NCBI GenBank assembly: GCA_026015185.1
Contig: JAOZGX010000012.1
Span: 1 to 43,793 of the forward strand
Reading direction: 5' to 3'
DNA: 43,793 nucleotides
From: Candidatus Bathyarchaeota archaeon
GTDB taxonomy: Archaea > Thermoproteota > Bathyarchaeia > 40CM-2-53-6 > RBG-13-38-9
The notes beneath the pieces are model-generated. The model saw only the letters and a program-made list of their open reading frames with translations, ran no database searches and was not told the DNA's origin. Position 1 is the stretch's first letter; every line of letters starts with the position of its first letter. The position numbers and the translations under genes were made by a program. This document shows positions 1-43,793 of the stretch, one piece after another.

Positions 1-1
1 G

Positions 2-640
2 ATATTTCAAATAGCTTTGTATTCATTCTATGCTTATTTCTTTATTACCTTGCTATCATCTTGGGTAGCTCCGACTGCAGAAGTAAGTGTCATAAGAATT
101 TCAATCTGGGATATCGCAAGAAGCGTCTTTATATTCCTAGGAATTCCATTTATCGCTGGTATAGTAACTAGATTCAGTTTGGTTAAGAGAAAAGGAAAGG
201 AATGGTATGAAGAGAAATTTATACCAAGACTTAGTCCTACAGCATTAATTGGACTCCTTTTCACTATCATTGTGATGTTCTCTATGAAGGGGGAGTATAT
301 CATTGCTTTACCTTATGATGTGTTGAGAATAGCGATGCCTCTTGTATCTTATTTTCTAATAATGTTTGGATTATCTTTCATGCTCTCTTGGGCATTAGGA
401 TTCATATACTCCGAAACAGCAACACTCTCGTTTACCGCAGCGAGCAATAACTTTGAATTGGCTATTGCTGTGACAATCGGTGTGTTTGGAATAAATTCAG
501 GACAAGCCTTCGCAGCAGTTATTGGACCTTTAGTAGAGGTTCCAGTTTTAATAAGCCTAGTTAGCGTCTCACTATGGGCCAAGAAACGGCTATTTGATGA
601 TGAAGGTTACTCAAGAGTAATTAAGAAAAATATTTCTTGA
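2..640 (+). CDS. acr3: Acr3-family arsenite efflux permease, C-terminal part
   Basis: The frame is open to the window edge, so the gene begins upstream; about 212 codons are present. The product is hydrophobic with about six membrane segments. It carries the stretch [18 protein letters not shown] (around 482-530 nt), a hallmark of the ACR3 (bile acid:sodium symporter superfamily) arsenite/H+ antiporters of the cytoplasmic membrane. The conserved Acr3 cysteine would lie in the missing N-terminal half. An ArsR-type gene follows on the same strand after about 57 nt, the usual pairing for arsenic resistance. A TTG at 17 could be called as a start, but it sits inside conserved sequence ([13 protein letters not shown]) and is not the real start. 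The family call is firm; the metalloid specificity is inferred. Confidence 0.88.
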
Positions 641-669
641 TGTATTCTAAAATAAATAATATGATTATC

Positions 670-677
670 TTTTTTTA
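670..677 (+). terminator. T-run terminator after acr3
   Basis: Eight consecutive T residues lie about 30 nt after the acr3 stop and just before the arsR start. Archaeal termination commonly uses oligo-T stretches. Because the next gene starts only 20 nt later, this may instead be part of the arsR promoter (AT-rich TATA region). Confidence 0.35.
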
Positions 678-697
678 ATTATATTGATTTTCCATCG

Positions 698-1096
698 ATG
701 ATTTATATGCAGGAATCAGATTACGAAGATAGAGTTCAACGTTTAGTGACTTCTGGATTATGCCCATCAAAAGATGCTTCAAAATATGCAAAAGAACTGA
801 AAGAACTCGCGCACGATAAAATAGATGAGAAATCTATTAAGGAATATAGTAAAATCTTCAAAGCTATTTCGGATCCTACACGCATAAGAATAATTGGACT
901 GCTAAGCATACGTGATATGTGTGTCTGCGAGATAATGGTCTCCTTAGACATGACACAACCTACTGCATCTCATCATCTTAATATTCTTGAAAATGCAGAT
1001 TTGGTAAAGTCCAAGCGAGAGGGTAAATGGATGTTCTATGGTTTAACAAATCCCGATATCTTAAAATTCATAAATAAGATTAAATCATTAGTCTGA
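698..1096 (+). CDS. arsR: ArsR-family metalloregulator
   Basis: Winged-helix repressor of the ArsR/SmtB family, 132 aa. The HTH core runs from about residue 52 (KIFKAISDPTRIRI) through the recognition helix (TQPTASHHLNILENADLV) to the wing (REGKWMFYGL). C75 and C77 in DMCVCEI match the ELCVCDL-type As(III)/Sb(III) site at the start of the DNA-binding region. A third cysteine, C22 in the N-terminal extension, could complete a three-coordinate arsenite site. It lies directly downstream of acr3, which it probably controls. The start is ATG 698, with a second in-frame ATG three codons later. The N-terminal tail of about 45 residues is longer than in minimal ArsR proteins. Confidence 0.9.
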   Translation: MIYMQESDYEDRVQRLVTSGLCPSKDASKYAKELKELAHDKIDEKSIKEYSKIFKAISDPTRIRIIGLLSIRDMCVCEIMVSLDMTQPTASHHLNILENADLVKSKREGKWMFYGLTNPDILKFINKIKSLV

Positions 1097-1202
1097 TGAT
1101 CACTTCAGATAACATATAAGAAAATAATGGGATTCAAATATATAGAAAAATCGGCGCCCACTAGCACGCCATTCAATTTAAAAGATATTTATTGATACCT
1201 GA

Positions 1203-1532
1203 TCATCTATTTCCTTGCTGTATCCTAGTGATGATGTTTCTGCTTAAAGATTCGACAAAATTTGAATCAACTAAATCAATTAGATCATATATCCTGGGAG
1301 AAGTGATTGAATAGAACATTTTGTTGCTTTCCTTACGTCTTTTTAAAATACCACAATCAATTAGAACCTTTAGGTGTCTAGAGACTGTAGGTTGAGCAAA
1401 ACCTACTGTGGGAACAATATCACAAGCACATTTTTCGCCAGTTCTTAAGAAATCTAATATCTTTATTCTACTTGGATCACCTAAAGCTCGAAATACTGTC
1501 GATTTAAAGTTAATCATACTAATTTCATCCAT
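1203..1532 (-). CDS. Second ArsR-family regulator
   Basis: A shorter ArsR/SmtB repressor of 109 aa. The fold is clear: FRALGDPSRIKILDFL, then EKCACDI (C35, C37, the metal-site position in alpha-3), then FAQPTVSRHLKVLIDCGIL and the wing RRKESNKMFYSI. I chose ATG 1532 over the upstream TTG at 1547. A TATA-like ATATTATAA on the minus strand (1549-1557) would place transcription start about 25 nt on, almost exactly at this ATG, giving a leaderless message. It is divergent from the heme/propeller gene at 1644, so the shared 97-nt spacer is the likely site where it acts. It is not a close copy of the first ArsR. Confidence 0.87.
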   Translation of the reverse strand: MDEISMINFKSTVFRALGDPSRIKILDFLRTGEKCACDIVPTVGFAQPTVSRHLKVLIDCGILKRRKESNKMFYSITSPRIYDLIDLVDSNFVESLSRNIITRIQQGNR

Positions 1533-1548
1533 AAAGCTCCAACCCAAC

Positions 1549-1557
1549 TTATAATAT
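1549..1557 (-). promoter_or_regulatory. TATA-like box for the second arsR (leaderless)
   Basis: Read on the minus strand the sequence is ATATTATAA, centred near 1553. The preferred ATG (1532-1530) lies 21-23 nt downstream, so the message would have little or no leader. The box is inside the region shared with the divergent gene at 1644. Confidence 0.4.
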
Positions 1558-1643
1558 TTCCTGAATCATAGTATGTTAGCTATATAGAAATATTTAAATA
1601 CATTTTTTATCCATACCCTAATCAAGTTTCATTGTGAAATATA

Positions 1644-3608
1644 ATGAAGACAATTAGTTATCGTAAAGCAAGAATTCTTCTTTTCATATCCCTTGCGCTA
1701 TCACTTACAATACCACCACTTTATACATTGGCGCAGGAGCCTGCAGATAGCTATGCAGGTGTAATGCCAACTTCACTCAGAAGACCTCTTGATGCCTATG
1801 GAAAAGGACCTTTCTGTACTAGTTGTCATAATATGATGTATCCTCTTCCTCCTGAAGAACTAGCTCTTTATGCAGGGGAAGTTGTCGAGTCTACTGAGAT
1901 GGAGCCTGGATTAAAAAGGCTTACATGGGATCCAGGAAGAGATGTTGGAGTATTTTACAGTCCTAAAGGAGACAAGATAGTTTGGGTAACTGATAGGTTT
2001 GGTAACTGGACGATTTGGGTAATGAATGAAGATGGAAGCGGAAAGAAGCAATTGACTTCTGAAAGTGTGATAAGCGGCTGGCCTTCTTGGAGTCCTGATG
2101 GCCAAGAGATAACTTACTGGTCATGGGATCCTGCATCTAATTCTTGCGACATATGGAAGATGATGGCTGACGGTAGCTTAAAAGTTCAACTTACAACAGA
2201 TGGTAATTTCAAGGGTGCTCCTAAATGGAGCCCGAAAGGCGACAGGATAGCCTATACCTCAGAATTAACAGGAGACATGGAAGTATACGTTATGAATGAG
2301 GATGGAAGTCAACAACGCCAAATAACCGAAGGGCACTCGCCGGAGAATTTCGTTGAGACGCAAATTATATGGCACCCAAATGGAGAGAGATTGTACTGGA
2401 AAGTTTGTATATTTCCGCTCCCCCAATTCACAACTACGATTATTCCTGATGATGTTGCCTTTGTCGAAATACATATGATTAATGTCGATACTAGCAATGA
2501 TAGAATTCTAACGCCTAAATTACATGAAGCAATTCATAGTGTTAGCCAGGATGGAAAGAAGATAGCGTTTATCTCTCTGCGCTCTCCCAACTATGGTCTA
2601 TGGGTTATGGATGACAATGGATCAGGGCAAAATCGTCTTACGTGGGATGGTCAAGGTGATAGGGCTCCACAAATAAGCCCAAATGGGAAGACGATTGTTT
2701 ATTGGTCCCTGGCATATGGTTTTCAACCCGATATATGGCTCATTAATATCGACGGAAGTGATAAGACCAGATTAACTAAGAGTACATATCATGATGTTTA
2801 TCCTTCTTGGAGTCCTGATGGAAATAAAATTGTATTTGAATCAGATAGAGCCGGAAATTATGATATCTTTCAGATTTCACTGGATAGCTCCATAGATGTA
2901 GATGTAGAATTCGAAGGATGTGCAACTTCAGGAAGTATCAGTAAAGCCTTCATTACTATCAAGCCTTCAATTAATGCTAAAAGTGCACCTAAAGTAGAAA
3001 AAGTTGAATTACGTTTCGACTGGAACAATGAAGGTGAGCATATCGAGAATTTGATTACAGCTTCGCATACTCTCTCTGATCAGAATGAAGTATATCAAAC
3101 TGAAATCGAATTTTCAGTACCTGAAGATACTAAATTAGGATATCACTTCTATGATGTTAAAGTTCAATACTCAGAAGCAGATGGAGCGCTTAAAACATAT
3201 GAACACTCAGCTGGTGATCTAATGATAGGAACGCTTGAGCAACGTCGATGCGAGGTACTTTACAGAGAGCTTAGTACTGAATTGGAACGCATAAATGAAG
3301 AAGCAAAGAGTGAAGGTTATTTTGAATATCTTCTCAAACCAGAAAACGAGTACTTTACGAAAGCTTGTGATGAATATAATGTTGCTAAGTCACTTATGAT
3401 GAAAGGAGATTATGATACTGCTAAATATCATCTTGAGAGAGCAAAAAACATTCTAAATCAAAGTTCGTCTGAAGTATCAATGGAGCGGATTTCATTTAAT
3501 TGGTTGATCATGATAGTATTAATCCCAGTTATTGTTGCAATATCACTTACACTCTGGTTGCCATATTCAAGAAATAAGAGCAAACGGCTTTCTAGCGCGC
3601 GCGCTTGA
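1644..3608 (+). CDS. Membrane-anchored monoheme c protein with TolB-like beta-propeller
   Basis: This 654-aa protein has an N-terminal signal peptide (hydrophobic to about residue 30, LYTLA-QEP), then C58-T-S-C61-H62, a CXXCH heme c motif with methionines two and three residues on. About seven PD40/TolB-like repeats follow, of the type WSPDGxxIxYxS...DIWxMNxDGSxxxxLT, between roughly residues 88 and 420. Then come a beta-rich domain, a charged helical segment (about 530-610) and one membrane helix near the C-terminus (WLIMIVLIPVIVAISLTLW) with a basic tail. The bulk should lie outside the membrane. The function is unknown; electron transfer or a heme-linked sensor/scaffold are possible. It is transcribed divergently from an ArsR gene, with a TATA-like ATTTAAATAC about 45 nt upstream. 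Confidence 0.75.
   Translation: MKTISYRKARILLFISLALSLTIPPLYTLAQEPADSYAGVMPTSLRRPLDAYGKGPFCTSCHNMMYPLPPEELALYAGEVVESTEMEPGLKRLTWDPGRDVGVFYSPKGDKIVWVTDRFGNWTIWVMNEDGSGKKQLTSESVISGWPSWSPDGQEITYWSWDPASNSCDIWKMMADGSLKVQLTTDGNFKGAPKWSPKGDRIAYTSELTGDMEVYVMNEDGSQQRQITEGHSPENFVETQIIWHPNGERLYWKVCIFPLPQFTTTIIPDDVAFVEIHMINVDTSNDRILTPKLHEAIHSVSQDGKKIAFISLRSPNYGLWVMDDNGSGQNRLTWDGQGDRAPQISPNGKTIVYWSLAYGFQPDIWLINIDGSDKTRLTKSTYHDVYPSWSPDGNKIVFESDRAGNYDIFQISLDSSIDVDVEFEGCATSGSISKAFITIKPSINAKSAPKVEKVELRFDWNNEGEHIENLITASHTLSDQNEVYQTEIEFSVPEDTKLGYHFYDVKVQYSEADGALKTYEHSAGDLMIGTLEQRRCEVLYRELSTELERINEEAKSEGYFEYLLKPENEYFTKACDEYNVAKSLMMKGDYDTAKYHLERAKNILNQSSSEVSMERISFNWLIMIVLIPVIVAISLTLWLPYSRNKSKRLSSARA
3594..3605. 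repeat. (GC)5 palindrome at a gene end
   Basis: AGCGCGCGCGCT overlaps the last codons (SSARA) of the heme/propeller gene in otherwise AT-rich DNA. Similar CG-alternating tracts recur at 5589-5602, 5636-5646, 10698-10708, 17993-18000 and 21501-21512. Confidence 0.6.
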
Positions 3609-3657
3609 ACATTCATAATTTTCATTATTACGACTTGCATACTAATATTATCAAGCT

Positions 3658-4443
3658 TTATCGTCTTATCACAATACCAGTAGGGTCAATTTCTTTAAGC
3701 ATGTCAATATCTTTTTGAGTGGGTTCCATACTCGATTCAACTTCATCAGGAATTATTAGATCAAATTCACAATTTTCCTTAATCTCTTCAATTGTAATAC
3801 CTGGATGCATTGACAATAGTCTCATTCTCTTACTTGTATTATCAAATCCATAAACCCCAAGTTGGGTGATGACTCTATACGGACCGGTATCTTCAGGTAA
3901 ACCAACTTTTTCTCGTGAACCCGGTCCAGTTAGGTATCCTGGCGTTGTTAAAAAGTCAAGTTTTTTAACGAAACGCTTTTTGTCTTGCCTCATAATTGTA
4001 ATTGTTCTATGACATAAGGAACCGACATCGTTTCCACCTCCGCTACCTGGTAAGCGTACCTTAGGTTTATCGTGATTACCAATAACTGTTGTATTTATAT
4101 TGCCATACATGTCTATTTGCGCAGCCCCTAAGAATCCATAATCTATATATCCTGATTGAGCGGCCGACATAGCTTCATGCATACTTGAAGCAGCCAATCC
4201 TTTATAGAAGGTTCTTGAATCACCTACTGAAATCGGTAAAACAGGAATTTGTGGTCCAATTCCACCTGCTTCGAAAACTATGAGGATATTTGGAGCATGC
4301 GTCCTTTGAGCCAATATCGTTGCTATCATAGGTAGTCCTGTTCCCACAAAAACTGATTTACAATCTTCGATTTGTTTTGCTGCTATATACGCCATTATTT
4401 CGATATCAGAATATTTTCTTCCTTTCTTTTTCATGGAAGACAC
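3658..4443 (-). CDS. CoA-transferase family I, subunit B (GctB-like)
   Basis: Beta subunit of a two-subunit family I CoA-transferase, 261 aa. These enzymes move CoA between carboxylic acids through a glutamyl-CoA thioester. E58 in IVFEAGGIGP is at the place of the catalytic glutamate. Other conserved pieces are DYGFLGAAQIDMYGNINTT, LPGSGGGNDV and FLTTPGYLTGPG. The gene follows subunit A after 9 nt on the same strand, so the two form an operon. The closest family by motif is glutaconate/3-oxoacid CoA-transferase. The true acyl substrate cannot be read from the sequence, and no beta-oxidation genes lie nearby to help. Confidence 0.85.
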   Translation of the reverse strand: MSSMKKKGRKYSDIEIMAYIAAKQIEDCKSVFVGTGLPMIATILAQRTHAPNILIVFEAGGIGPQIPVLPISVGDSRTFYKGLAASSMHEAMSAAQSGYIDYGFLGAAQIDMYGNINTTVIGNHDKPKVRLPGSGGGNDVGSLCHRTITIMRQDKKRFVKKLDFLTTPGYLTGPGSREKVGLPEDTGPYRVITQLGVYGFDNTSKRMRLLSMHPGITIEEIKENCEFDLIIPDEVESSMEPTQKDIDMLKEIDPTGIVIRR

Positions 4444-4452
4444 ATCGCTTAG

Positions 4453-5469
4453 TTACGAAGCCTTCATTGGAATCCTAAGTTGCTCAACTTTTTGTAGACA
4501 TTCAAGAGTCCCTTTTCCACCAATGAGCATAAGATACTCATCAAAGGTATCGACTCCATAAACATATTTATCAAAATATTCCTCTACCCCTTCTTGAGTC
4601 TTGGAAAGATTAAGCCAATTGGCAATATGATGCTCATCAAAGTAATAAAGTAGGGGCATCTGACATGGATGTGATCCATAAGGAACATGTATGACAGCAT
4701 CAACAACATAGAAAGGGATAGAAGTCAACCATGGTTTTTTTCTGATTTCTTTATTATCGATTATTTCCTCAGTAGTAATTATAACTCTTTTAGCAGCTCT
4801 CGATAACTCAAAATCTTCAATAATAATACCATCTATCTGCGCGTTTCCATAAATGTCACAGCGATGAGTATGGATAATGGCGACGTCTGGGTGGCAAGCG
4901 GGGAATAATGTTAAAGGTTTGCCAGTGAAAGGATCCTTAATTACCTTTGCTGAGCTGTACTTTAATGTATCACTCCCCATCAGAGTTCTTGAAGGAATAA
5001 ATGGAATACCCATCATAGCTGCTAAAAAACGCCATTGATAACCTGCATTAGAAATCTCCGCGACAACTTTACATTTTCCAGATTCTACAGCCCTTCTTGA
5101 TGCTGGTGATAAACCTCTCAGTTCATGACCAAAGCTATAGGCTGCCTCAACTCTATTTACGCAACCAGCAGCGACTAATAGATCTATATCGTGGACTGCT
5201 GTTTTACCGGCCATAGCTAAATTACGACGTTTCTCTCTTATTATCTGGTAAACCAAAGACATAGGAACTCTAACATGACCGAATCCTCCTAAAGCCATCA
5301 AGTCACCGTCCTTTACAAATTTCTTGGTTACCTCTTTTACAGTCATTCGCTTATCTTTGAGTTCTCTCGATTTATTTTCCATATTCCATTTTCGGAAAAC
5401 ATCTGGGTCAAGCCAACCTAAGAGCTCGCCTTTACCTTCTTGAATAATTTCCATCATTAGCACCATCAA
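4453..5469 (-). CDS. CoA-transferase family I, subunit A (GctA-like)
   Basis: Alpha subunit, 338 aa, first gene of the two-gene operon. The glycine-rich N-terminal motif DGDLMALGGFGHVRVPMSLV, an AGCVNRVEAAYSFGHELRG segment and HPDVAIIHTHRCDIYGNAQI are typical of glutaconate CoA-transferase subunit A and related enzymes. About 45 residues precede the core domain. The called start has several nearby methionines (M1, M2, M6, M7), so the exact start is uncertain by up to six codons. Together with subunit B it should form an A2B2 or larger cytoplasmic enzyme. Confidence 0.83.
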   Translation of the reverse strand: MMVLMMEIIQEGKGELLGWLDPDVFRKWNMENKSRELKDKRMTVKEVTKKFVKDGDLMALGGFGHVRVPMSLVYQIIREKRRNLAMAGKTAVHDIDLLVAAGCVNRVEAAYSFGHELRGLSPASRRAVESGKCKVVAEISNAGYQWRFLAAMMGIPFIPSRTLMGSDTLKYSSAKVIKDPFTGKPLTLFPACHPDVAIIHTHRCDIYGNAQIDGIIIEDFELSRAAKRVIITTEEIIDNKEIRKKPWLTSIPFYVVDAVIHVPYGSHPCQMPLLYYFDEHHIANWLNLSKTQEGVEEYFDKYVYGVDTFDEYLMLIGGKGTLECLQKVEQLRIPMKAS

Positions 5470-5588
5470 AGAAGAATAGGACTAGAGCAATTATCAGACG
5501 TACAGTCTAGTTAAGTTTTAGTTAAATTTTGAGATGATGACAATAGAAATTCTTTTTGTATAGCATACGCTGTAAAGTTTAATTCATA

Positions 5589-5602
5589 CGCGCACGCGCG
5601 TG
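5589..5602. repeat. CG-alternating tract
   Basis: CGCGCACGCGCGTG, an interrupted direct repeat of ACGCGC forms, in an AT-rich spacer. It belongs to the set of CGCG-type tracts seen across the first half of the window. Confidence 0.55.
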
Positions 5603-5635
5603 ATAATAATTATTAAATTTCCTTGAATAAACATT

Positions 5636-5646
5636 AGCGCGCGCGT
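5636..5646. repeat. CG-alternating tract
   Basis: AGCGCGCGCGT, 34 nt after the previous tract. It is nearly the same word as the palindrome at 3594-3605. Confidence 0.55.
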
Positions 5647-5734
5647 AGTATGTTGTAATTAAGAATTAATATTGAAAGCTTCCAGGATGAGGAGTGGAAT
5701 CTCCGCACATGGAGCATTATATACTTGATTTCAA

Positions 5735-5787
5735 TTAACCCATCTTAACACTCTTAACGCATTTTAACAATTTTAACAGGTTTTAAC
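5735..5787 (+). repeat. Six phased TTAAC repeats
   Basis: TTAAC occurs at 5735, 5745, 5754, 5764, 5773 and 5783, spaced 10, 9, 10, 9 and 10 nt. The last four are mostly (T)TTTAACA. The spacing is close to one DNA turn, so all copies lie on nearly the same face of the helix. They sit 90-140 nt upstream of the surface-protein start. Confidence 0.75.
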
Positions 5788-5810
5788 ACTCTAAGCGCTA
5801 AGGTGTTAAA
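5782..5810. promoter_or_regulatory. Inverted repeat TTTAACAC / GTGTTAAA, candidate operator
   Basis: An 8-bp perfect arm pair (5782-5789 and 5803-5810) encloses 13 nt holding the direct repeat CTAAG-CG-CTAAG. The left arm includes the last TTAAC of the phased array. It lies 65-93 nt before the TTG start of the next gene. It could be an operator or a transcript stem. Confidence 0.5.
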
Positions 5811-5874
5811 TTTGAGCCACTTTGCTATTTACTGCTACACGAAAGTTTGAAATAATACTAGGCGAAACAACATA

Positions 5875-7671
5875 TTGGTTAAATCTTTGCGTCTTTTTCT
5901 AAGGACTAGGAGTTTAGTTCTGCTAGTTTTAATATCCGTTAATGCACTGGTAATTTTGAATTCTCAGCCGAGAGTTTTTGCTAATGGTGCAGTAGATCAG
6001 TCTTGGGCACCAGCAGGGCCTCCGTCGGGTGGGAATGCCATAAAGTCTCATGCACCAATCGGTCAGTCATTCAAACCTACCTTGGACAATCTCGTCGGGG
6101 TGGATGTCTGTATATTGAACAAACCGAGATTGGATGAAAGTGAGACTACTTACTCAGGTGGAAACGGAATCGACTATCACTCACCTATAGGCCAATCCTT
6201 CACTCCAACTTACGCGATATTCACCGGGTTCGAGGTATATCTGATGAGCAATGCTGGCGCCTCCAGAACCGTAACGATGAACCTCCGTAGTGGGACAATT
6301 GGAGGGCCAATAATTGGGTCCGAGAGTTTCTCTGTTCCGGGATCGTCAGCGTGGGAGTGGTATCATATTGACATGCCCTCACCTATCTCGGTGAACCCAG
6401 GTTCACTATATGTTATCGAGTTGGTGGAACCTGTTGGAGGAGTGGCTTGGGGCGGGCATACCCCTGGCACTTACGCAACAGGTAATGCCATTTACAATGC
6501 CGCGAATAACCTCGACTTTGATAATCTATTCAAAACCTTTGGTGCGACGGATAAGATTAAAGCAAACATCCGGTCAGGTTCGATCGGAGGCGCCATCGTT
6601 GGCGCAAGCACCACAACTATTTCGATATTGCCCTCGTTTACTTGGACTAACATCGCCTTCACGCAGCTTAGTCTTACACCAGGCGCGATGTATGTACTGG
6701 AATTAGTTGATCCTCAGGGAAGCACCTCTTGGGCGGTTTCGAGTTCTGGCGGTTATCCTGATGGGACAGCAATAATATCAGGATCCGCTAAGACAAGCGA
6801 TAACTGGTTCAGGACCTACGGAACACCGCCTGCTGCTTTTTCTTTCAGCGCATCCCTGACTACATCCTCCTCCGTAAACGTAACCCAAGGTAATACGGCA
6901 AATTGGGGAGCCCAAGTGAATTTATTAAGTGGAAGCACACAACCTGTTACGTTGACAGTAACTGGGTCTCTCCCTGCGGGCGCTACATCCAACACACCTA
7001 TAACGGATTCACCTAGTTTCACAGCAACCATATCCATCACAACAACAACGAGTACACCGCCTGGAACATACCCGCTAGCGATTAGCGCCTCCGGGGGGTC
7101 CCTAACTGATTCTATTCCAATCGCATTGATAGTTAACCCGTTGCCCCCATCCCCAGATTTCTCGATCAGTTCATCGGCGATAACTATCGCCATATTGCAA
7201 GGATCGAGTGAGGACTCCACTATCTCTGTGACATCACTCAATGGGTTCAATGCGCCAGTGATGATGTCTGTATCATGGATTGGGCCAACTCCTTCAGACG
7301 TGACCTTCAATCTCCCAAGCCCCATAACACCCCCTTCCGACAGCATGACAACGTCCCCACTAACTGTGACAGCCAGCAGTATCGCCTCGACTGGGAGCTA
7401 CACGTTACGGGTCACTGGTACTAGCGGGGTACTGACTCACCAGGTGGACATAACTGTGCAAATAACAGCTGCGGCTACTACAAACGGAACCACGATCGTA
7501 ACGCCTACAGTCACTGTTACCACTGAGCAACCACCGTCTTATCCACCATCCTTCTGGGAACAGATACCAGGAGGAGCAACCACACTACTTATTGCCGTGA
7601 TAGCTATGATTACAATCATCGCTGTAGCTGCTTCCAGACGTGGCCACAAGACCGAAAACATCAGTCGCTAA
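5875..7671 (+). CDS. Secreted, C-terminally anchored surface protein with nested domain and Ig-like repeats
   Basis: 598 aa, TTG start. An N-terminal signal segment (about residues 4-36) and a C-terminal membrane helix (TTLLIAVIAMITIIAVAAS) with a basic RRGHK tail place it on the cell surface. Residues 40-84 plus 224-316 make one copy of a beta-rich domain. Residues 85-223 are a second, full copy inserted inside the first: SGGNxIxxHxPIGQSFxP starts both copies, and RSGxIGG...PGxxYVxELV...DNxFxTxG ends both. Two Ig/NEW3-like domains follow (about 323-420 and 425-530), then a Thr/Pro-rich linker. Its GC content is clearly higher than its neighbours', which hints at transfer. I do not recognise a named family; adhesion or a surface-coat role is a guess. 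Confidence 0.72.
   Translation: MVKSLRLFLRTRSLVLLVLISVNALVILNSQPRVFANGAVDQSWAPAGPPSGGNAIKSHAPIGQSFKPTLDNLVGVDVCILNKPRLDESETTYSGGNGIDYHSPIGQSFTPTYAIFTGFEVYLMSNAGASRTVTMNLRSGTIGGPIIGSESFSVPGSSAWEWYHIDMPSPISVNPGSLYVIELVEPVGGVAWGGHTPGTYATGNAIYNAANNLDFDNLFKTFGATDKIKANIRSGSIGGAIVGASTTTISILPSFTWTNIAFTQLSLTPGAMYVLELVDPQGSTSWAVSSSGGYPDGTAIISGSAKTSDNWFRTYGTPPAAFSFSASLTTSSSVNVTQGNTANWGAQVNLLSGSTQPVTLTVTGSLPAGATSNTPITDSPSFTATISITTTTSTPPGTYPLAISASGGSLTDSIPIALIVNPLPPSPDFSISSSAITIAILQGSSEDSTISVTSLNGFNAPVMMSVSWIGPTPSDVTFNLPSPITPPSDSMTTSPLTVTASSIASTGSYTLRVTGTSGVLTHQVDITVQITAAATTNGTTIVTPTVTVTTEQPPSYPPSFWEQIPGGATTLLIAVIAMITIIAVAASRRGHKTENISR
6127..6543 (+). repeat. Nested copy of the surface-protein domain (139 codons)
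   Basis: Residues 85-223 align over their length with the flanking residues 40-84 joined to 224-316 (139 versus 138 residues). Joining the flanks gives VGVDVCILNKP + ATDKIKANIRSG, which matches TGFEVYLMSNAG + ASRTVTMNLRSG of the inner copy. Boundaries are estimated from the protein alignment and may shift by several codons. Confidence 0.65.
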
Positions 7672-7732
7672 CCCCCAGATATGACTACTAGGAGATGTCA
7701 AGTGCACGCGTTGAGTTCTCAAAATAATTTTC

Positions 7733-8383
7733 TTATGATTCAGGTGCTAGAAAAAGATTGACTCCTTGATTAATAAAAATCAAACCAATAATGAGTAATG
7801 CAATTCCATTAATCCTTCTGATCCTTTCAATGCTGATTTGCTCTTTTAGGACATTGGAAAACAAGCCAACGAGCATGCCTAAAAGTGGAATGTAAATGGA
7901 GGAAGCTGCCCAAAAGAAAAATATGAAGATAATACTTCCGATCACACTTGAAACCGTTGAAACGTATGCAAGAGCCAAAATGAAAGGTACGCAAAGTCGA
8001 AAACTTGCTAATATGCCTAGTAATAGACTTGATTTAATTGAACTAAAATAATTTCCTAATTTTGGCCCCATTCCTAAATGAATTCCAAAAGATATTGCAA
8101 AGCCATAGATTATCAAGACAATGCCAAGAATTAGTATTACTACAGCAGATGTTCCCGAAGTTAATAGAATATTTCCGAAATAAGATACTGTAATCCCCAA
8201 GATAAGATATGTGATAAGTCTACCCAGGCTGAAGTAAAAGGCAGCTAAGAATCCCTTTCTCATAGAGTGATGCTCTGCGGTTATGTGTGGAACTAAAATT
8301 GGGAAGCATGAAGAAAGACACAGAACACCATTCCCTAGACCAAGTGAAATTCCAGCAATGATGTTCAATAACATAGATAACAC
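7733..8383 (-). CDS. ccdA: CcdA/DsbD-type membrane thiol-disulfide transporter
   Basis: 216 aa with six predicted membrane helices. C26 in the first helix (LSSCFPILVPH) and C131 in the fourth (FRLCVPFIL), each followed by proline, match the redox-active cysteine pair of CcdA/DsbD-gamma proteins. These carry reducing equivalents from cytoplasmic thioredoxin across the membrane for heme c attachment or disulfide reduction. C22 adds a further cysteine in helix 1. The two CXXCH proteins in this window (1644-3608 and 21538-21891) would need such a function. The gene stands alone, convergent with the surface-protein gene. A TauE/SafE-like transporter is the alternative, but the Cys-Pro motifs favour CcdA. 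Confidence 0.75.
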   Translation of the reverse strand: MLSMLLNIIAGISLGLGNGVLCLSSCFPILVPHITAEHHSMRKGFLAAFYFSLGRLITYLILGITVSYFGNILLTSGTSAVVILILGIVLIIYGFAISFGIHLGMGPKLGNYFSSIKSSLLLGILASFRLCVPFILALAYVSTVSSVIGSIIFIFFFWAASSIYIPLLGMLVGLFSNVLKEQISIERIRRINGIALLIIGLIFINQGVNLFLAPES

Positions 8384-8580
8384 GAGGATTTTTTTCTCAG
8401 CTGTACAAACCTACGAGCACTAACAAGTCAATTTTGACTTTTCCAATGCATCGCATAACAAATTGAAACTTACTTAATTCAAAGAGAGGTTTAATAAAAA
8501 TATTGATTACAACATATTTACCAATTATGGCTATATGCGTTGTAAGCGCACTTTTCTAATTTATTTTCAAAATAAACCGG

Positions 8581-8595
8581 AAAAAGTTTTTATTA
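8581..8595 (+). promoter_or_regulatory. Promoter of cassette copy 1
   Basis: AAAAAGTTTTTATTA, an A-rich BRE-like stretch followed by a TATA-like TTTTTATTA. It begins exactly 59 nt before the GTG start at 8640. Copy 2 has the same word 59 nt before its own start, so it was duplicated with the genes. Confidence 0.6.
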
Positions 8596-8639
8596 AAGAT
8601 ACATAAATATGCCCCTCTATATTTGGCTGGGAATTTGAA

Positions 8640-9089
8640 GTGGGAAAGACAAAGAGGAAAAAAAACATAGTAAGCAGAAGAGACATCATTCATACTGTTA
8701 CCTCAGCTTCAGTTATTATAGCAGTGATAGCAATTGCGTTATACCAGACTATGCCAGATTTAAACAATCCTAATTCTTTAAACGGAGCGGATAGATTGGA
8801 AATAGTTGCCCCCACTCAATCAGCATTTAATAAGGAACAAATATTACGAATTCATGCTGTTAATGCTACAGGGTATACAGATACAAGTAGAAGTGACGTA
8901 GTTGAGCTTTCGCTTTCAGGCCCTGGTATAGCTGAATTAAATGCCACACAGGTTACATTGAAAGATGGAAAAGCTACAGTTAAGATCTTTGGTGAGCAAG
9001 GCAGAGTAATTGTTACAGCTACATGGATTAGCGGTGAATCCTATTTGAAGTCTACTGAAGCAACAATAACATTTAGTTCATTTGTATAA
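8640..9089 (+). CDS. Twin-arginine-anchored Ig-like protein, cassette copy 1
   Basis: 149 aa, GTG start. The basic N-terminus ends in S12-R13-R14-D-I-I-H followed by one hydrophobic segment (about residues 19-37), which resembles a Tat signal acting as an uncleaved anchor. After a short linker comes a single beta-sandwich domain of about 100 residues (DRLEIVAPTQSAFNKEQ...) with the family mark DTSRSDVVELSL. It would sit outside the membrane. It contains no cysteine or heme motif, so any role in electron transfer is structural, for example holding a partner. The polyferredoxin gene follows 137 nt on. Paralogues are at 10769-11212 and 17545-17928. No named family is recognised. Confidence 0.7.
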   Translation: MGKTKRKKNIVSRRDIIHTVTSASVIIAVIAIALYQTMPDLNNPNSLNGADRLEIVAPTQSAFNKEQILRIHAVNATGYTDTSRSDVVELSLSGPGIAELNATQVTLKDGKATVKIFGEQGRVIVTATWISGESYLKSTEATITFSSFV

Positions 9090-9211
9090 CTTGGAAAGGT
9101 ATAATTCACTGCATTAATTTTTTATATACTTTGCATTGATTATGGCGATTTTACAAAATGTTAAATATAATTTTAATTTAATTTTTTACCTATTAGAGTA
9201 AAATCTATTTT

Positions 9212-9217
9212 GGGGAG
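9212..9217 (+). promoter_or_regulatory. Ribosome binding site deciding the TTG start of polyferredoxin 1
   Basis: GGGGAG lies 9 nt before the TTG at 9227 and is the only good Shine-Dalgarno match near the N-terminus. It supports this start over the ATG two residues into the first helix region. Confidence 0.5.
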
Positions 9218-9226
9218 ATAGATTAA

Positions 9227-10387
9227 TTGAAACCAATAACTAATATGAAAAACTCTATTATTGCTAGTTTTATTGTTGGTTTGTTTTGCTTCTACTTATA
9301 CTTCAGATTAAACATAATTTTAGGACTTTTATTTGGAGTTGGAACAGGCGCAATTATTTTCGCATATCTTCGTTCTGGTAAAGAACAGGAAGTAAGGCTT
9401 TTAGTATTATATATCTTCACCCTAATTTTTTGGATAGGTTTGTTTTCCTTCTTGGCATGGCTTGGGTGGGAATCGATCATAATATGGGTTAGGTACCATC
9501 TGAGAGTTTATTACTTTGAGGGACTTCCCTATGTTGGCACTACAATTGCGCCTTGTATTAGGAATTATCCAGAGATAATTTTGGGGGCTTTATTGTATGG
9601 ATTTCGAGATGGACTTGACTTGTCTGCTGCTGGAATAATGATAGTTCAGCCAGCCACCCTTTCTTTATTTATTTTTGTAGTAGTACCCTACATAGTTGCG
9701 GCCATTGTTCTTGGGAGAGGATGGTGTGGACGATTGTGCTTTTTTGGAGGTGTTGTTGAATTTTTTTCAAGAGTTAAAAAAGAGAGATGGCCTTTGTCAA
9801 GTTTGAGAAAGAAATCTAAGAATCCTGGTTTGGGTGGACTTAGAGACGAAATTAAGGATTTAAGATATGGTCTAGCTTTAGGACTAATATTAATCTCGAT
9901 CGGTTTGGGAATTCCATTTATGTGCGTTACTTGTTGGACATTTCTACTCAGTCCACTTTGGATTGGGGCTCTTCTCATCATCGCTTTTCTAATCTTTGGA
10001 GTAATTCTTCCATTAATGACTAAGAGAAGATGGTTCTGCATTTTTTGCCCTGTGGGAGCTTTGCTTTCAGTCGTTGAAGGCGTATCGTTATTTAGGGTAA
10101 GAACAAGTAGAAAATCATGCGAAAAATGTAATGATTGTATAGAATCCTGTAAAACATATGCTATGACACCAACTGCTATAGAAAAAACTGGAAGACCAAC
10201 TCTAGAATGTATTAAATGTGGTGAGTGTATAAGTGCATGTCCTAAAGATCGTATAGACCTCTATATACGCGGTACCAATATTAAGGCAAGGTCGTGGTTC
10301 ATGCCTATAACGGTGGTTGCTGGTTTCGCTTTATATATGTGGTTCGTCATAATCATAATCCAAATCTTACCATCATTGATTAGCTAG
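9227..10387 (+). CDS. NapH/MauN-type membrane polyferredoxin, cassette copy 1
   Basis: 386 aa with about six membrane helices before and one after a cytoplasm-type 2[4Fe-4S] ferredoxin domain. Cysteines: GWC167GRLC171 and FC271IFC274P are the paired motifs of NapH/NosR/MauN-like electron carriers; C298-x2-C-x2-C-x3-C308 and C328-x2-C-x2-C-x3-C338-P are the ferredoxin clusters; C110 and an intramembrane C233-x2-C236 (MCVTCW) are extra. The first pair lacks the usual CP. Such proteins move electrons between the quinone pool or cytoplasm and extracytoplasmic partners. The partner is not known here, but the preceding Tat-anchored Ig-like protein is always paired with it in this window. Confidence 0.82.
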   Translation: MKPITNMKNSIIASFIVGLFCFYLYFRLNIILGLLFGVGTGAIIFAYLRSGKEQEVRLLVLYIFTLIFWIGLFSFLAWLGWESIIIWVRYHLRVYYFEGLPYVGTTIAPCIRNYPEIILGALLYGFRDGLDLSAAGIMIVQPATLSLFIFVVVPYIVAAIVLGRGWCGRLCFFGGVVEFFSRVKKERWPLSSLRKKSKNPGLGGLRDEIKDLRYGLALGLILISIGLGIPFMCVTCWTFLLSPLWIGALLIIAFLIFGVILPLMTKRRWFCIFCPVGALLSVVEGVSLFRVRTSRKSCEKCNDCIESCKTYAMTPTAIEKTGRPTLECIKCGECISACPKDRIDLYIRGTNIKARSWFMPITVVAGFALYMWFVIIIIQILPSLIS

Positions 10388-10705
10388 TAAATGTATACGC
10401 TATAACTTTAGTTATCTTTTTTTTATTTGCATTAGTGAGGACATTACCGATTTCTTTGGCTATCTTAAAAACTTCTTTCAAATACTCTTCAGGCTCTTTA
10501 AATTGTTCATCGACACGCGCATTTAATAATTGGATCTTATCCGGATCCACAACAATATATTTGGAAATAGTTTTGATATTTTTTAAAGTTCCACTTCGAA
10601 ATCAATACCGATAATCATGCCTATTTTTATGTCGTCCAGATTTTGAAGAGCCTCACTGGTTTCAGCATTTTCGAATTTAATATTAAGAATTTTAGCACCG
10701 CGCGC
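10380..10705 (-). pseudogene. Truncated, frameshifted copy of the 113-aa gene at 12584-12925
   Basis: Read on the minus strand, the first part gives KILNIKFENAETSEALQNLD...FEVEL and then a stop. A one-base deletion near 10588 (CTTGAGAAAA in the intact gene, CTTTAAAAAA here) shifts the rest, which then matches the intact protein closely (KYIVVDPDKIQLLNARVDEQ, EPEEYLKE). The first 20 or so codons are missing: similarity ends at the CG tract 10698-10708, where the promoter of cassette copy 2 begins. The far end overlaps the stop of polyferredoxin 1. It looks like the broken junction of a tandem duplication. Confidence 0.85.
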
Positions 10706-10708
10706 GCG
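10698..10708. repeat. CG tract at the duplication junction
   Basis: CCGCGCGCGCG lies exactly between the truncated pseudogene and the copied promoter. It marks the join between the two cassette copies. Confidence 0.6.
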
Positions 10709-10709
10709 A

Positions 10710-10724
10710 AAAAAGTTTTTATTA
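10710..10724 (+). promoter_or_regulatory. Promoter of cassette copy 2
   Basis: AAAAAGTTTTTATTA, identical to the copy at 8581-8595 and again starting 59 nt before the GTG start. Confidence 0.6.
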
Positions 10725-10768
10725 CTGAAACATGAATATGGCCTTTTATAATCCATTGGGGGATTGAA

Positions 10769-11212
10769 GTGGCAAAGACAAATAAGAAAAGAAGTATAAG
10801 GAGCAGAAGGGACATTTTTCATGCCATCATTTCAGCCTTAGTTGTAATCGCAGTGATAGTAATTGCGTTATATCAGGGTATGTCAGAGTTTGTTCCCTCA
10901 TCACCTGGAGCGGATAGATTAGAAATAGTTGCCCCAAATCAATCAGCATTTAATAAGGAACAAATATTACGAATTCATGCTGTTAATGCTACAGGGTATA
11001 CAGATACAAGTAGAAGTGACGTAGTTGAGCTTACGCTTTTGGGTCCTGGCATAGCTAAATTAAATACTACACAGGTTACATTGAAAGAAGGAATGGCCAC
11101 AGCTATGATTTATGGTGAGAGAGGTAGGGTAACTATAATAGCTACTTGGATTAGCGGCGAATCCCCTTTGAAAAATGCTGAAGCAGAAATAACATTCAGT
11201 TCATTTGTATGA
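10769..11212 (+). CDS. Twin-arginine-anchored Ig-like protein, cassette copy 2
   Basis: 147 aa, GTG start, same layout as the copy at 8640: basic N-terminus, S12-R13-R14-D-I-F-H, one hydrophobic anchor, short linker, one Ig-like domain with DTSRSDVVELTL. The phenylalanine after RR makes the Tat-like motif better here than in copy 1. The two proteins differ mainly in the linker and in the last third. A 94-nt stretch (10939-11032) is identical in DNA to copy 1, which is unexpected given the divergence on both sides. It is followed after 131 nt by its own polyferredoxin gene. Confidence 0.7.
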   Translation: MAKTNKKRSIRSRRDIFHAIISALVVIAVIVIALYQGMSEFVPSSPGADRLEIVAPNQSAFNKEQILRIHAVNATGYTDTSRSDVVELTLLGPGIAKLNTTQVTLKEGMATAMIYGERGRVTIIATWISGESPLKNAEAEITFSSFV

Positions 11213-11343
11213 CCTAGGCGTATGCAACGCAGTCTTAGATTTCTTTTTGCGTTCATAAATGATGAGCACTTAACCATTAAATAATATAACACATTGTTAA
11301 TTCTAAGATTCTCTATTCAAATAATAGTGGGTAAAATATTCAA

Positions 11344-12507
11344 TTGAAGGCAATTACAAGCTTTAGCAACTCCATAATTGCTGGAATCATTGTTGGTTTA
11401 TTCTGTTTCTACTTGTACTTTAGACTAAACCTTATTTTAGGATTTATATTTGGAATCGGAGCAGGTGCAATTGTTTTTGCATATCTTCGTACTGGTAAAG
11501 AACAGGAAACAAGGCGCTTAGTATTATTTATTTTTACTTTTATTTTTTGGATAAGCATGTTCTCCTTTTTGGGATGGATGGGTTCAGAATCGATAATAAT
11601 GTGGACTGAGCGACATCTAAGGGTTTATTACTATGAGGGGCTTCCTTACTGTGGTACTACTTTAGCACCTTGTATTAGGAATTATCCTGAGATAATTTTA
11701 GGATCTTTATTTTATGAGTTTCGAGATGGACTTGAGTTATCTGCAGCTGGAATAAAAATAACTTCACCAGCCACGTTGTCTTTATTCGTTCTTGCAATAG
11801 TACCTTACATTGCCACGGCTATTATTTTTGGAAGGGGATGGTGTGGAAGGCTTTGCTTTTTAGGGGGTATTGTTGAATTCTTCGGGAGTGGAAAAAAAAG
11901 CAGATGGACTTTGTCAAAACTGAGACAGAAATCTAAGAACCCTCATTTGGGTGGATTAAGAGCAGAAGTAAAAGATATACGATATGGCCTAGCTCTAGGA
12001 TTGGTGTTACTCTCAATTGGTTTGGCCATTCCGTTCATGTGCATCACTTGTTGGTCATTTATATTCAATCTATTGTGGATCGGTCTTCTTTTTATTGTAG
12101 CATTTCTTGTGTTAGGAGTAATACTGCCTTTTATGACCAAGAAAAGATGGTTCTGCATTTTATGCCCAATAGGGGCTTTGCTTTCAATTGTTGAGGGTAT
12201 CTCATTCTTTAGGATAAAAATAGACAAAAAATCATGTGAGAAATGTAATGACTGTATAAAAGCCTGTCAGACATATGCTATGACACCAAAAGCGGTGGAA
12301 AAAACTAGAAAACCAACTCTAGAATGTATTAAATGTGGCGAATGTATTAGTGCTTGTCCTAGCGATTCTGTAGACCTCTATATACACGGCACCAATATAA
12401 AAGCAAGGTCATGGTTCATGCCGCTTACGGTGGCTGCTGGCTTCACTTTGTATATGTGGTTTGTGCTGATGATAATTCAAGTCGTACCAAGATTACTTAA
12501 CCTATAA
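11344..12507 (+). CDS. NapH/MauN-type membrane polyferredoxin, cassette copy 2
   Basis: 387 aa, TTG start, close paralogue of the protein at 9227-10387, aligning without large gaps. All cysteine motifs are kept: GRGWCGRLCF, the intramembrane MCITCW, FCILCPIGA, and both ferredoxin clusters (CEKCNDCIKAC and CIKCGECISACP). Conservation of every cysteine in two diverged copies says both are functional. Changes concentrate in the loops and in helices 3 and 4. No strong Shine-Dalgarno sequence precedes the start, unlike copy 1. The direct redox partners are unknown; the molybdenum hydroxylase operon on the opposite strand, about 500 nt on, is a candidate. Confidence 0.82.
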   Translation: MKAITSFSNSIIAGIIVGLFCFYLYFRLNLILGFIFGIGAGAIVFAYLRTGKEQETRRLVLFIFTFIFWISMFSFLGWMGSESIIMWTERHLRVYYYEGLPYCGTTLAPCIRNYPEIILGSLFYEFRDGLELSAAGIKITSPATLSLFVLAIVPYIATAIIFGRGWCGRLCFLGGIVEFFGSGKKSRWTLSKLRQKSKNPHLGGLRAEVKDIRYGLALGLVLLSIGLAIPFMCITCWSFIFNLLWIGLLFIVAFLVLGVILPFMTKKRWFCILCPIGALLSIVEGISFFRIKIDKKSCEKCNDCIKACQTYAMTPKAVEKTRKPTLECIKCGECISACPSDSVDLYIHGTNIKARSWFMPLTVAAGFTLYMWFVLMIIQVVPRLLNL

Positions 12508-12583
12508 TACAACAATTGAAAAAATAGCACACATATTGATAATTTATAATAAAACTAATTTTTCGATACTTCAAGAAATTCGA

Positions 12584-12925
12584 TTATATTTTTTGATATG
12601 TCTTTGTAAGGACATCACCGATTTCTTTGGCTATCTTAAAAGCCTCTTTCAAATACTCTTCAGGTTCTTTAAATTGTTCATCGGCACGCGCACTGAATAA
12701 TTGAATTTTATCCGCTGCCACAACAATATATTTGGAAATAATTTTAATATTTTTCTCAAGTTCCACTTCGAAATCAATACTGATAATCATGCCTATTTTT
12801 AGGTCGTCCAGATTTTGAAGAGCTTCTCCCGTTTCAACGTTTTCGAATTTAATATTAAGAATTTTCTTCTTAATACCCTTCTTGACAATCTTCGCCAGTG
12901 ATTTCTCTTTTGATGTAGGTGTCAT
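12584..12925 (-). CDS. Small unknown protein linked to the Ig/polyferredoxin cassette
   Basis: 113 aa; not recognised. The first 22 residues are strongly basic (KIVKKGIKKK). The middle (ILNIKFENVETGEALQNLDD and a beta-rich stretch) and a C-terminal helix pair (EPEEYLKEAFKIAKEIGDVL) suggest a small alpha/beta cytoplasmic protein without membrane segment or cysteine. It is convergent with polyferredoxin 2. A decayed copy occupies the same place after polyferredoxin 1, so this gene was part of the ancestral unit. It lies downstream of the Mo-hydroxylase operon on the same strand, separated from it by an oligo-T terminator. Confidence 0.65.
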   Translation of the reverse strand: MTPTSKEKSLAKIVKKGIKKKILNIKFENVETGEALQNLDDLKIGMIISIDFEVELEKNIKIISKYIVVAADKIQLFSARADEQFKEPEEYLKEAFKIAKEIGDVLTKTYQKI

Positions 12926-13010
12926 TTCTTGGCAACCTTAAATTGGATAGCAAATAGGCTATTATTAGCTATTAGAGATTGATAAGAAGAACTGTAAATT
13001 TTTCTAAACT

Positions 13011-13027
13011 AAAAAAAAAGAAAAAAA
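13011..13027 (-). terminator. Oligo-T terminator of the Mo-hydroxylase operon
   Basis: On the minus strand the sequence just after the FAD-subunit stop reads T7-C-T9. Such T-runs are typical archaeal termination signals. Confidence 0.65.
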
Positions 13028-13040
13028 GGGGTTAGGATAT

Positions 13041-13931
13041 TTATGCGGTTGCTTTTGCAACCATGCTTTTTGCGACGCCAACTTTGTATTTATTCTCGCT
13101 TAACGGAGATGCTCCGTCGATCGCTGCATTGACTTCACTTGGGGTTCCGACAACTAGTACAGGCGCTACTCCACCAAGTGCAACGGTGGTTCCTTTGCTA
13201 GTCGTTGCTGCTGCGCAGCTCACCATAGCGAAGTCGATGGCTGATCTAACTCTGCTCTTTTGGAATGTTCCCTTTGATGGTGCCTCAGGAATCATTATGG
13301 AGGTGATAATCTCGTCTGGTTTTAGGACGTTGCCTAGAACCACATAGAAATCTTTCATCTCCACTTCTCTGGAACCGCCCATACCTTCGATCTGGAGCTT
13401 AGCATTCAGTGCAGCTAGTGCTGGTCCAAGGTCTCCTGCTACGACGGCATTGCATACTTTCTGCTCCATTATAGCATGGAAGATGTTACGTCCAGCTGGA
13501 GCAAAGCATACAGGGCCACCTTTTCTGTAGCAGTAAAAGTCCTCCATTCGATAGTACCAACATCTAACTTCCTGGCAGACATCACCAGCAACTGTTGCTA
13601 AGTTCTGTATGGAGGGGGCTGGTCCCAACCTTACGGCATCAGCGAGCATCTTATATTTGCTCTGAACAGTACCATTAGCCCTTAAATCAGCTAATGTGAC
13701 ACATGCGCCTATCTTTAGGCCTCCGCCTTCCTCAGATATATCCTTCATTCCTGGAATGTTTTTGACGTTTACTACAACTTCAGGAGTTGGCATGTACCTT
13801 CTCTTAAGCCAGTCGAGTACGTCTGTTCCACCGGCATAGACTTTTGCCTTTCCTTCATTTGCAGCTAGTACTTCACATGCTTCTTTTGTAGTGGTCGCAT
13901 TATAATATTTGATATTTGCTACTGCTCTCAT
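13041..13931 (-). CDS. Molybdenum hydroxylase FAD subunit with extra Fe-S motif
   Basis: 296 aa, CoxM/HcrB-type medium subunit, third gene of the operon. The FAD-binding motif AGGTD is at 33-37, and a second motif (NLATVAGDV) at 110-118. Between them and the C-terminal domain are C119, C124, C134 and C142 in GDVCQEVRCWYY and YCYRKGGPVC. This layout resembles the additional [4Fe-4S] loop of the 4-hydroxybenzoyl-CoA reductase beta subunit, which is absent from xanthine and CO dehydrogenases. It should pass electrons between the [2Fe-2S] subunit and an external partner. It has no signal peptide, so if the enzyme is exported it must travel with the Tat-tagged small subunit. Confidence 0.85.
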   Translation of the reverse strand: MRAVANIKYYNATTTKEACEVLAANEGKAKVYAGGTDVLDWLKRRYMPTPEVVVNVKNIPGMKDISEEGGGLKIGACVTLADLRANGTVQSKYKMLADAVRLGPAPSIQNLATVAGDVCQEVRCWYYRMEDFYCYRKGGPVCFAPAGRNIFHAIMEQKVCNAVVAGDLGPALAALNAKLQIEGMGGSREVEMKDFYVVLGNVLKPDEIITSIMIPEAPSKGTFQKSRVRSAIDFAMVSCAAATTSKGTTVALGGVAPVLVVGTPSEVNAAIDGASPLSENKYKVGVAKSMVAKATA

Positions 13932-13942
13932 TTCATATCACC

Positions 13943-16285
13943 TCATGCTTTCCCCAATGCTTTCAGTATCTTGTCGGGCGTTGCAGGTATTTCTCTTAGC
14001 TGTACACCGATAGCATCAGAAATGGCCATCAAGACCGTTTGTGCTACTGGAGCTTGCACACCTTCTGCACAACCTTTGACTCCGAATGGACCGTTGATTC
14101 TTGGATTCTCTCCGTGTGCTTCACCCCAGATCGGCTCAATAACAGTCCCTACATCCGCCAATTTAGGCGTACAAGTGACCGTTGGCATTGGCCAATACAA
14201 GAATGAATCTCCCAAGATAATGCCTTTGTCCATCCATCTCTCTTCTGTTGTTGCAGTTCCCATTCCCATTACCAAACCTGCGCCCTCTATCTGGGCCTCA
14301 AGGTTTGTAGCGTTAGCTGGAATAGGATCAGCTCCCATAACTGCCTTTGTTACACATACTTCCCCAGTATCTGCGTTGACAGCTACTTCAAATGCAGCTG
14401 CTTGGTGGCTGTGGAATAGAACCATTCTGTAATGAGGTCCAAGACATTGCGATGTCTCTGGATCAATATTTCCTAACAGATAGTCGTCAGGTGCATATAT
14501 TCCTCCGTCAACTACGAATTGTTGAGGTCCCCATATTTTCGTCGGATCTCCTATACCGCTCCAATCATCTGGGTTGTATGGTTTGCCGGTTTGTTGCTCA
14601 ATCATCTTCTTTGCAGCATTTGCAGCCTCAATTATAGCATAACCGCCGTGGAAGGTAGCCATACTGGAGTATGAGTTGCTTGTGTGTGGTACAACGTCTG
14701 TGTTGACTTCTACTTTGTTGACCCTTTCAATCGGTATGTTCATGGCTTCGGAAACGAACTGTCTCCAAATGGTATTAAGTCCGTGCCCTAGGTCCATGCT
14801 GTCACATATTATGTCTACAAGACCGTTGCTCCTAACTCTTAGGAACACTTGGTTTGTAATCATACCTCCTTGTGTATACTTGTTTCCGCCACAGATGCCT
14901 CTACCATACTTTATTGGACCTTCGTCAGCTGGCTTCGGACCCCACTCATCCATCATCATTTTGACTGACTTGAGGACTCCTTTGAATCCCATGCTTCGCT
15001 TAATCTCGTTCACAATGTCTCTTTCTCCTTCATTAAGTGCGTTCTTTAGTCTTATCTCCACTTGATCCATACCTAATTTGTCGGCCAATTCACTTACAGC
15101 TAGTTCCACTGCAAAGCATGTCTCTGGGGAACTGAAACCTCTATATGAGAGCGTGTTCTGGGTGTTCGCATAAGCCGCATATCCATCAAATTTAGCTGCC
15201 TGCCATCTATAAGTACCTGCGATTCCGTTTCTTGCTCTTTCATGCAGTCCACCTCCACCCATGAATCTACCATATGGACCACAGATGTATGCTTCAGCCT
15301 CAATACCTGTAAAGGTACCATCGTTCTTGGCTCCTATCTTAATCTTCCATGTCCAAGGAGGCCTGGAAGTCCAAGATAGAGACATCTTTTGATTAAATGT
15401 GCATATAGAAGGTCTGCCAGTCAATTTAGTTACGAAAGCAGCATAGAAAGCTCCACCACCTAGGTTCTTACCACCGAAACCTGCTGCACATATTTCTGGA
15501 CCGTGGAATGTTACCTTGTTCTGCGGCAACCCGGCATATACTGCTGACAATGGCCATGGTAATGGATGAATGTTCTGGACATCACCCCAAACATGCATGC
15601 GGTTTGACCCTTCCCATGCAGCTGCTCCAGTTACTGGGCAGATGGGACCGTGTGGGTCGTTTGGCATCTTGTATGTAGCTTCATGGATTACATCGGAATC
15701 CGCAAAAGCTGCATCAACATCTTTGTATCTTAAAGGTTGATAGAAGAACACGTTAGGTCGTCCTGGTGACGCCTCTGGTGCTGGCTCATGTGGTATGGCT
15801 GTTGGATTTTGGCTACCCGCATCTTCAGGTGTTACAGTTGCAGGCAACTCATCATAATCTACTTCGATTAGATCAACTGCATCGTCAGCTGCCTCCTCAG
15901 TCTCAGCAGCTACCAGAGCTACCGGCTCTCCAGAGTAGCGTACTTTTCCCAAAGCAAGGAATGGTTGGTCACCTAATAGGGTGGTCCCTTCCATCTCAGG
16001 GTCATCTCCTTTGAGTACTAATACTACACCTGGGACTGTCTTGGCTTTGCTTGTATCAACCGTTATGTTTGCATGTGCATATAGGCTGTTCTTGAACTTT
16101 ATAGCCAGTTGTCCTGGCATATCCATGTTGATTGTATAGTTTGCAGTTCCGGTGACTATCGAAGGTCCATTGACGTCTTCAACACGCTGGGTTATATATT
16201 TCATATCAGCTGTTGAACCCATCGCTTTCATTTGGCTTGCGAATTTAGTTAAATCTCCTACATATCGTTTTGCTTTAACTGCCAT
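13943..16285 (-). CDS. Molybdenum hydroxylase large (Moco) subunit
   Basis: 780 aa, xanthine oxidase/CoxL family. The N-terminal a/b-hammerhead domain (about 25-150: YTINMDMPGQLAIKFKNS, VLVLKGDD) is followed by the Moco-binding region. FGGKNLGGG matches the conserved GGxFGGK loop, YRGFSSPE is at the usual RGxGxPQ position, and GVKGCAEG near the C-terminus supplies the catalytic-glutamate motif GxKGxxE. These enzymes hydroxylate aldehydes, purines or aromatic compounds using water. The substrate cannot be read from the sequence. It lies 12 nt after the small subunit and 11 nt before the FAD subunit. GC content is higher than in nearby genes, consistent with high expression or transfer. Confidence 0.9.
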   Translation of the reverse strand: MAVKAKRYVGDLTKFASQMKAMGSTADMKYITQRVEDVNGPSIVTGTANYTINMDMPGQLAIKFKNSLYAHANITVDTSKAKTVPGVVLVLKGDDPEMEGTTLLGDQPFLALGKVRYSGEPVALVAAETEEAADDAVDLIEVDYDELPATVTPEDAGSQNPTAIPHEPAPEASPGRPNVFFYQPLRYKDVDAAFADSDVIHEATYKMPNDPHGPICPVTGAAAWEGSNRMHVWGDVQNIHPLPWPLSAVYAGLPQNKVTFHGPEICAAGFGGKNLGGGAFYAAFVTKLTGRPSICTFNQKMSLSWTSRPPWTWKIKIGAKNDGTFTGIEAEAYICGPYGRFMGGGGLHERARNGIAGTYRWQAAKFDGYAAYANTQNTLSYRGFSSPETCFAVELAVSELADKLGMDQVEIRLKNALNEGERDIVNEIKRSMGFKGVLKSVKMMMDEWGPKPADEGPIKYGRGICGGNKYTQGGMITNQVFLRVRSNGLVDIICDSMDLGHGLNTIWRQFVSEAMNIPIERVNKVEVNTDVVPHTSNSYSSMATFHGGYAIIEAANAAKKMIEQQTGKPYNPDDWSGIGDPTKIWGPQQFVVDGGIYAPDDYLLGNIDPETSQCLGPHYRMVLFHSHQAAAFEVAVNADTGEVCVTKAVMGADPIPANATNLEAQIEGAGLVMGMGTATTEERWMDKGIILGDSFLYWPMPTVTCTPKLADVGTVIEPIWGEAHGENPRINGPFGVKGCAEGVQAPVAQTVLMAISDAIGVQLREIPATPDKILKALGKA

Positions 16286-16297
16286 TTTTTTTCACTC

Positions 16298-16906
16298 CTA
16301 TGCAGCTTCCGCTGCCTCCATTGCTGATTCCATAATTCTAACGTATCCTGTACATCTACAGATATTGCCTGATAATGCATCTCTCATTTCGTCCTCGGTT
16401 GGATTTGGATTCTTGTCAAGCAATCCTTTAGTCGCCATCATGAATCCAGGTGTACAGAAACCACACTGGAATCCTCTATTCTTGATGAAGGCTTTCTGGA
16501 TTGGATGTAGCTCTCCACCGCTTGCTAATCCTTCAACCGTTTCAATTGTTGCACCATCTGCATCAATTGCAAGGACCATGCATGAAGGAACCGCTATACC
16601 ATTCATTAACACGGTACAAGCACCGCATTCTCCTAGACCGCAGCCTATTGCCGTACCTTTCAAGGCAAACTCATTCCTTAGGACGGTCGCTAGTGTCAAT
16701 CGGGAACTTACCAATACAGACACTGGATTGCCATTAATGGTGTACGACACCTCTTCGCCATCAGTTGGTCCGACGGCTGGAGCTGCTGGTTTCCCTGGCA
16801 TAGCTATTTGAGTTGCTCCGTAAGTTGCAGCCGCTCCCACTATAAGACCAGCTACAGCTCCCTTGACAAAGCCTCGCCGTGATACATTTCCTGTTTTTTT
16901 ACTCAT
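16298..16906 (-). CDS. Molybdenum hydroxylase [2Fe-2S] subunit with Tat signal
   Basis: 202 aa, first gene of the operon. Residues 1-37 form a twin-arginine signal: S9-R10-R11-G-F-V-K, then a hydrophobic stretch with AAATYGA. The mature part has the plant-type ferredoxin cluster C89-x4-C94-x2-C97...C109 and the helical second cluster C148-x2-C151...C183-x-C185, exactly the two-cluster layout of CoxS/XdhC small subunits. Most homologues in CO or xanthine dehydrogenases are cytoplasmic; the Tat signal points to an extracytoplasmic enzyme. The start is supported by GGAG on the minus strand 13 nt before the ATG. A stem-loop and TATA box upstream are listed separately. Confidence 0.92.
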   Translation of the reverse strand: MSKKTGNVSRRGFVKGAVAGLIVGAAATYGATQIAMPGKPAAPAVGPTDGEEVSYTINGNPVSVLVSSRLTLATVLRNEFALKGTAIGCGLGECGACTVLMNGIAVPSCMVLAIDADGATIETVEGLASGGELHPIQKAFIKNRGFQCGFCTPGFMMATKGLLDKNPNPTEDEMRDALSGNICRCTGYVRIMESAMEAAEAA

Positions 16907-16945
16907 TTTCTATTTTTCTCCAATTTTATAATTTATCTTTTTTTA

Positions 16946-16960
16946 CGCCTTTTTTAGGCG
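16946..16960 (-). promoter_or_regulatory. Stem-loop at the expected transcript start of the Mo-hydroxylase operon
   Basis: CGCCT-TTTTT-AGGCG, a perfect 5-bp arm pair around a 5-nt loop. Its upstream edge is about 26 nt below the centre of the TATA box (16981-16992), so it would sit at or just after the transcription start. It may be an operator or a protecting 5' hairpin. Confidence 0.5.
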
Positions 16961-16980
16961 AAAGAATATGTCAATCTTCG

Positions 16981-16992
16981 ATATATATATAA
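16981..16992 (-). promoter_or_regulatory. TATA box of the Mo-hydroxylase operon
   Basis: On the minus strand the sequence is TTATATATATAT, the strongest TATA match near the operon, about 75-85 nt before the ATG. Confidence 0.6.
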
Positions 16993-17085
16993 CAGTTGTT
17001 ATTTTAGACGCGTATGTTTATTCAATCCTGCAAACTTCAAAGAGCTATGTAACTTAAAACGCTTACTCTAATTTGATAGTACTAC

Positions 17086-17484
17086 TCACTTTAACAAATT
17101 ATGGGCTATTGCGGATTTAATGATGCTGGTCTGGGTTATCAGGCCCAATAATTTTCCTTTTTCATCAACAATGGGTATCCTTTGTATTCCTGTTTTTATC
17201 ATTAATTCAACTATCTCTTTGGTTGTTGTATCAACTTTGCCTTTTACTAAATTCGTTGTCATCAGATCTTCGACTGGTAGGTTTGATACATCTGTACCAG
17301 CCAAATCTATATCTCTTAAAGTAATCATCCCAACAACTTTACCGTTTTTATCCACAACTGGGAGTCCACCGATTCCATGTCTCATCATCTTTAGACGAGC
17401 AAGTGCTATTTTGTTTCCAACTTCTATTACATAGACATCTCTAATCATAATGTCTTTGGCAAAGAAATTGACCATAGCGATCAT
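17086..17484 (-). CDS. Two-CBS-domain protein
   Basis: 132 aa made of two CBS motifs and little else (about residues 8-68 and 70-130). Typical pieces are ARLKMMRHGIGGLPVVDKNGKVVGMITLRDI and the second VELMIKTGIQRIPIVDEKG. Stand-alone CBS pairs bind adenine nucleotides or related ligands and act as sensors or regulators. It is on the same strand as the Mo-hydroxylase operon and upstream of it, but 179 nt away with the operon's own promoter between, so it is probably a separate unit. The protein has no signal peptide and should be cytoplasmic. Confidence 0.88.
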   Translation of the reverse strand: MIAMVNFFAKDIMIRDVYVIEVGNKIALARLKMMRHGIGGLPVVDKNGKVVGMITLRDIDLAGTDVSNLPVEDLMTTNLVKGKVDTTTKEIVELMIKTGIQRIPIVDEKGKLLGLITQTSIIKSAIAHNLLK

Positions 17485-17544
17485 TAGATAATGGAATTGG
17501 ACTGGAAATAAAAATTTTTGTTAATGAGTAATAGAAAAAATTTC

Positions 17545-17928
17545 TTAGATCGCTAGATCTCCTGCAAATAGTGTTGTCAGAGCACGCGTGAGTGGCGATG
17601 GGCCATCTACCCATTCAACTTTTACCCCGAACGCTCCTATAGTCCTTGCAGTAACAAGATAAACGTCGGCTTCTCCCTTGTTCAGTTTGATCTTTTTCCT
17701 ATATCCTGCATCTTTGATCTTAGTCATAACTGATTCATCCAGACTCACCTCAATAGTATCGTCTCTACTTGTATCTACAATATTGTCATCTGTGAGTGCC
17801 TTGATTGTAAGTTTTGTATCTTCATTCAATACTATTTTTTGTGGGTAGAATATGCGTAATTTAGTAGCTTTGATTTTCTTCTTTTTTGCACGAGACCTGA
17901 CTTTCTTTTTCTGCGAAGGTTTACTCAA
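17545..17928 (-). CDS. Ig-like paralogue without membrane anchor
   Basis: 127 aa, TTG start. The first 25 residues are almost all lysine/arginine with no hydrophobic segment. The remaining 100 residues align with the Ig-like domain of the two cassette proteins: LRIFYPQKIVLNEDTKLTI, the mark DTSRDDTIEVSL, then KLNKGEADVYLV and VEWVDGPSPL against TATWISGESPL. So the family has a soluble, probably cytoplasmic or nucleic-acid-associated member beside two exported ones. A minus-strand TATA-like TTTATTTAAAC lies about 45-55 nt before the start. The function is unknown. Confidence 0.65.
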   Translation of the reverse strand: MSKPSQKKKVRSRAKKKKIKATKLRIFYPQKIVLNEDTKLTIKALTDDNIVDTSRDDTIEVSLDESVMTKIKDAGYRKKIKLNKGEADVYLVTARTIGAFGVKVEWVDGPSPLTRALTTLFAGDLAI

Positions 17929-17992
17929 TTTATTAAAAACCTCTAATAAGATTTTACAAATCCTATGGAAAAGTAGTTTAAATAAATGCTTA

Positions 17993-18000
17993 AGCGCGCT
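17993..18000. repeat. CG tract AGCGCGCT
   Basis: An 8-bp palindrome between the Ig-like paralogue and uspA. It is a shorter version of the words at 3594 and 5636. Confidence 0.45.
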
Positions 18001-18010
18001 ATATTAAATT

Positions 18011-18427
18011 TTATCTTACAATAAGCACTGGGCAAGACGCGTGGTGGCTGACTTTATTACTTACACTGCCTAGTAAGAAGCTTTTCACCGTACTCATCCC
18101 TCTGCTTCCAATAACGATTAAATCAAAATTCTCAGCCTTAGCAATTTGAACGATTTTATCAGCTGCTTGTCCAACCTCAAGCCTTGTATCTGGGACAAAT
18201 CCTTTTTCTTTGGCTATCTTCTTTGAAGCAGTGAGAATATCTTTTCCAGCATTTTCTAATGGTCTAAAATCGACTATACCAGCTTCTACACCAAATAATA
18301 TCGGCTGAGGTACTACACATAAAAGAATTAATTTCGATCGGAATTTCTTTACAATATCACAAGCAAATTGAATTGCTTTTTCAGCGCCCTCGGATCCATC
18401 TACTGGCACTAAAATTTTTTTGAACAT
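18011..18427 (-). CDS. Universal stress protein (UspA family)
   Basis: 139 aa. Starts MFKKILVPVDGSEGAEKAI, the standard UspA beginning, so I placed the start at ATG 18427 rather than 11 codons upstream. The ATP-binding signature G-x2-G-x9-G-S is present in GSRGMSTVKSFLLGSVSNKV, followed by the C-terminal CPVLIVR strand. It should be an ATP-binding, dimeric cytoplasmic protein of the MJ0577 type. The upstream gene on the same strand (UPF0147) ends 47 nt before it, so the two may be co-transcribed. Confidence 0.92.
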   Translation of the reverse strand: MFKKILVPVDGSEGAEKAIQFACDIVKKFRSKLILLCVVPQPILFGVEAGIVDFRPLENAGKDILTASKKIAKEKGFVPDTRLEVGQAADKIVQIAKAENFDLIVIGSRGMSTVKSFLLGSVSNKVSHHASCPVLIVR

Positions 18428-18473
18428 GTTTTCACTTCTATGGGAAATATCGCATCCCATCTATGTCTAGAAA

Positions 18474-18752
18474 TTAATCCTTAATGGCTTCTAATAGACT
18501 TGCTACATTCCAGAGTTTTACTCGTGTGTAGGGAGGCATATTTGGATCCTGGGAAATTTCGTCCAAAGTACTAATCGCATTTGAAGCTCTTACTGCTAGG
18601 CTATGATCCGATACTTGCAGAACATCCATCGCTTCCTTAGCAGCTCTTCGAATATTTCTTGGCGTAGTTGTATCTTGGGATACATCCAACAGAACCTCCG
18701 AAGCCTGTTCCATTCTTTTTTCAAATTCTTCCTTTTTTTTGGAGCGCGACAT
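18474..18752 (-). CDS. UPF0147 family protein
   Basis: 92 aa, all helical by appearance. The sequence SQDTTTPRNIRRAAKEAMDVL...NMPPYTRVKLWNVASLLEAIKD matches the archaea-specific UPF0147 family, small proteins of unknown function present in most archaeal genomes. It begins with a basic MSRSKKKEEFEKRMEQ segment. It is divergent from the p27-type zinc ribbon gene; the 80-nt spacer must hold both promoters. Confidence 0.88.
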   Translation of the reverse strand: MSRSKKKEEFEKRMEQASEVLLDVSQDTTTPRNIRRAAKEAMDVLQVSDHSLAVRASNAISTLDEISQDPNMPPYTRVKLWNVASLLEAIKD

Positions 18753-18832
18753 ACCATCACTCTCTACTTATATAGAACTATTGACTCAAAAAAAGTTTGA
18801 AATAAATCTTAAACTTTTCCTAATCTAGGGAG

Positions 18833-19180
18833 GTGCTAAAAATAAGCTCTGAAGTCAAGCGGATGGCCGAATTATTGAAATCTGGAGCAAAAATGCTTTC
18901 TGAAGCTTGCCCACAATGTAGTTCACCTTTATTTGAAGTAAAGGGAGAAATATTCTGTGCCAAATGTAACAAATCCGTAGTGAAATTGAAACCAACCGAT
19001 AAAGAAAGTAAGCTTGTAGGTTCGAGAGTAATGGATATGGTTGAACAAACTCTCCTAGATAAAATACAAGAAGTTACAACTTTGATTAACGATGAGCATG
19101 AACAGGACAAGCTTCTGAATCTAATAAATATATTATCTGGTTATCTAACTGCACTTGAAAAAATTAAGAAATTGAAATAG
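18833..19180 (+). CDS. Sjogren/scleroderma autoantigen p27-type zinc-ribbon protein
   Basis: 115 aa. The first half matches the autoantigen p27 domain: MAELLKSGAKMLSEACPQC...EIFCAKCNKS, with a CxxC...CxxC zinc ribbon. The second half is helical (VEQTLLDKIQEVTTLINDEHEQ...). The family is common in archaea and eukaryotes and its role is uncertain. The frame opens at GTG 18833, which overlaps an AGGGAGG Shine-Dalgarno-like run (18828-18834). The MAELL methionine 10 codons on (18863) is an alternative start with weaker signals. Confidence 0.82.
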   Translation: MLKISSEVKRMAELLKSGAKMLSEACPQCSSPLFEVKGEIFCAKCNKSVVKLKPTDKESKLVGSRVMDMVEQTLLDKIQEVTTLINDEHEQDKLLNLINILSGYLTALEKIKKLK

Positions 19181-19223
19181 ACCACATTTTTAGGGGCTTT
19201 CTCTTTAATAATCTAATGATAAA

Positions 19224-20039
19224 TTGAATAAACAACATAAATGTGATATAGATTTGAGAATTGTAGAAGAGGCTCTTGAACTAACCTGTAAAAAAGTTAA
19301 TGACATATCAAAAATAAATGCTGAGAAAGTTTGTATTGGTCTTGGGTACACAGGTGTTAAGTTATCTACAGGTCATGCTGGTCTTTGTCACACTCAACAG
19401 AGCGAACTATCTCCCCAATGCTGTCAAGTAAATGATGAAGCAGGAACTTTTGCTGGCAGTTCAGTCTTAGAATTAGCATCTTTGGTAAAGTCTTGGGACT
19501 TTATAAAAAATAATATTGGAATAGCAACTTTGAACGCTCTTTTTCAAGTGATTGCTGAAAGGAATTCTTCTGATTATCCACTATCTGAGGAAAATATAGT
19601 AGATTTTATTGAGATAAAAGCAGATGATACTGTTGTCATGATCGGGAAAATAGGCCCATTCATACAGCCAATGAAGGAGAAGACCGATAGGTTTTTCATA
19701 ATTGAAAGGAACCCCCTTCATAGGGATGAAGGCACTCTACCGGATACTGCTTGTGAAGAATATTTACCTGAAGCCGATGTCCTTTTAATCACAGGATCAA
19801 CAATTGCAAATGGCAGCATAGATTACATTCTTAATTCTTCAAAGAATGCTAGAGAAATAATAATGGTGGGTCCTACTTGTGGTCTGATCCCTGATCCCTT
19901 TTTCAATAAAGGGGTAACTACTATAGGAGGAGTTAAAATCACAGATGCCGACAAAGCCCTTCAAATTATAGCCGAGGGTGGAGGTACTAAAGCACTTAAA
20001 CCTGCTATGAAGTTCACAACAATTAAACCGAAGAAATGA
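19224..20039 (+). CDS. DUF4213/DUF364-type Rossmann protein
   Basis: 271 aa. The N-terminal DUF4213-like domain (about 10-95) contains GYTGVKLSTGHAGLCHT. The C-terminal DUF364 domain holds DTVVMIGKIGPFIQPMKEK, EADVLLITGSTIANGSIDYI and VGPTCGLIPDPFFNKGV, the core of this Rossmann-like family. Members have been proposed to chelate metal or take part in metal-cofactor assembly, but no reaction is established. C60, C72 and C73 sit close together in the N-terminal part. It may be in one unit with the p27-type gene 43 nt upstream; it is 125 nt ahead of the superoxide reductase. Confidence 0.82.
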   Translation: MNKQHKCDIDLRIVEEALELTCKKVNDISKINAEKVCIGLGYTGVKLSTGHAGLCHTQQSELSPQCCQVNDEAGTFAGSSVLELASLVKSWDFIKNNIGIATLNALFQVIAERNSSDYPLSEENIVDFIEIKADDTVVMIGKIGPFIQPMKEKTDRFFIIERNPLHRDEGTLPDTACEEYLPEADVLLITGSTIANGSIDYILNSSKNAREIIMVGPTCGLIPDPFFNKGVTTIGGVKITDADKALQIIAEGGGTKALKPAMKFTTIKPKK

Positions 20040-20200
20040 TCCTTATCAAACATTATTTTTTTACCTAATATGATAAAAACAATCAAAACCAGGATTAAAG
20101 CTGCGATGGTCAATATTGGTAATACATACTATTATTAGCAAATTTTCGAGTTAAGTTTAAATTTTTGAATCAATCCTTCCTCAATATGAAGGTTTTTACA

Positions 20201-20572
20201 ATGACAGATAAATGTGAAGAAGATCTATTTTGTGGAATAAACAGCTCCAGTGCTCCAAATCCTGAAGAAATGAATGATTTGGAAAAGAAACACACTCCTG
20301 TTATTGAATTATCAGGATCTCCTAAAGAAGGAGAAACTTTTGAAGTCTCAGTTGAAGTTGGAAAATATTTGAAACACCCAAATGAACATGCTCATTTTAT
20401 TCAATGGATTGAGCTATACAGTGGAGATACATTCGTTGGGAGAGTAGATTTCTCCTCAGAACGTAGCGAACCCAAAGCTATTTTTACTATAAAGTTGGAC
20501 CATATGCATCCATTAAGAGCCTTAGGCCATTGTAATATGCATGGTACTTGGGAATCGAAAAAAGAGGCATGA
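20201..20572 (+). CDS. sor: Superoxide reductase (neelaredoxin type)
   Basis: About 123 aa from ATG 20201; TTG 20165 and ATG 20186 are alternatives upstream. One SOR domain without the desulforedoxin domain. All five iron ligands can be placed: H in KKHTPVIE, two in HPNEHAHFIQW, and C and H in GHCNMHGTWE. The lysine before the first histidine is kept, but the glutamate that follows the common EKH pattern is one residue further back (EKKH). SOR reduces superoxide to hydrogen peroxide using rubredoxin-like donors and is typical of anaerobes. The N-terminal 30 residues contain two extra cysteines (DKCEEDLFCG). A DUF2769-like gene follows after 9 nt. Confidence 0.92.
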   Translation: MTDKCEEDLFCGINSSSAPNPEEMNDLEKKHTPVIELSGSPKEGETFEVSVEVGKYLKHPNEHAHFIQWIELYSGDTFVGRVDFSSERSEPKAIFTIKLDHMHPLRALGHCNMHGTWESKKEA

Positions 20573-20581
20573 TTTGAAAAA

Positions 20582-20878
20582 ATGTCAGAATCTTTTGAAG
20601 ATAAAATGAAAGCTATGAAGGACCTCTCTGATGAAGAGATGGCAAAAAGAATAGAGGAAGTAAAAGCAATTTGCGCATCCTTCTGTGGTGAATGCCCTTC
20701 TTATACAGGAACAGGAGAAACTGAATTAGGCTTCTGCATAACAGGCAAGAGCAAGGTCATTACTGAAGAGAAAGGATGTTTGTGCACAAGCTGTCCAATA
20801 ACTTCACAAATGTCTTTGAGATGGAAATATTTCTGTACACTTGGCAGTGCAGAAGAATTATCTGAAGCTGAAAAATAG
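20582..20878 (+). CDS. Cysteine-rich DUF2769-type protein
   Basis: 98 aa with eight cysteines: C31, C35, C38, C52, C66, C68, C71 and C85. The pattern CxxxCxxCPSY...GFC...GCLCTSCP...YFC resembles the DUF2769 family of small archaeal and bacterial proteins that probably bind metal or an Fe-S cluster. The first 30 residues are a charged helix. It starts 9 nt after the superoxide reductase stop and is surely co-transcribed, so an electron-donor or oxidative-stress role is a reasonable guess without direct evidence. Confidence 0.72.
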   Translation: MSESFEDKMKAMKDLSDEEMAKRIEEVKAICASFCGECPSYTGTGETELGFCITGKSKVITEEKGCLCTSCPITSQMSLRWKYFCTLGSAEELSEAEK

Positions 20879-20927
20879 GGCACGTTTTTAGTGAATTTCA
20901 GTGCAACTAAATCTATAGAAGAAATGA

Positions 20928-21095
20928 TTATAGTTCTATCGGATAACACAAGTTTTCTTCTTTTTCCGCCACTCTACCACAAATCTTGCAAATGAAATTT
21001 GGAGTCTTAACAATATCTCTTACTTTGTTCACTTCATATGTATCTGACCAAATTTTACATAAATGCTTTTCATGCCCTTCATGAGGAAAATCCAT
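20928..21095 (-). CDS. Small zinc-ribbon-like protein (55 aa)
   Basis: A short gene with ATG 21095 and TAA at 20928. The product begins MDFPHEGHEKHLCKIW and ends with FICKICGRVAEKEENLCYPIEL. The CKICGRVA...C half-ribbon plus the upstream histidines and cysteine look like a compact zinc site. It lies alone between the DUF2769 gene and another small gene on the same strand. Codon use and the clean metal-binding pattern support it as real, but there is no family name to give. Confidence 0.6.
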   Translation of the reverse strand: MDFPHEGHEKHLCKIWSDTYEVNKVRDIVKTPNFICKICGRVAEKEENLCYPIEL

Positions 21096-21187
21096 TAAAA
21101 ATTCTCAACTCCTTTTATTATTTCTGAAATATATTTTATCGATTTAGATAAACCTTTAGAAAGATACAATAAGCACATTATTTTTTT

Positions 21188-21445
21188 TTAAAAATTTTCA
21201 AATTGTACAAAATAGGTTTCAACATCAATTTGCTCGATACTCTTTATTATTAGTTTAATTTTTTCATTTTGAGCCTCAATTATAAAGTCCTCAAAGTAAT
21301 CATATACGCCACAGCTTTCACAAAATGGACCTTGAAATTTTAACCATAATTTATTATCCTTCATCTTGGTTAAGCTAGCAGTAGCTTCTGGCCTTCTTAA
21401 TCTGTTGTACTCTTTTATTATTCCATTAACTGCCTTTTCATTCAC
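21188..21445 (-). CDS. Small conserved-looking hypothetical protein
   Basis: 85 aa. An N-terminal helix (MNEKAVNGIIKEYNRLRRPEA) is followed by an alpha/beta part with LWLKFQGPFCESCGVYDYFEDF and a beta-strand-rich end. CESCG gives one CxxC pair. No signal peptide or membrane helix. It is not recognised; it precedes the 55-aa zinc-ribbon gene on the same strand and could form a unit with it. Confidence 0.55.
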   Translation of the reverse strand: MNEKAVNGIIKEYNRLRRPEATASLTKMKDNKLWLKFQGPFCESCGVYDYFEDFIIEAQNEKIKLIIKSIEQIDVETYFVQFENF

Positions 21446-21500
21446 CTTATCAAGTCTCCAATATAATACTAATCACACAAAAAAATAGAAATTGGGTTTA

Positions 21501-21512
21501 AGCGCGTACGCT
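21501..21512. repeat. CG tract AGCGCGTACGCT
   Basis: A near-palindromic word between two minus-strand genes, within the upstream region of the 85-aa gene. It is related to the other CGCG tracts. Confidence 0.4.
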
Positions 21513-21537
21513 ATCGGATTCTTAAGTTAGATGTTGA

Positions 21538-21891
21538 TTAGGATTGCAAATATTCTAGAATGGCCGTGATTTCCTCTGGAGAAAGGGGGCCTCCAAATGC
21601 AGGCATTCCCTCGTCTAATTCACCGTTTTCGATTATGGACCTATCAGCATTACTAGCAGTAAGTGCTGGTGCACTTCCCCCCTCTCCCTTTGCACCATGG
21701 CATGGCATACAATTGGTCTCGAATAGATTCCCACCATCAATTGCTTGAGGGGTTGTTTCTTCAACTGGTGGAATCGTTGCAGGGGCAGATGGAGCAGACA
21801 TATAATAATAACCAGCAACTGCTGCGATTACGACTATAACAGCTACAATACCTATAATAGCACGATTATCCAAAAAAACACTTCCCATCAA
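21538..21891 (-). CDS. Membrane-anchored class I cytochrome c
   Basis: 117 aa. An N-terminal membrane helix (about residues 11-30) has no obvious cleavage site, followed by a Pro-rich linker and a compact cytochrome c domain. Heme attachment is at C61-M-P-C64-H65; the distal ligand is probably M96 in EGMPAFGG; the C-terminal helix LSPEEITAILEYLQS is standard. It should act as a one-electron carrier on the outer face of the membrane. No partner gene is adjacent. With the heme/propeller protein at 1644 it shows that this archaeon makes c-type cytochromes. Confidence 0.92.
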   Translation of the reverse strand: MMGSVFLDNRAIIGIVAVIVVIAAVAGYYYMSAPSAPATIPPVEETTPQAIDGGNLFETNCMPCHGAKGEGGSAPALTASNADRSIIENGELDEGMPAFGGPLSPEEITAILEYLQS

Positions 21892-22002
21892 AGGATCTTA
21901 TTTGATCTATTTTATAATTTTTTTCCCCTTTGTTCATGCTAATAATAATCTAACACAAAGATTTAGTATTTTCTTGAATGAATAGATAGTGGGTAGGAAA
22001 AT

Positions 22003-22422
22003 TTGGCTAAGATCGTTAGACTCGGAATTACTTTTCCTTCGGAACTTTTAGATGATTTCGATAGCATTATTAAAAAAATGGGTTACAAAAATCGATCAAA
22101 GGCAATCCAAGACTCCGTAGCCTCTTTTATAAGCGAATATAAACATCTCGATAAAGAAAAAGGTGAGAGGGTAGGAGTACTCTCTGTCTTGTATGATCAC
22201 ACAGCCAAAGGCCTAGAAGAAAGACTCACTCATATTCAGCATAGATTTAGTGGTATTATACGTTCAACCATGCATGTTCATCTGGATGAAAAAGATTGTC
22301 TACAGGCAATAGCTGTTAAAGGTGATACCGATAAAATCAGGAAATTGTTGCAGAGTTTATTAACAAATAAAGGAGTAAAGCAAGCAAAACTGGGGATAGT
22401 CTCTGCAAGTTCTGGGACTTAG
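22003..22422 (+). CDS. nikR: NikR-type nickel-responsive regulator
   Basis: 139 aa, TTG start. The N-terminal ribbon-helix-helix (RLGITFPSELLDDFDSII, KNRSKAIQDSV) binds DNA. The C-terminal ACT-like domain carries the nickel ligands: H in LYDHTAKG, then H, H and C in MHVHLDEKDCLQ. It is full length for NikR. No nickel transporter or hydrogenase gene is in view, so its targets are elsewhere. It is convergent with tmk, with 8 nt between the stops. Confidence 0.92.
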   Translation: MAKIVRLGITFPSELLDDFDSIIKKMGYKNRSKAIQDSVASFISEYKHLDKEKGERVGVLSVLYDHTAKGLEERLTHIQHRFSGIIRSTMHVHLDEKDCLQAIAVKGDTDKIRKLLQSLLTNKGVKQAKLGIVSASSGT

Positions 22423-22430
22423 ACTTTTTC

Positions 22431-23030
22431 TCATTTACTTTCAATAAGCTGGAGGGCAAGGGCGAGAATCTCACTATTGACTTCTTCAATATTTTTATTG
22501 CTATCAACCAAAGTGAGACGCCCTTTCTCAACTAAGTTCAAATAGTTTTTTCTTATTCTTTTCTGGAATTCAAGATTTTCAAAAATACTTTTCTCTCTTT
22601 TTATTCTTTCAAGTCCAATTTCAGGAGCTACATCTAGATAAATTGCTAAATCCGGCTCAATGGCAAAATGATTTAGACTTTCAATCCATTTTATATCGAC
22701 ATTTTGTACACCTTGGTAGACAATTGAAGCATAAACGTATCTATCACATACAACAACCTTCCCCTTATCAAGCCAAGGTATAATTTCATTTTTCAAATGT
22801 TCAAATCTATCAGCTGCAAAAAGTAAAGCTTCAACTTCTGGTGTAAGTTTCTTTTTACTTACAACTTCGCTTCTGATGAATCTCCCAACAGTACCATTAC
22901 TTGGTTCCATAGTATATTCTACTTCGAAACCTTTCTTTTTCAAAGAATAGTATAACGTTTTAGAATGTGTAGTCTTTCCAGAACCATCGATTCCATCGAT
23001 AACCAAAAAAACTCCTTGATGTTCACCCAA
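22431..23030 (-). CDS. tmk: Thymidylate kinase
   Basis: 199 aa. P-loop VIDGIDGSGKTT near the start, the DRYVYASIVYQG motif (dTMP site), and the LID region ERIKREKSIFENLEFQ. It phosphorylates dTMP to dTDP in the cytoplasm. Normal length for the family. The TTG or GTG region upstream of MGEHQG was not needed to complete the fold. Confidence 0.92.
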   Translation of the reverse strand: MGEHQGVFLVIDGIDGSGKTTHSKTLYYSLKKKGFEVEYTMEPSNGTVGRFIRSEVVSKKKLTPEVEALLFAADRFEHLKNEIIPWLDKGKVVVCDRYVYASIVYQGVQNVDIKWIESLNHFAIEPDLAIYLDVAPEIGLERIKREKSIFENLEFQKRIRKNYLNLVEKGRLTLVDSNKNIEEVNSEILALALQLIESK

Positions 23031-23154
23031 TAGTCTGGCGACTCCTAGAAGGCATGCTTATATTAGAAACTTTTCTTTAACTCATTAATAAAATAGACAT
23101 CCTAATTTAATGAAATTTTGATAAAATTCTTTATTAAAAAGTGAAATTCTAATA

Positions 23155-24432
23155 ATGCACTCATCAAAAAGATATTGGGGTTTTGTGAAGGACCCTGTAT
23201 ACGGTTACATAAGACTCACTGATTCTGAGAAGAATATCATTGATACAAGACCATTCCAACGTTTAAGAAGAATTAAGCAATTAGCTGTTTCGTACTTAGT
23301 TTACCCAGCCGCAAACCATACCCGTTTTGAACATTCATTAGGAGCCATGCATCTTGCAGGAATACTGGGAGAGAGTTTACCAATCGAATTAGATAATGAA
23401 TTTATTACAGAACTTCGATTAGCGTCTCTATTGCATGACATCGGCCACGGTCCTTTGTCTCATCTTTTTGAACCGTTATTGTCAAAGTATGTGAATAAGA
23501 ATCATGAAGATATGACCTTTTGGCTTATACAAAATTCAATTCTTGCAGAGACTTTAAAAAAAGAGGGTTTCGATCCAGAGAGAATATCAAAACTTGCAGT
23601 TGGTAGATTGAAGGATGGGAAATATCCATTTTTGGATCAAGTTATTAGAAGCTCTGTTGATGTAGACAAGATGGATTTCATAGTTAGAGATTCCTATCAT
23701 ACTGGCGCAGGTTATGGTTACGTGGATGTTTACAGGCTGATATACACAATGGATATTTTAAATGATAATCTGGCAATTGATATAACTGCTCTCTCAGCTT
23801 TCGAAGCTTTCTTATTAGCTAGATTAGAATCTTTCAAAGCAATCTATTTCCATCGTACATCTCGTGCGGCGCAGATTACATTACTCAAGGCTATGGAAAA
23901 TGCAATGGATGAGTTGAAATTATTTAATTTTAACTCACCTGAAGATTATTTGAAGCTTGATGATTACTCTATATGGTATATGTTGAAGAAAAGCAGTCAA
24001 TCCAAAGCAATAATGAAGCTAGAGAATAGAGAGTTGCTCAAATGCGCTTATGAAAAAACATTCTTTGATGATGATCAACTTGTAACGAGTATATTCAATA
24101 ACGAAGCGGTTAGGAAAGAGATTGAGGAAGAAATAGCTAATAAAGCTAAGATCGATTCAGATCTAGTTACTATAGATATTCCTTCCTTGCCATCTGTTCC
24201 ATACCATTATGCGATCGATATTGAACCAATGAACATACCGACCTTTCGTAAAGATGGAAAGGGTAACAAGATCCCGCAAAAAATAACTGAGCTTTCACGG
24301 ATTATTGAATCTCTGGGAGTATTCATGAATATTATAAGAGTATATACTGAGAGTAAATATAGAGAGAAAATAAGAAAAGCATCCCAAGATGTTCTTGGGA
24401 AAACTCCATTGTCCAGTTTAATTTCCTATTAA
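23155..24432 (+). CDS. HD-domain phosphohydrolase (dGTPase-like)
   Basis: 425 aa. The HD core is clear: NHTRFEHSLGAMHLAG, then LASLLHDIGHGPLSHLFE and, later, SVDVDKMDFIVRDSYHTG, the metal-binding H...HD...D series of the dGTPase/SAMHD1-like family. The opening KDPVYGYIRLTDSEKNIIDT with RPFQRLRRIKQLA is the usual N-terminus of these archaeal enzymes. Proposed substrates are deoxynucleoside triphosphates. It lies beside tmk (divergent), consistent with nucleotide metabolism, although no operon link exists. Confidence 0.88.
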   Translation: MHSSKRYWGFVKDPVYGYIRLTDSEKNIIDTRPFQRLRRIKQLAVSYLVYPAANHTRFEHSLGAMHLAGILGESLPIELDNEFITELRLASLLHDIGHGPLSHLFEPLLSKYVNKNHEDMTFWLIQNSILAETLKKEGFDPERISKLAVGRLKDGKYPFLDQVIRSSVDVDKMDFIVRDSYHTGAGYGYVDVYRLIYTMDILNDNLAIDITALSAFEAFLLARLESFKAIYFHRTSRAAQITLLKAMENAMDELKLFNFNSPEDYLKLDDYSIWYMLKKSSQSKAIMKLENRELLKCAYEKTFFDDDQLVTSIFNNEAVRKEIEEEIANKAKIDSDLVTIDIPSLPSVPYHYAIDIEPMNIPTFRKDGKGNKIPQKITELSRIIESLGVFMNIIRVYTESKYREKIRKASQDVLGKTPLSSLISY

Positions 24433-24448
24433 AGAGAGCGATAATTAC

Positions 24449-24769
24449 TTAATTCTTATCAAGTATTTTTGTGAAGGTTCTCAATGCGTCTTTTTCTGGA
24501 AGTGTGGTGAATACAGAAACAAGACTCATTTTATTAGTCTTGGCAGCAATTTTTTCTGCTAAAAATCTACTTGCTATCATATACTTTCCGCCAATTAAGA
24601 CAGATGAAGTCATTGGAATATCATCTACTGATTTCGGCGTAGAAATTGCAAGCGTTCCAAGTTGCATATCTCCATCATAAAAAAACGCTATGCTCGCATT
24701 TTTTAAGGTCAGTAATTTTAAATGGTACTTTGTGCCATCCTCTTCGATAGTCTTCTCTTCAAAAGACAA
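24449..24769 (-). CDS. Possible proteasome assembly chaperone 4-like protein
   Basis: 106 aa, TTG start. A small beta-rich protein with LGTLAISTPKSVDDIPMTSSVL, GGKYMIASRFLAEKIAAKTNK and a final helix, resembling the archaeal PAC4-like family. The similarity is by eye and moderate; an unrelated small alpha/beta protein is possible. It is convergent with the HD gene and has about 210 nt of non-coding sequence upstream. Confidence 0.45.
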   Translation of the reverse strand: MSFEEKTIEEDGTKYHLKLLTLKNASIAFFYDGDMQLGTLAISTPKSVDDIPMTSSVLIGGKYMIASRFLAEKIAAKTNKMSLVSVFTTLPEKDALRTFTKILDKN

Positions 24770-24925
24770 TCTATCGACTCCATATCAATCTAAAATAACT
24801 ACAGCAATTGAACTCAATAAACATAGTTTTTGTTCTCGTATTTTCGCACATCTTAGAATATTGCATGCTATACTTTAGAAGCAGTAAATAGAATTGAAGT
24901 TAGTTATCGGATTAATGTGCACGCT

Positions 24926-24942
24926 TAAAAATATATAAAGAA
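24926..24942. promoter_or_regulatory. TATA-rich element in the 24770-24981 spacer
   Basis: TTAAAAATATATAAAGA is the only strong promoter-like word in the 212-nt spacer between the PAC4-like gene and the aminotransferase. It reads as a TATA box in both directions. On the plus strand no convincing ORF follows; on the minus strand the leader to the next gene would be about 135 nt. Confidence 0.35.
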
Positions 24943-24981
24943 TTTCTATGAGAATTGAGAAATTTCTTACTTATTCCCAAT

Positions 24982-26160
24982 TCACAACTTTTCCATACTC
25001 TCTTTAATTCTTTCCAAACCCTTATTGATATTGTCAAGACTCGTAGCATAAGAAAATCTCATATAGCCTTCTCCATAACTACCGAAAGCATCTCCATGTA
25101 ATGCTGCCACATGCGCATTATGTAAAAAGTGTTCCATCAAGTCTCTGGATTTCATGCCAGTATCTTTTATATTTGGAAAAACATAGAAAGCCCCAGTTGG
25201 CAATTTACAGCTGATTCCCTTGATGCTATTCAATCCATCTACAATTGCATCTCTTCTTTTCTTATACTCTGAAACCATTTCGGTTACACAATCTTGAGGT
25301 CCTTTCAAAGCTTCTATTGCAGCTTTTTGACTAAACGCATTTGGACAAGAACTGATGTTTATTTGGAGTTTAGTGATCCTGGATATGATATCTGAGTTAC
25401 CAACAGCATAACCGAGCCTCCATCCAGTCATCGCATAACTTTTTGAAAAGCCATGAATTAATATGCATCTTTCCTTCATTCCAGGTTCAGAAAGCATACT
25501 ATAATGTTCTCCATCATATATGATATCAGAATATATTTCATCTGACATCACCCAAAGATCATTTTCTCTGACTATCTCTGCCAACTCCTGGACCTCTTCC
25601 TTCAGTAAGCTTGAACCACATGGATTATGAGGCGAGTTGAGCATAATCATTTTGGTTTTATCTGTAATTTTACTTCTGACATCTTCAGGATTTAACCTAA
25701 AATCATTCTCTTCTTTTAATGGAATGGGTATTGGAACTCCATTGACAATGTTCACAACAGATTCATATATCGGAAAAGCTGGGTTGGGCATGATTACTTC
25801 ATCCCCAGAATTAACAATGGCCAAAATTCCCATAAACAAACCAGGTTTAGCACCAGGCATAACTACTATTTCATTATTAGGATCTATGTCAGCGCTAAAT
25901 TTTGCATTTAGATGTTCGGCTATTGCCTCCCTCAATTCAGGAATTCCTTGTGCGGGCGTATAGTGTGTATATCCGTCTTTTAAAGCCTGAATGGCTGCGT
26001 TCTTTATGTGCTCAGGGGTGTCAAAGTCTGGTTCACCCATCTCAAAATGCACAACATCTGTACCTTTTTTCTCTATTTCCTTTGCCATCGCAAAAACTTC
26101 GAAAGCAGTTTCCGTGCCTGCTCTGGACATTCTTTCAGCAAACGACAAACCTTTACTCAT
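24982..26160 (-). CDS. PLP-dependent aspartate/aromatic-type aminotransferase
   Basis: 392 aa, class I/II fold. Landmarks are YTPAQGIPELREAIAEHL, the SPHNPCGSSL loop, the DEIYSDIIYDG aspartate site and the PLP-lysine motif HGFSKSYAMTGWRLGY, with the C-terminal arginine region YMRFSYATS. It transfers amino groups between amino and 2-oxo acids; the exact pair (aspartate, alanine or aromatic) cannot be decided. Length and all active-site residues are normal. It is a single gene, with its promoter in the short spacer shared with clp1. Confidence 0.92.
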   Translation of the reverse strand: MSKGLSFAERMSRAGTETAFEVFAMAKEIEKKGTDVVHFEMGEPDFDTPEHIKNAAIQALKDGYTHYTPAQGIPELREAIAEHLNAKFSADIDPNNEIVVMPGAKPGLFMGILAIVNSGDEVIMPNPAFPIYESVVNIVNGVPIPIPLKEENDFRLNPEDVRSKITDKTKMIMLNSPHNPCGSSLLKEEVQELAEIVRENDLWVMSDEIYSDIIYDGEHYSMLSEPGMKERCILIHGFSKSYAMTGWRLGYAVGNSDIISRITKLQINISSCPNAFSQKAAIEALKGPQDCVTEMVSEYKKRRDAIVDGLNSIKGISCKLPTGAFYVFPNIKDTGMKSRDLMEHFLHNAHVAALHGDAFGSYGEGYMRFSYATSLDNINKGLERIKESMEKL

Positions 26161-26264
26161 TCTGCTGCATTACTCCTCTAACTATTAATACAACTCCAAA
26201 ATACAATATTATATTCTCCAGAAAAGCAACCTTTCGAGAATATAAATTTTAACGATTTGTAATC

Positions 26265-27377
26265 TTATAAATAAAAGTCAGAATTGAGCTCCTTTCCGGA
26301 TTCAGATATGATTATCGATCCAGCCACAATCTTGGAGATTCCATCCAGATTTCTAACTGGAGTATATATTCTAATTTCACCCTCACTTTCATTAAATTCT
26401 TTTAGGATGCCTATTCCTTGTAAGAAACCCTCTTCATCTAATAAACCCAAAAGCCTACTTCTATAATCTAAGCGGTTATCTATTCCTTCAAATTTTACTT
26501 TGTGCAATGAAATGCGTTTAATTGAACCATTTTCTAAATATTTTCTATAGCCATATTCCCTAAGGTTTCTTCTTTCATCTTTACTCCTCTTTTTCACATA
26601 ATCAGAAGAATGTAAAAAATTGAAGCTCCCTTTTTCATCATTTTCAATAATTTTTTCAAAATTATTTACTTCTCCGATTCCTAGAATCAAATCAGGAGAT
26701 GTTACATTGAGGATTTTTCGTTTGTAATTTATCGCTTCTGGGCCAATTATCCAGCCATCAGTATTAATTATAAGCGGTAGTTTCGATGACTCAATGTAAT
26801 CTAATATTTTTTTAATGCCAAGAATTACTTTTTCAATGACTTGATTTGGAGTAGTGTCCCCAATGAAAAAGAGTCTGGTGACTTTAACAAAACTAAGACT
26901 GTTGATATAACAATTCATATGGCCTAGACCTATTGTTGTGGGAGGGCCTATATCTGATTGACCTATGTCTGCATCAATCAAATTTGCTTCAAGACCACTC
27001 TTCAAAAACGAATTAGCAAGAAAAGTACAGATTGTACTTTTTCCGGAATCAACGCCACCTATTACTATTATTCTTTTGTAATTTTTTTTCTTAATTCTTT
27101 TTACTATTTCTTTCCAGGAATTGGATATCGTACTGCCTTGAACCACTTTATATTTTGCTTTTTTTCCAAGATTAATTTCAAAAGAAGCACTTGTATCAAC
27201 CTTCACGATTAATTGTTGTTCTTTTAGAACGATAATTTTTCTTCCTAAAGATAAATCAACACCTAAAATATTCGCTTTACCGTTTTTTAGAGTAATGGAT
27301 GCTGGACCCGATAATAGAATACTGTCTTCTTGCTTTGCTATTAATTCCAATTTCGCACCTTGCAGATTGTATCGCAT
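26265..27377 (-). CDS. Clp1/Grc3-type polynucleotide 5'-hydroxyl kinase
   Basis: 370 aa. An N-terminal beta domain (about 1-85: LELIAKQEDSILLSGPASIT) precedes a P-loop kinase domain with GGVDSGKST, the Walker-B-like LIDADIGQSDIGPPTTIGLG, and a C-terminal domain. This is the layout of the Clp1 RNA kinase family, which phosphorylates RNA 5'-OH ends and in archaea may serve tRNA or rRNA processing. It is divergent from radB. Length is typical. Confidence 0.88.
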   Translation of the reverse strand: MRYNLQGAKLELIAKQEDSILLSGPASITLKNGKANILGVDLSLGRKIIVLKEQQLIVKVDTSASFEINLGKKAKYKVVQGSTISNSWKEIVKRIKKKNYKRIIVIGGVDSGKSTICTFLANSFLKSGLEANLIDADIGQSDIGPPTTIGLGHMNCYINSLSFVKVTRLFFIGDTTPNQVIEKVILGIKKILDYIESSKLPLIINTDGWIIGPEAINYKRKILNVTSPDLILGIGEVNNFEKIIENDEKGSFNFLHSSDYVKKRSKDERRNLREYGYRKYLENGSIKRISLHKVKFEGIDNRLDYRSRLLGLLDEEGFLQGIGILKEFNESEGEIRIYTPVRNLDGISKIVAGSIIISESGKELNSDFYL

Positions 27378-27484
27378 AACTTTTGTTTACTTTTTTATAA
27401 ATATGATAAGTAAATTAGATTTCACTATCAAATAGTAACTTTTGTGGTTTTGTTAAAAAAGTAAAAGGTTGTTGCAACTTAGGG

Positions 27485-28195
27485 TTGGATGAGGAACATT
27501 TTATTTCTAGTGGCAGTCCTTTTCTAAATAAAATTCTTAAGAAGGGATTTCCAATCAACCATATCAGTCTGATATACGGTGAGGCATCTACAGGAAAAAC
27601 AACCTTGGTAATGCAAAGTTCATTTGAAGTAGTAAAAGAAAATTTCAAGGTACTGTATATCGACTTTGACCATTCTTTTTCCTTAAATCGGCTTATTCAG
27701 ATAACAGGTTCCGATTTAAAAAAAATTGGAGAACAAATTGTAATATTCTCTCCAAAAGATTTTGGTGAACAATCAAAATTGATCGAAAACCTAGAAAATT
27801 ACATTACAAAAAAAGTTCTACTAATAGTGTTGGATGGCATCACAACACTATATCGGGAGTCTTTAGGACCTAAAAAAAGTGTATTCCCATTAAATAGAGA
27901 ATTAAATCGTCAATTGGCTTATCTAGCTGAATTGGCAATAAATCATAAACTTGCTGTCCTTGTTACAAGTCAGATACACTCAGTATTCAATGGAGAAAAT
28001 TGGAGTACAGAACCTGTGGCCAATAGAATTCTATTACATTGGGCCAAAGTCATTCTAAGCCTACGGCCAACTCCAAAAAGTAATATTAAAAAAGTAATAG
28101 TAGAAAGAAATCTCAAAACCAATGACAAAAAAGAAATTTGTTTCTTTACTATTACTAATAATGGTTTGGAATTCCTTGATCAACTCAATACTTAG
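27485..28195 (+). CDS. radB: RadB-like recombinase paralogue
   Basis: 236 aa, TTG start. A minimal RecA/RadA core: SSGSPFLNKILKKGFP, P-loop GEASTGKTT, Walker B LLIVLDGIT, and the Q-containing LVTSQIHSV. It lacks the N-terminal HhH domain of RadA, as RadB does. RadB assists RadA in archaeal homologous recombination. It ends 18 nt before carS on the same strand, and the two may share a transcript. Confidence 0.82.
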   Translation: MDEEHFISSGSPFLNKILKKGFPINHISLIYGEASTGKTTLVMQSSFEVVKENFKVLYIDFDHSFSLNRLIQITGSDLKKIGEQIVIFSPKDFGEQSKLIENLENYITKKVLLIVLDGITTLYRESLGPKKSVFPLNRELNRQLAYLAELAINHKLAVLVTSQIHSVFNGENWSTEPVANRILLHWAKVILSLRPTPKSNIKKVIVERNLKTNDKKEICFFTITNNGLEFLDQLNT

Positions 28196-28213
28196 AAATA
28201 GGGGTTATGGATT

Positions 28214-28720
28214 TTGACATTTTCTCTAAGCTACGATGATCTGTTTCATTTAGCCTATTTCATTATTCCTGCTTATGTCGCTAATGGCATGCCCGTATTA
28301 TTTGGAGGCGGTCAACCCCTAGACTTGGGAAAGTCCTTCTTTGACGGTCAAAGAATATTTGGTATAAACAAAACTACAAGAGGATTCATAAGTGGTATCT
28401 TATTGGGTTCTCTTATTTCATTAATTATGGAATTGATATTGATGGGAGGACTTTTGCTATTAGGGATCTTGGCTTCATTAGGTTCATTACTGGGCGATTT
28501 ATTTGGATCTTTTTTAAAGCGGAGATTAGGGCTTAACCCTGGGACTCCGTTGCCTTTAATTGATCAATTGGATTTTGTAATCGGGGCACTTGTTATTACT
28601 TATCCATTCTATAATTTCAGTATTGAAATGATACTTTTAGTTTTACTCATAACTCCTCCAATACATATCACAGCAAATGCTATAGCTTATTCATTAAAAC
28701 TGAAAGATACGTTTTGGTAA
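28214..28720 (+). CDS. carS: CDP-archaeol synthase
   Basis: 168 aa integral membrane protein of the DUF46/CarS family. Markers are AYVANGMPVLFGGGQPLDLGK, FGINKTTRGFISG and LGDLFGSFLKRRLGLNPG...LIDQLDFVIGA, which form the CTP-binding and catalytic region. It makes CDP-archaeol from digeranylgeranylglyceryl phosphate and CTP in membrane lipid synthesis, an archaea-only step. Start taken at TTG 28214. Convergent with a small membrane protein gene, 15 nt apart. Confidence 0.92.
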   Translation: MTFSLSYDDLFHLAYFIIPAYVANGMPVLFGGGQPLDLGKSFFDGQRIFGINKTTRGFISGILLGSLISLIMELILMGGLLLLGILASLGSLLGDLFGSFLKRRLGLNPGTPLPLIDQLDFVIGALVITYPFYNFSIEMILLVLLITPPIHITANAIAYSLKLKDTFW

Positions 28721-28735
28721 AAAGTGAAAGTGGGT

Positions 28736-29206
28736 TTAACCTCCCACTTTGCTATTTAAAAGGAAAGATGAGTAGTACGATATTAGCAGTACTAACATTA
28801 AACCAAAGATCAAAGTCATATATGCCTGTCTAGGTTTGTAGACAAGTCTTGTACCTTTTAAGAGAAGATACAGTCCCAATATACCAAGCAAATAGAGAAA
28901 ACCCGCTACGATGCTTTCACTTATCGTCTGCATATGAAGGCTGCCAGGATAAATAAAAGTCCATCCCCCCTCTCTTGGTATTAATGATATTGCTCTCCCC
29001 ATCATTATTTCAACATAATTGTATACTCCGCCTACTAGGAAGAAGATTGCTAAGCTAATTACTATTGCTGAGATCAAAGTTAATGAGGGTTTTATACTTA
29101 GTAAATCTGAAATTCGTAGTTTGTATTTTAAATTTCTTAGACTCCTTCTGATTTTATAAAATGAATTTGATTCAATTCTAGCTTCTTCTTGACTCAATTT
29201 TACCAC
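28736..29206 (-). CDS. Three-helix membrane protein, unknown
   Basis: 156 aa. A basic cytoplasmic N-terminus (SLRNLKYKLRISDLL) is followed by three membrane helices (about residues 43-62, 96-117 and 128-150). The loop between helices 1 and 2 contains ISLIPREGGWTFIYPGSLHMQ and would face out. It has no cysteine and no recognised motif. It is convergent with carS. No function can be given. Confidence 0.6.
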   Translation of the reverse strand: MVKLSQEEARIESNSFYKIRRSLRNLKYKLRISDLLSIKPSLTLISAIVISLAIFFLVGGVYNYVEIMMGRAISLIPREGGWTFIYPGSLHMQTISESIVAGFLYLLGILGLYLLLKGTRLVYKPRQAYMTLIFGLMLVLLISYYSSFLLNSKVGG

Positions 29207-29355
29207 GATATTATAATCCTTTTATGCAAACCTATGCATATTTTTCAAATTCTGAAAGATCTGCTTTCAATCTTTAAATAGTCTCTTTAAGGTAGATAAA
29301 TACCTTTGTATAGCTAGAGTTTTAATAAACATTGGAATCGATAAGGCGATAGATA

Positions 29356-29541
29356 TTGCCCCAGAAGGTAAAATGTAGTCATTGTGAAGAATTGCTATAT
29401 AATGATGAAGATTTAGAATCACCCTTTGAGATAATGAAAAAATTTAACGGCTTATGTCCAAAGTGCAATAATAAATTACATTTTGAAGTGAAAAACGTCA
29501 AAATTATTCCAAAAAATATTGAGGAAGACTCTGAAGAATAA
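29356..29541 (+). CDS. Small zinc-ribbon protein (61 aa)
   Basis: TTG start. KCSHCEELLYN...GLCPKCNNKLHF supplies a clean four-cysteine zinc ribbon in a 61-residue protein with an acidic tail. Many archaea carry such short zinc ribbons with unknown roles. It stands alone in an otherwise non-coding stretch and is convergent with the PreA-like gene. Confidence 0.65.
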   Translation: MPQKVKCSHCEELLYNDEDLESPFEIMKKFNGLCPKCNNKLHFEVKNVKIIPKNIEEDSEE

Positions 29542-29573
29542 TTTGATTCGTGTTGTGAAGTGACTATTTTAAT

Positions 29574-30827
29574 TCAAAATTCTTTCCATTCTTCAGTATC
29601 TGGTCTTGGATAAAGATCATTGTCTGAGATCTTTTTTACAGTTATAGCATCCTCAGGACATACTTCTCTACACAAACCACAGCCATCACAATTTCTTAGA
29701 TTTACTTTTGCCTTTCCTTCGTGAATTTCTAATGCGAAGTAAAAGCATGTTCTCTTACAAATACCGCAACCAGTACATTTTTGTTTATCAACGATTGCGT
29801 AATATCCTTTATTCCCTCTTTTCACACTACTGGGCGATATTATATGATCTAAAACGGATCCCTTTATTTCATTCAGTGAATTGTATCCATTTTTCTTCAT
29901 GAATTTGGTTACTTCTGAGATCCAGAAATTCACTATTTCATAACCACGTACCATTACGGCCGAACAACTTTGAATCGCAGAAGCTCCGGCCATTATATAT
30001 TTTATCGCATCGCTCCATTCAAGCATCCCCATATTTGCCATTATTGGAACCTTAGTTTCCATTGCGGATTTTACAATCCATTTTAATGAGAAGCCTACAA
30101 GATAAGGACCGCCAAAACCAATGATACAACCAAAAGGCATAGGTTTGGACGTCTCAATATCGATATCAATAGTAGATATCCTATGAGACAAGGTTAAACA
30201 ACGTGTACCGGCTTTTTCAAATTCAACAGCCCATTTATCAACTTCCCCAGTTTGGGATGATATTTTTGTACTGAAAGGTATAGCAGATTTCTTATGTGCC
30301 AATTTTATGACTTCTTTAGCCATATACATGAGCGACCATCCAAGTTTCACACCTTTTTCCTTTGAACCAGGCTCTCCTGCATAAGGACATGAAAAATTCA
30401 ATTCAACCAAGTCAGCCTTGCTACTGTTTATTAGATCTATATACTTTTCCCAAGTTTCCATATCACATGCAGTAATGCTTCCAATGATCACACCATCTTC
30501 ACCCACAAGTTTTTTAGCTTTATTTAATTCCTCTGCGTAATCTTCTGGGCCAAGATGCGAACCCTCTTCAATATCAGTTATTGATAGACTCCTAGGAATA
30601 ATGTTTGGATAATCACCTTGATCTTTGAGCCAATAAATCTTAAAACGAGGCCTTGGATATGTCCGAGCATAATCAAATGGAACGAGTGTCTTCATCACAG
30701 CTCCCGCCCATCCCGAATCAATACCTTTTTTAATATTCTTGGCAGTTTTCGTGGGCGTAGCTGAAGATAATATGAAAGGATTCTTGAGACCCACTCCACA
30801 TATATCTATTGAAAGGTCTACAGACAT
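29574..30827 (-). CDS. PreA-like dihydropyrimidine/dihydroorotate dehydrogenase with ferredoxin domain
   Basis: 417 aa from ATG 30827; I prefer this over the ATG 20 codons upstream because MSVDLSIDICGVGLKNPF is the family N-terminus. A TIM-barrel FMN domain (about 1-310) contains VELNFSCPYAG, where the cysteine is the usual catalytic base, and the glycine-rich FMN phosphate site. The C-terminal part has two 4Fe-4S motifs: CTGCGICKRTC...and CDGCGLCREVCP. This matches the dihydropyrimidine dehydrogenase PreA architecture. No PreT-type partner is visible, so the electron partner may be ferredoxin. Dihydroorotate dehydrogenase activity is the main alternative. Confidence 0.88.
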   Translation of the reverse strand: MSVDLSIDICGVGLKNPFILSSATPTKTAKNIKKGIDSGWAGAVMKTLVPFDYARTYPRPRFKIYWLKDQGDYPNIIPRSLSITDIEEGSHLGPEDYAEELNKAKKLVGEDGVIIGSITACDMETWEKYIDLINSSKADLVELNFSCPYAGEPGSKEKGVKLGWSLMYMAKEVIKLAHKKSAIPFSTKISSQTGEVDKWAVEFEKAGTRCLTLSHRISTIDIDIETSKPMPFGCIIGFGGPYLVGFSLKWIVKSAMETKVPIMANMGMLEWSDAIKYIMAGASAIQSCSAVMVRGYEIVNFWISEVTKFMKKNGYNSLNEIKGSVLDHIISPSSVKRGNKGYYAIVDKQKCTGCGICKRTCFYFALEIHEGKAKVNLRNCDGCGLCREVCPEDAITVKKISDNDLYPRPDTEEWKEF

Positions 30828-30914
30828 AAACAAATCCAACCTAATAATTGATAAGAATGAAGATGTAAAGAAATTAAATTTTGCCAAAAGGCTGTTTATG
30901 TATAATATACAAAT

Positions 30915-31729
30915 TCAAGAAACATCTAGGTTATAGAGCTCTCCCATTCTCCTCAGTTTCACACCATCTCCAAATAAAGCAACCATATTTTCTGAATTCA
31001 TTTGATCCTCTTTTCTTCCTGAAAAAATCACTCGGCCTTGTTTAAGGCCTAGAACATGAGTAATCTCAGGAAAAATTTCTTCAAGGTGATGGGTTACAAA
31101 AAGTACCGAGATCTTTCTTTCTTAATAAGTTGTTGAACTGAATCAAGATAATTTCTTCTAGCAATAGGATCAAGACCTGCACAAATCTCATCCAATAATA
31201 AAAGACGTGGTTTTTTTAAGGTAGCTCGTGCGATTAATGTCTTCTTCCTTTCTCCGACAGATAACGTGGCAAATAACTGCCTTTCATGATCTCTTAAACC
31301 TAAGAGTTGTAAAAGCATCTTAGCACGTTTGACAATTTGTTTTGGAGGTGCGTCAAATAATCTTAAGGTTGAAAAATATCCAGAAAGAACAACTTCCAAT
31401 ACTGTCTGAATCTGTGACATATCTTGTTCAAGAGCAGAGCTTATCCAGCTTATATTATGGCGCAGTTTGTATAACTCTATCTTACCAAACTCTTCCCCAA
31501 GCATCTCTACACTTCCAGAAGTAGGCCAGAGATATGTCGATAATATTTTCAAAAGAAGAGTTTTTCCCGCTCCATTTTCGCCAATAATTGCCCAGTGTTC
31601 TCCTGAGCGTACTTCCCAATTTATGTTATCGAGAATTCGAACTCCCTCGCGCTCCAAAATGATATTATACAATGCGATTATGGGCTTTTTTTCGTTAGAA
31701 ATTGTTGTAGAATTTTTTTTACGTTTCAA
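30915..31729 (-). pseudogene. ABC transporter ATPase interrupted by a frameshift
   Basis: The first 211 codons give a normal ATPase: Walker A GENGAGKT, signature LSVGERKK, Walker B LLLLDE with D-loop AGLD. The frame then stops at 31094. The next frame continues the protein: SVLFVTHHLEEIFPEITHVL (switch histidine included) to a stop at 30915. A single-base shift near 31111-31120, in AAGAAAGAAAGATC, joins them. It could be a sequencing error, a decayed gene or a programmed -1 shift. By sequence it resembles stand-alone ATPases of the iron/molybdate import group (ModF-like). No permease gene is nearby. Confidence 0.8.
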
Positions 31730-31818
31730 GTCTATCGGGCCGTTTTGTTAATATATGCTGTATTAAGATCTCGTATGAAATCCTAATCCTTTTTATCATG
31801 AGCCAATATTTTCTAGCA

Positions 31819-34800
31819 TTAGATTCTTTTTATCCTAATTTCGAAGGATAGGTCATTTATCTTCCATTTTTTTTCAAAATCAGCACTGAACCTACCATTG
31901 GCTTTATCTGACAATATCAATTCTTTACTTCTTGTCTCTTCTTCGATAAACTCTATACTTTTTTCAATCCATTTCTTTTCTCTCTCGCTCGGAATCGTTA
32001 TTTGTGTTGATATATATGCATCAACAGGTAGATCCATTGTCTTTCTCATTTCTTGAATTCGCCTTACTATATCTCTTGATAATCCTTCTTCAAGCAGGTC
32101 TTTTGGGATTACCGCATCTAAATAGATTCTACCTTTAGCGAAGCTACCCACAAAGAATTCTTCAGGCATTTCTTCTTTGAATGAGATCATCTCAGGTTTA
32201 ATAATGAATTTTCCTTCATCACAAATCAATTCATATTTTCCTTTACTTTGAAATGATTCATAGATATCAGATCCATCGACACTCTTTATTTTATCAGCAA
32301 TGAGATTAGCATTGTTTTTAAAAGAGGGTCCAAGCAATCTATAATCGGGATTTGCTCTTAGTTTCTTCAACTTTGATTCTTGTTCTATATCGATATATTC
32401 AATTTTTTTTACGTTTGCCTGTTCAATTAGGACTTGGTTAATTTTCTTAGTAGCTACCTTAACAGATTCTTCTGTGGTAGCAATTATTATTCTATTTAAT
32501 GGCTGCCTAAGCTTTATTCCAGCCTCTTGTCTTGCACTTAAAATGGCACTGGTTACTTCTTTTACAATTTCCATATCTTGCTCAAGCTTTTTGTCAATAT
32601 ATTTTGAGTTGACTGCAGGATAATCACTCAAATGTACGCTTTCTGGAACATCAGTTTCAGCAGGTTTAATGACTTCATCATAAAGTTTCTCAGTTAGAAA
32701 TGGCATAAAAGGGGTGCTGAGCACTAAGAAATTTTTTAATGCATGATATAGAGTTACATAAGCTGATATCTTGTTTTTGCTTTCCCTCTCCAGCCAAAAT
32801 CTTCTTCTTACAAGCTTGATATACCAACGACTCAAATCTTCCAAAGCAAAATCCATTAAAGACCTAACTACTACGTGGATGGAGTGATTATCCATATTTT
32901 CTTTTGAAATAACCTTTAGACTTTCAACTTTTGATATTAGCCATTTATCCTCTATACTAAGATCACTCCAAATCTGACTTATTTTCCATTTCTTTGGAGA
33001 AAATAAATCTAGATTCATATATAAACTAGCAAAAGCATAAACGTTCCAAACTACTTGTAGGAACTTCCAAATCTCTTCGACCCCTACCCAAGAAAATCTG
33101 AAGTCTTCCCAGACTATATGTTGAAGTAGGTAAAGTCTTAGCGAATCTCTTCCATATTTCTTGATGACATCTTCTGGAGATACGAAAGTACCTAGCGATT
33201 TGCTCATCTTTTGTCCATTTGAATCTAATGCATGGCCATGCATTATGACTGATTTATAGGGTGTTTTATCAAAAGTTGTTATTCCAGCTCCGAGTTGTGT
33301 GTAGAACCATCCTCTAGTCTGATCATGGGCCTCAATTATCAAATCCGCAGGCCACCATTTACGAAATTCATCTTGTTTCTTAGGGTAGCCAAGACATGCC
33401 CAGGAAGCAACCCCTGAATCTAACCAAACGTCCACTATATCTGGCACTCTCTTCATAGCCCCTCCACATTTACACTTTAAATATATTTTATCCATGTAGC
33501 TTCTGTGGAGATCCAGAACCTGAGGTAAATTAGTCGCAATTTTTTTTAGCTCATCTTTCAAACCTATTACTAGCTTTTCTTTACAATCTTCGCATATCCA
33601 TATTGGAAGCGGGACCCCCCAGTATCTTTGTCTTGAAATAACCCAATCTCTTGCGCCAGAGAGCCAATCTTTAAATCTTTTACTTCCTGCCCATTTTGGA
33701 GTCCAAAGGACATTATCATTTTCTTTCAATAACTTCTCTTTGACTTCTGTAATTTTTATGAACCATTGTTCTGTAGCTCTCAGAATTAGTGGAGTTTTAC
33801 ATCTCCAACAATGAGGATAAGAGTGGGTAATTGATTCTTCATTTAACAAAAGACCTTTTTCTCTAAGATCATTGACAACGAATTTGTTCGCTTCGAAGAC
33901 ATACATCCCTTTGTATTTACCTGCTTTATCAGAAAATATCCCGCCCTCATTAACAGGACATATGGCTGGCAGATTATATTTCAATCCTACGTCAAAGTCT
34001 TCTTCACCATGTCCAGGTGCTACGTGAACGCATCCAGCTCCTTCATCCATTGTTACATATTCTTTACTTAATATAATGGAATGAGCGTTTCTGATTTCAC
34101 TTTGTAAAGGCACTTCTTCCAACAATGATGGTTCATAAGCTAACCCTTCCAGGTCGCGGCCTTTGAAAACCTCAAGAATTTTATAGGGTTTATTGATTTT
34201 GGAAATTACACCCTCCACTCTTGCCTCAGCTAAAATATAGAATTCATCCTCAACTTGCACTTTGACATAATTTGAATCTGGCTCAACCATTATGGCTACA
34301 TTTGATGGTAAGGTCCAAGGTGTTGTAGTCCAAATTATTATGTATTCATTTTTCCTATCCTTTATTGGAAATTTAACAAAGATAGAATGATCTTTGATTG
34401 TCCTATATTCATCAGTCACTTCATAGCCTGCTAAAGCTGTTTCGCATCTTGGACACCAATGCACAACTTTCAATCCCTTTTCCAATAAGCCCTTTTCATC
34501 AGCTTTTTTAATTGACCACCATACTGACTCTATGTACTCATCTTCAAAAGTCAGGTAAGGTTTCTTCCAATCCATCCAGATTCCAATGTTTTCAAAAATT
34601 TCTGTTTGTATTTTGGCATTTTCAATAGCATAATTCTTGCATCTATCTATAAAATTCTTAATTCCAAATTCATTCTCTATATCTCGCTTTGTTTTTACTT
34701 TAAGGTCCTCTTCAACTTTCACTTCAATTGGCAAACCATGACAGTCATAACCTGGTTGATCACGAACATGATATCCTTGCATTCTTTTATATCTGATAAT

Positions 34801-35010
34801 AGCATCCTTCAGCGTTTTATTCCAAACTGTCCCCACATGTGGTGGATTTGTTACATATGGCGGTCCATCTAAAAAATAATAACTCTTATTTTTAATCTTC
34901 TTTTTTATTTTATCGTAAATTTTTGATTTTTTCCACCAGAGCAATATTTTTTGTTCATTTTCTTGAATGGAGAAGTCTTTTCCAATTTTTCCAACAATGG
35001 CTTCATTCAA
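31819..35010 (-). CDS. ileS: Isoleucyl-tRNA synthetase
   Basis: 1063 aa, class I. The HIGH-type motif is PPHVGT near the start (residue 57 region), the KMSKS motif is GQKMSKSLGTF, and WDYHG-like and CP1 editing regions (TTTPWTLPSNVA, MDEGAGCVHVAPGHG) are all intact. It charges tRNA-Ile in the cytoplasm. Full length for archaeal IleS, including the C-terminal region. It is the first gene in a possible unit with the ABC ATPase 89 nt on, and is divergent from aglB. Confidence 0.95.
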   Translation of the reverse strand: MNEAIVGKIGKDFSIQENEQKILLWWKKSKIYDKIKKKIKNKSYYFLDGPPYVTNPPHVGTVWNKTLKDAIIRYKRMQGYHVRDQPGYDCHGLPIEVKVEEDLKVKTKRDIENEFGIKNFIDRCKNYAIENAKIQTEIFENIGIWMDWKKPYLTFEDEYIESVWWSIKKADEKGLLEKGLKVVHWCPRCETALAGYEVTDEYRTIKDHSIFVKFPIKDRKNEYIIIWTTTPWTLPSNVAIMVEPDSNYVKVQVEDEFYILAEARVEGVISKINKPYKILEVFKGRDLEGLAYEPSLLEEVPLQSEIRNAHSIILSKEYVTMDEGAGCVHVAPGHGEEDFDVGLKYNLPAICPVNEGGIFSDKAGKYKGMYVFEANKFVVNDLREKGLLLNEESITHSYPHCWRCKTPLILRATEQWFIKITEVKEKLLKENDNVLWTPKWAGSKRFKDWLSGARDWVISRQRYWGVPLPIWICEDCKEKLVIGLKDELKKIATNLPQVLDLHRSYMDKIYLKCKCGGAMKRVPDIVDVWLDSGVASWACLGYPKKQDEFRKWWPADLIIEAHDQTRGWFYTQLGAGITTFDKTPYKSVIMHGHALDSNGQKMSKSLGTFVSPEDVIKKYGRDSLRLYLLQHIVWEDFRFSWVGVEEIWKFLQVVWNVYAFASLYMNLDLFSPKKWKISQIWSDLSIEDKWLISKVESLKVISKENMDNHSIHVVVRSLMDFALEDLSRWYIKLVRRRFWLERESKNKISAYVTLYHALKNFLVLSTPFMPFLTEKLYDEVIKPAETDVPESVHLSDYPAVNSKYIDKKLEQDMEIVKEVTSAILSARQEAGIKLRQPLNRIIIATTEESVKVATKKINQVLIEQANVKKIEYIDIEQESKLKKLRANPDYRLLGPSFKNNANLIADKIKSVDGSDIYESFQSKGKYELICDEGKFIIKPEMISFKEEMPEEFFVGSFAKGRIYLDAVIPKDLLEEGLSRDIVRRIQEMRKTMDLPVDAYISTQITIPSEREKKWIEKSIEFIEEETRSKELILSDKANGRFSADFEKKWKINDLSFEIRIKRI

Positions 35011-35182
35011 AGTTGTTCACTGTGAGGGGCAGAAATATTTAAATTAATTCGACTCTTAAATTCCTTCAACCATTTTGGTTTGTGTAAATTAAATTATTAT
35101 AACTATTCAAAGCGAGTTGGTAATCAGCGAAATAAAAATATTGCTTTTATATTAGCTACCAATTACAGAATGGTGTTTTCAT

Positions 35183-37930
35183 ATGTCGAATAAAACAGAG
35201 TATGAAGAAGAGAGCTCTATAAGTGAGCGATTAAGTTCAAGAATTAGAGCTCTAAGCAAAGTTACTCAAGTTGTATCAAAGCATACTCTCCTTCATTACA
35301 CGATACTTTTTCTCATTCTTACTATAGCAGCGATTATTCGTTTACTTCCAATTCGCTGGGGATTTTATCTATCGGAATTCGATCCCTATTTCCAATATAG
35401 AATGGCAGATTTTATCGTAAAAAATAATTTTGCATCATGGTATAATTGGCATGACAATATGAGTTGGTACCCTTGGGGGAGGGATGTGCCTGGGACTTCT
35501 TATCCCGGCCTTGCATTCACCGCAGTTTTACTCTATGGATTTCTAAATTCAATTGGAATTGAATTAACTATACATCAAGTATGCACTATGTTTCCGGTGA
35601 TATTGGGCACTTTAACATGCTTGATGGTTTATTTTTTAGGTAAAGAGATATGGGGGAAAACAGTTGGATTATTATCGGCTTTTTTCTTGGCATTTAGTTC
35701 TTCTCATATATTTAGGACATCTCTAGGTTTTTTTGATGGCGAGACAATCGGAATCTTTGCAATGGTTTTATCATTTCTTTTCTATTTGAAAGCTATTCAG
35801 CCTGAGCGCACTACTCGCTCAAGTTTATTTTATTCCCTTTTAGCTGGATTGTGTTTATCTTATTTGAGTTTTGGTTGGGGAGCTTTTAGATATCCTATCT
35901 CTTTATTGGCTTTATTTACATTTATACTAGTTCTGATTGGGAGAGGTTCAAGTAAACTCTTTATTTCTTATGTGATGACTTTCGGGTTTGCTTTTTTGAC
36001 TATGGCTCAACTTCCAAAGATCGGGTATGCTTTCTTCTATGAAATCACTGCAATTGCTGTTTTTGCAACTTTTGTAGTCCTTCTAATTAGAGAGATTTCA
36101 GTAAAGGTAGAAAAAATTAGTTTAAAGACTACATCTATCGGAATTATTTTATTTGCTTTAATTGTAGTTGGGTTCGTATTTTGGAAGGGTGAAATGCTGG
36201 AACCACTAGCTGGAAAATTCTTTACTATACTTTTCCCCTCTTCTAGATCGGAAATGCCTCTTGTTGAATCCGTGGCCGAGCATCGTATGGCTACTTGGGC
36301 AACTTTCTTCCGTGAATTTGGAGCCATTGCCTTGCTTAGTGTATTTGGTTTTTATTTTGTATTGCAGAGGTTGAGGGACCAAGATCTATTTCTTATGATT
36401 TTTGGAATTTCTTCCTTATATTTCGCATCATCTTTGGTTAGGCTCTCTCTTATTCTTGCTCCAGCTATTTCGATATTAGCAGCTATTACGATAATAGAAC
36501 TGGGAAAACCCTCAGTAGATATCATTAGGGGAACGGTAATATTTCCTAAGAGGAAAATACGCTTCGTATCTAAGGTTGGAAAAGAGTATGGCTTTGCAAT
36601 TCTTTTCCTATTATTGCTTCTAATCACTCCAACAATAAATAATGCAGTAAATGCAGCTCAAGCTCCTGCCACTATAGTAACATCAAGCTTGCCAACTGTC
36701 ACCGTGCAACCCCAAGATTGGCTTGAAGCCTTATCGTGGATGAGAGATAATTTGCCTGAAAATGCTGTTGTATTTTCATGGTGGGATTATGGATACTGGA
36801 TAACAACTTTAGGAGATAAGCATACTCTTGCTGATAATGGTACAATAAATTCCACTCAGATCAATATGATTGCTAGAACATTTCTTTCTAATGAAACTAA
36901 GGCCGTACCTATCCTAAAGGAATATGATGTTACCCATATAGCAATTCTTGTAACATGGTATTGGGATGAGGAAATAAATGATGTGAGATATTACGGCTTT
37001 GGTGAAGATAGTAAATGGTACTGGATGGCAAGAATTAGTAATGGTTCGACTTACGAAGGAGAGACTGTCCATTATTATAGTAAGCGTGTAGGAGAAGATG
37101 AAGAAAGCTACATTAGATATGATCGAGTCATATCAATCGGAGATGAAATAGCATCAAATGATACTATAGTTGATAAATTAGGTCTAAATCCAAACTCTCT
37201 TCTTGGCGATCTGATGTTTCGCGGAATTAGTACAGAATATCCTATCGAATCTGAATTTACAGATTTGGTTTTCAAATCATCAAACTTTTTCGTTTTTGTA
37301 TATAGCGTACAGTATCCAAATCCTACATTACTTTCTTGTGATCTGAGTAATTCAAGTATTACTTATGGCCAGTCAACAACAATTTATGGGGAGTTGCTTG
37401 ATTATGAATCAAATGGAATACCATCTGCCCCGATTATGCTCCAATACTCAAAAGATAATGGCACTTCATGGGAGGGTAATTATTCAGGAACTACTGATTC
37501 GTATGGAAAATATGAATTAGAATTGAATCCAAGCGGCGGTGAATTCTTGGTACGCGCTATATGGAACGGGACTTTAGGCGCGCATCAAAGTTCATCAAGC
37601 TTATATAAACCACTACTAGTGAGAAAAGCCACCGGTACTTTTAGCATTGATCTATCCCCATCAGCCATATACTTAAACGATAGTGTAAATATTACTTGTA
37701 GCTTCGATCCACCGAGCTTAGATGGAATTGCACGGATTGAATATAGTTATGATGTTGATCAAAATTGGACAACAGCAGTTTATGGTTACATTGATGAGGG
37801 AATATCCACACTGAGTTGGACTCCTGAAAATGAAGGTACATATTATATTAGAGCAAAATTTGAATCTTCAGAGAATTATGAGGATACTATCAGCGATATA
37901 AGAAAATTAGATGTAATTTCAATAGAATGA
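35183..37930 (+). CDS. aglB: AglB/Stt3 oligosaccharyltransferase with C-terminal Ig-like domains
   Basis: 915 aa. A short soluble N-terminus is followed by about 13 membrane helices with the metal-site acids D67 (SEFDPYFQYR) and D185/E187 (FFDGE). The catalytic WWDYG lies at residues 533-537. These are the defining marks of the single-subunit archaeal oligosaccharyltransferase, which transfers glycans to Asn-X-Ser/Thr sites on exported proteins. After the usual globular domain the protein carries about 200 extra residues forming two beta-sandwich domains (NPTLLSCDLSNSSITYGQ and ATGTFSIDLSPSAIYLNDSV). The extension is not part of the catalytic core. An oligo-T run follows the stop. Confidence 0.93.
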   Translation: MSNKTEYEEESSISERLSSRIRALSKVTQVVSKHTLLHYTILFLILTIAAIIRLLPIRWGFYLSEFDPYFQYRMADFIVKNNFASWYNWHDNMSWYPWGRDVPGTSYPGLAFTAVLLYGFLNSIGIELTIHQVCTMFPVILGTLTCLMVYFLGKEIWGKTVGLLSAFFLAFSSSHIFRTSLGFFDGETIGIFAMVLSFLFYLKAIQPERTTRSSLFYSLLAGLCLSYLSFGWGAFRYPISLLALFTFILVLIGRGSSKLFISYVMTFGFAFLTMAQLPKIGYAFFYEITAIAVFATFVVLLIREISVKVEKISLKTTSIGIILFALIVVGFVFWKGEMLEPLAGKFFTILFPSSRSEMPLVESVAEHRMATWATFFREFGAIALLSVFGFYFVLQRLRDQDLFLMIFGISSLYFASSLVRLSLILAPAISILAAITIIELGKPSVDIIRGTVIFPKRKIRFVSKVGKEYGFAILFLLLLLITPTINNAVNAAQAPATIVTSSLPTVTVQPQDWLEALSWMRDNLPENAVVFSWWDYGYWITTLGDKHTLADNGTINSTQINMIARTFLSNETKAVPILKEYDVTHIAILVTWYWDEEINDVRYYGFGEDSKWYWMARISNGSTYEGETVHYYSKRVGEDEESYIRYDRVISIGDEIASNDTIVDKLGLNPNSLLGDLMFRGISTEYPIESEFTDLVFKSSNFFVFVYSVQYPNPTLLSCDLSNSSITYGQSTTIYGELLDYESNGIPSAPIMLQYSKDNGTSWEGNYSGTTDSYGKYELELNPSGGEFLVRAIWNGTLGAHQSSSSLYKPLLVRKATGTFSIDLSPSAIYLNDSVNITCSFDPPSLDGIARIEYSYDVDQNWTTAVYGYIDEGISTLSWTPENEGTYYIRAKFESSENYEDTISDIRKLDVISIE

Positions 37931-37950
37931 GTTGTTCACTAATATCTATA

Positions 37951-37958
37951 TTTTTTTT
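37951..37958 (+). terminator. Oligo-T terminator after aglB
   Basis: T8 lies 20 nt after the aglB stop and just before the convergent nop10 gene. Confidence 0.55.
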
Positions 37959-37982
37959 AAAACTTTGAAGAAAGTCATTGAA

Positions 37983-38132
37983 TTATTTTTTAATAATCTT
38001 GTACCTGCTATACTTATCTTGTAAAGAAAATTTTGCAGGATGAGGCGAGACGGTTTTATTTTTACAGACTTTACATCTGTCTTGAATTGTATATAAATTG
38101 CATTTGGGGCACTTTTTAATGAGTCCTCTCAA
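37983..38132 (-). CDS. nop10: Ribosome biogenesis protein Nop10
   Basis: 49 aa, TTG start overlapping the aIF2-alpha stop (TTGA). The product starts MRGLIKKCPKCNLYTIQD, then CKVCKNKTVSPHPAKFSLQDKYSRYKIIKK, the Nop10 zinc ribbon and linear tail that bind Cbf5 in H/ACA ribonucleoproteins. It guides pseudouridylation and rRNA maturation. It is the last gene of the reverse-strand replication/translation cluster; the same aIF2-alpha-nop10 order is common in archaea. It is too short to show up in standard ORF calls. Confidence 0.92.
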   Translation of the reverse strand: MRGLIKKCPKCNLYTIQDRCKVCKNKTVSPHPAKFSLQDKYSRYKIIKK

Positions 38133-38920
38133 CTCAACCTTCTCCCCGTGCCACCCGATTTTTCTAAATCAGTAAGCATATCTTCCACAGTAATCGCCAA
38201 GATTTTTTCAGCTTCTGGATAATTATCGGCTGAAACTTCAATGCAATACTTAGGTGCGCCTATAGTGTAAACTCTAATAAGTGAATTATTACTTTTTTTA
38301 GATTTAATAGCATTTGTGACAACATTTTTTATATCTTGAACTCCATTAGGATTTAAACTCGCGAGTTCGATTGTGGTTTTAACTTTTACCTTTTCTAGTT
38401 TAATTCTAGAATTTATTACTTCGATTAATGATTCAATCCATTTTTGATTTAAGCCAACTTTAGATAAATTCTTTTCTCCACTTTCTGCAGTTTCTTCAAA
38501 AGCATCGTATAAACTGCCATATTTTTCAATAATTTTATTTCTGATTTTTATAGTTTCGGAATCATTTGCTTTTAGGTTTTCAGCTGCAATCTTCAAAATT
38601 GTATCTGCTTTTTTATCTTTCTTCCATTGTAAGAGTTTTTGACTCTTTTCTGGATTTGTTACCCTTCTTAAGGTTAAATCTACTTGACCCTTTTCTTGAT
38701 CCACTCTCAGTACTTTTAATACTACTTTTTGTTTCTCTCTTACATGGTCTCTGATATTTTTAACCCAAGTTGTAGATAATTCTGAGATATGAATTAATCC
38801 TTCTTTATCCTTATATTCATCTAATTTTACATAAGCTCCATAATCTGAAATTCTTAATACTGTTGCTATAACTAGCTCTCCAACCTCAGGATATGCTTCT
38901 TGGCTTAATATTCTAAAGAT
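38129..38920 (-). CDS. Translation initiation factor aIF2 alpha subunit; start codon unclear
   Basis: About 263 aa. The S1 domain (VGELVIATVLRISDYGAYVKL, WVKNIRDHVREKQKVVLKVL) precedes the helical and C-terminal alpha/beta domains (INSRIKLEKVKVKTTIELAS...). Together with beta and gamma it delivers Met-tRNAi. No ATG, GTG or TTG exists in frame before GTG 38704, which is inside the S1 domain. The frame runs up to a stop at 38921-38929 region after an in-frame ATC 38920. If the six-G run 38921-38926 were five G, a TTG overlapping the S27e stop would give an MRGIFRILSQEAYPEVGE start like that of nop10. Otherwise ATC or ATA starts must be assumed. Confidence 0.88.
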   Translation of the reverse strand: MFRILSQEAYPEVGELVIATVLRISDYGAYVKLDEYKDKEGLIHISELSTTWVKNIRDHVREKQKVVLKVLRVDQEKGQVDLTLRRVTNPEKSQKLLQWKKDKKADTILKIAAENLKANDSETIKIRNKIIEKYGSLYDAFEETAESGEKNLSKVGLNQKWIESLIEVINSRIKLEKVKVKTTIELASLNPNGVQDIKNVVTNAIKSKKSNNSLIRVYTIGAPKYCIEVSADNYPEAEKILAITVEDMLTDLEKSGGTGRRLS

Positions 38921-38926
38921 CCCCCC

Positions 38927-39118
38927 TCAATATAATGTCTGGATAATTTCACCCTTGATTTTTGCTTTTCCTCCAGAAGGTTCAACCAAGATCTCTTCGC
39001 ATACAGTACAATTCACATTTAAAGAACTTCTTTCGAATACCGTATTCTCATTTCCACAACTAGGGCATTTTAACCTTATAAATACACTTTTGGGTTTTGG
39101 TATCAACTCTTTTCTCAA
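38927..39118 (-). CDS. rps27e: Ribosomal protein S27e
   Basis: 63 aa, TTG start. The C4 zinc finger is complete: IRLKCPSCGNENTVF and VNCTVCEEILVEPSGGKAK, matching archaeal S27e in length and order. Part of the small ribosomal subunit. The stop TGA overlaps a TTG that would start aIF2-alpha if the adjacent G-run is shorter by one base. It begins 4 nt after L44e. Confidence 0.94.
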   Translation of the reverse strand: MRKELIPKPKSVFIRLKCPSCGNENTVFERSSLNVNCTVCEEILVEPSGGKAKIKGEIIQTLY

Positions 39119-39122
39119 AATT

Positions 39123-39401
39123 TTAAGCTCCTATTTCTAACTTTCTTAGCCTGATGCCGAGACGAGGAACCACATAACCACAATCTTTGCATTTAAGCTT
39201 TAGTAACTGTTTTTTTGTAGTTTTCGCTGTTCTTTTCAATTCAGGCCATTTCTGCCCACCATATCCGTGTTTCTCTCTTTCGTGTCTTCTGACACCAGCC
39301 CTTAAGGTACGCTCTTTTGCCTTCTTATATAGTGATATTGAATGAATAGTATGACGCTTGCATTTTGGGCAATGCGTATTTATCTCTTTTACAAATTTCA
39401 T
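39123..39401 (-). CDS. rpl44e: Ribosomal protein L44e
   Basis: 92 aa. Zinc ligands lie in THCPKCKRHTIHSIS and LKCKDCGYVVPRLGIRLRK, with the conserved Lys/Arg-rich middle (RRHEREKHGYGGQKWP, TKKQLLKLKC). Large-subunit protein near the tRNA exit site. Normal length. The start is ATG 39401, separated by 90 nt from gins51. Confidence 0.95.
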   Translation of the reverse strand: MKFVKEINTHCPKCKRHTIHSISLYKKAKERTLRAGVRRHEREKHGYGGQKWPELKRTAKTTKKQLLKLKCKDCGYVVPRLGIRLRKLEIGA

Positions 39402-39491
39402 GTATCATCCCGAAGTTATTCAACTGTGAAGAAATCGTATTATTTATTCGTTTCGCATATCTAAGATTATGTGAGTATAAATAAACCTTGT

Positions 39492-40058
39492 TTATTGATC
39501 ATTTATTTTTATATTTATTGCAGCCCCTCTATCTATTAACACATTAGCATTATCTATTAATAACATAGCGATATCCTCTTTCCTAAATGGCCCATATGTC
39601 TTCATGTCTACCCCCATTAATGAGGGCACATCTTCGACAAATCTAACCAACACCTTTGTATCTTCTATAGAATCTTCATTAGATCCTGATTTTTTATCAA
39701 TCTCACCCCTAAGGATTTTATTCTTAAAATTCTCAAAAGATTGAAAACCCTTTATTAATTCTTCATAAATCATATTTTCTTCTTTTGTCAATACCTTGCT
39801 AGGAACTTGGTTTCCTGATGAAATTGTTTTGACCATTTTTTGAAATCTTATTTCAATAGTTTCTAAAAATAGTTTTTCGATTTTATGAAACTCTTTTTTT
39901 GAGAGCGCATGTTCTAAACTCTCATTATTGAAATCCTTTTTATTTCTCTTAATTTTCGTTAAGAAGACCATCAATTGCTGATAAAAATCCCTTTCGAGAT
40001 CTTGTAATTCATCCTTAGTCTTCTCTTCTTTCCAAATGTTGAATAGTTCATTATACAT
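39492..40058 (-). CDS. gins51: GINS complex subunit Gins51-like
   Basis: 188 aa. The N-terminal two-thirds are charged alpha-helices (A domain), and the C-terminal part (VLVRFVEDVPSLMGVDMKTYGPFRKEDIAMLL...NVLIDRGAAINI) matches the B domain of archaeal Gins51 (Sld5/Psf1 type). GINS links MCM helicase to primase and polymerase. It starts 6 nt after priS and lies in the primase operon, which supports the call. The A-domain sequence is poorly conserved, as usual. Confidence 0.8.
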   Translation of the reverse strand: MYNELFNIWKEEKTKDELQDLERDFYQQLMVFLTKIKRNKKDFNNESLEHALSKKEFHKIEKLFLETIEIRFQKMVKTISSGNQVPSKVLTKEENMIYEELIKGFQSFENFKNKILRGEIDKKSGSNEDSIEDTKVLVRFVEDVPSLMGVDMKTYGPFRKEDIAMLLIDNANVLIDRGAAINIKINDQ

Positions 40059-40064
40059 ATCTTA

Positions 40065-41189
40065 TCACTTGAGTAATGCTTTACCCTTACAGAGCAATAG
40101 AATTGCAGCTGTGGTCGGTAAATTAACTTTTTCTTTCTTATAAGGTCCATACTCTTCGTCCTTTATTCGAAATCGGGGGGACTCAAGTACGAATATACTC
40201 ATATTACCTTTCCAAGCTAAGGATTCTTTAAAAGGATCAAACTCCTCTAAATTACTAATATCTACTTTTACCGCTCGTAGACCTGTTTTTCCATGTAGTG
40301 TTTCTGGCATTCTTATTAATCTATGAGTGTCGGTAGTTACAACAGTGTCTATTCTCGCTGAATTTTCAGTAATAATTTTCCTTAAAATCTCTTTATGTTT
40401 TAATTTAGCTTGTCTTGATTCTTTCTTTATTTCATTCAAATGTCTATAATATCCTCTTGTAATTCTGCCTTTCCAACTACTCTCATTAAGCTCTAATTCT
40501 TTCAACATGGACTCGATATTTTTTAAATCATATAATTGGACATCTAACCCGATTCCAAGAATATAATCAACTATTTCTTTTCTTTCGCCATCACCCAACC
40601 TTCTGGTTTGTTCAGCATTGACATGCAAATGATAGCCCCTATGTCCAGAGAAGTATGAATGTAAATTATTTGGTTGCAGACCAAAATCCGATATAAGCAT
40701 GTCTATCAGTTTCAGAACTTCTTTTTTTGCTTCATCTAAACATTTTTCACAAACCCACGAATCTACCTTTAATCTTTCAGTTCTACACTTTAGACAACTA
40801 TTAGGGGCTATGCCTTTTCCAGAATAGCCACAATTTTCACAAATCCATTTATCATGCAAAATCCTACAAGACGTTTCTAAGTGATCAGCATCTATATCAA
40901 AAACCAAGTCTGCTCCTAACCAATTCTTTTTATCCATTGATGCTTCTGGCTTTTCATAATAAGCTGTGGAGTAATAAACGTCTGAAGGATTGATCATTTT
41001 CATATAATTTCGAGCGCTTTCAATCGTCTTAAAACCTTTATGTCTGACCATTATACCTTTCTTAAAAAGCAGGAATCCGAACTCCCTATTATCTATGCAT
41101 TCAGGAGCTCTTATTTTGCCAAAATTTTTTTCGTAATATTCCGAAAATTTATTTTTTAAAAATGAAGTTACACTTTGCATATCGCTCAA
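40065..41189 (-). CDS. priS: DNA primase small subunit
   Basis: 374 aa. The catalytic LGADLVFDIDADH acidic motif, the C-x2-C...C-x2-C zinc knuckle (CENCGYSGKGIAPNSCLKC), FSGHRGYHLHV and the RMPETLHGKTGLR region are all present. It makes the RNA/DNA primer with PriL. The start is TTG 41189, chosen over the ATG three codons on because GGAG ends 7 nt before it. Confidence 0.95.
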   Translation of the reverse strand: MSDMQSVTSFLKNKFSEYYEKNFGKIRAPECIDNREFGFLLFKKGIMVRHKGFKTIESARNYMKMINPSDVYYSTAYYEKPEASMDKKNWLGADLVFDIDADHLETSCRILHDKWICENCGYSGKGIAPNSCLKCRTERLKVDSWVCEKCLDEAKKEVLKLIDMLISDFGLQPNNLHSYFSGHRGYHLHVNAEQTRRLGDGERKEIVDYILGIGLDVQLYDLKNIESMLKELELNESSWKGRITRGYYRHLNEIKKESRQAKLKHKEILRKIITENSARIDTVVTTDTHRLIRMPETLHGKTGLRAVKVDISNLEEFDPFKESLAWKGNMSIFVLESPRFRIKDEEYGPYKKEKVNLPTTAAILLLCKGKALLK

Positions 41190-41195
41190 ATTTGG

Positions 41196-41202
41196 TCTCC
41201 TT
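41196..41202 (-). promoter_or_regulatory. Shine-Dalgarno site deciding the priS start
   Basis: AAGGAGA on the minus strand, with GGAG 7 nt before TTG 41189 and 16 nt before the competing ATG. Confidence 0.55.
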
Positions 41203-41228
41203 AATAAAGTCTACAAATTAATCATTGA

Positions 41229-42281
41229 TTAGTCAGATTTTTTGTTCCTCTCTTTATTACTGGTTAAATGATTCAGCTTAAGATCATAATATGAAATTGG
41301 ATGTTTAATTCCTTTACATGTCTCATCAGGATTGATACATAAGCCATGGGTTTTCAGAGTATCGCATTTTGGCGGTGTATATTTTATCCTGCCCCCTTTC
41401 ATTCCTGCAATATGCTCAATTTGATATAATGCCTTCTTCTCATCAAAATCCATGACTTCTTCAAAAATTTTGAGTACTTTATTCTCATCTAAACCAATAT
41501 TTATCAGAAAAGACGTTAAAGTAAATCTGCCCATGTGAGATAGATTTCCTCCTGACCTCAAGGTTTCGTTTAGACTCTTTATACAAGGAGGAAACGCATC
41601 TATGTTCATTTCTTCTGCTTTGAACTTTTTATAAATAGTACTTTGCAAATTCTTTGTGATTTCTTTTATCTCGTTAACTGTAGGTTGCAGCGAAGTTATC
41701 CCAACTCTTTTTTTCTTTAGATTCTCAAGAATTCTTCTTCTAACTTCTTCCTGTAAAAGTCTACAAATCTCCAGTCTTGAAATACTGACATATCCTTGAG
41801 AGAAATTTCTATTAACAAGTTTCCATCTGCTATCGATCATAGAGATTGAATTTCTTAGATAATCATTAAAAAATAACTCATAACTGTAAAGATTTTTGTT
41901 TAGATTATTTGTCTTCCTTAGATTCCACTTGAACGTCTTTTCAGCTATATCTATCACTTTATTGAAGTCAGATTCATTCCTTAAGATTTTTTGTGCTCTT
42001 TTGGATTCAGCTAGCGCATATCTATTTTTAACTCTTTCATTATCTACAAGATTAACTATCGCAAGCGCTATTGAAAAAGCTAGGAGCTCTACTTCATCAT
42101 TTGTCCACTCGGGTCGAATCTCTGTATATTCCAGTCCTTCTTTAATTCTATTTTTGGCTCTGTTGATAATCTCAGCATATTCTATATTTTCTAATTCATC
42201 AATTTCTAAGCCTAGGTCCTTAACGTACTTTACTGCTTCATCTATGAAAGGATATTTTACAAAGTCTTTCTTTGTGAACAT
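41229..42281 (-). CDS. priL: DNA primase large subunit
   Basis: 350 aa. The N-terminal helical domain (YPFIDEAVKYVKDLGLE, YTEIRPEWTNDEVELLAF) is followed by the C-terminal Fe-S domain with FPPCIKSLNETLRSGGNLSH, then CDTLKTHGLC and DETCKGIKHPISYY. The four cysteines of the primase [4Fe-4S] cluster are all kept. It partners PriS. It starts 10 nt after the pcna stop and ends 39 nt before priS. Confidence 0.93.
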   Translation of the reverse strand: MFTKKDFVKYPFIDEAVKYVKDLGLEIDELENIEYAEIINRAKNRIKEGLEYTEIRPEWTNDEVELLAFSIALAIVNLVDNERVKNRYALAESKRAQKILRNESDFNKVIDIAEKTFKWNLRKTNNLNKNLYSYELFFNDYLRNSISMIDSRWKLVNRNFSQGYVSISRLEICRLLQEEVRRRILENLKKKRVGITSLQPTVNEIKEITKNLQSTIYKKFKAEEMNIDAFPPCIKSLNETLRSGGNLSHMGRFTLTSFLINIGLDENKVLKIFEEVMDFDEKKALYQIEHIAGMKGGRIKYTPPKCDTLKTHGLCINPDETCKGIKHPISYYDLKLNHLTSNKERNKKSD

Positions 42282-42291
42282 TTTCGATTTT

Positions 42292-43047
42292 TTACTCTAC
42301 CTCTATTCTTGGAGCTAAATAATAAATCAAATTACCTTTATCAGGAATTTCGAATTCAATCTTTATTGGCATATTTGTTGAAAATTCTACCATCGCGGTC
42401 TCTGATAATAAAGATCCTGCTTTAACCATTTCAGCTAGATAGTTTAAATTATATGTGGCAATGGAATTCTCCTTTACATTTAAGTCAAGCAAGATGTCAC
42501 TATCTTTTTCAACTTCTATATTGACCCTGCTTAATTCCGAGCTGGACTTTACTACTAATTTATCGACGCTAGCTTCAAGTCTTACATGATCACTCACGGT
42601 TTGTGCATCTTCCATAATCTCTTTAAAATTCCTAATTGCTACCTTTATTGTACTGTTAAATTCTACTTTGGGCGTTGGTACTTCCTCTCCCGCTGGTGTC
42701 AGCGTAGGCATCGTGAATTTTTTCGTGATTTTTTTCTTAAGTATAAAATCAATTTCCTTTGTTTCTTCGTTGAAATTCATCTCAAGAGTCTCATCGCTTT
42801 TTATGCGTTTAATGAGTTTAAGCATAGACTCTATATTGACTCTGATTGTTGATGGTTTATCACATTGATATTCATCAAAGCCCGTCTTCTTCCATTCCAA
42901 GTCAACCATTGCAACATGTGAGGGATCCATAGCACGGAGTTTTATTCCATCTGCAGTAGCATTAAAATCAGCCTCTTCTATTAAAGCAGAAATCGCGGAA
43001 AGTAAGTTTTTCCATAATCTAGCATCACTCATACTAGCTTTGAACAT
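42292..43047 (-). CDS. pcna: Sliding clamp PCNA
   Basis: 251 aa, normal for one PCNA subunit. KNLLSAISALIEEADFNATADGIK and MDPSHVAMVDLEW mark the N-terminal domain; the C-terminal end LIYYLAPRIEVE is the clamp's partner-binding edge. It forms a ring that tethers polymerase, ligase and other PIP-box proteins to DNA. It is the first gene of the pcna-priL-priS-gins51 group, with 102 nt upstream that probably holds a promoter. Confidence 0.95.
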   Translation of the reverse strand: MFKASMSDARLWKNLLSAISALIEEADFNATADGIKLRAMDPSHVAMVDLEWKKTGFDEYQCDKPSTIRVNIESMLKLIKRIKSDETLEMNFNEETKEIDFILKKKITKKFTMPTLTPAGEEVPTPKVEFNSTIKVAIRNFKEIMEDAQTVSDHVRLEASVDKLVVKSSSELSRVNIEVEKDSDILLDLNVKENSIATYNLNYLAEMVKAGSLLSETAMVEFSTNMPIKIEFEIPDKGNLIYYLAPRIEVE

Positions 43048-43149
43048 ATTTAATATTCCATCCCATTTGAGAAATGAATAGCCAAATAATATTTTACTCT
43101 ATTAGTAAATTTATTACTTCTGGCAGAATAAATAATCGTCTTTATTACT

Positions 43150-43476
43150 TTAAGATAATTCTCTCCAAGTAGCACCACATCGAGTGCATCTAAAGAATTG
43201 AGTTGAAGACTCATCAGCGCCCCTTGTTTGAACAAGCCAATAGAAAGCCTCATTATTATCGCATTTTGGACAATCGGCCTTAGCTTTTGGTAGGGTAGTG
43301 ATCTTCTGCTCATCCTTTCCTATAACGACTATTTTTTCCTGATCTTGTTTAACGCTCGATATGATTTTTGATGCTTTTCTACTTTCGTAACCGCATTTTG
43401 GACATGCGAGCACGACTTTCTTCTCTTTCTGAGTCGGAGCTAGAACTGTTTTACATTTTGGGCAGAATTGCATCAT
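43150..43476 (-). CDS. tfs: Transcription factor S
   Basis: 108 aa. The N-terminal zinc ribbon is FCPKCKTVLAPTQ...LACPKCGYESRKA; the C-terminal TFIIS-type ribbon is DCPKCDNNEAFYWLVQTRGADESSTQFFRCTRCGATWRE, with the acidic D-E loop that reaches the RNA polymerase active site and triggers transcript cleavage. Length and order are those of archaeal TFS. It is followed by pcna after 102 nt. Confidence 0.94.
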   Translation of the reverse strand: MMQFCPKCKTVLAPTQKEKKVVLACPKCGYESRKASKIISSVKQDQEKIVVIGKDEQKITTLPKAKADCPKCDNNEAFYWLVQTRGADESSTQFFRCTRCGATWRELS

Positions 43477-43566
43477 CTAAAAAACATCCTATCTGCCATT
43501 AGTATTTCTGAGTTAAATTTAAACTTTGTTGGTAAAAATTGATAAAATGTCCTCAATTACATGAGA

Positions 43567-43793
43567 TTAATCATATAATTTTTTTATTAAGCGAAAATTT
43601 TTTAAGACAGAATTAGCAAGCAGTCGCGCAACTCTTAAGGGCTCGGGAATTGCTCCGTCAAGAGTAAATTTATCTAAAATTCTTTTTACCTCATCTTTTT
43701 CTAAACCGAGACTTCTTGTAAAAACCGTCTTTCCTGTTTTTATTTCAATTTTTTCTCTTTCACCGTTTCTTAGATAAATGTCAAATCTTTCTT
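43567..43793 (-). CDS. DUF99 (endonuclease dU-like) protein, C-terminal part
   Basis: The gene enters from the window edge; 74 residues are visible with a TAA stop at 43567. FTLDGAIPEPLRVARLLANSV matches the ending of archaeal DUF99 proteins (IPEPLRVAHLIAS), a family reported to include a deoxyuridine-specific endonuclease. One histidine of the usual motif is replaced by arginine (VAR for VAH). It lies 90 nt before tfs, a common archaeal neighbourhood. Only the end is visible, so the family call is provisional. Confidence 0.72.
   Translation of the reverse strand, partial: ERFDIYLRNGEREKIEIKTGKTVFTRSLGLEKDEVKRILDKFTLDGAIPEPLRVARLLANSVLKNFRLIKKLYD

Follow-up and report, generated by a model that had tools for sequence, protein, structure and literature searches.

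A surface-protein domain apparently nested within its own homologue in a Bathyarchaeota genome

Domains inserted into copies of themselves

Domains frequently occur as inserts within other domains, and where a surface domain is repeated the copies usually follow one another in tandem. In a survey of 48,551 insertion events in ECOD, 65.8% join different homologous groups, from which it follows by our subtraction that about one third occur within a single homologous group (PMC13114784). The HABAS domains of bacterial RNA polymerase β′ (Si3) are a described case of recursive insertion into copies of the same domain (PMC11515920). The gene considered here lies in a stretch of 43,793 nucleotides from a Candidatus Bathyarchaeota archaeon (contig JAOZGX010000012.1; the stretch as a whole is termed the window). 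It resembles the HABAS case in that a domain is found inside a copy of itself and in that the modules are beta-rich, but the HABAS fold is unrelated, belongs to an intracellular enzyme and occurs in up to nine additional copies with partial strand swapping (PMC11515920), whereas the window gene has one level of nesting, two copies and a product that is probably a surface protein. A preliminary description of the locus called the arrangement rare, which stands for this domain family but not generally, as the HABAS domains themselves nest in homologues (PMC11515920). Our literature search on self-insertion of jelly-roll or Ig domains found no publication. Self-nesting is accordingly already known, and as far as our searches reach what is new is its occurrence in this domain family and in archaeal surface proteins.

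The nearest named families are choice-of-anchor R (NF041539) and DUF4082 (PF13313), whose members are found in a similar setting, in secreted and often anchored proteins. The members examined have single or tandem copies, in contrast to the nested domain of the window. The nested part has no named family over cut-off in Pfam or NCBIfam, and the whole window protein gives no match to NF041539 or PF13313 at E 1. The inner copy alone matches DUF4082 with 15.9 bits (E 0.013), below the curated cut-off of 28.4, and two single-copy relatives also stay below cut-off, one (L031) matching NF041539 at E 1.4e-4 and the other (L030) matching DUF4082 at E 0.0013.

A complete copy between two complementary pieces

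The ORF at 5875-7671 on the forward strand has a TTG start and encodes 598 amino acids. Hydropathy marks two hydrophobic segments, around residues 7-32 and 563-590. The first falls within a putative N-terminal signal sequence (residues 1-37; 5875-5985), and the second is a predicted C-terminal transmembrane segment (7561-7644) followed by the basic residues SRRGHK. Between them, the nested block (residues 41-316; 5995-6822) is followed by two Ig-like repeats. Repeat 1 (residues 317-425; 6823-7149), assigned to a stalk, scores 102 against repeat 2 and is below cut-off for NF058595; it has no counterpart in the relative L042 discussed below, where the alignment shows a gap. Repeat 2 (residues 426-530; 7150-7464) is also present in L042 and in two single-copy proteins (G003 and G007). 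Because of the hydrophobic N-terminus, the Ig-like repeats and the C-terminal helix with its basic residues, the product is likely to be an exported, membrane-anchored surface protein. At third codon positions the gene has a GC content of 0.46, compared with 0.25-0.32 for the genes immediately beside it and 0.52-0.54 for the L042 contig; this pattern fits either horizontal acquisition from a relative of higher GC or a composition bias of surface proteins.

The preliminary description took residues 85-223 for a complete domain copy and residues 40-84 and 224-316 for the halves of a second one, with the two copies matching across the insertion point. Self-alignment bears this out with only a small refinement of the first half, the best boundaries being residues 41-82 for the outer N-part (5995-6120), 85/86-223 for the inner copy (6127-6543 when counted from residue 85) and 224-316 for the outer C-part (6544-6822). 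In local alignment with 1000 shuffles, the N-part scores 83 against the inner copy (shuffle best 46) and the C-part 165 (shuffle best 57), while the reconstructed outer copy scores 239 (shuffle best 63 in 1000) in an alignment that runs through the junction with one gap of a single residue at that point.

Independently of these cuts, an HMM made from five single-copy homologues, none of them from the window, was applied to the whole protein. It matches residues 52-80 (profile positions 19-47, i-E 2.7e-6), 96-224 (20-151, i-E 1.4e-27) and 224-316 (55-150, i-E 3.9e-19). The limits of the inner copy are those at which the single-copy domain itself naturally begins and ends, and the outer copy is broken between profile positions 47 and 55, at a hairpin loop joining two strands, so that its two pieces complement each other with a discrepancy of no more than 8 positions of the profile, or about one hairpin loop. 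The N / full / C order and the complementarity of the outer pieces are thus evident at the level of sequence, with a host interrupted by a complete domain as expected of a nested A1-B-A2 insertion. Host and insert are homologous, and they are more similar to one another (37-43% identity) than to the single-copy relatives (27-35%), also as expected of such an insertion. Taken with the structural predictions below, we hold it highly probable that one domain copy sits inside a hairpin loop of a homologous copy.

An alternative history starts from three tandem copies, of which the first lost its C-part and the third its N-part, leaving complementary remnants. The wider choice-of-anchor R family does include tandem copies (in-frame match pairs G184:C1 and G088:C81), but this course requires two deletions whose ends coincide, to a few residues, in one hairpin and which leave no remnant, and the HMM gave no further significant match in the window protein that could be a trace of a third copy. 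Three-copy homologues, which the preliminary description named as the observation that would point to deletion, were not found in the 257 genomes of the class, the 398 of the phylum and the 228 of the phylum to which L042 is assigned. Such a history seems very unlikely, and its product would still be nested; only the history would differ.

Single unsplit copies, which the preliminary description had proposed looking for, are present in the same archaeal family, in anchored proteins of 210 and 227 amino acids (G006) and in proteins of 639 and 621 amino acids (G003 and G007), in which they lie 3′ of a DNRLRE/CBM96-like domain. At four such loci (L030, L031, L028 and L029) the domain is 27-35% identical to that of the window and the proteins are likewise exported or anchored, but they have one copy without insertion in place of the nested pair. 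L028 and L029 have a downstream Ig-like repeat in common with the window protein and differ from it in the DNRLRE/CBM96-like domain in front. Verrucomicrobia also have more distant single copies, as do phage-tail-like proteins from other members of the class (L036, 952-2817, and L037, 895-2034). A tblastn search against phages and plasmids gave no match, a scan of viral contigs one weak and irrelevant match, and a sequence search of the PDB no credible relative, its top row being a PCNA chain over 46 positions.

A divergent relative and the age of the insertion

Searches that took the inner domain by itself or a small profile of it as query covered the 257 class genomes, the 398 phylum genomes and GTDB contigs. 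The contig scan using the inner copy alone gave no match, and the alignment-based scan picked up a relative with the identical N / full / C order on a second contig, JAUQYT010000234.1 (locus L042). These two are the proteins found to have the nested architecture, that of L042 being cut by the contig end, and no further nested protein was found in the 228-genome set of L042's labelled phylum. That label is Candidatus Njordarchaeum. A neighbouring peroxiredoxin is 73% identical to that of a genome of the window's class, and within the labelled phylum its best match in another genome reaches 66%, so the label may not name the true host of L042. The C-terminus of the L042 protein is unlike that of the window protein and, by eye in comparison with G003, resembles a CFI-box.

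The two nested proteins are 62-67% identical per domain, or by part 74% in the N-part, 68% in the inner copy and 57% in the C-part. With dN of 0.17, 0.20 and 0.38 for N-part, inner copy and C-part, and dS of 1.0 or more, or saturated, all three parts are, judged from these substitution rates, kept under purifying selection. The window genome is in 118 contigs and MAG-like, and a misassembled or collapsed tandem repeat is the sort of artefact that might be suspected in it. The independent L042 contig, with the same order under purifying selection throughout, rules this out; moreover, the gene has no long DNA repeat for an assembler to collapse, and the chance of an artefact is negligible.

A tree was built from the reconstructed outer copies, the inner copies and the five single-copy homologues. 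Its outer and inner copies fall into a single clade (91/95), in which the two outer copies are sisters and so are the two inner ones (89/92 and 99/97). The N-part and C-part analysed separately give the same relations. As each copy pairs with its counterpart, the insertion would be older than the split between the window gene and L042. The origin suggested is a single event in which a whole copy of the domain was duplicated and inserted into the hairpin loop that links the strand ending ...ILN to the strand starting KIKANIRS.

Sequence order does not distinguish this from two half-domain duplications, in which the N half was doubled and then the C half to give N-N-C-C, the resulting order being identical. 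That route, though, would take two events that broke the domain at one and the same point, and the N and C parts are of similar relative age: outer/inner identity is 42-47% in N, against 65-73% between orthologues, and 34-42% in C, against 57-67%. No N-N-C or N-C-C relatives were seen. A stepwise doubling of halves is improbable on these grounds, and the single insertion is preferred.

Predicted fold and possible role

Structure prediction of residues 38-318, the check put forward in the preliminary description, agrees with nesting. The AlphaFold2 model (pLDDT 86.2, pTM 0.79; the outer copy was represented by two sequences only in the alignment) has a matching series of sandwich strands in both copies, four of them in the N-part. 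In a control with the C-part omitted and the same homologues in the alignment, pLDDT of the N-part falls to 35-55 (from 71/64/80/92 to 35/36/41/50 in the first four 10-residue blocks) and all four of its strands are lost, while the inner copy is unaffected, with pLDDT of 82-97. By this truncation the N-part requires the C-part for its fold, and the inner copy requires neither. Three partial or tandem domains would not yield such a pattern. In the prediction, then, the host pieces fold jointly, the N-part and C-part apparently packing into one domain, and the control supports independent folding of the insert, as expected of a nested insertion.

The same order could in principle be read with strands exchanged, the N-part of each copy pairing with the C-part of the other, since some recursively inserted HABAS domains exchange secondary-structure elements (PMC11515920). 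Here, however, the inner hairpin loop has about its native length, as in the single-copy homologues, and the inner copy keeps its high pLDDT in the AlphaFold2 control in which the N-part, deprived of the C-part, is disordered. Exchange of this kind is correspondingly hard to credit beside plain nesting.

Each domain is modelled as a jelly-roll-like beta-sandwich. The best compact solved folds found by Foldseek are PHR domains and carbohydrate-binding modules, with TM-scores of about 0.4-0.57. Like the modelled window domain, the PHR domains (BTBD2, MYCBP2), BT0996-C and CBM6 are jelly-roll-like sandwiches of about 130-160 residues (target-normalized TM up to 0.57), but their identity to it is 10-18% and they are not nested, and the PHR domains are in intracellular proteins, unlike the probable surface protein of the window. 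The carbohydrate-binding modules (BT0996-C, target TM 0.54; CBM6, 0.44) are not singled out, as the scores of PHR domains are just as good. Among viral models the Foldseek matches were for the most part phage tail proteins at low TM-score, read as reflecting the common jelly-roll fold only.

From these features a picture of the protein can be proposed. After export, the C-terminal helix would hold the protein in the membrane, the Ig-like repeats would form a stalk, and the outer domain would stand on top of it. The tip would comprise two homologous jelly-roll-like beta-sandwiches, one set into a beta-hairpin loop of its partner. The inner domain, tethered through two short linkers of about 2-4 residues, would be a rigid distal tip, held more stiffly and in a better defined orientation than one tandem linker would allow. 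Sandwiches of this type often serve to bind ligands. Going by the low-scoring fold resemblance described above, and with low confidence, the inner-domain tip of this anchored stalk protein may bind a surface ligand, for example a glycan. That self-nesting is a recurrent principle in archaeal surface tips, with a fixed paralogue hairpin giving a rigid two-linker head and the inner copy freed for ligand recognition, is a speculation that we think doubtful. Though no new kind of system is revealed, host, insert, a divergent relative with the insertion and unsplit homologues are all on hand in one natural case, which makes it a useful test object for the origin of domain insertions and for asking if a surface protein becomes stiffer or more specialised through two-linker nesting.

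Other genes of the window also encode putative membrane-associated proteins. Upstream, 1644-3608 encodes a PD40/TolB-like propeller protein with a transmembrane segment at the C-terminus; a CTSCH motif close to the N-terminus may be a haem c site. Downstream, a two-gene unit occurs twice in tandem (8640-10387 and 10769-12507), each time pairing an anchored protein of about 148 amino acids that has no Pfam match with a membrane 4Fe-4S protein of 386/387 amino acids resembling NapH.
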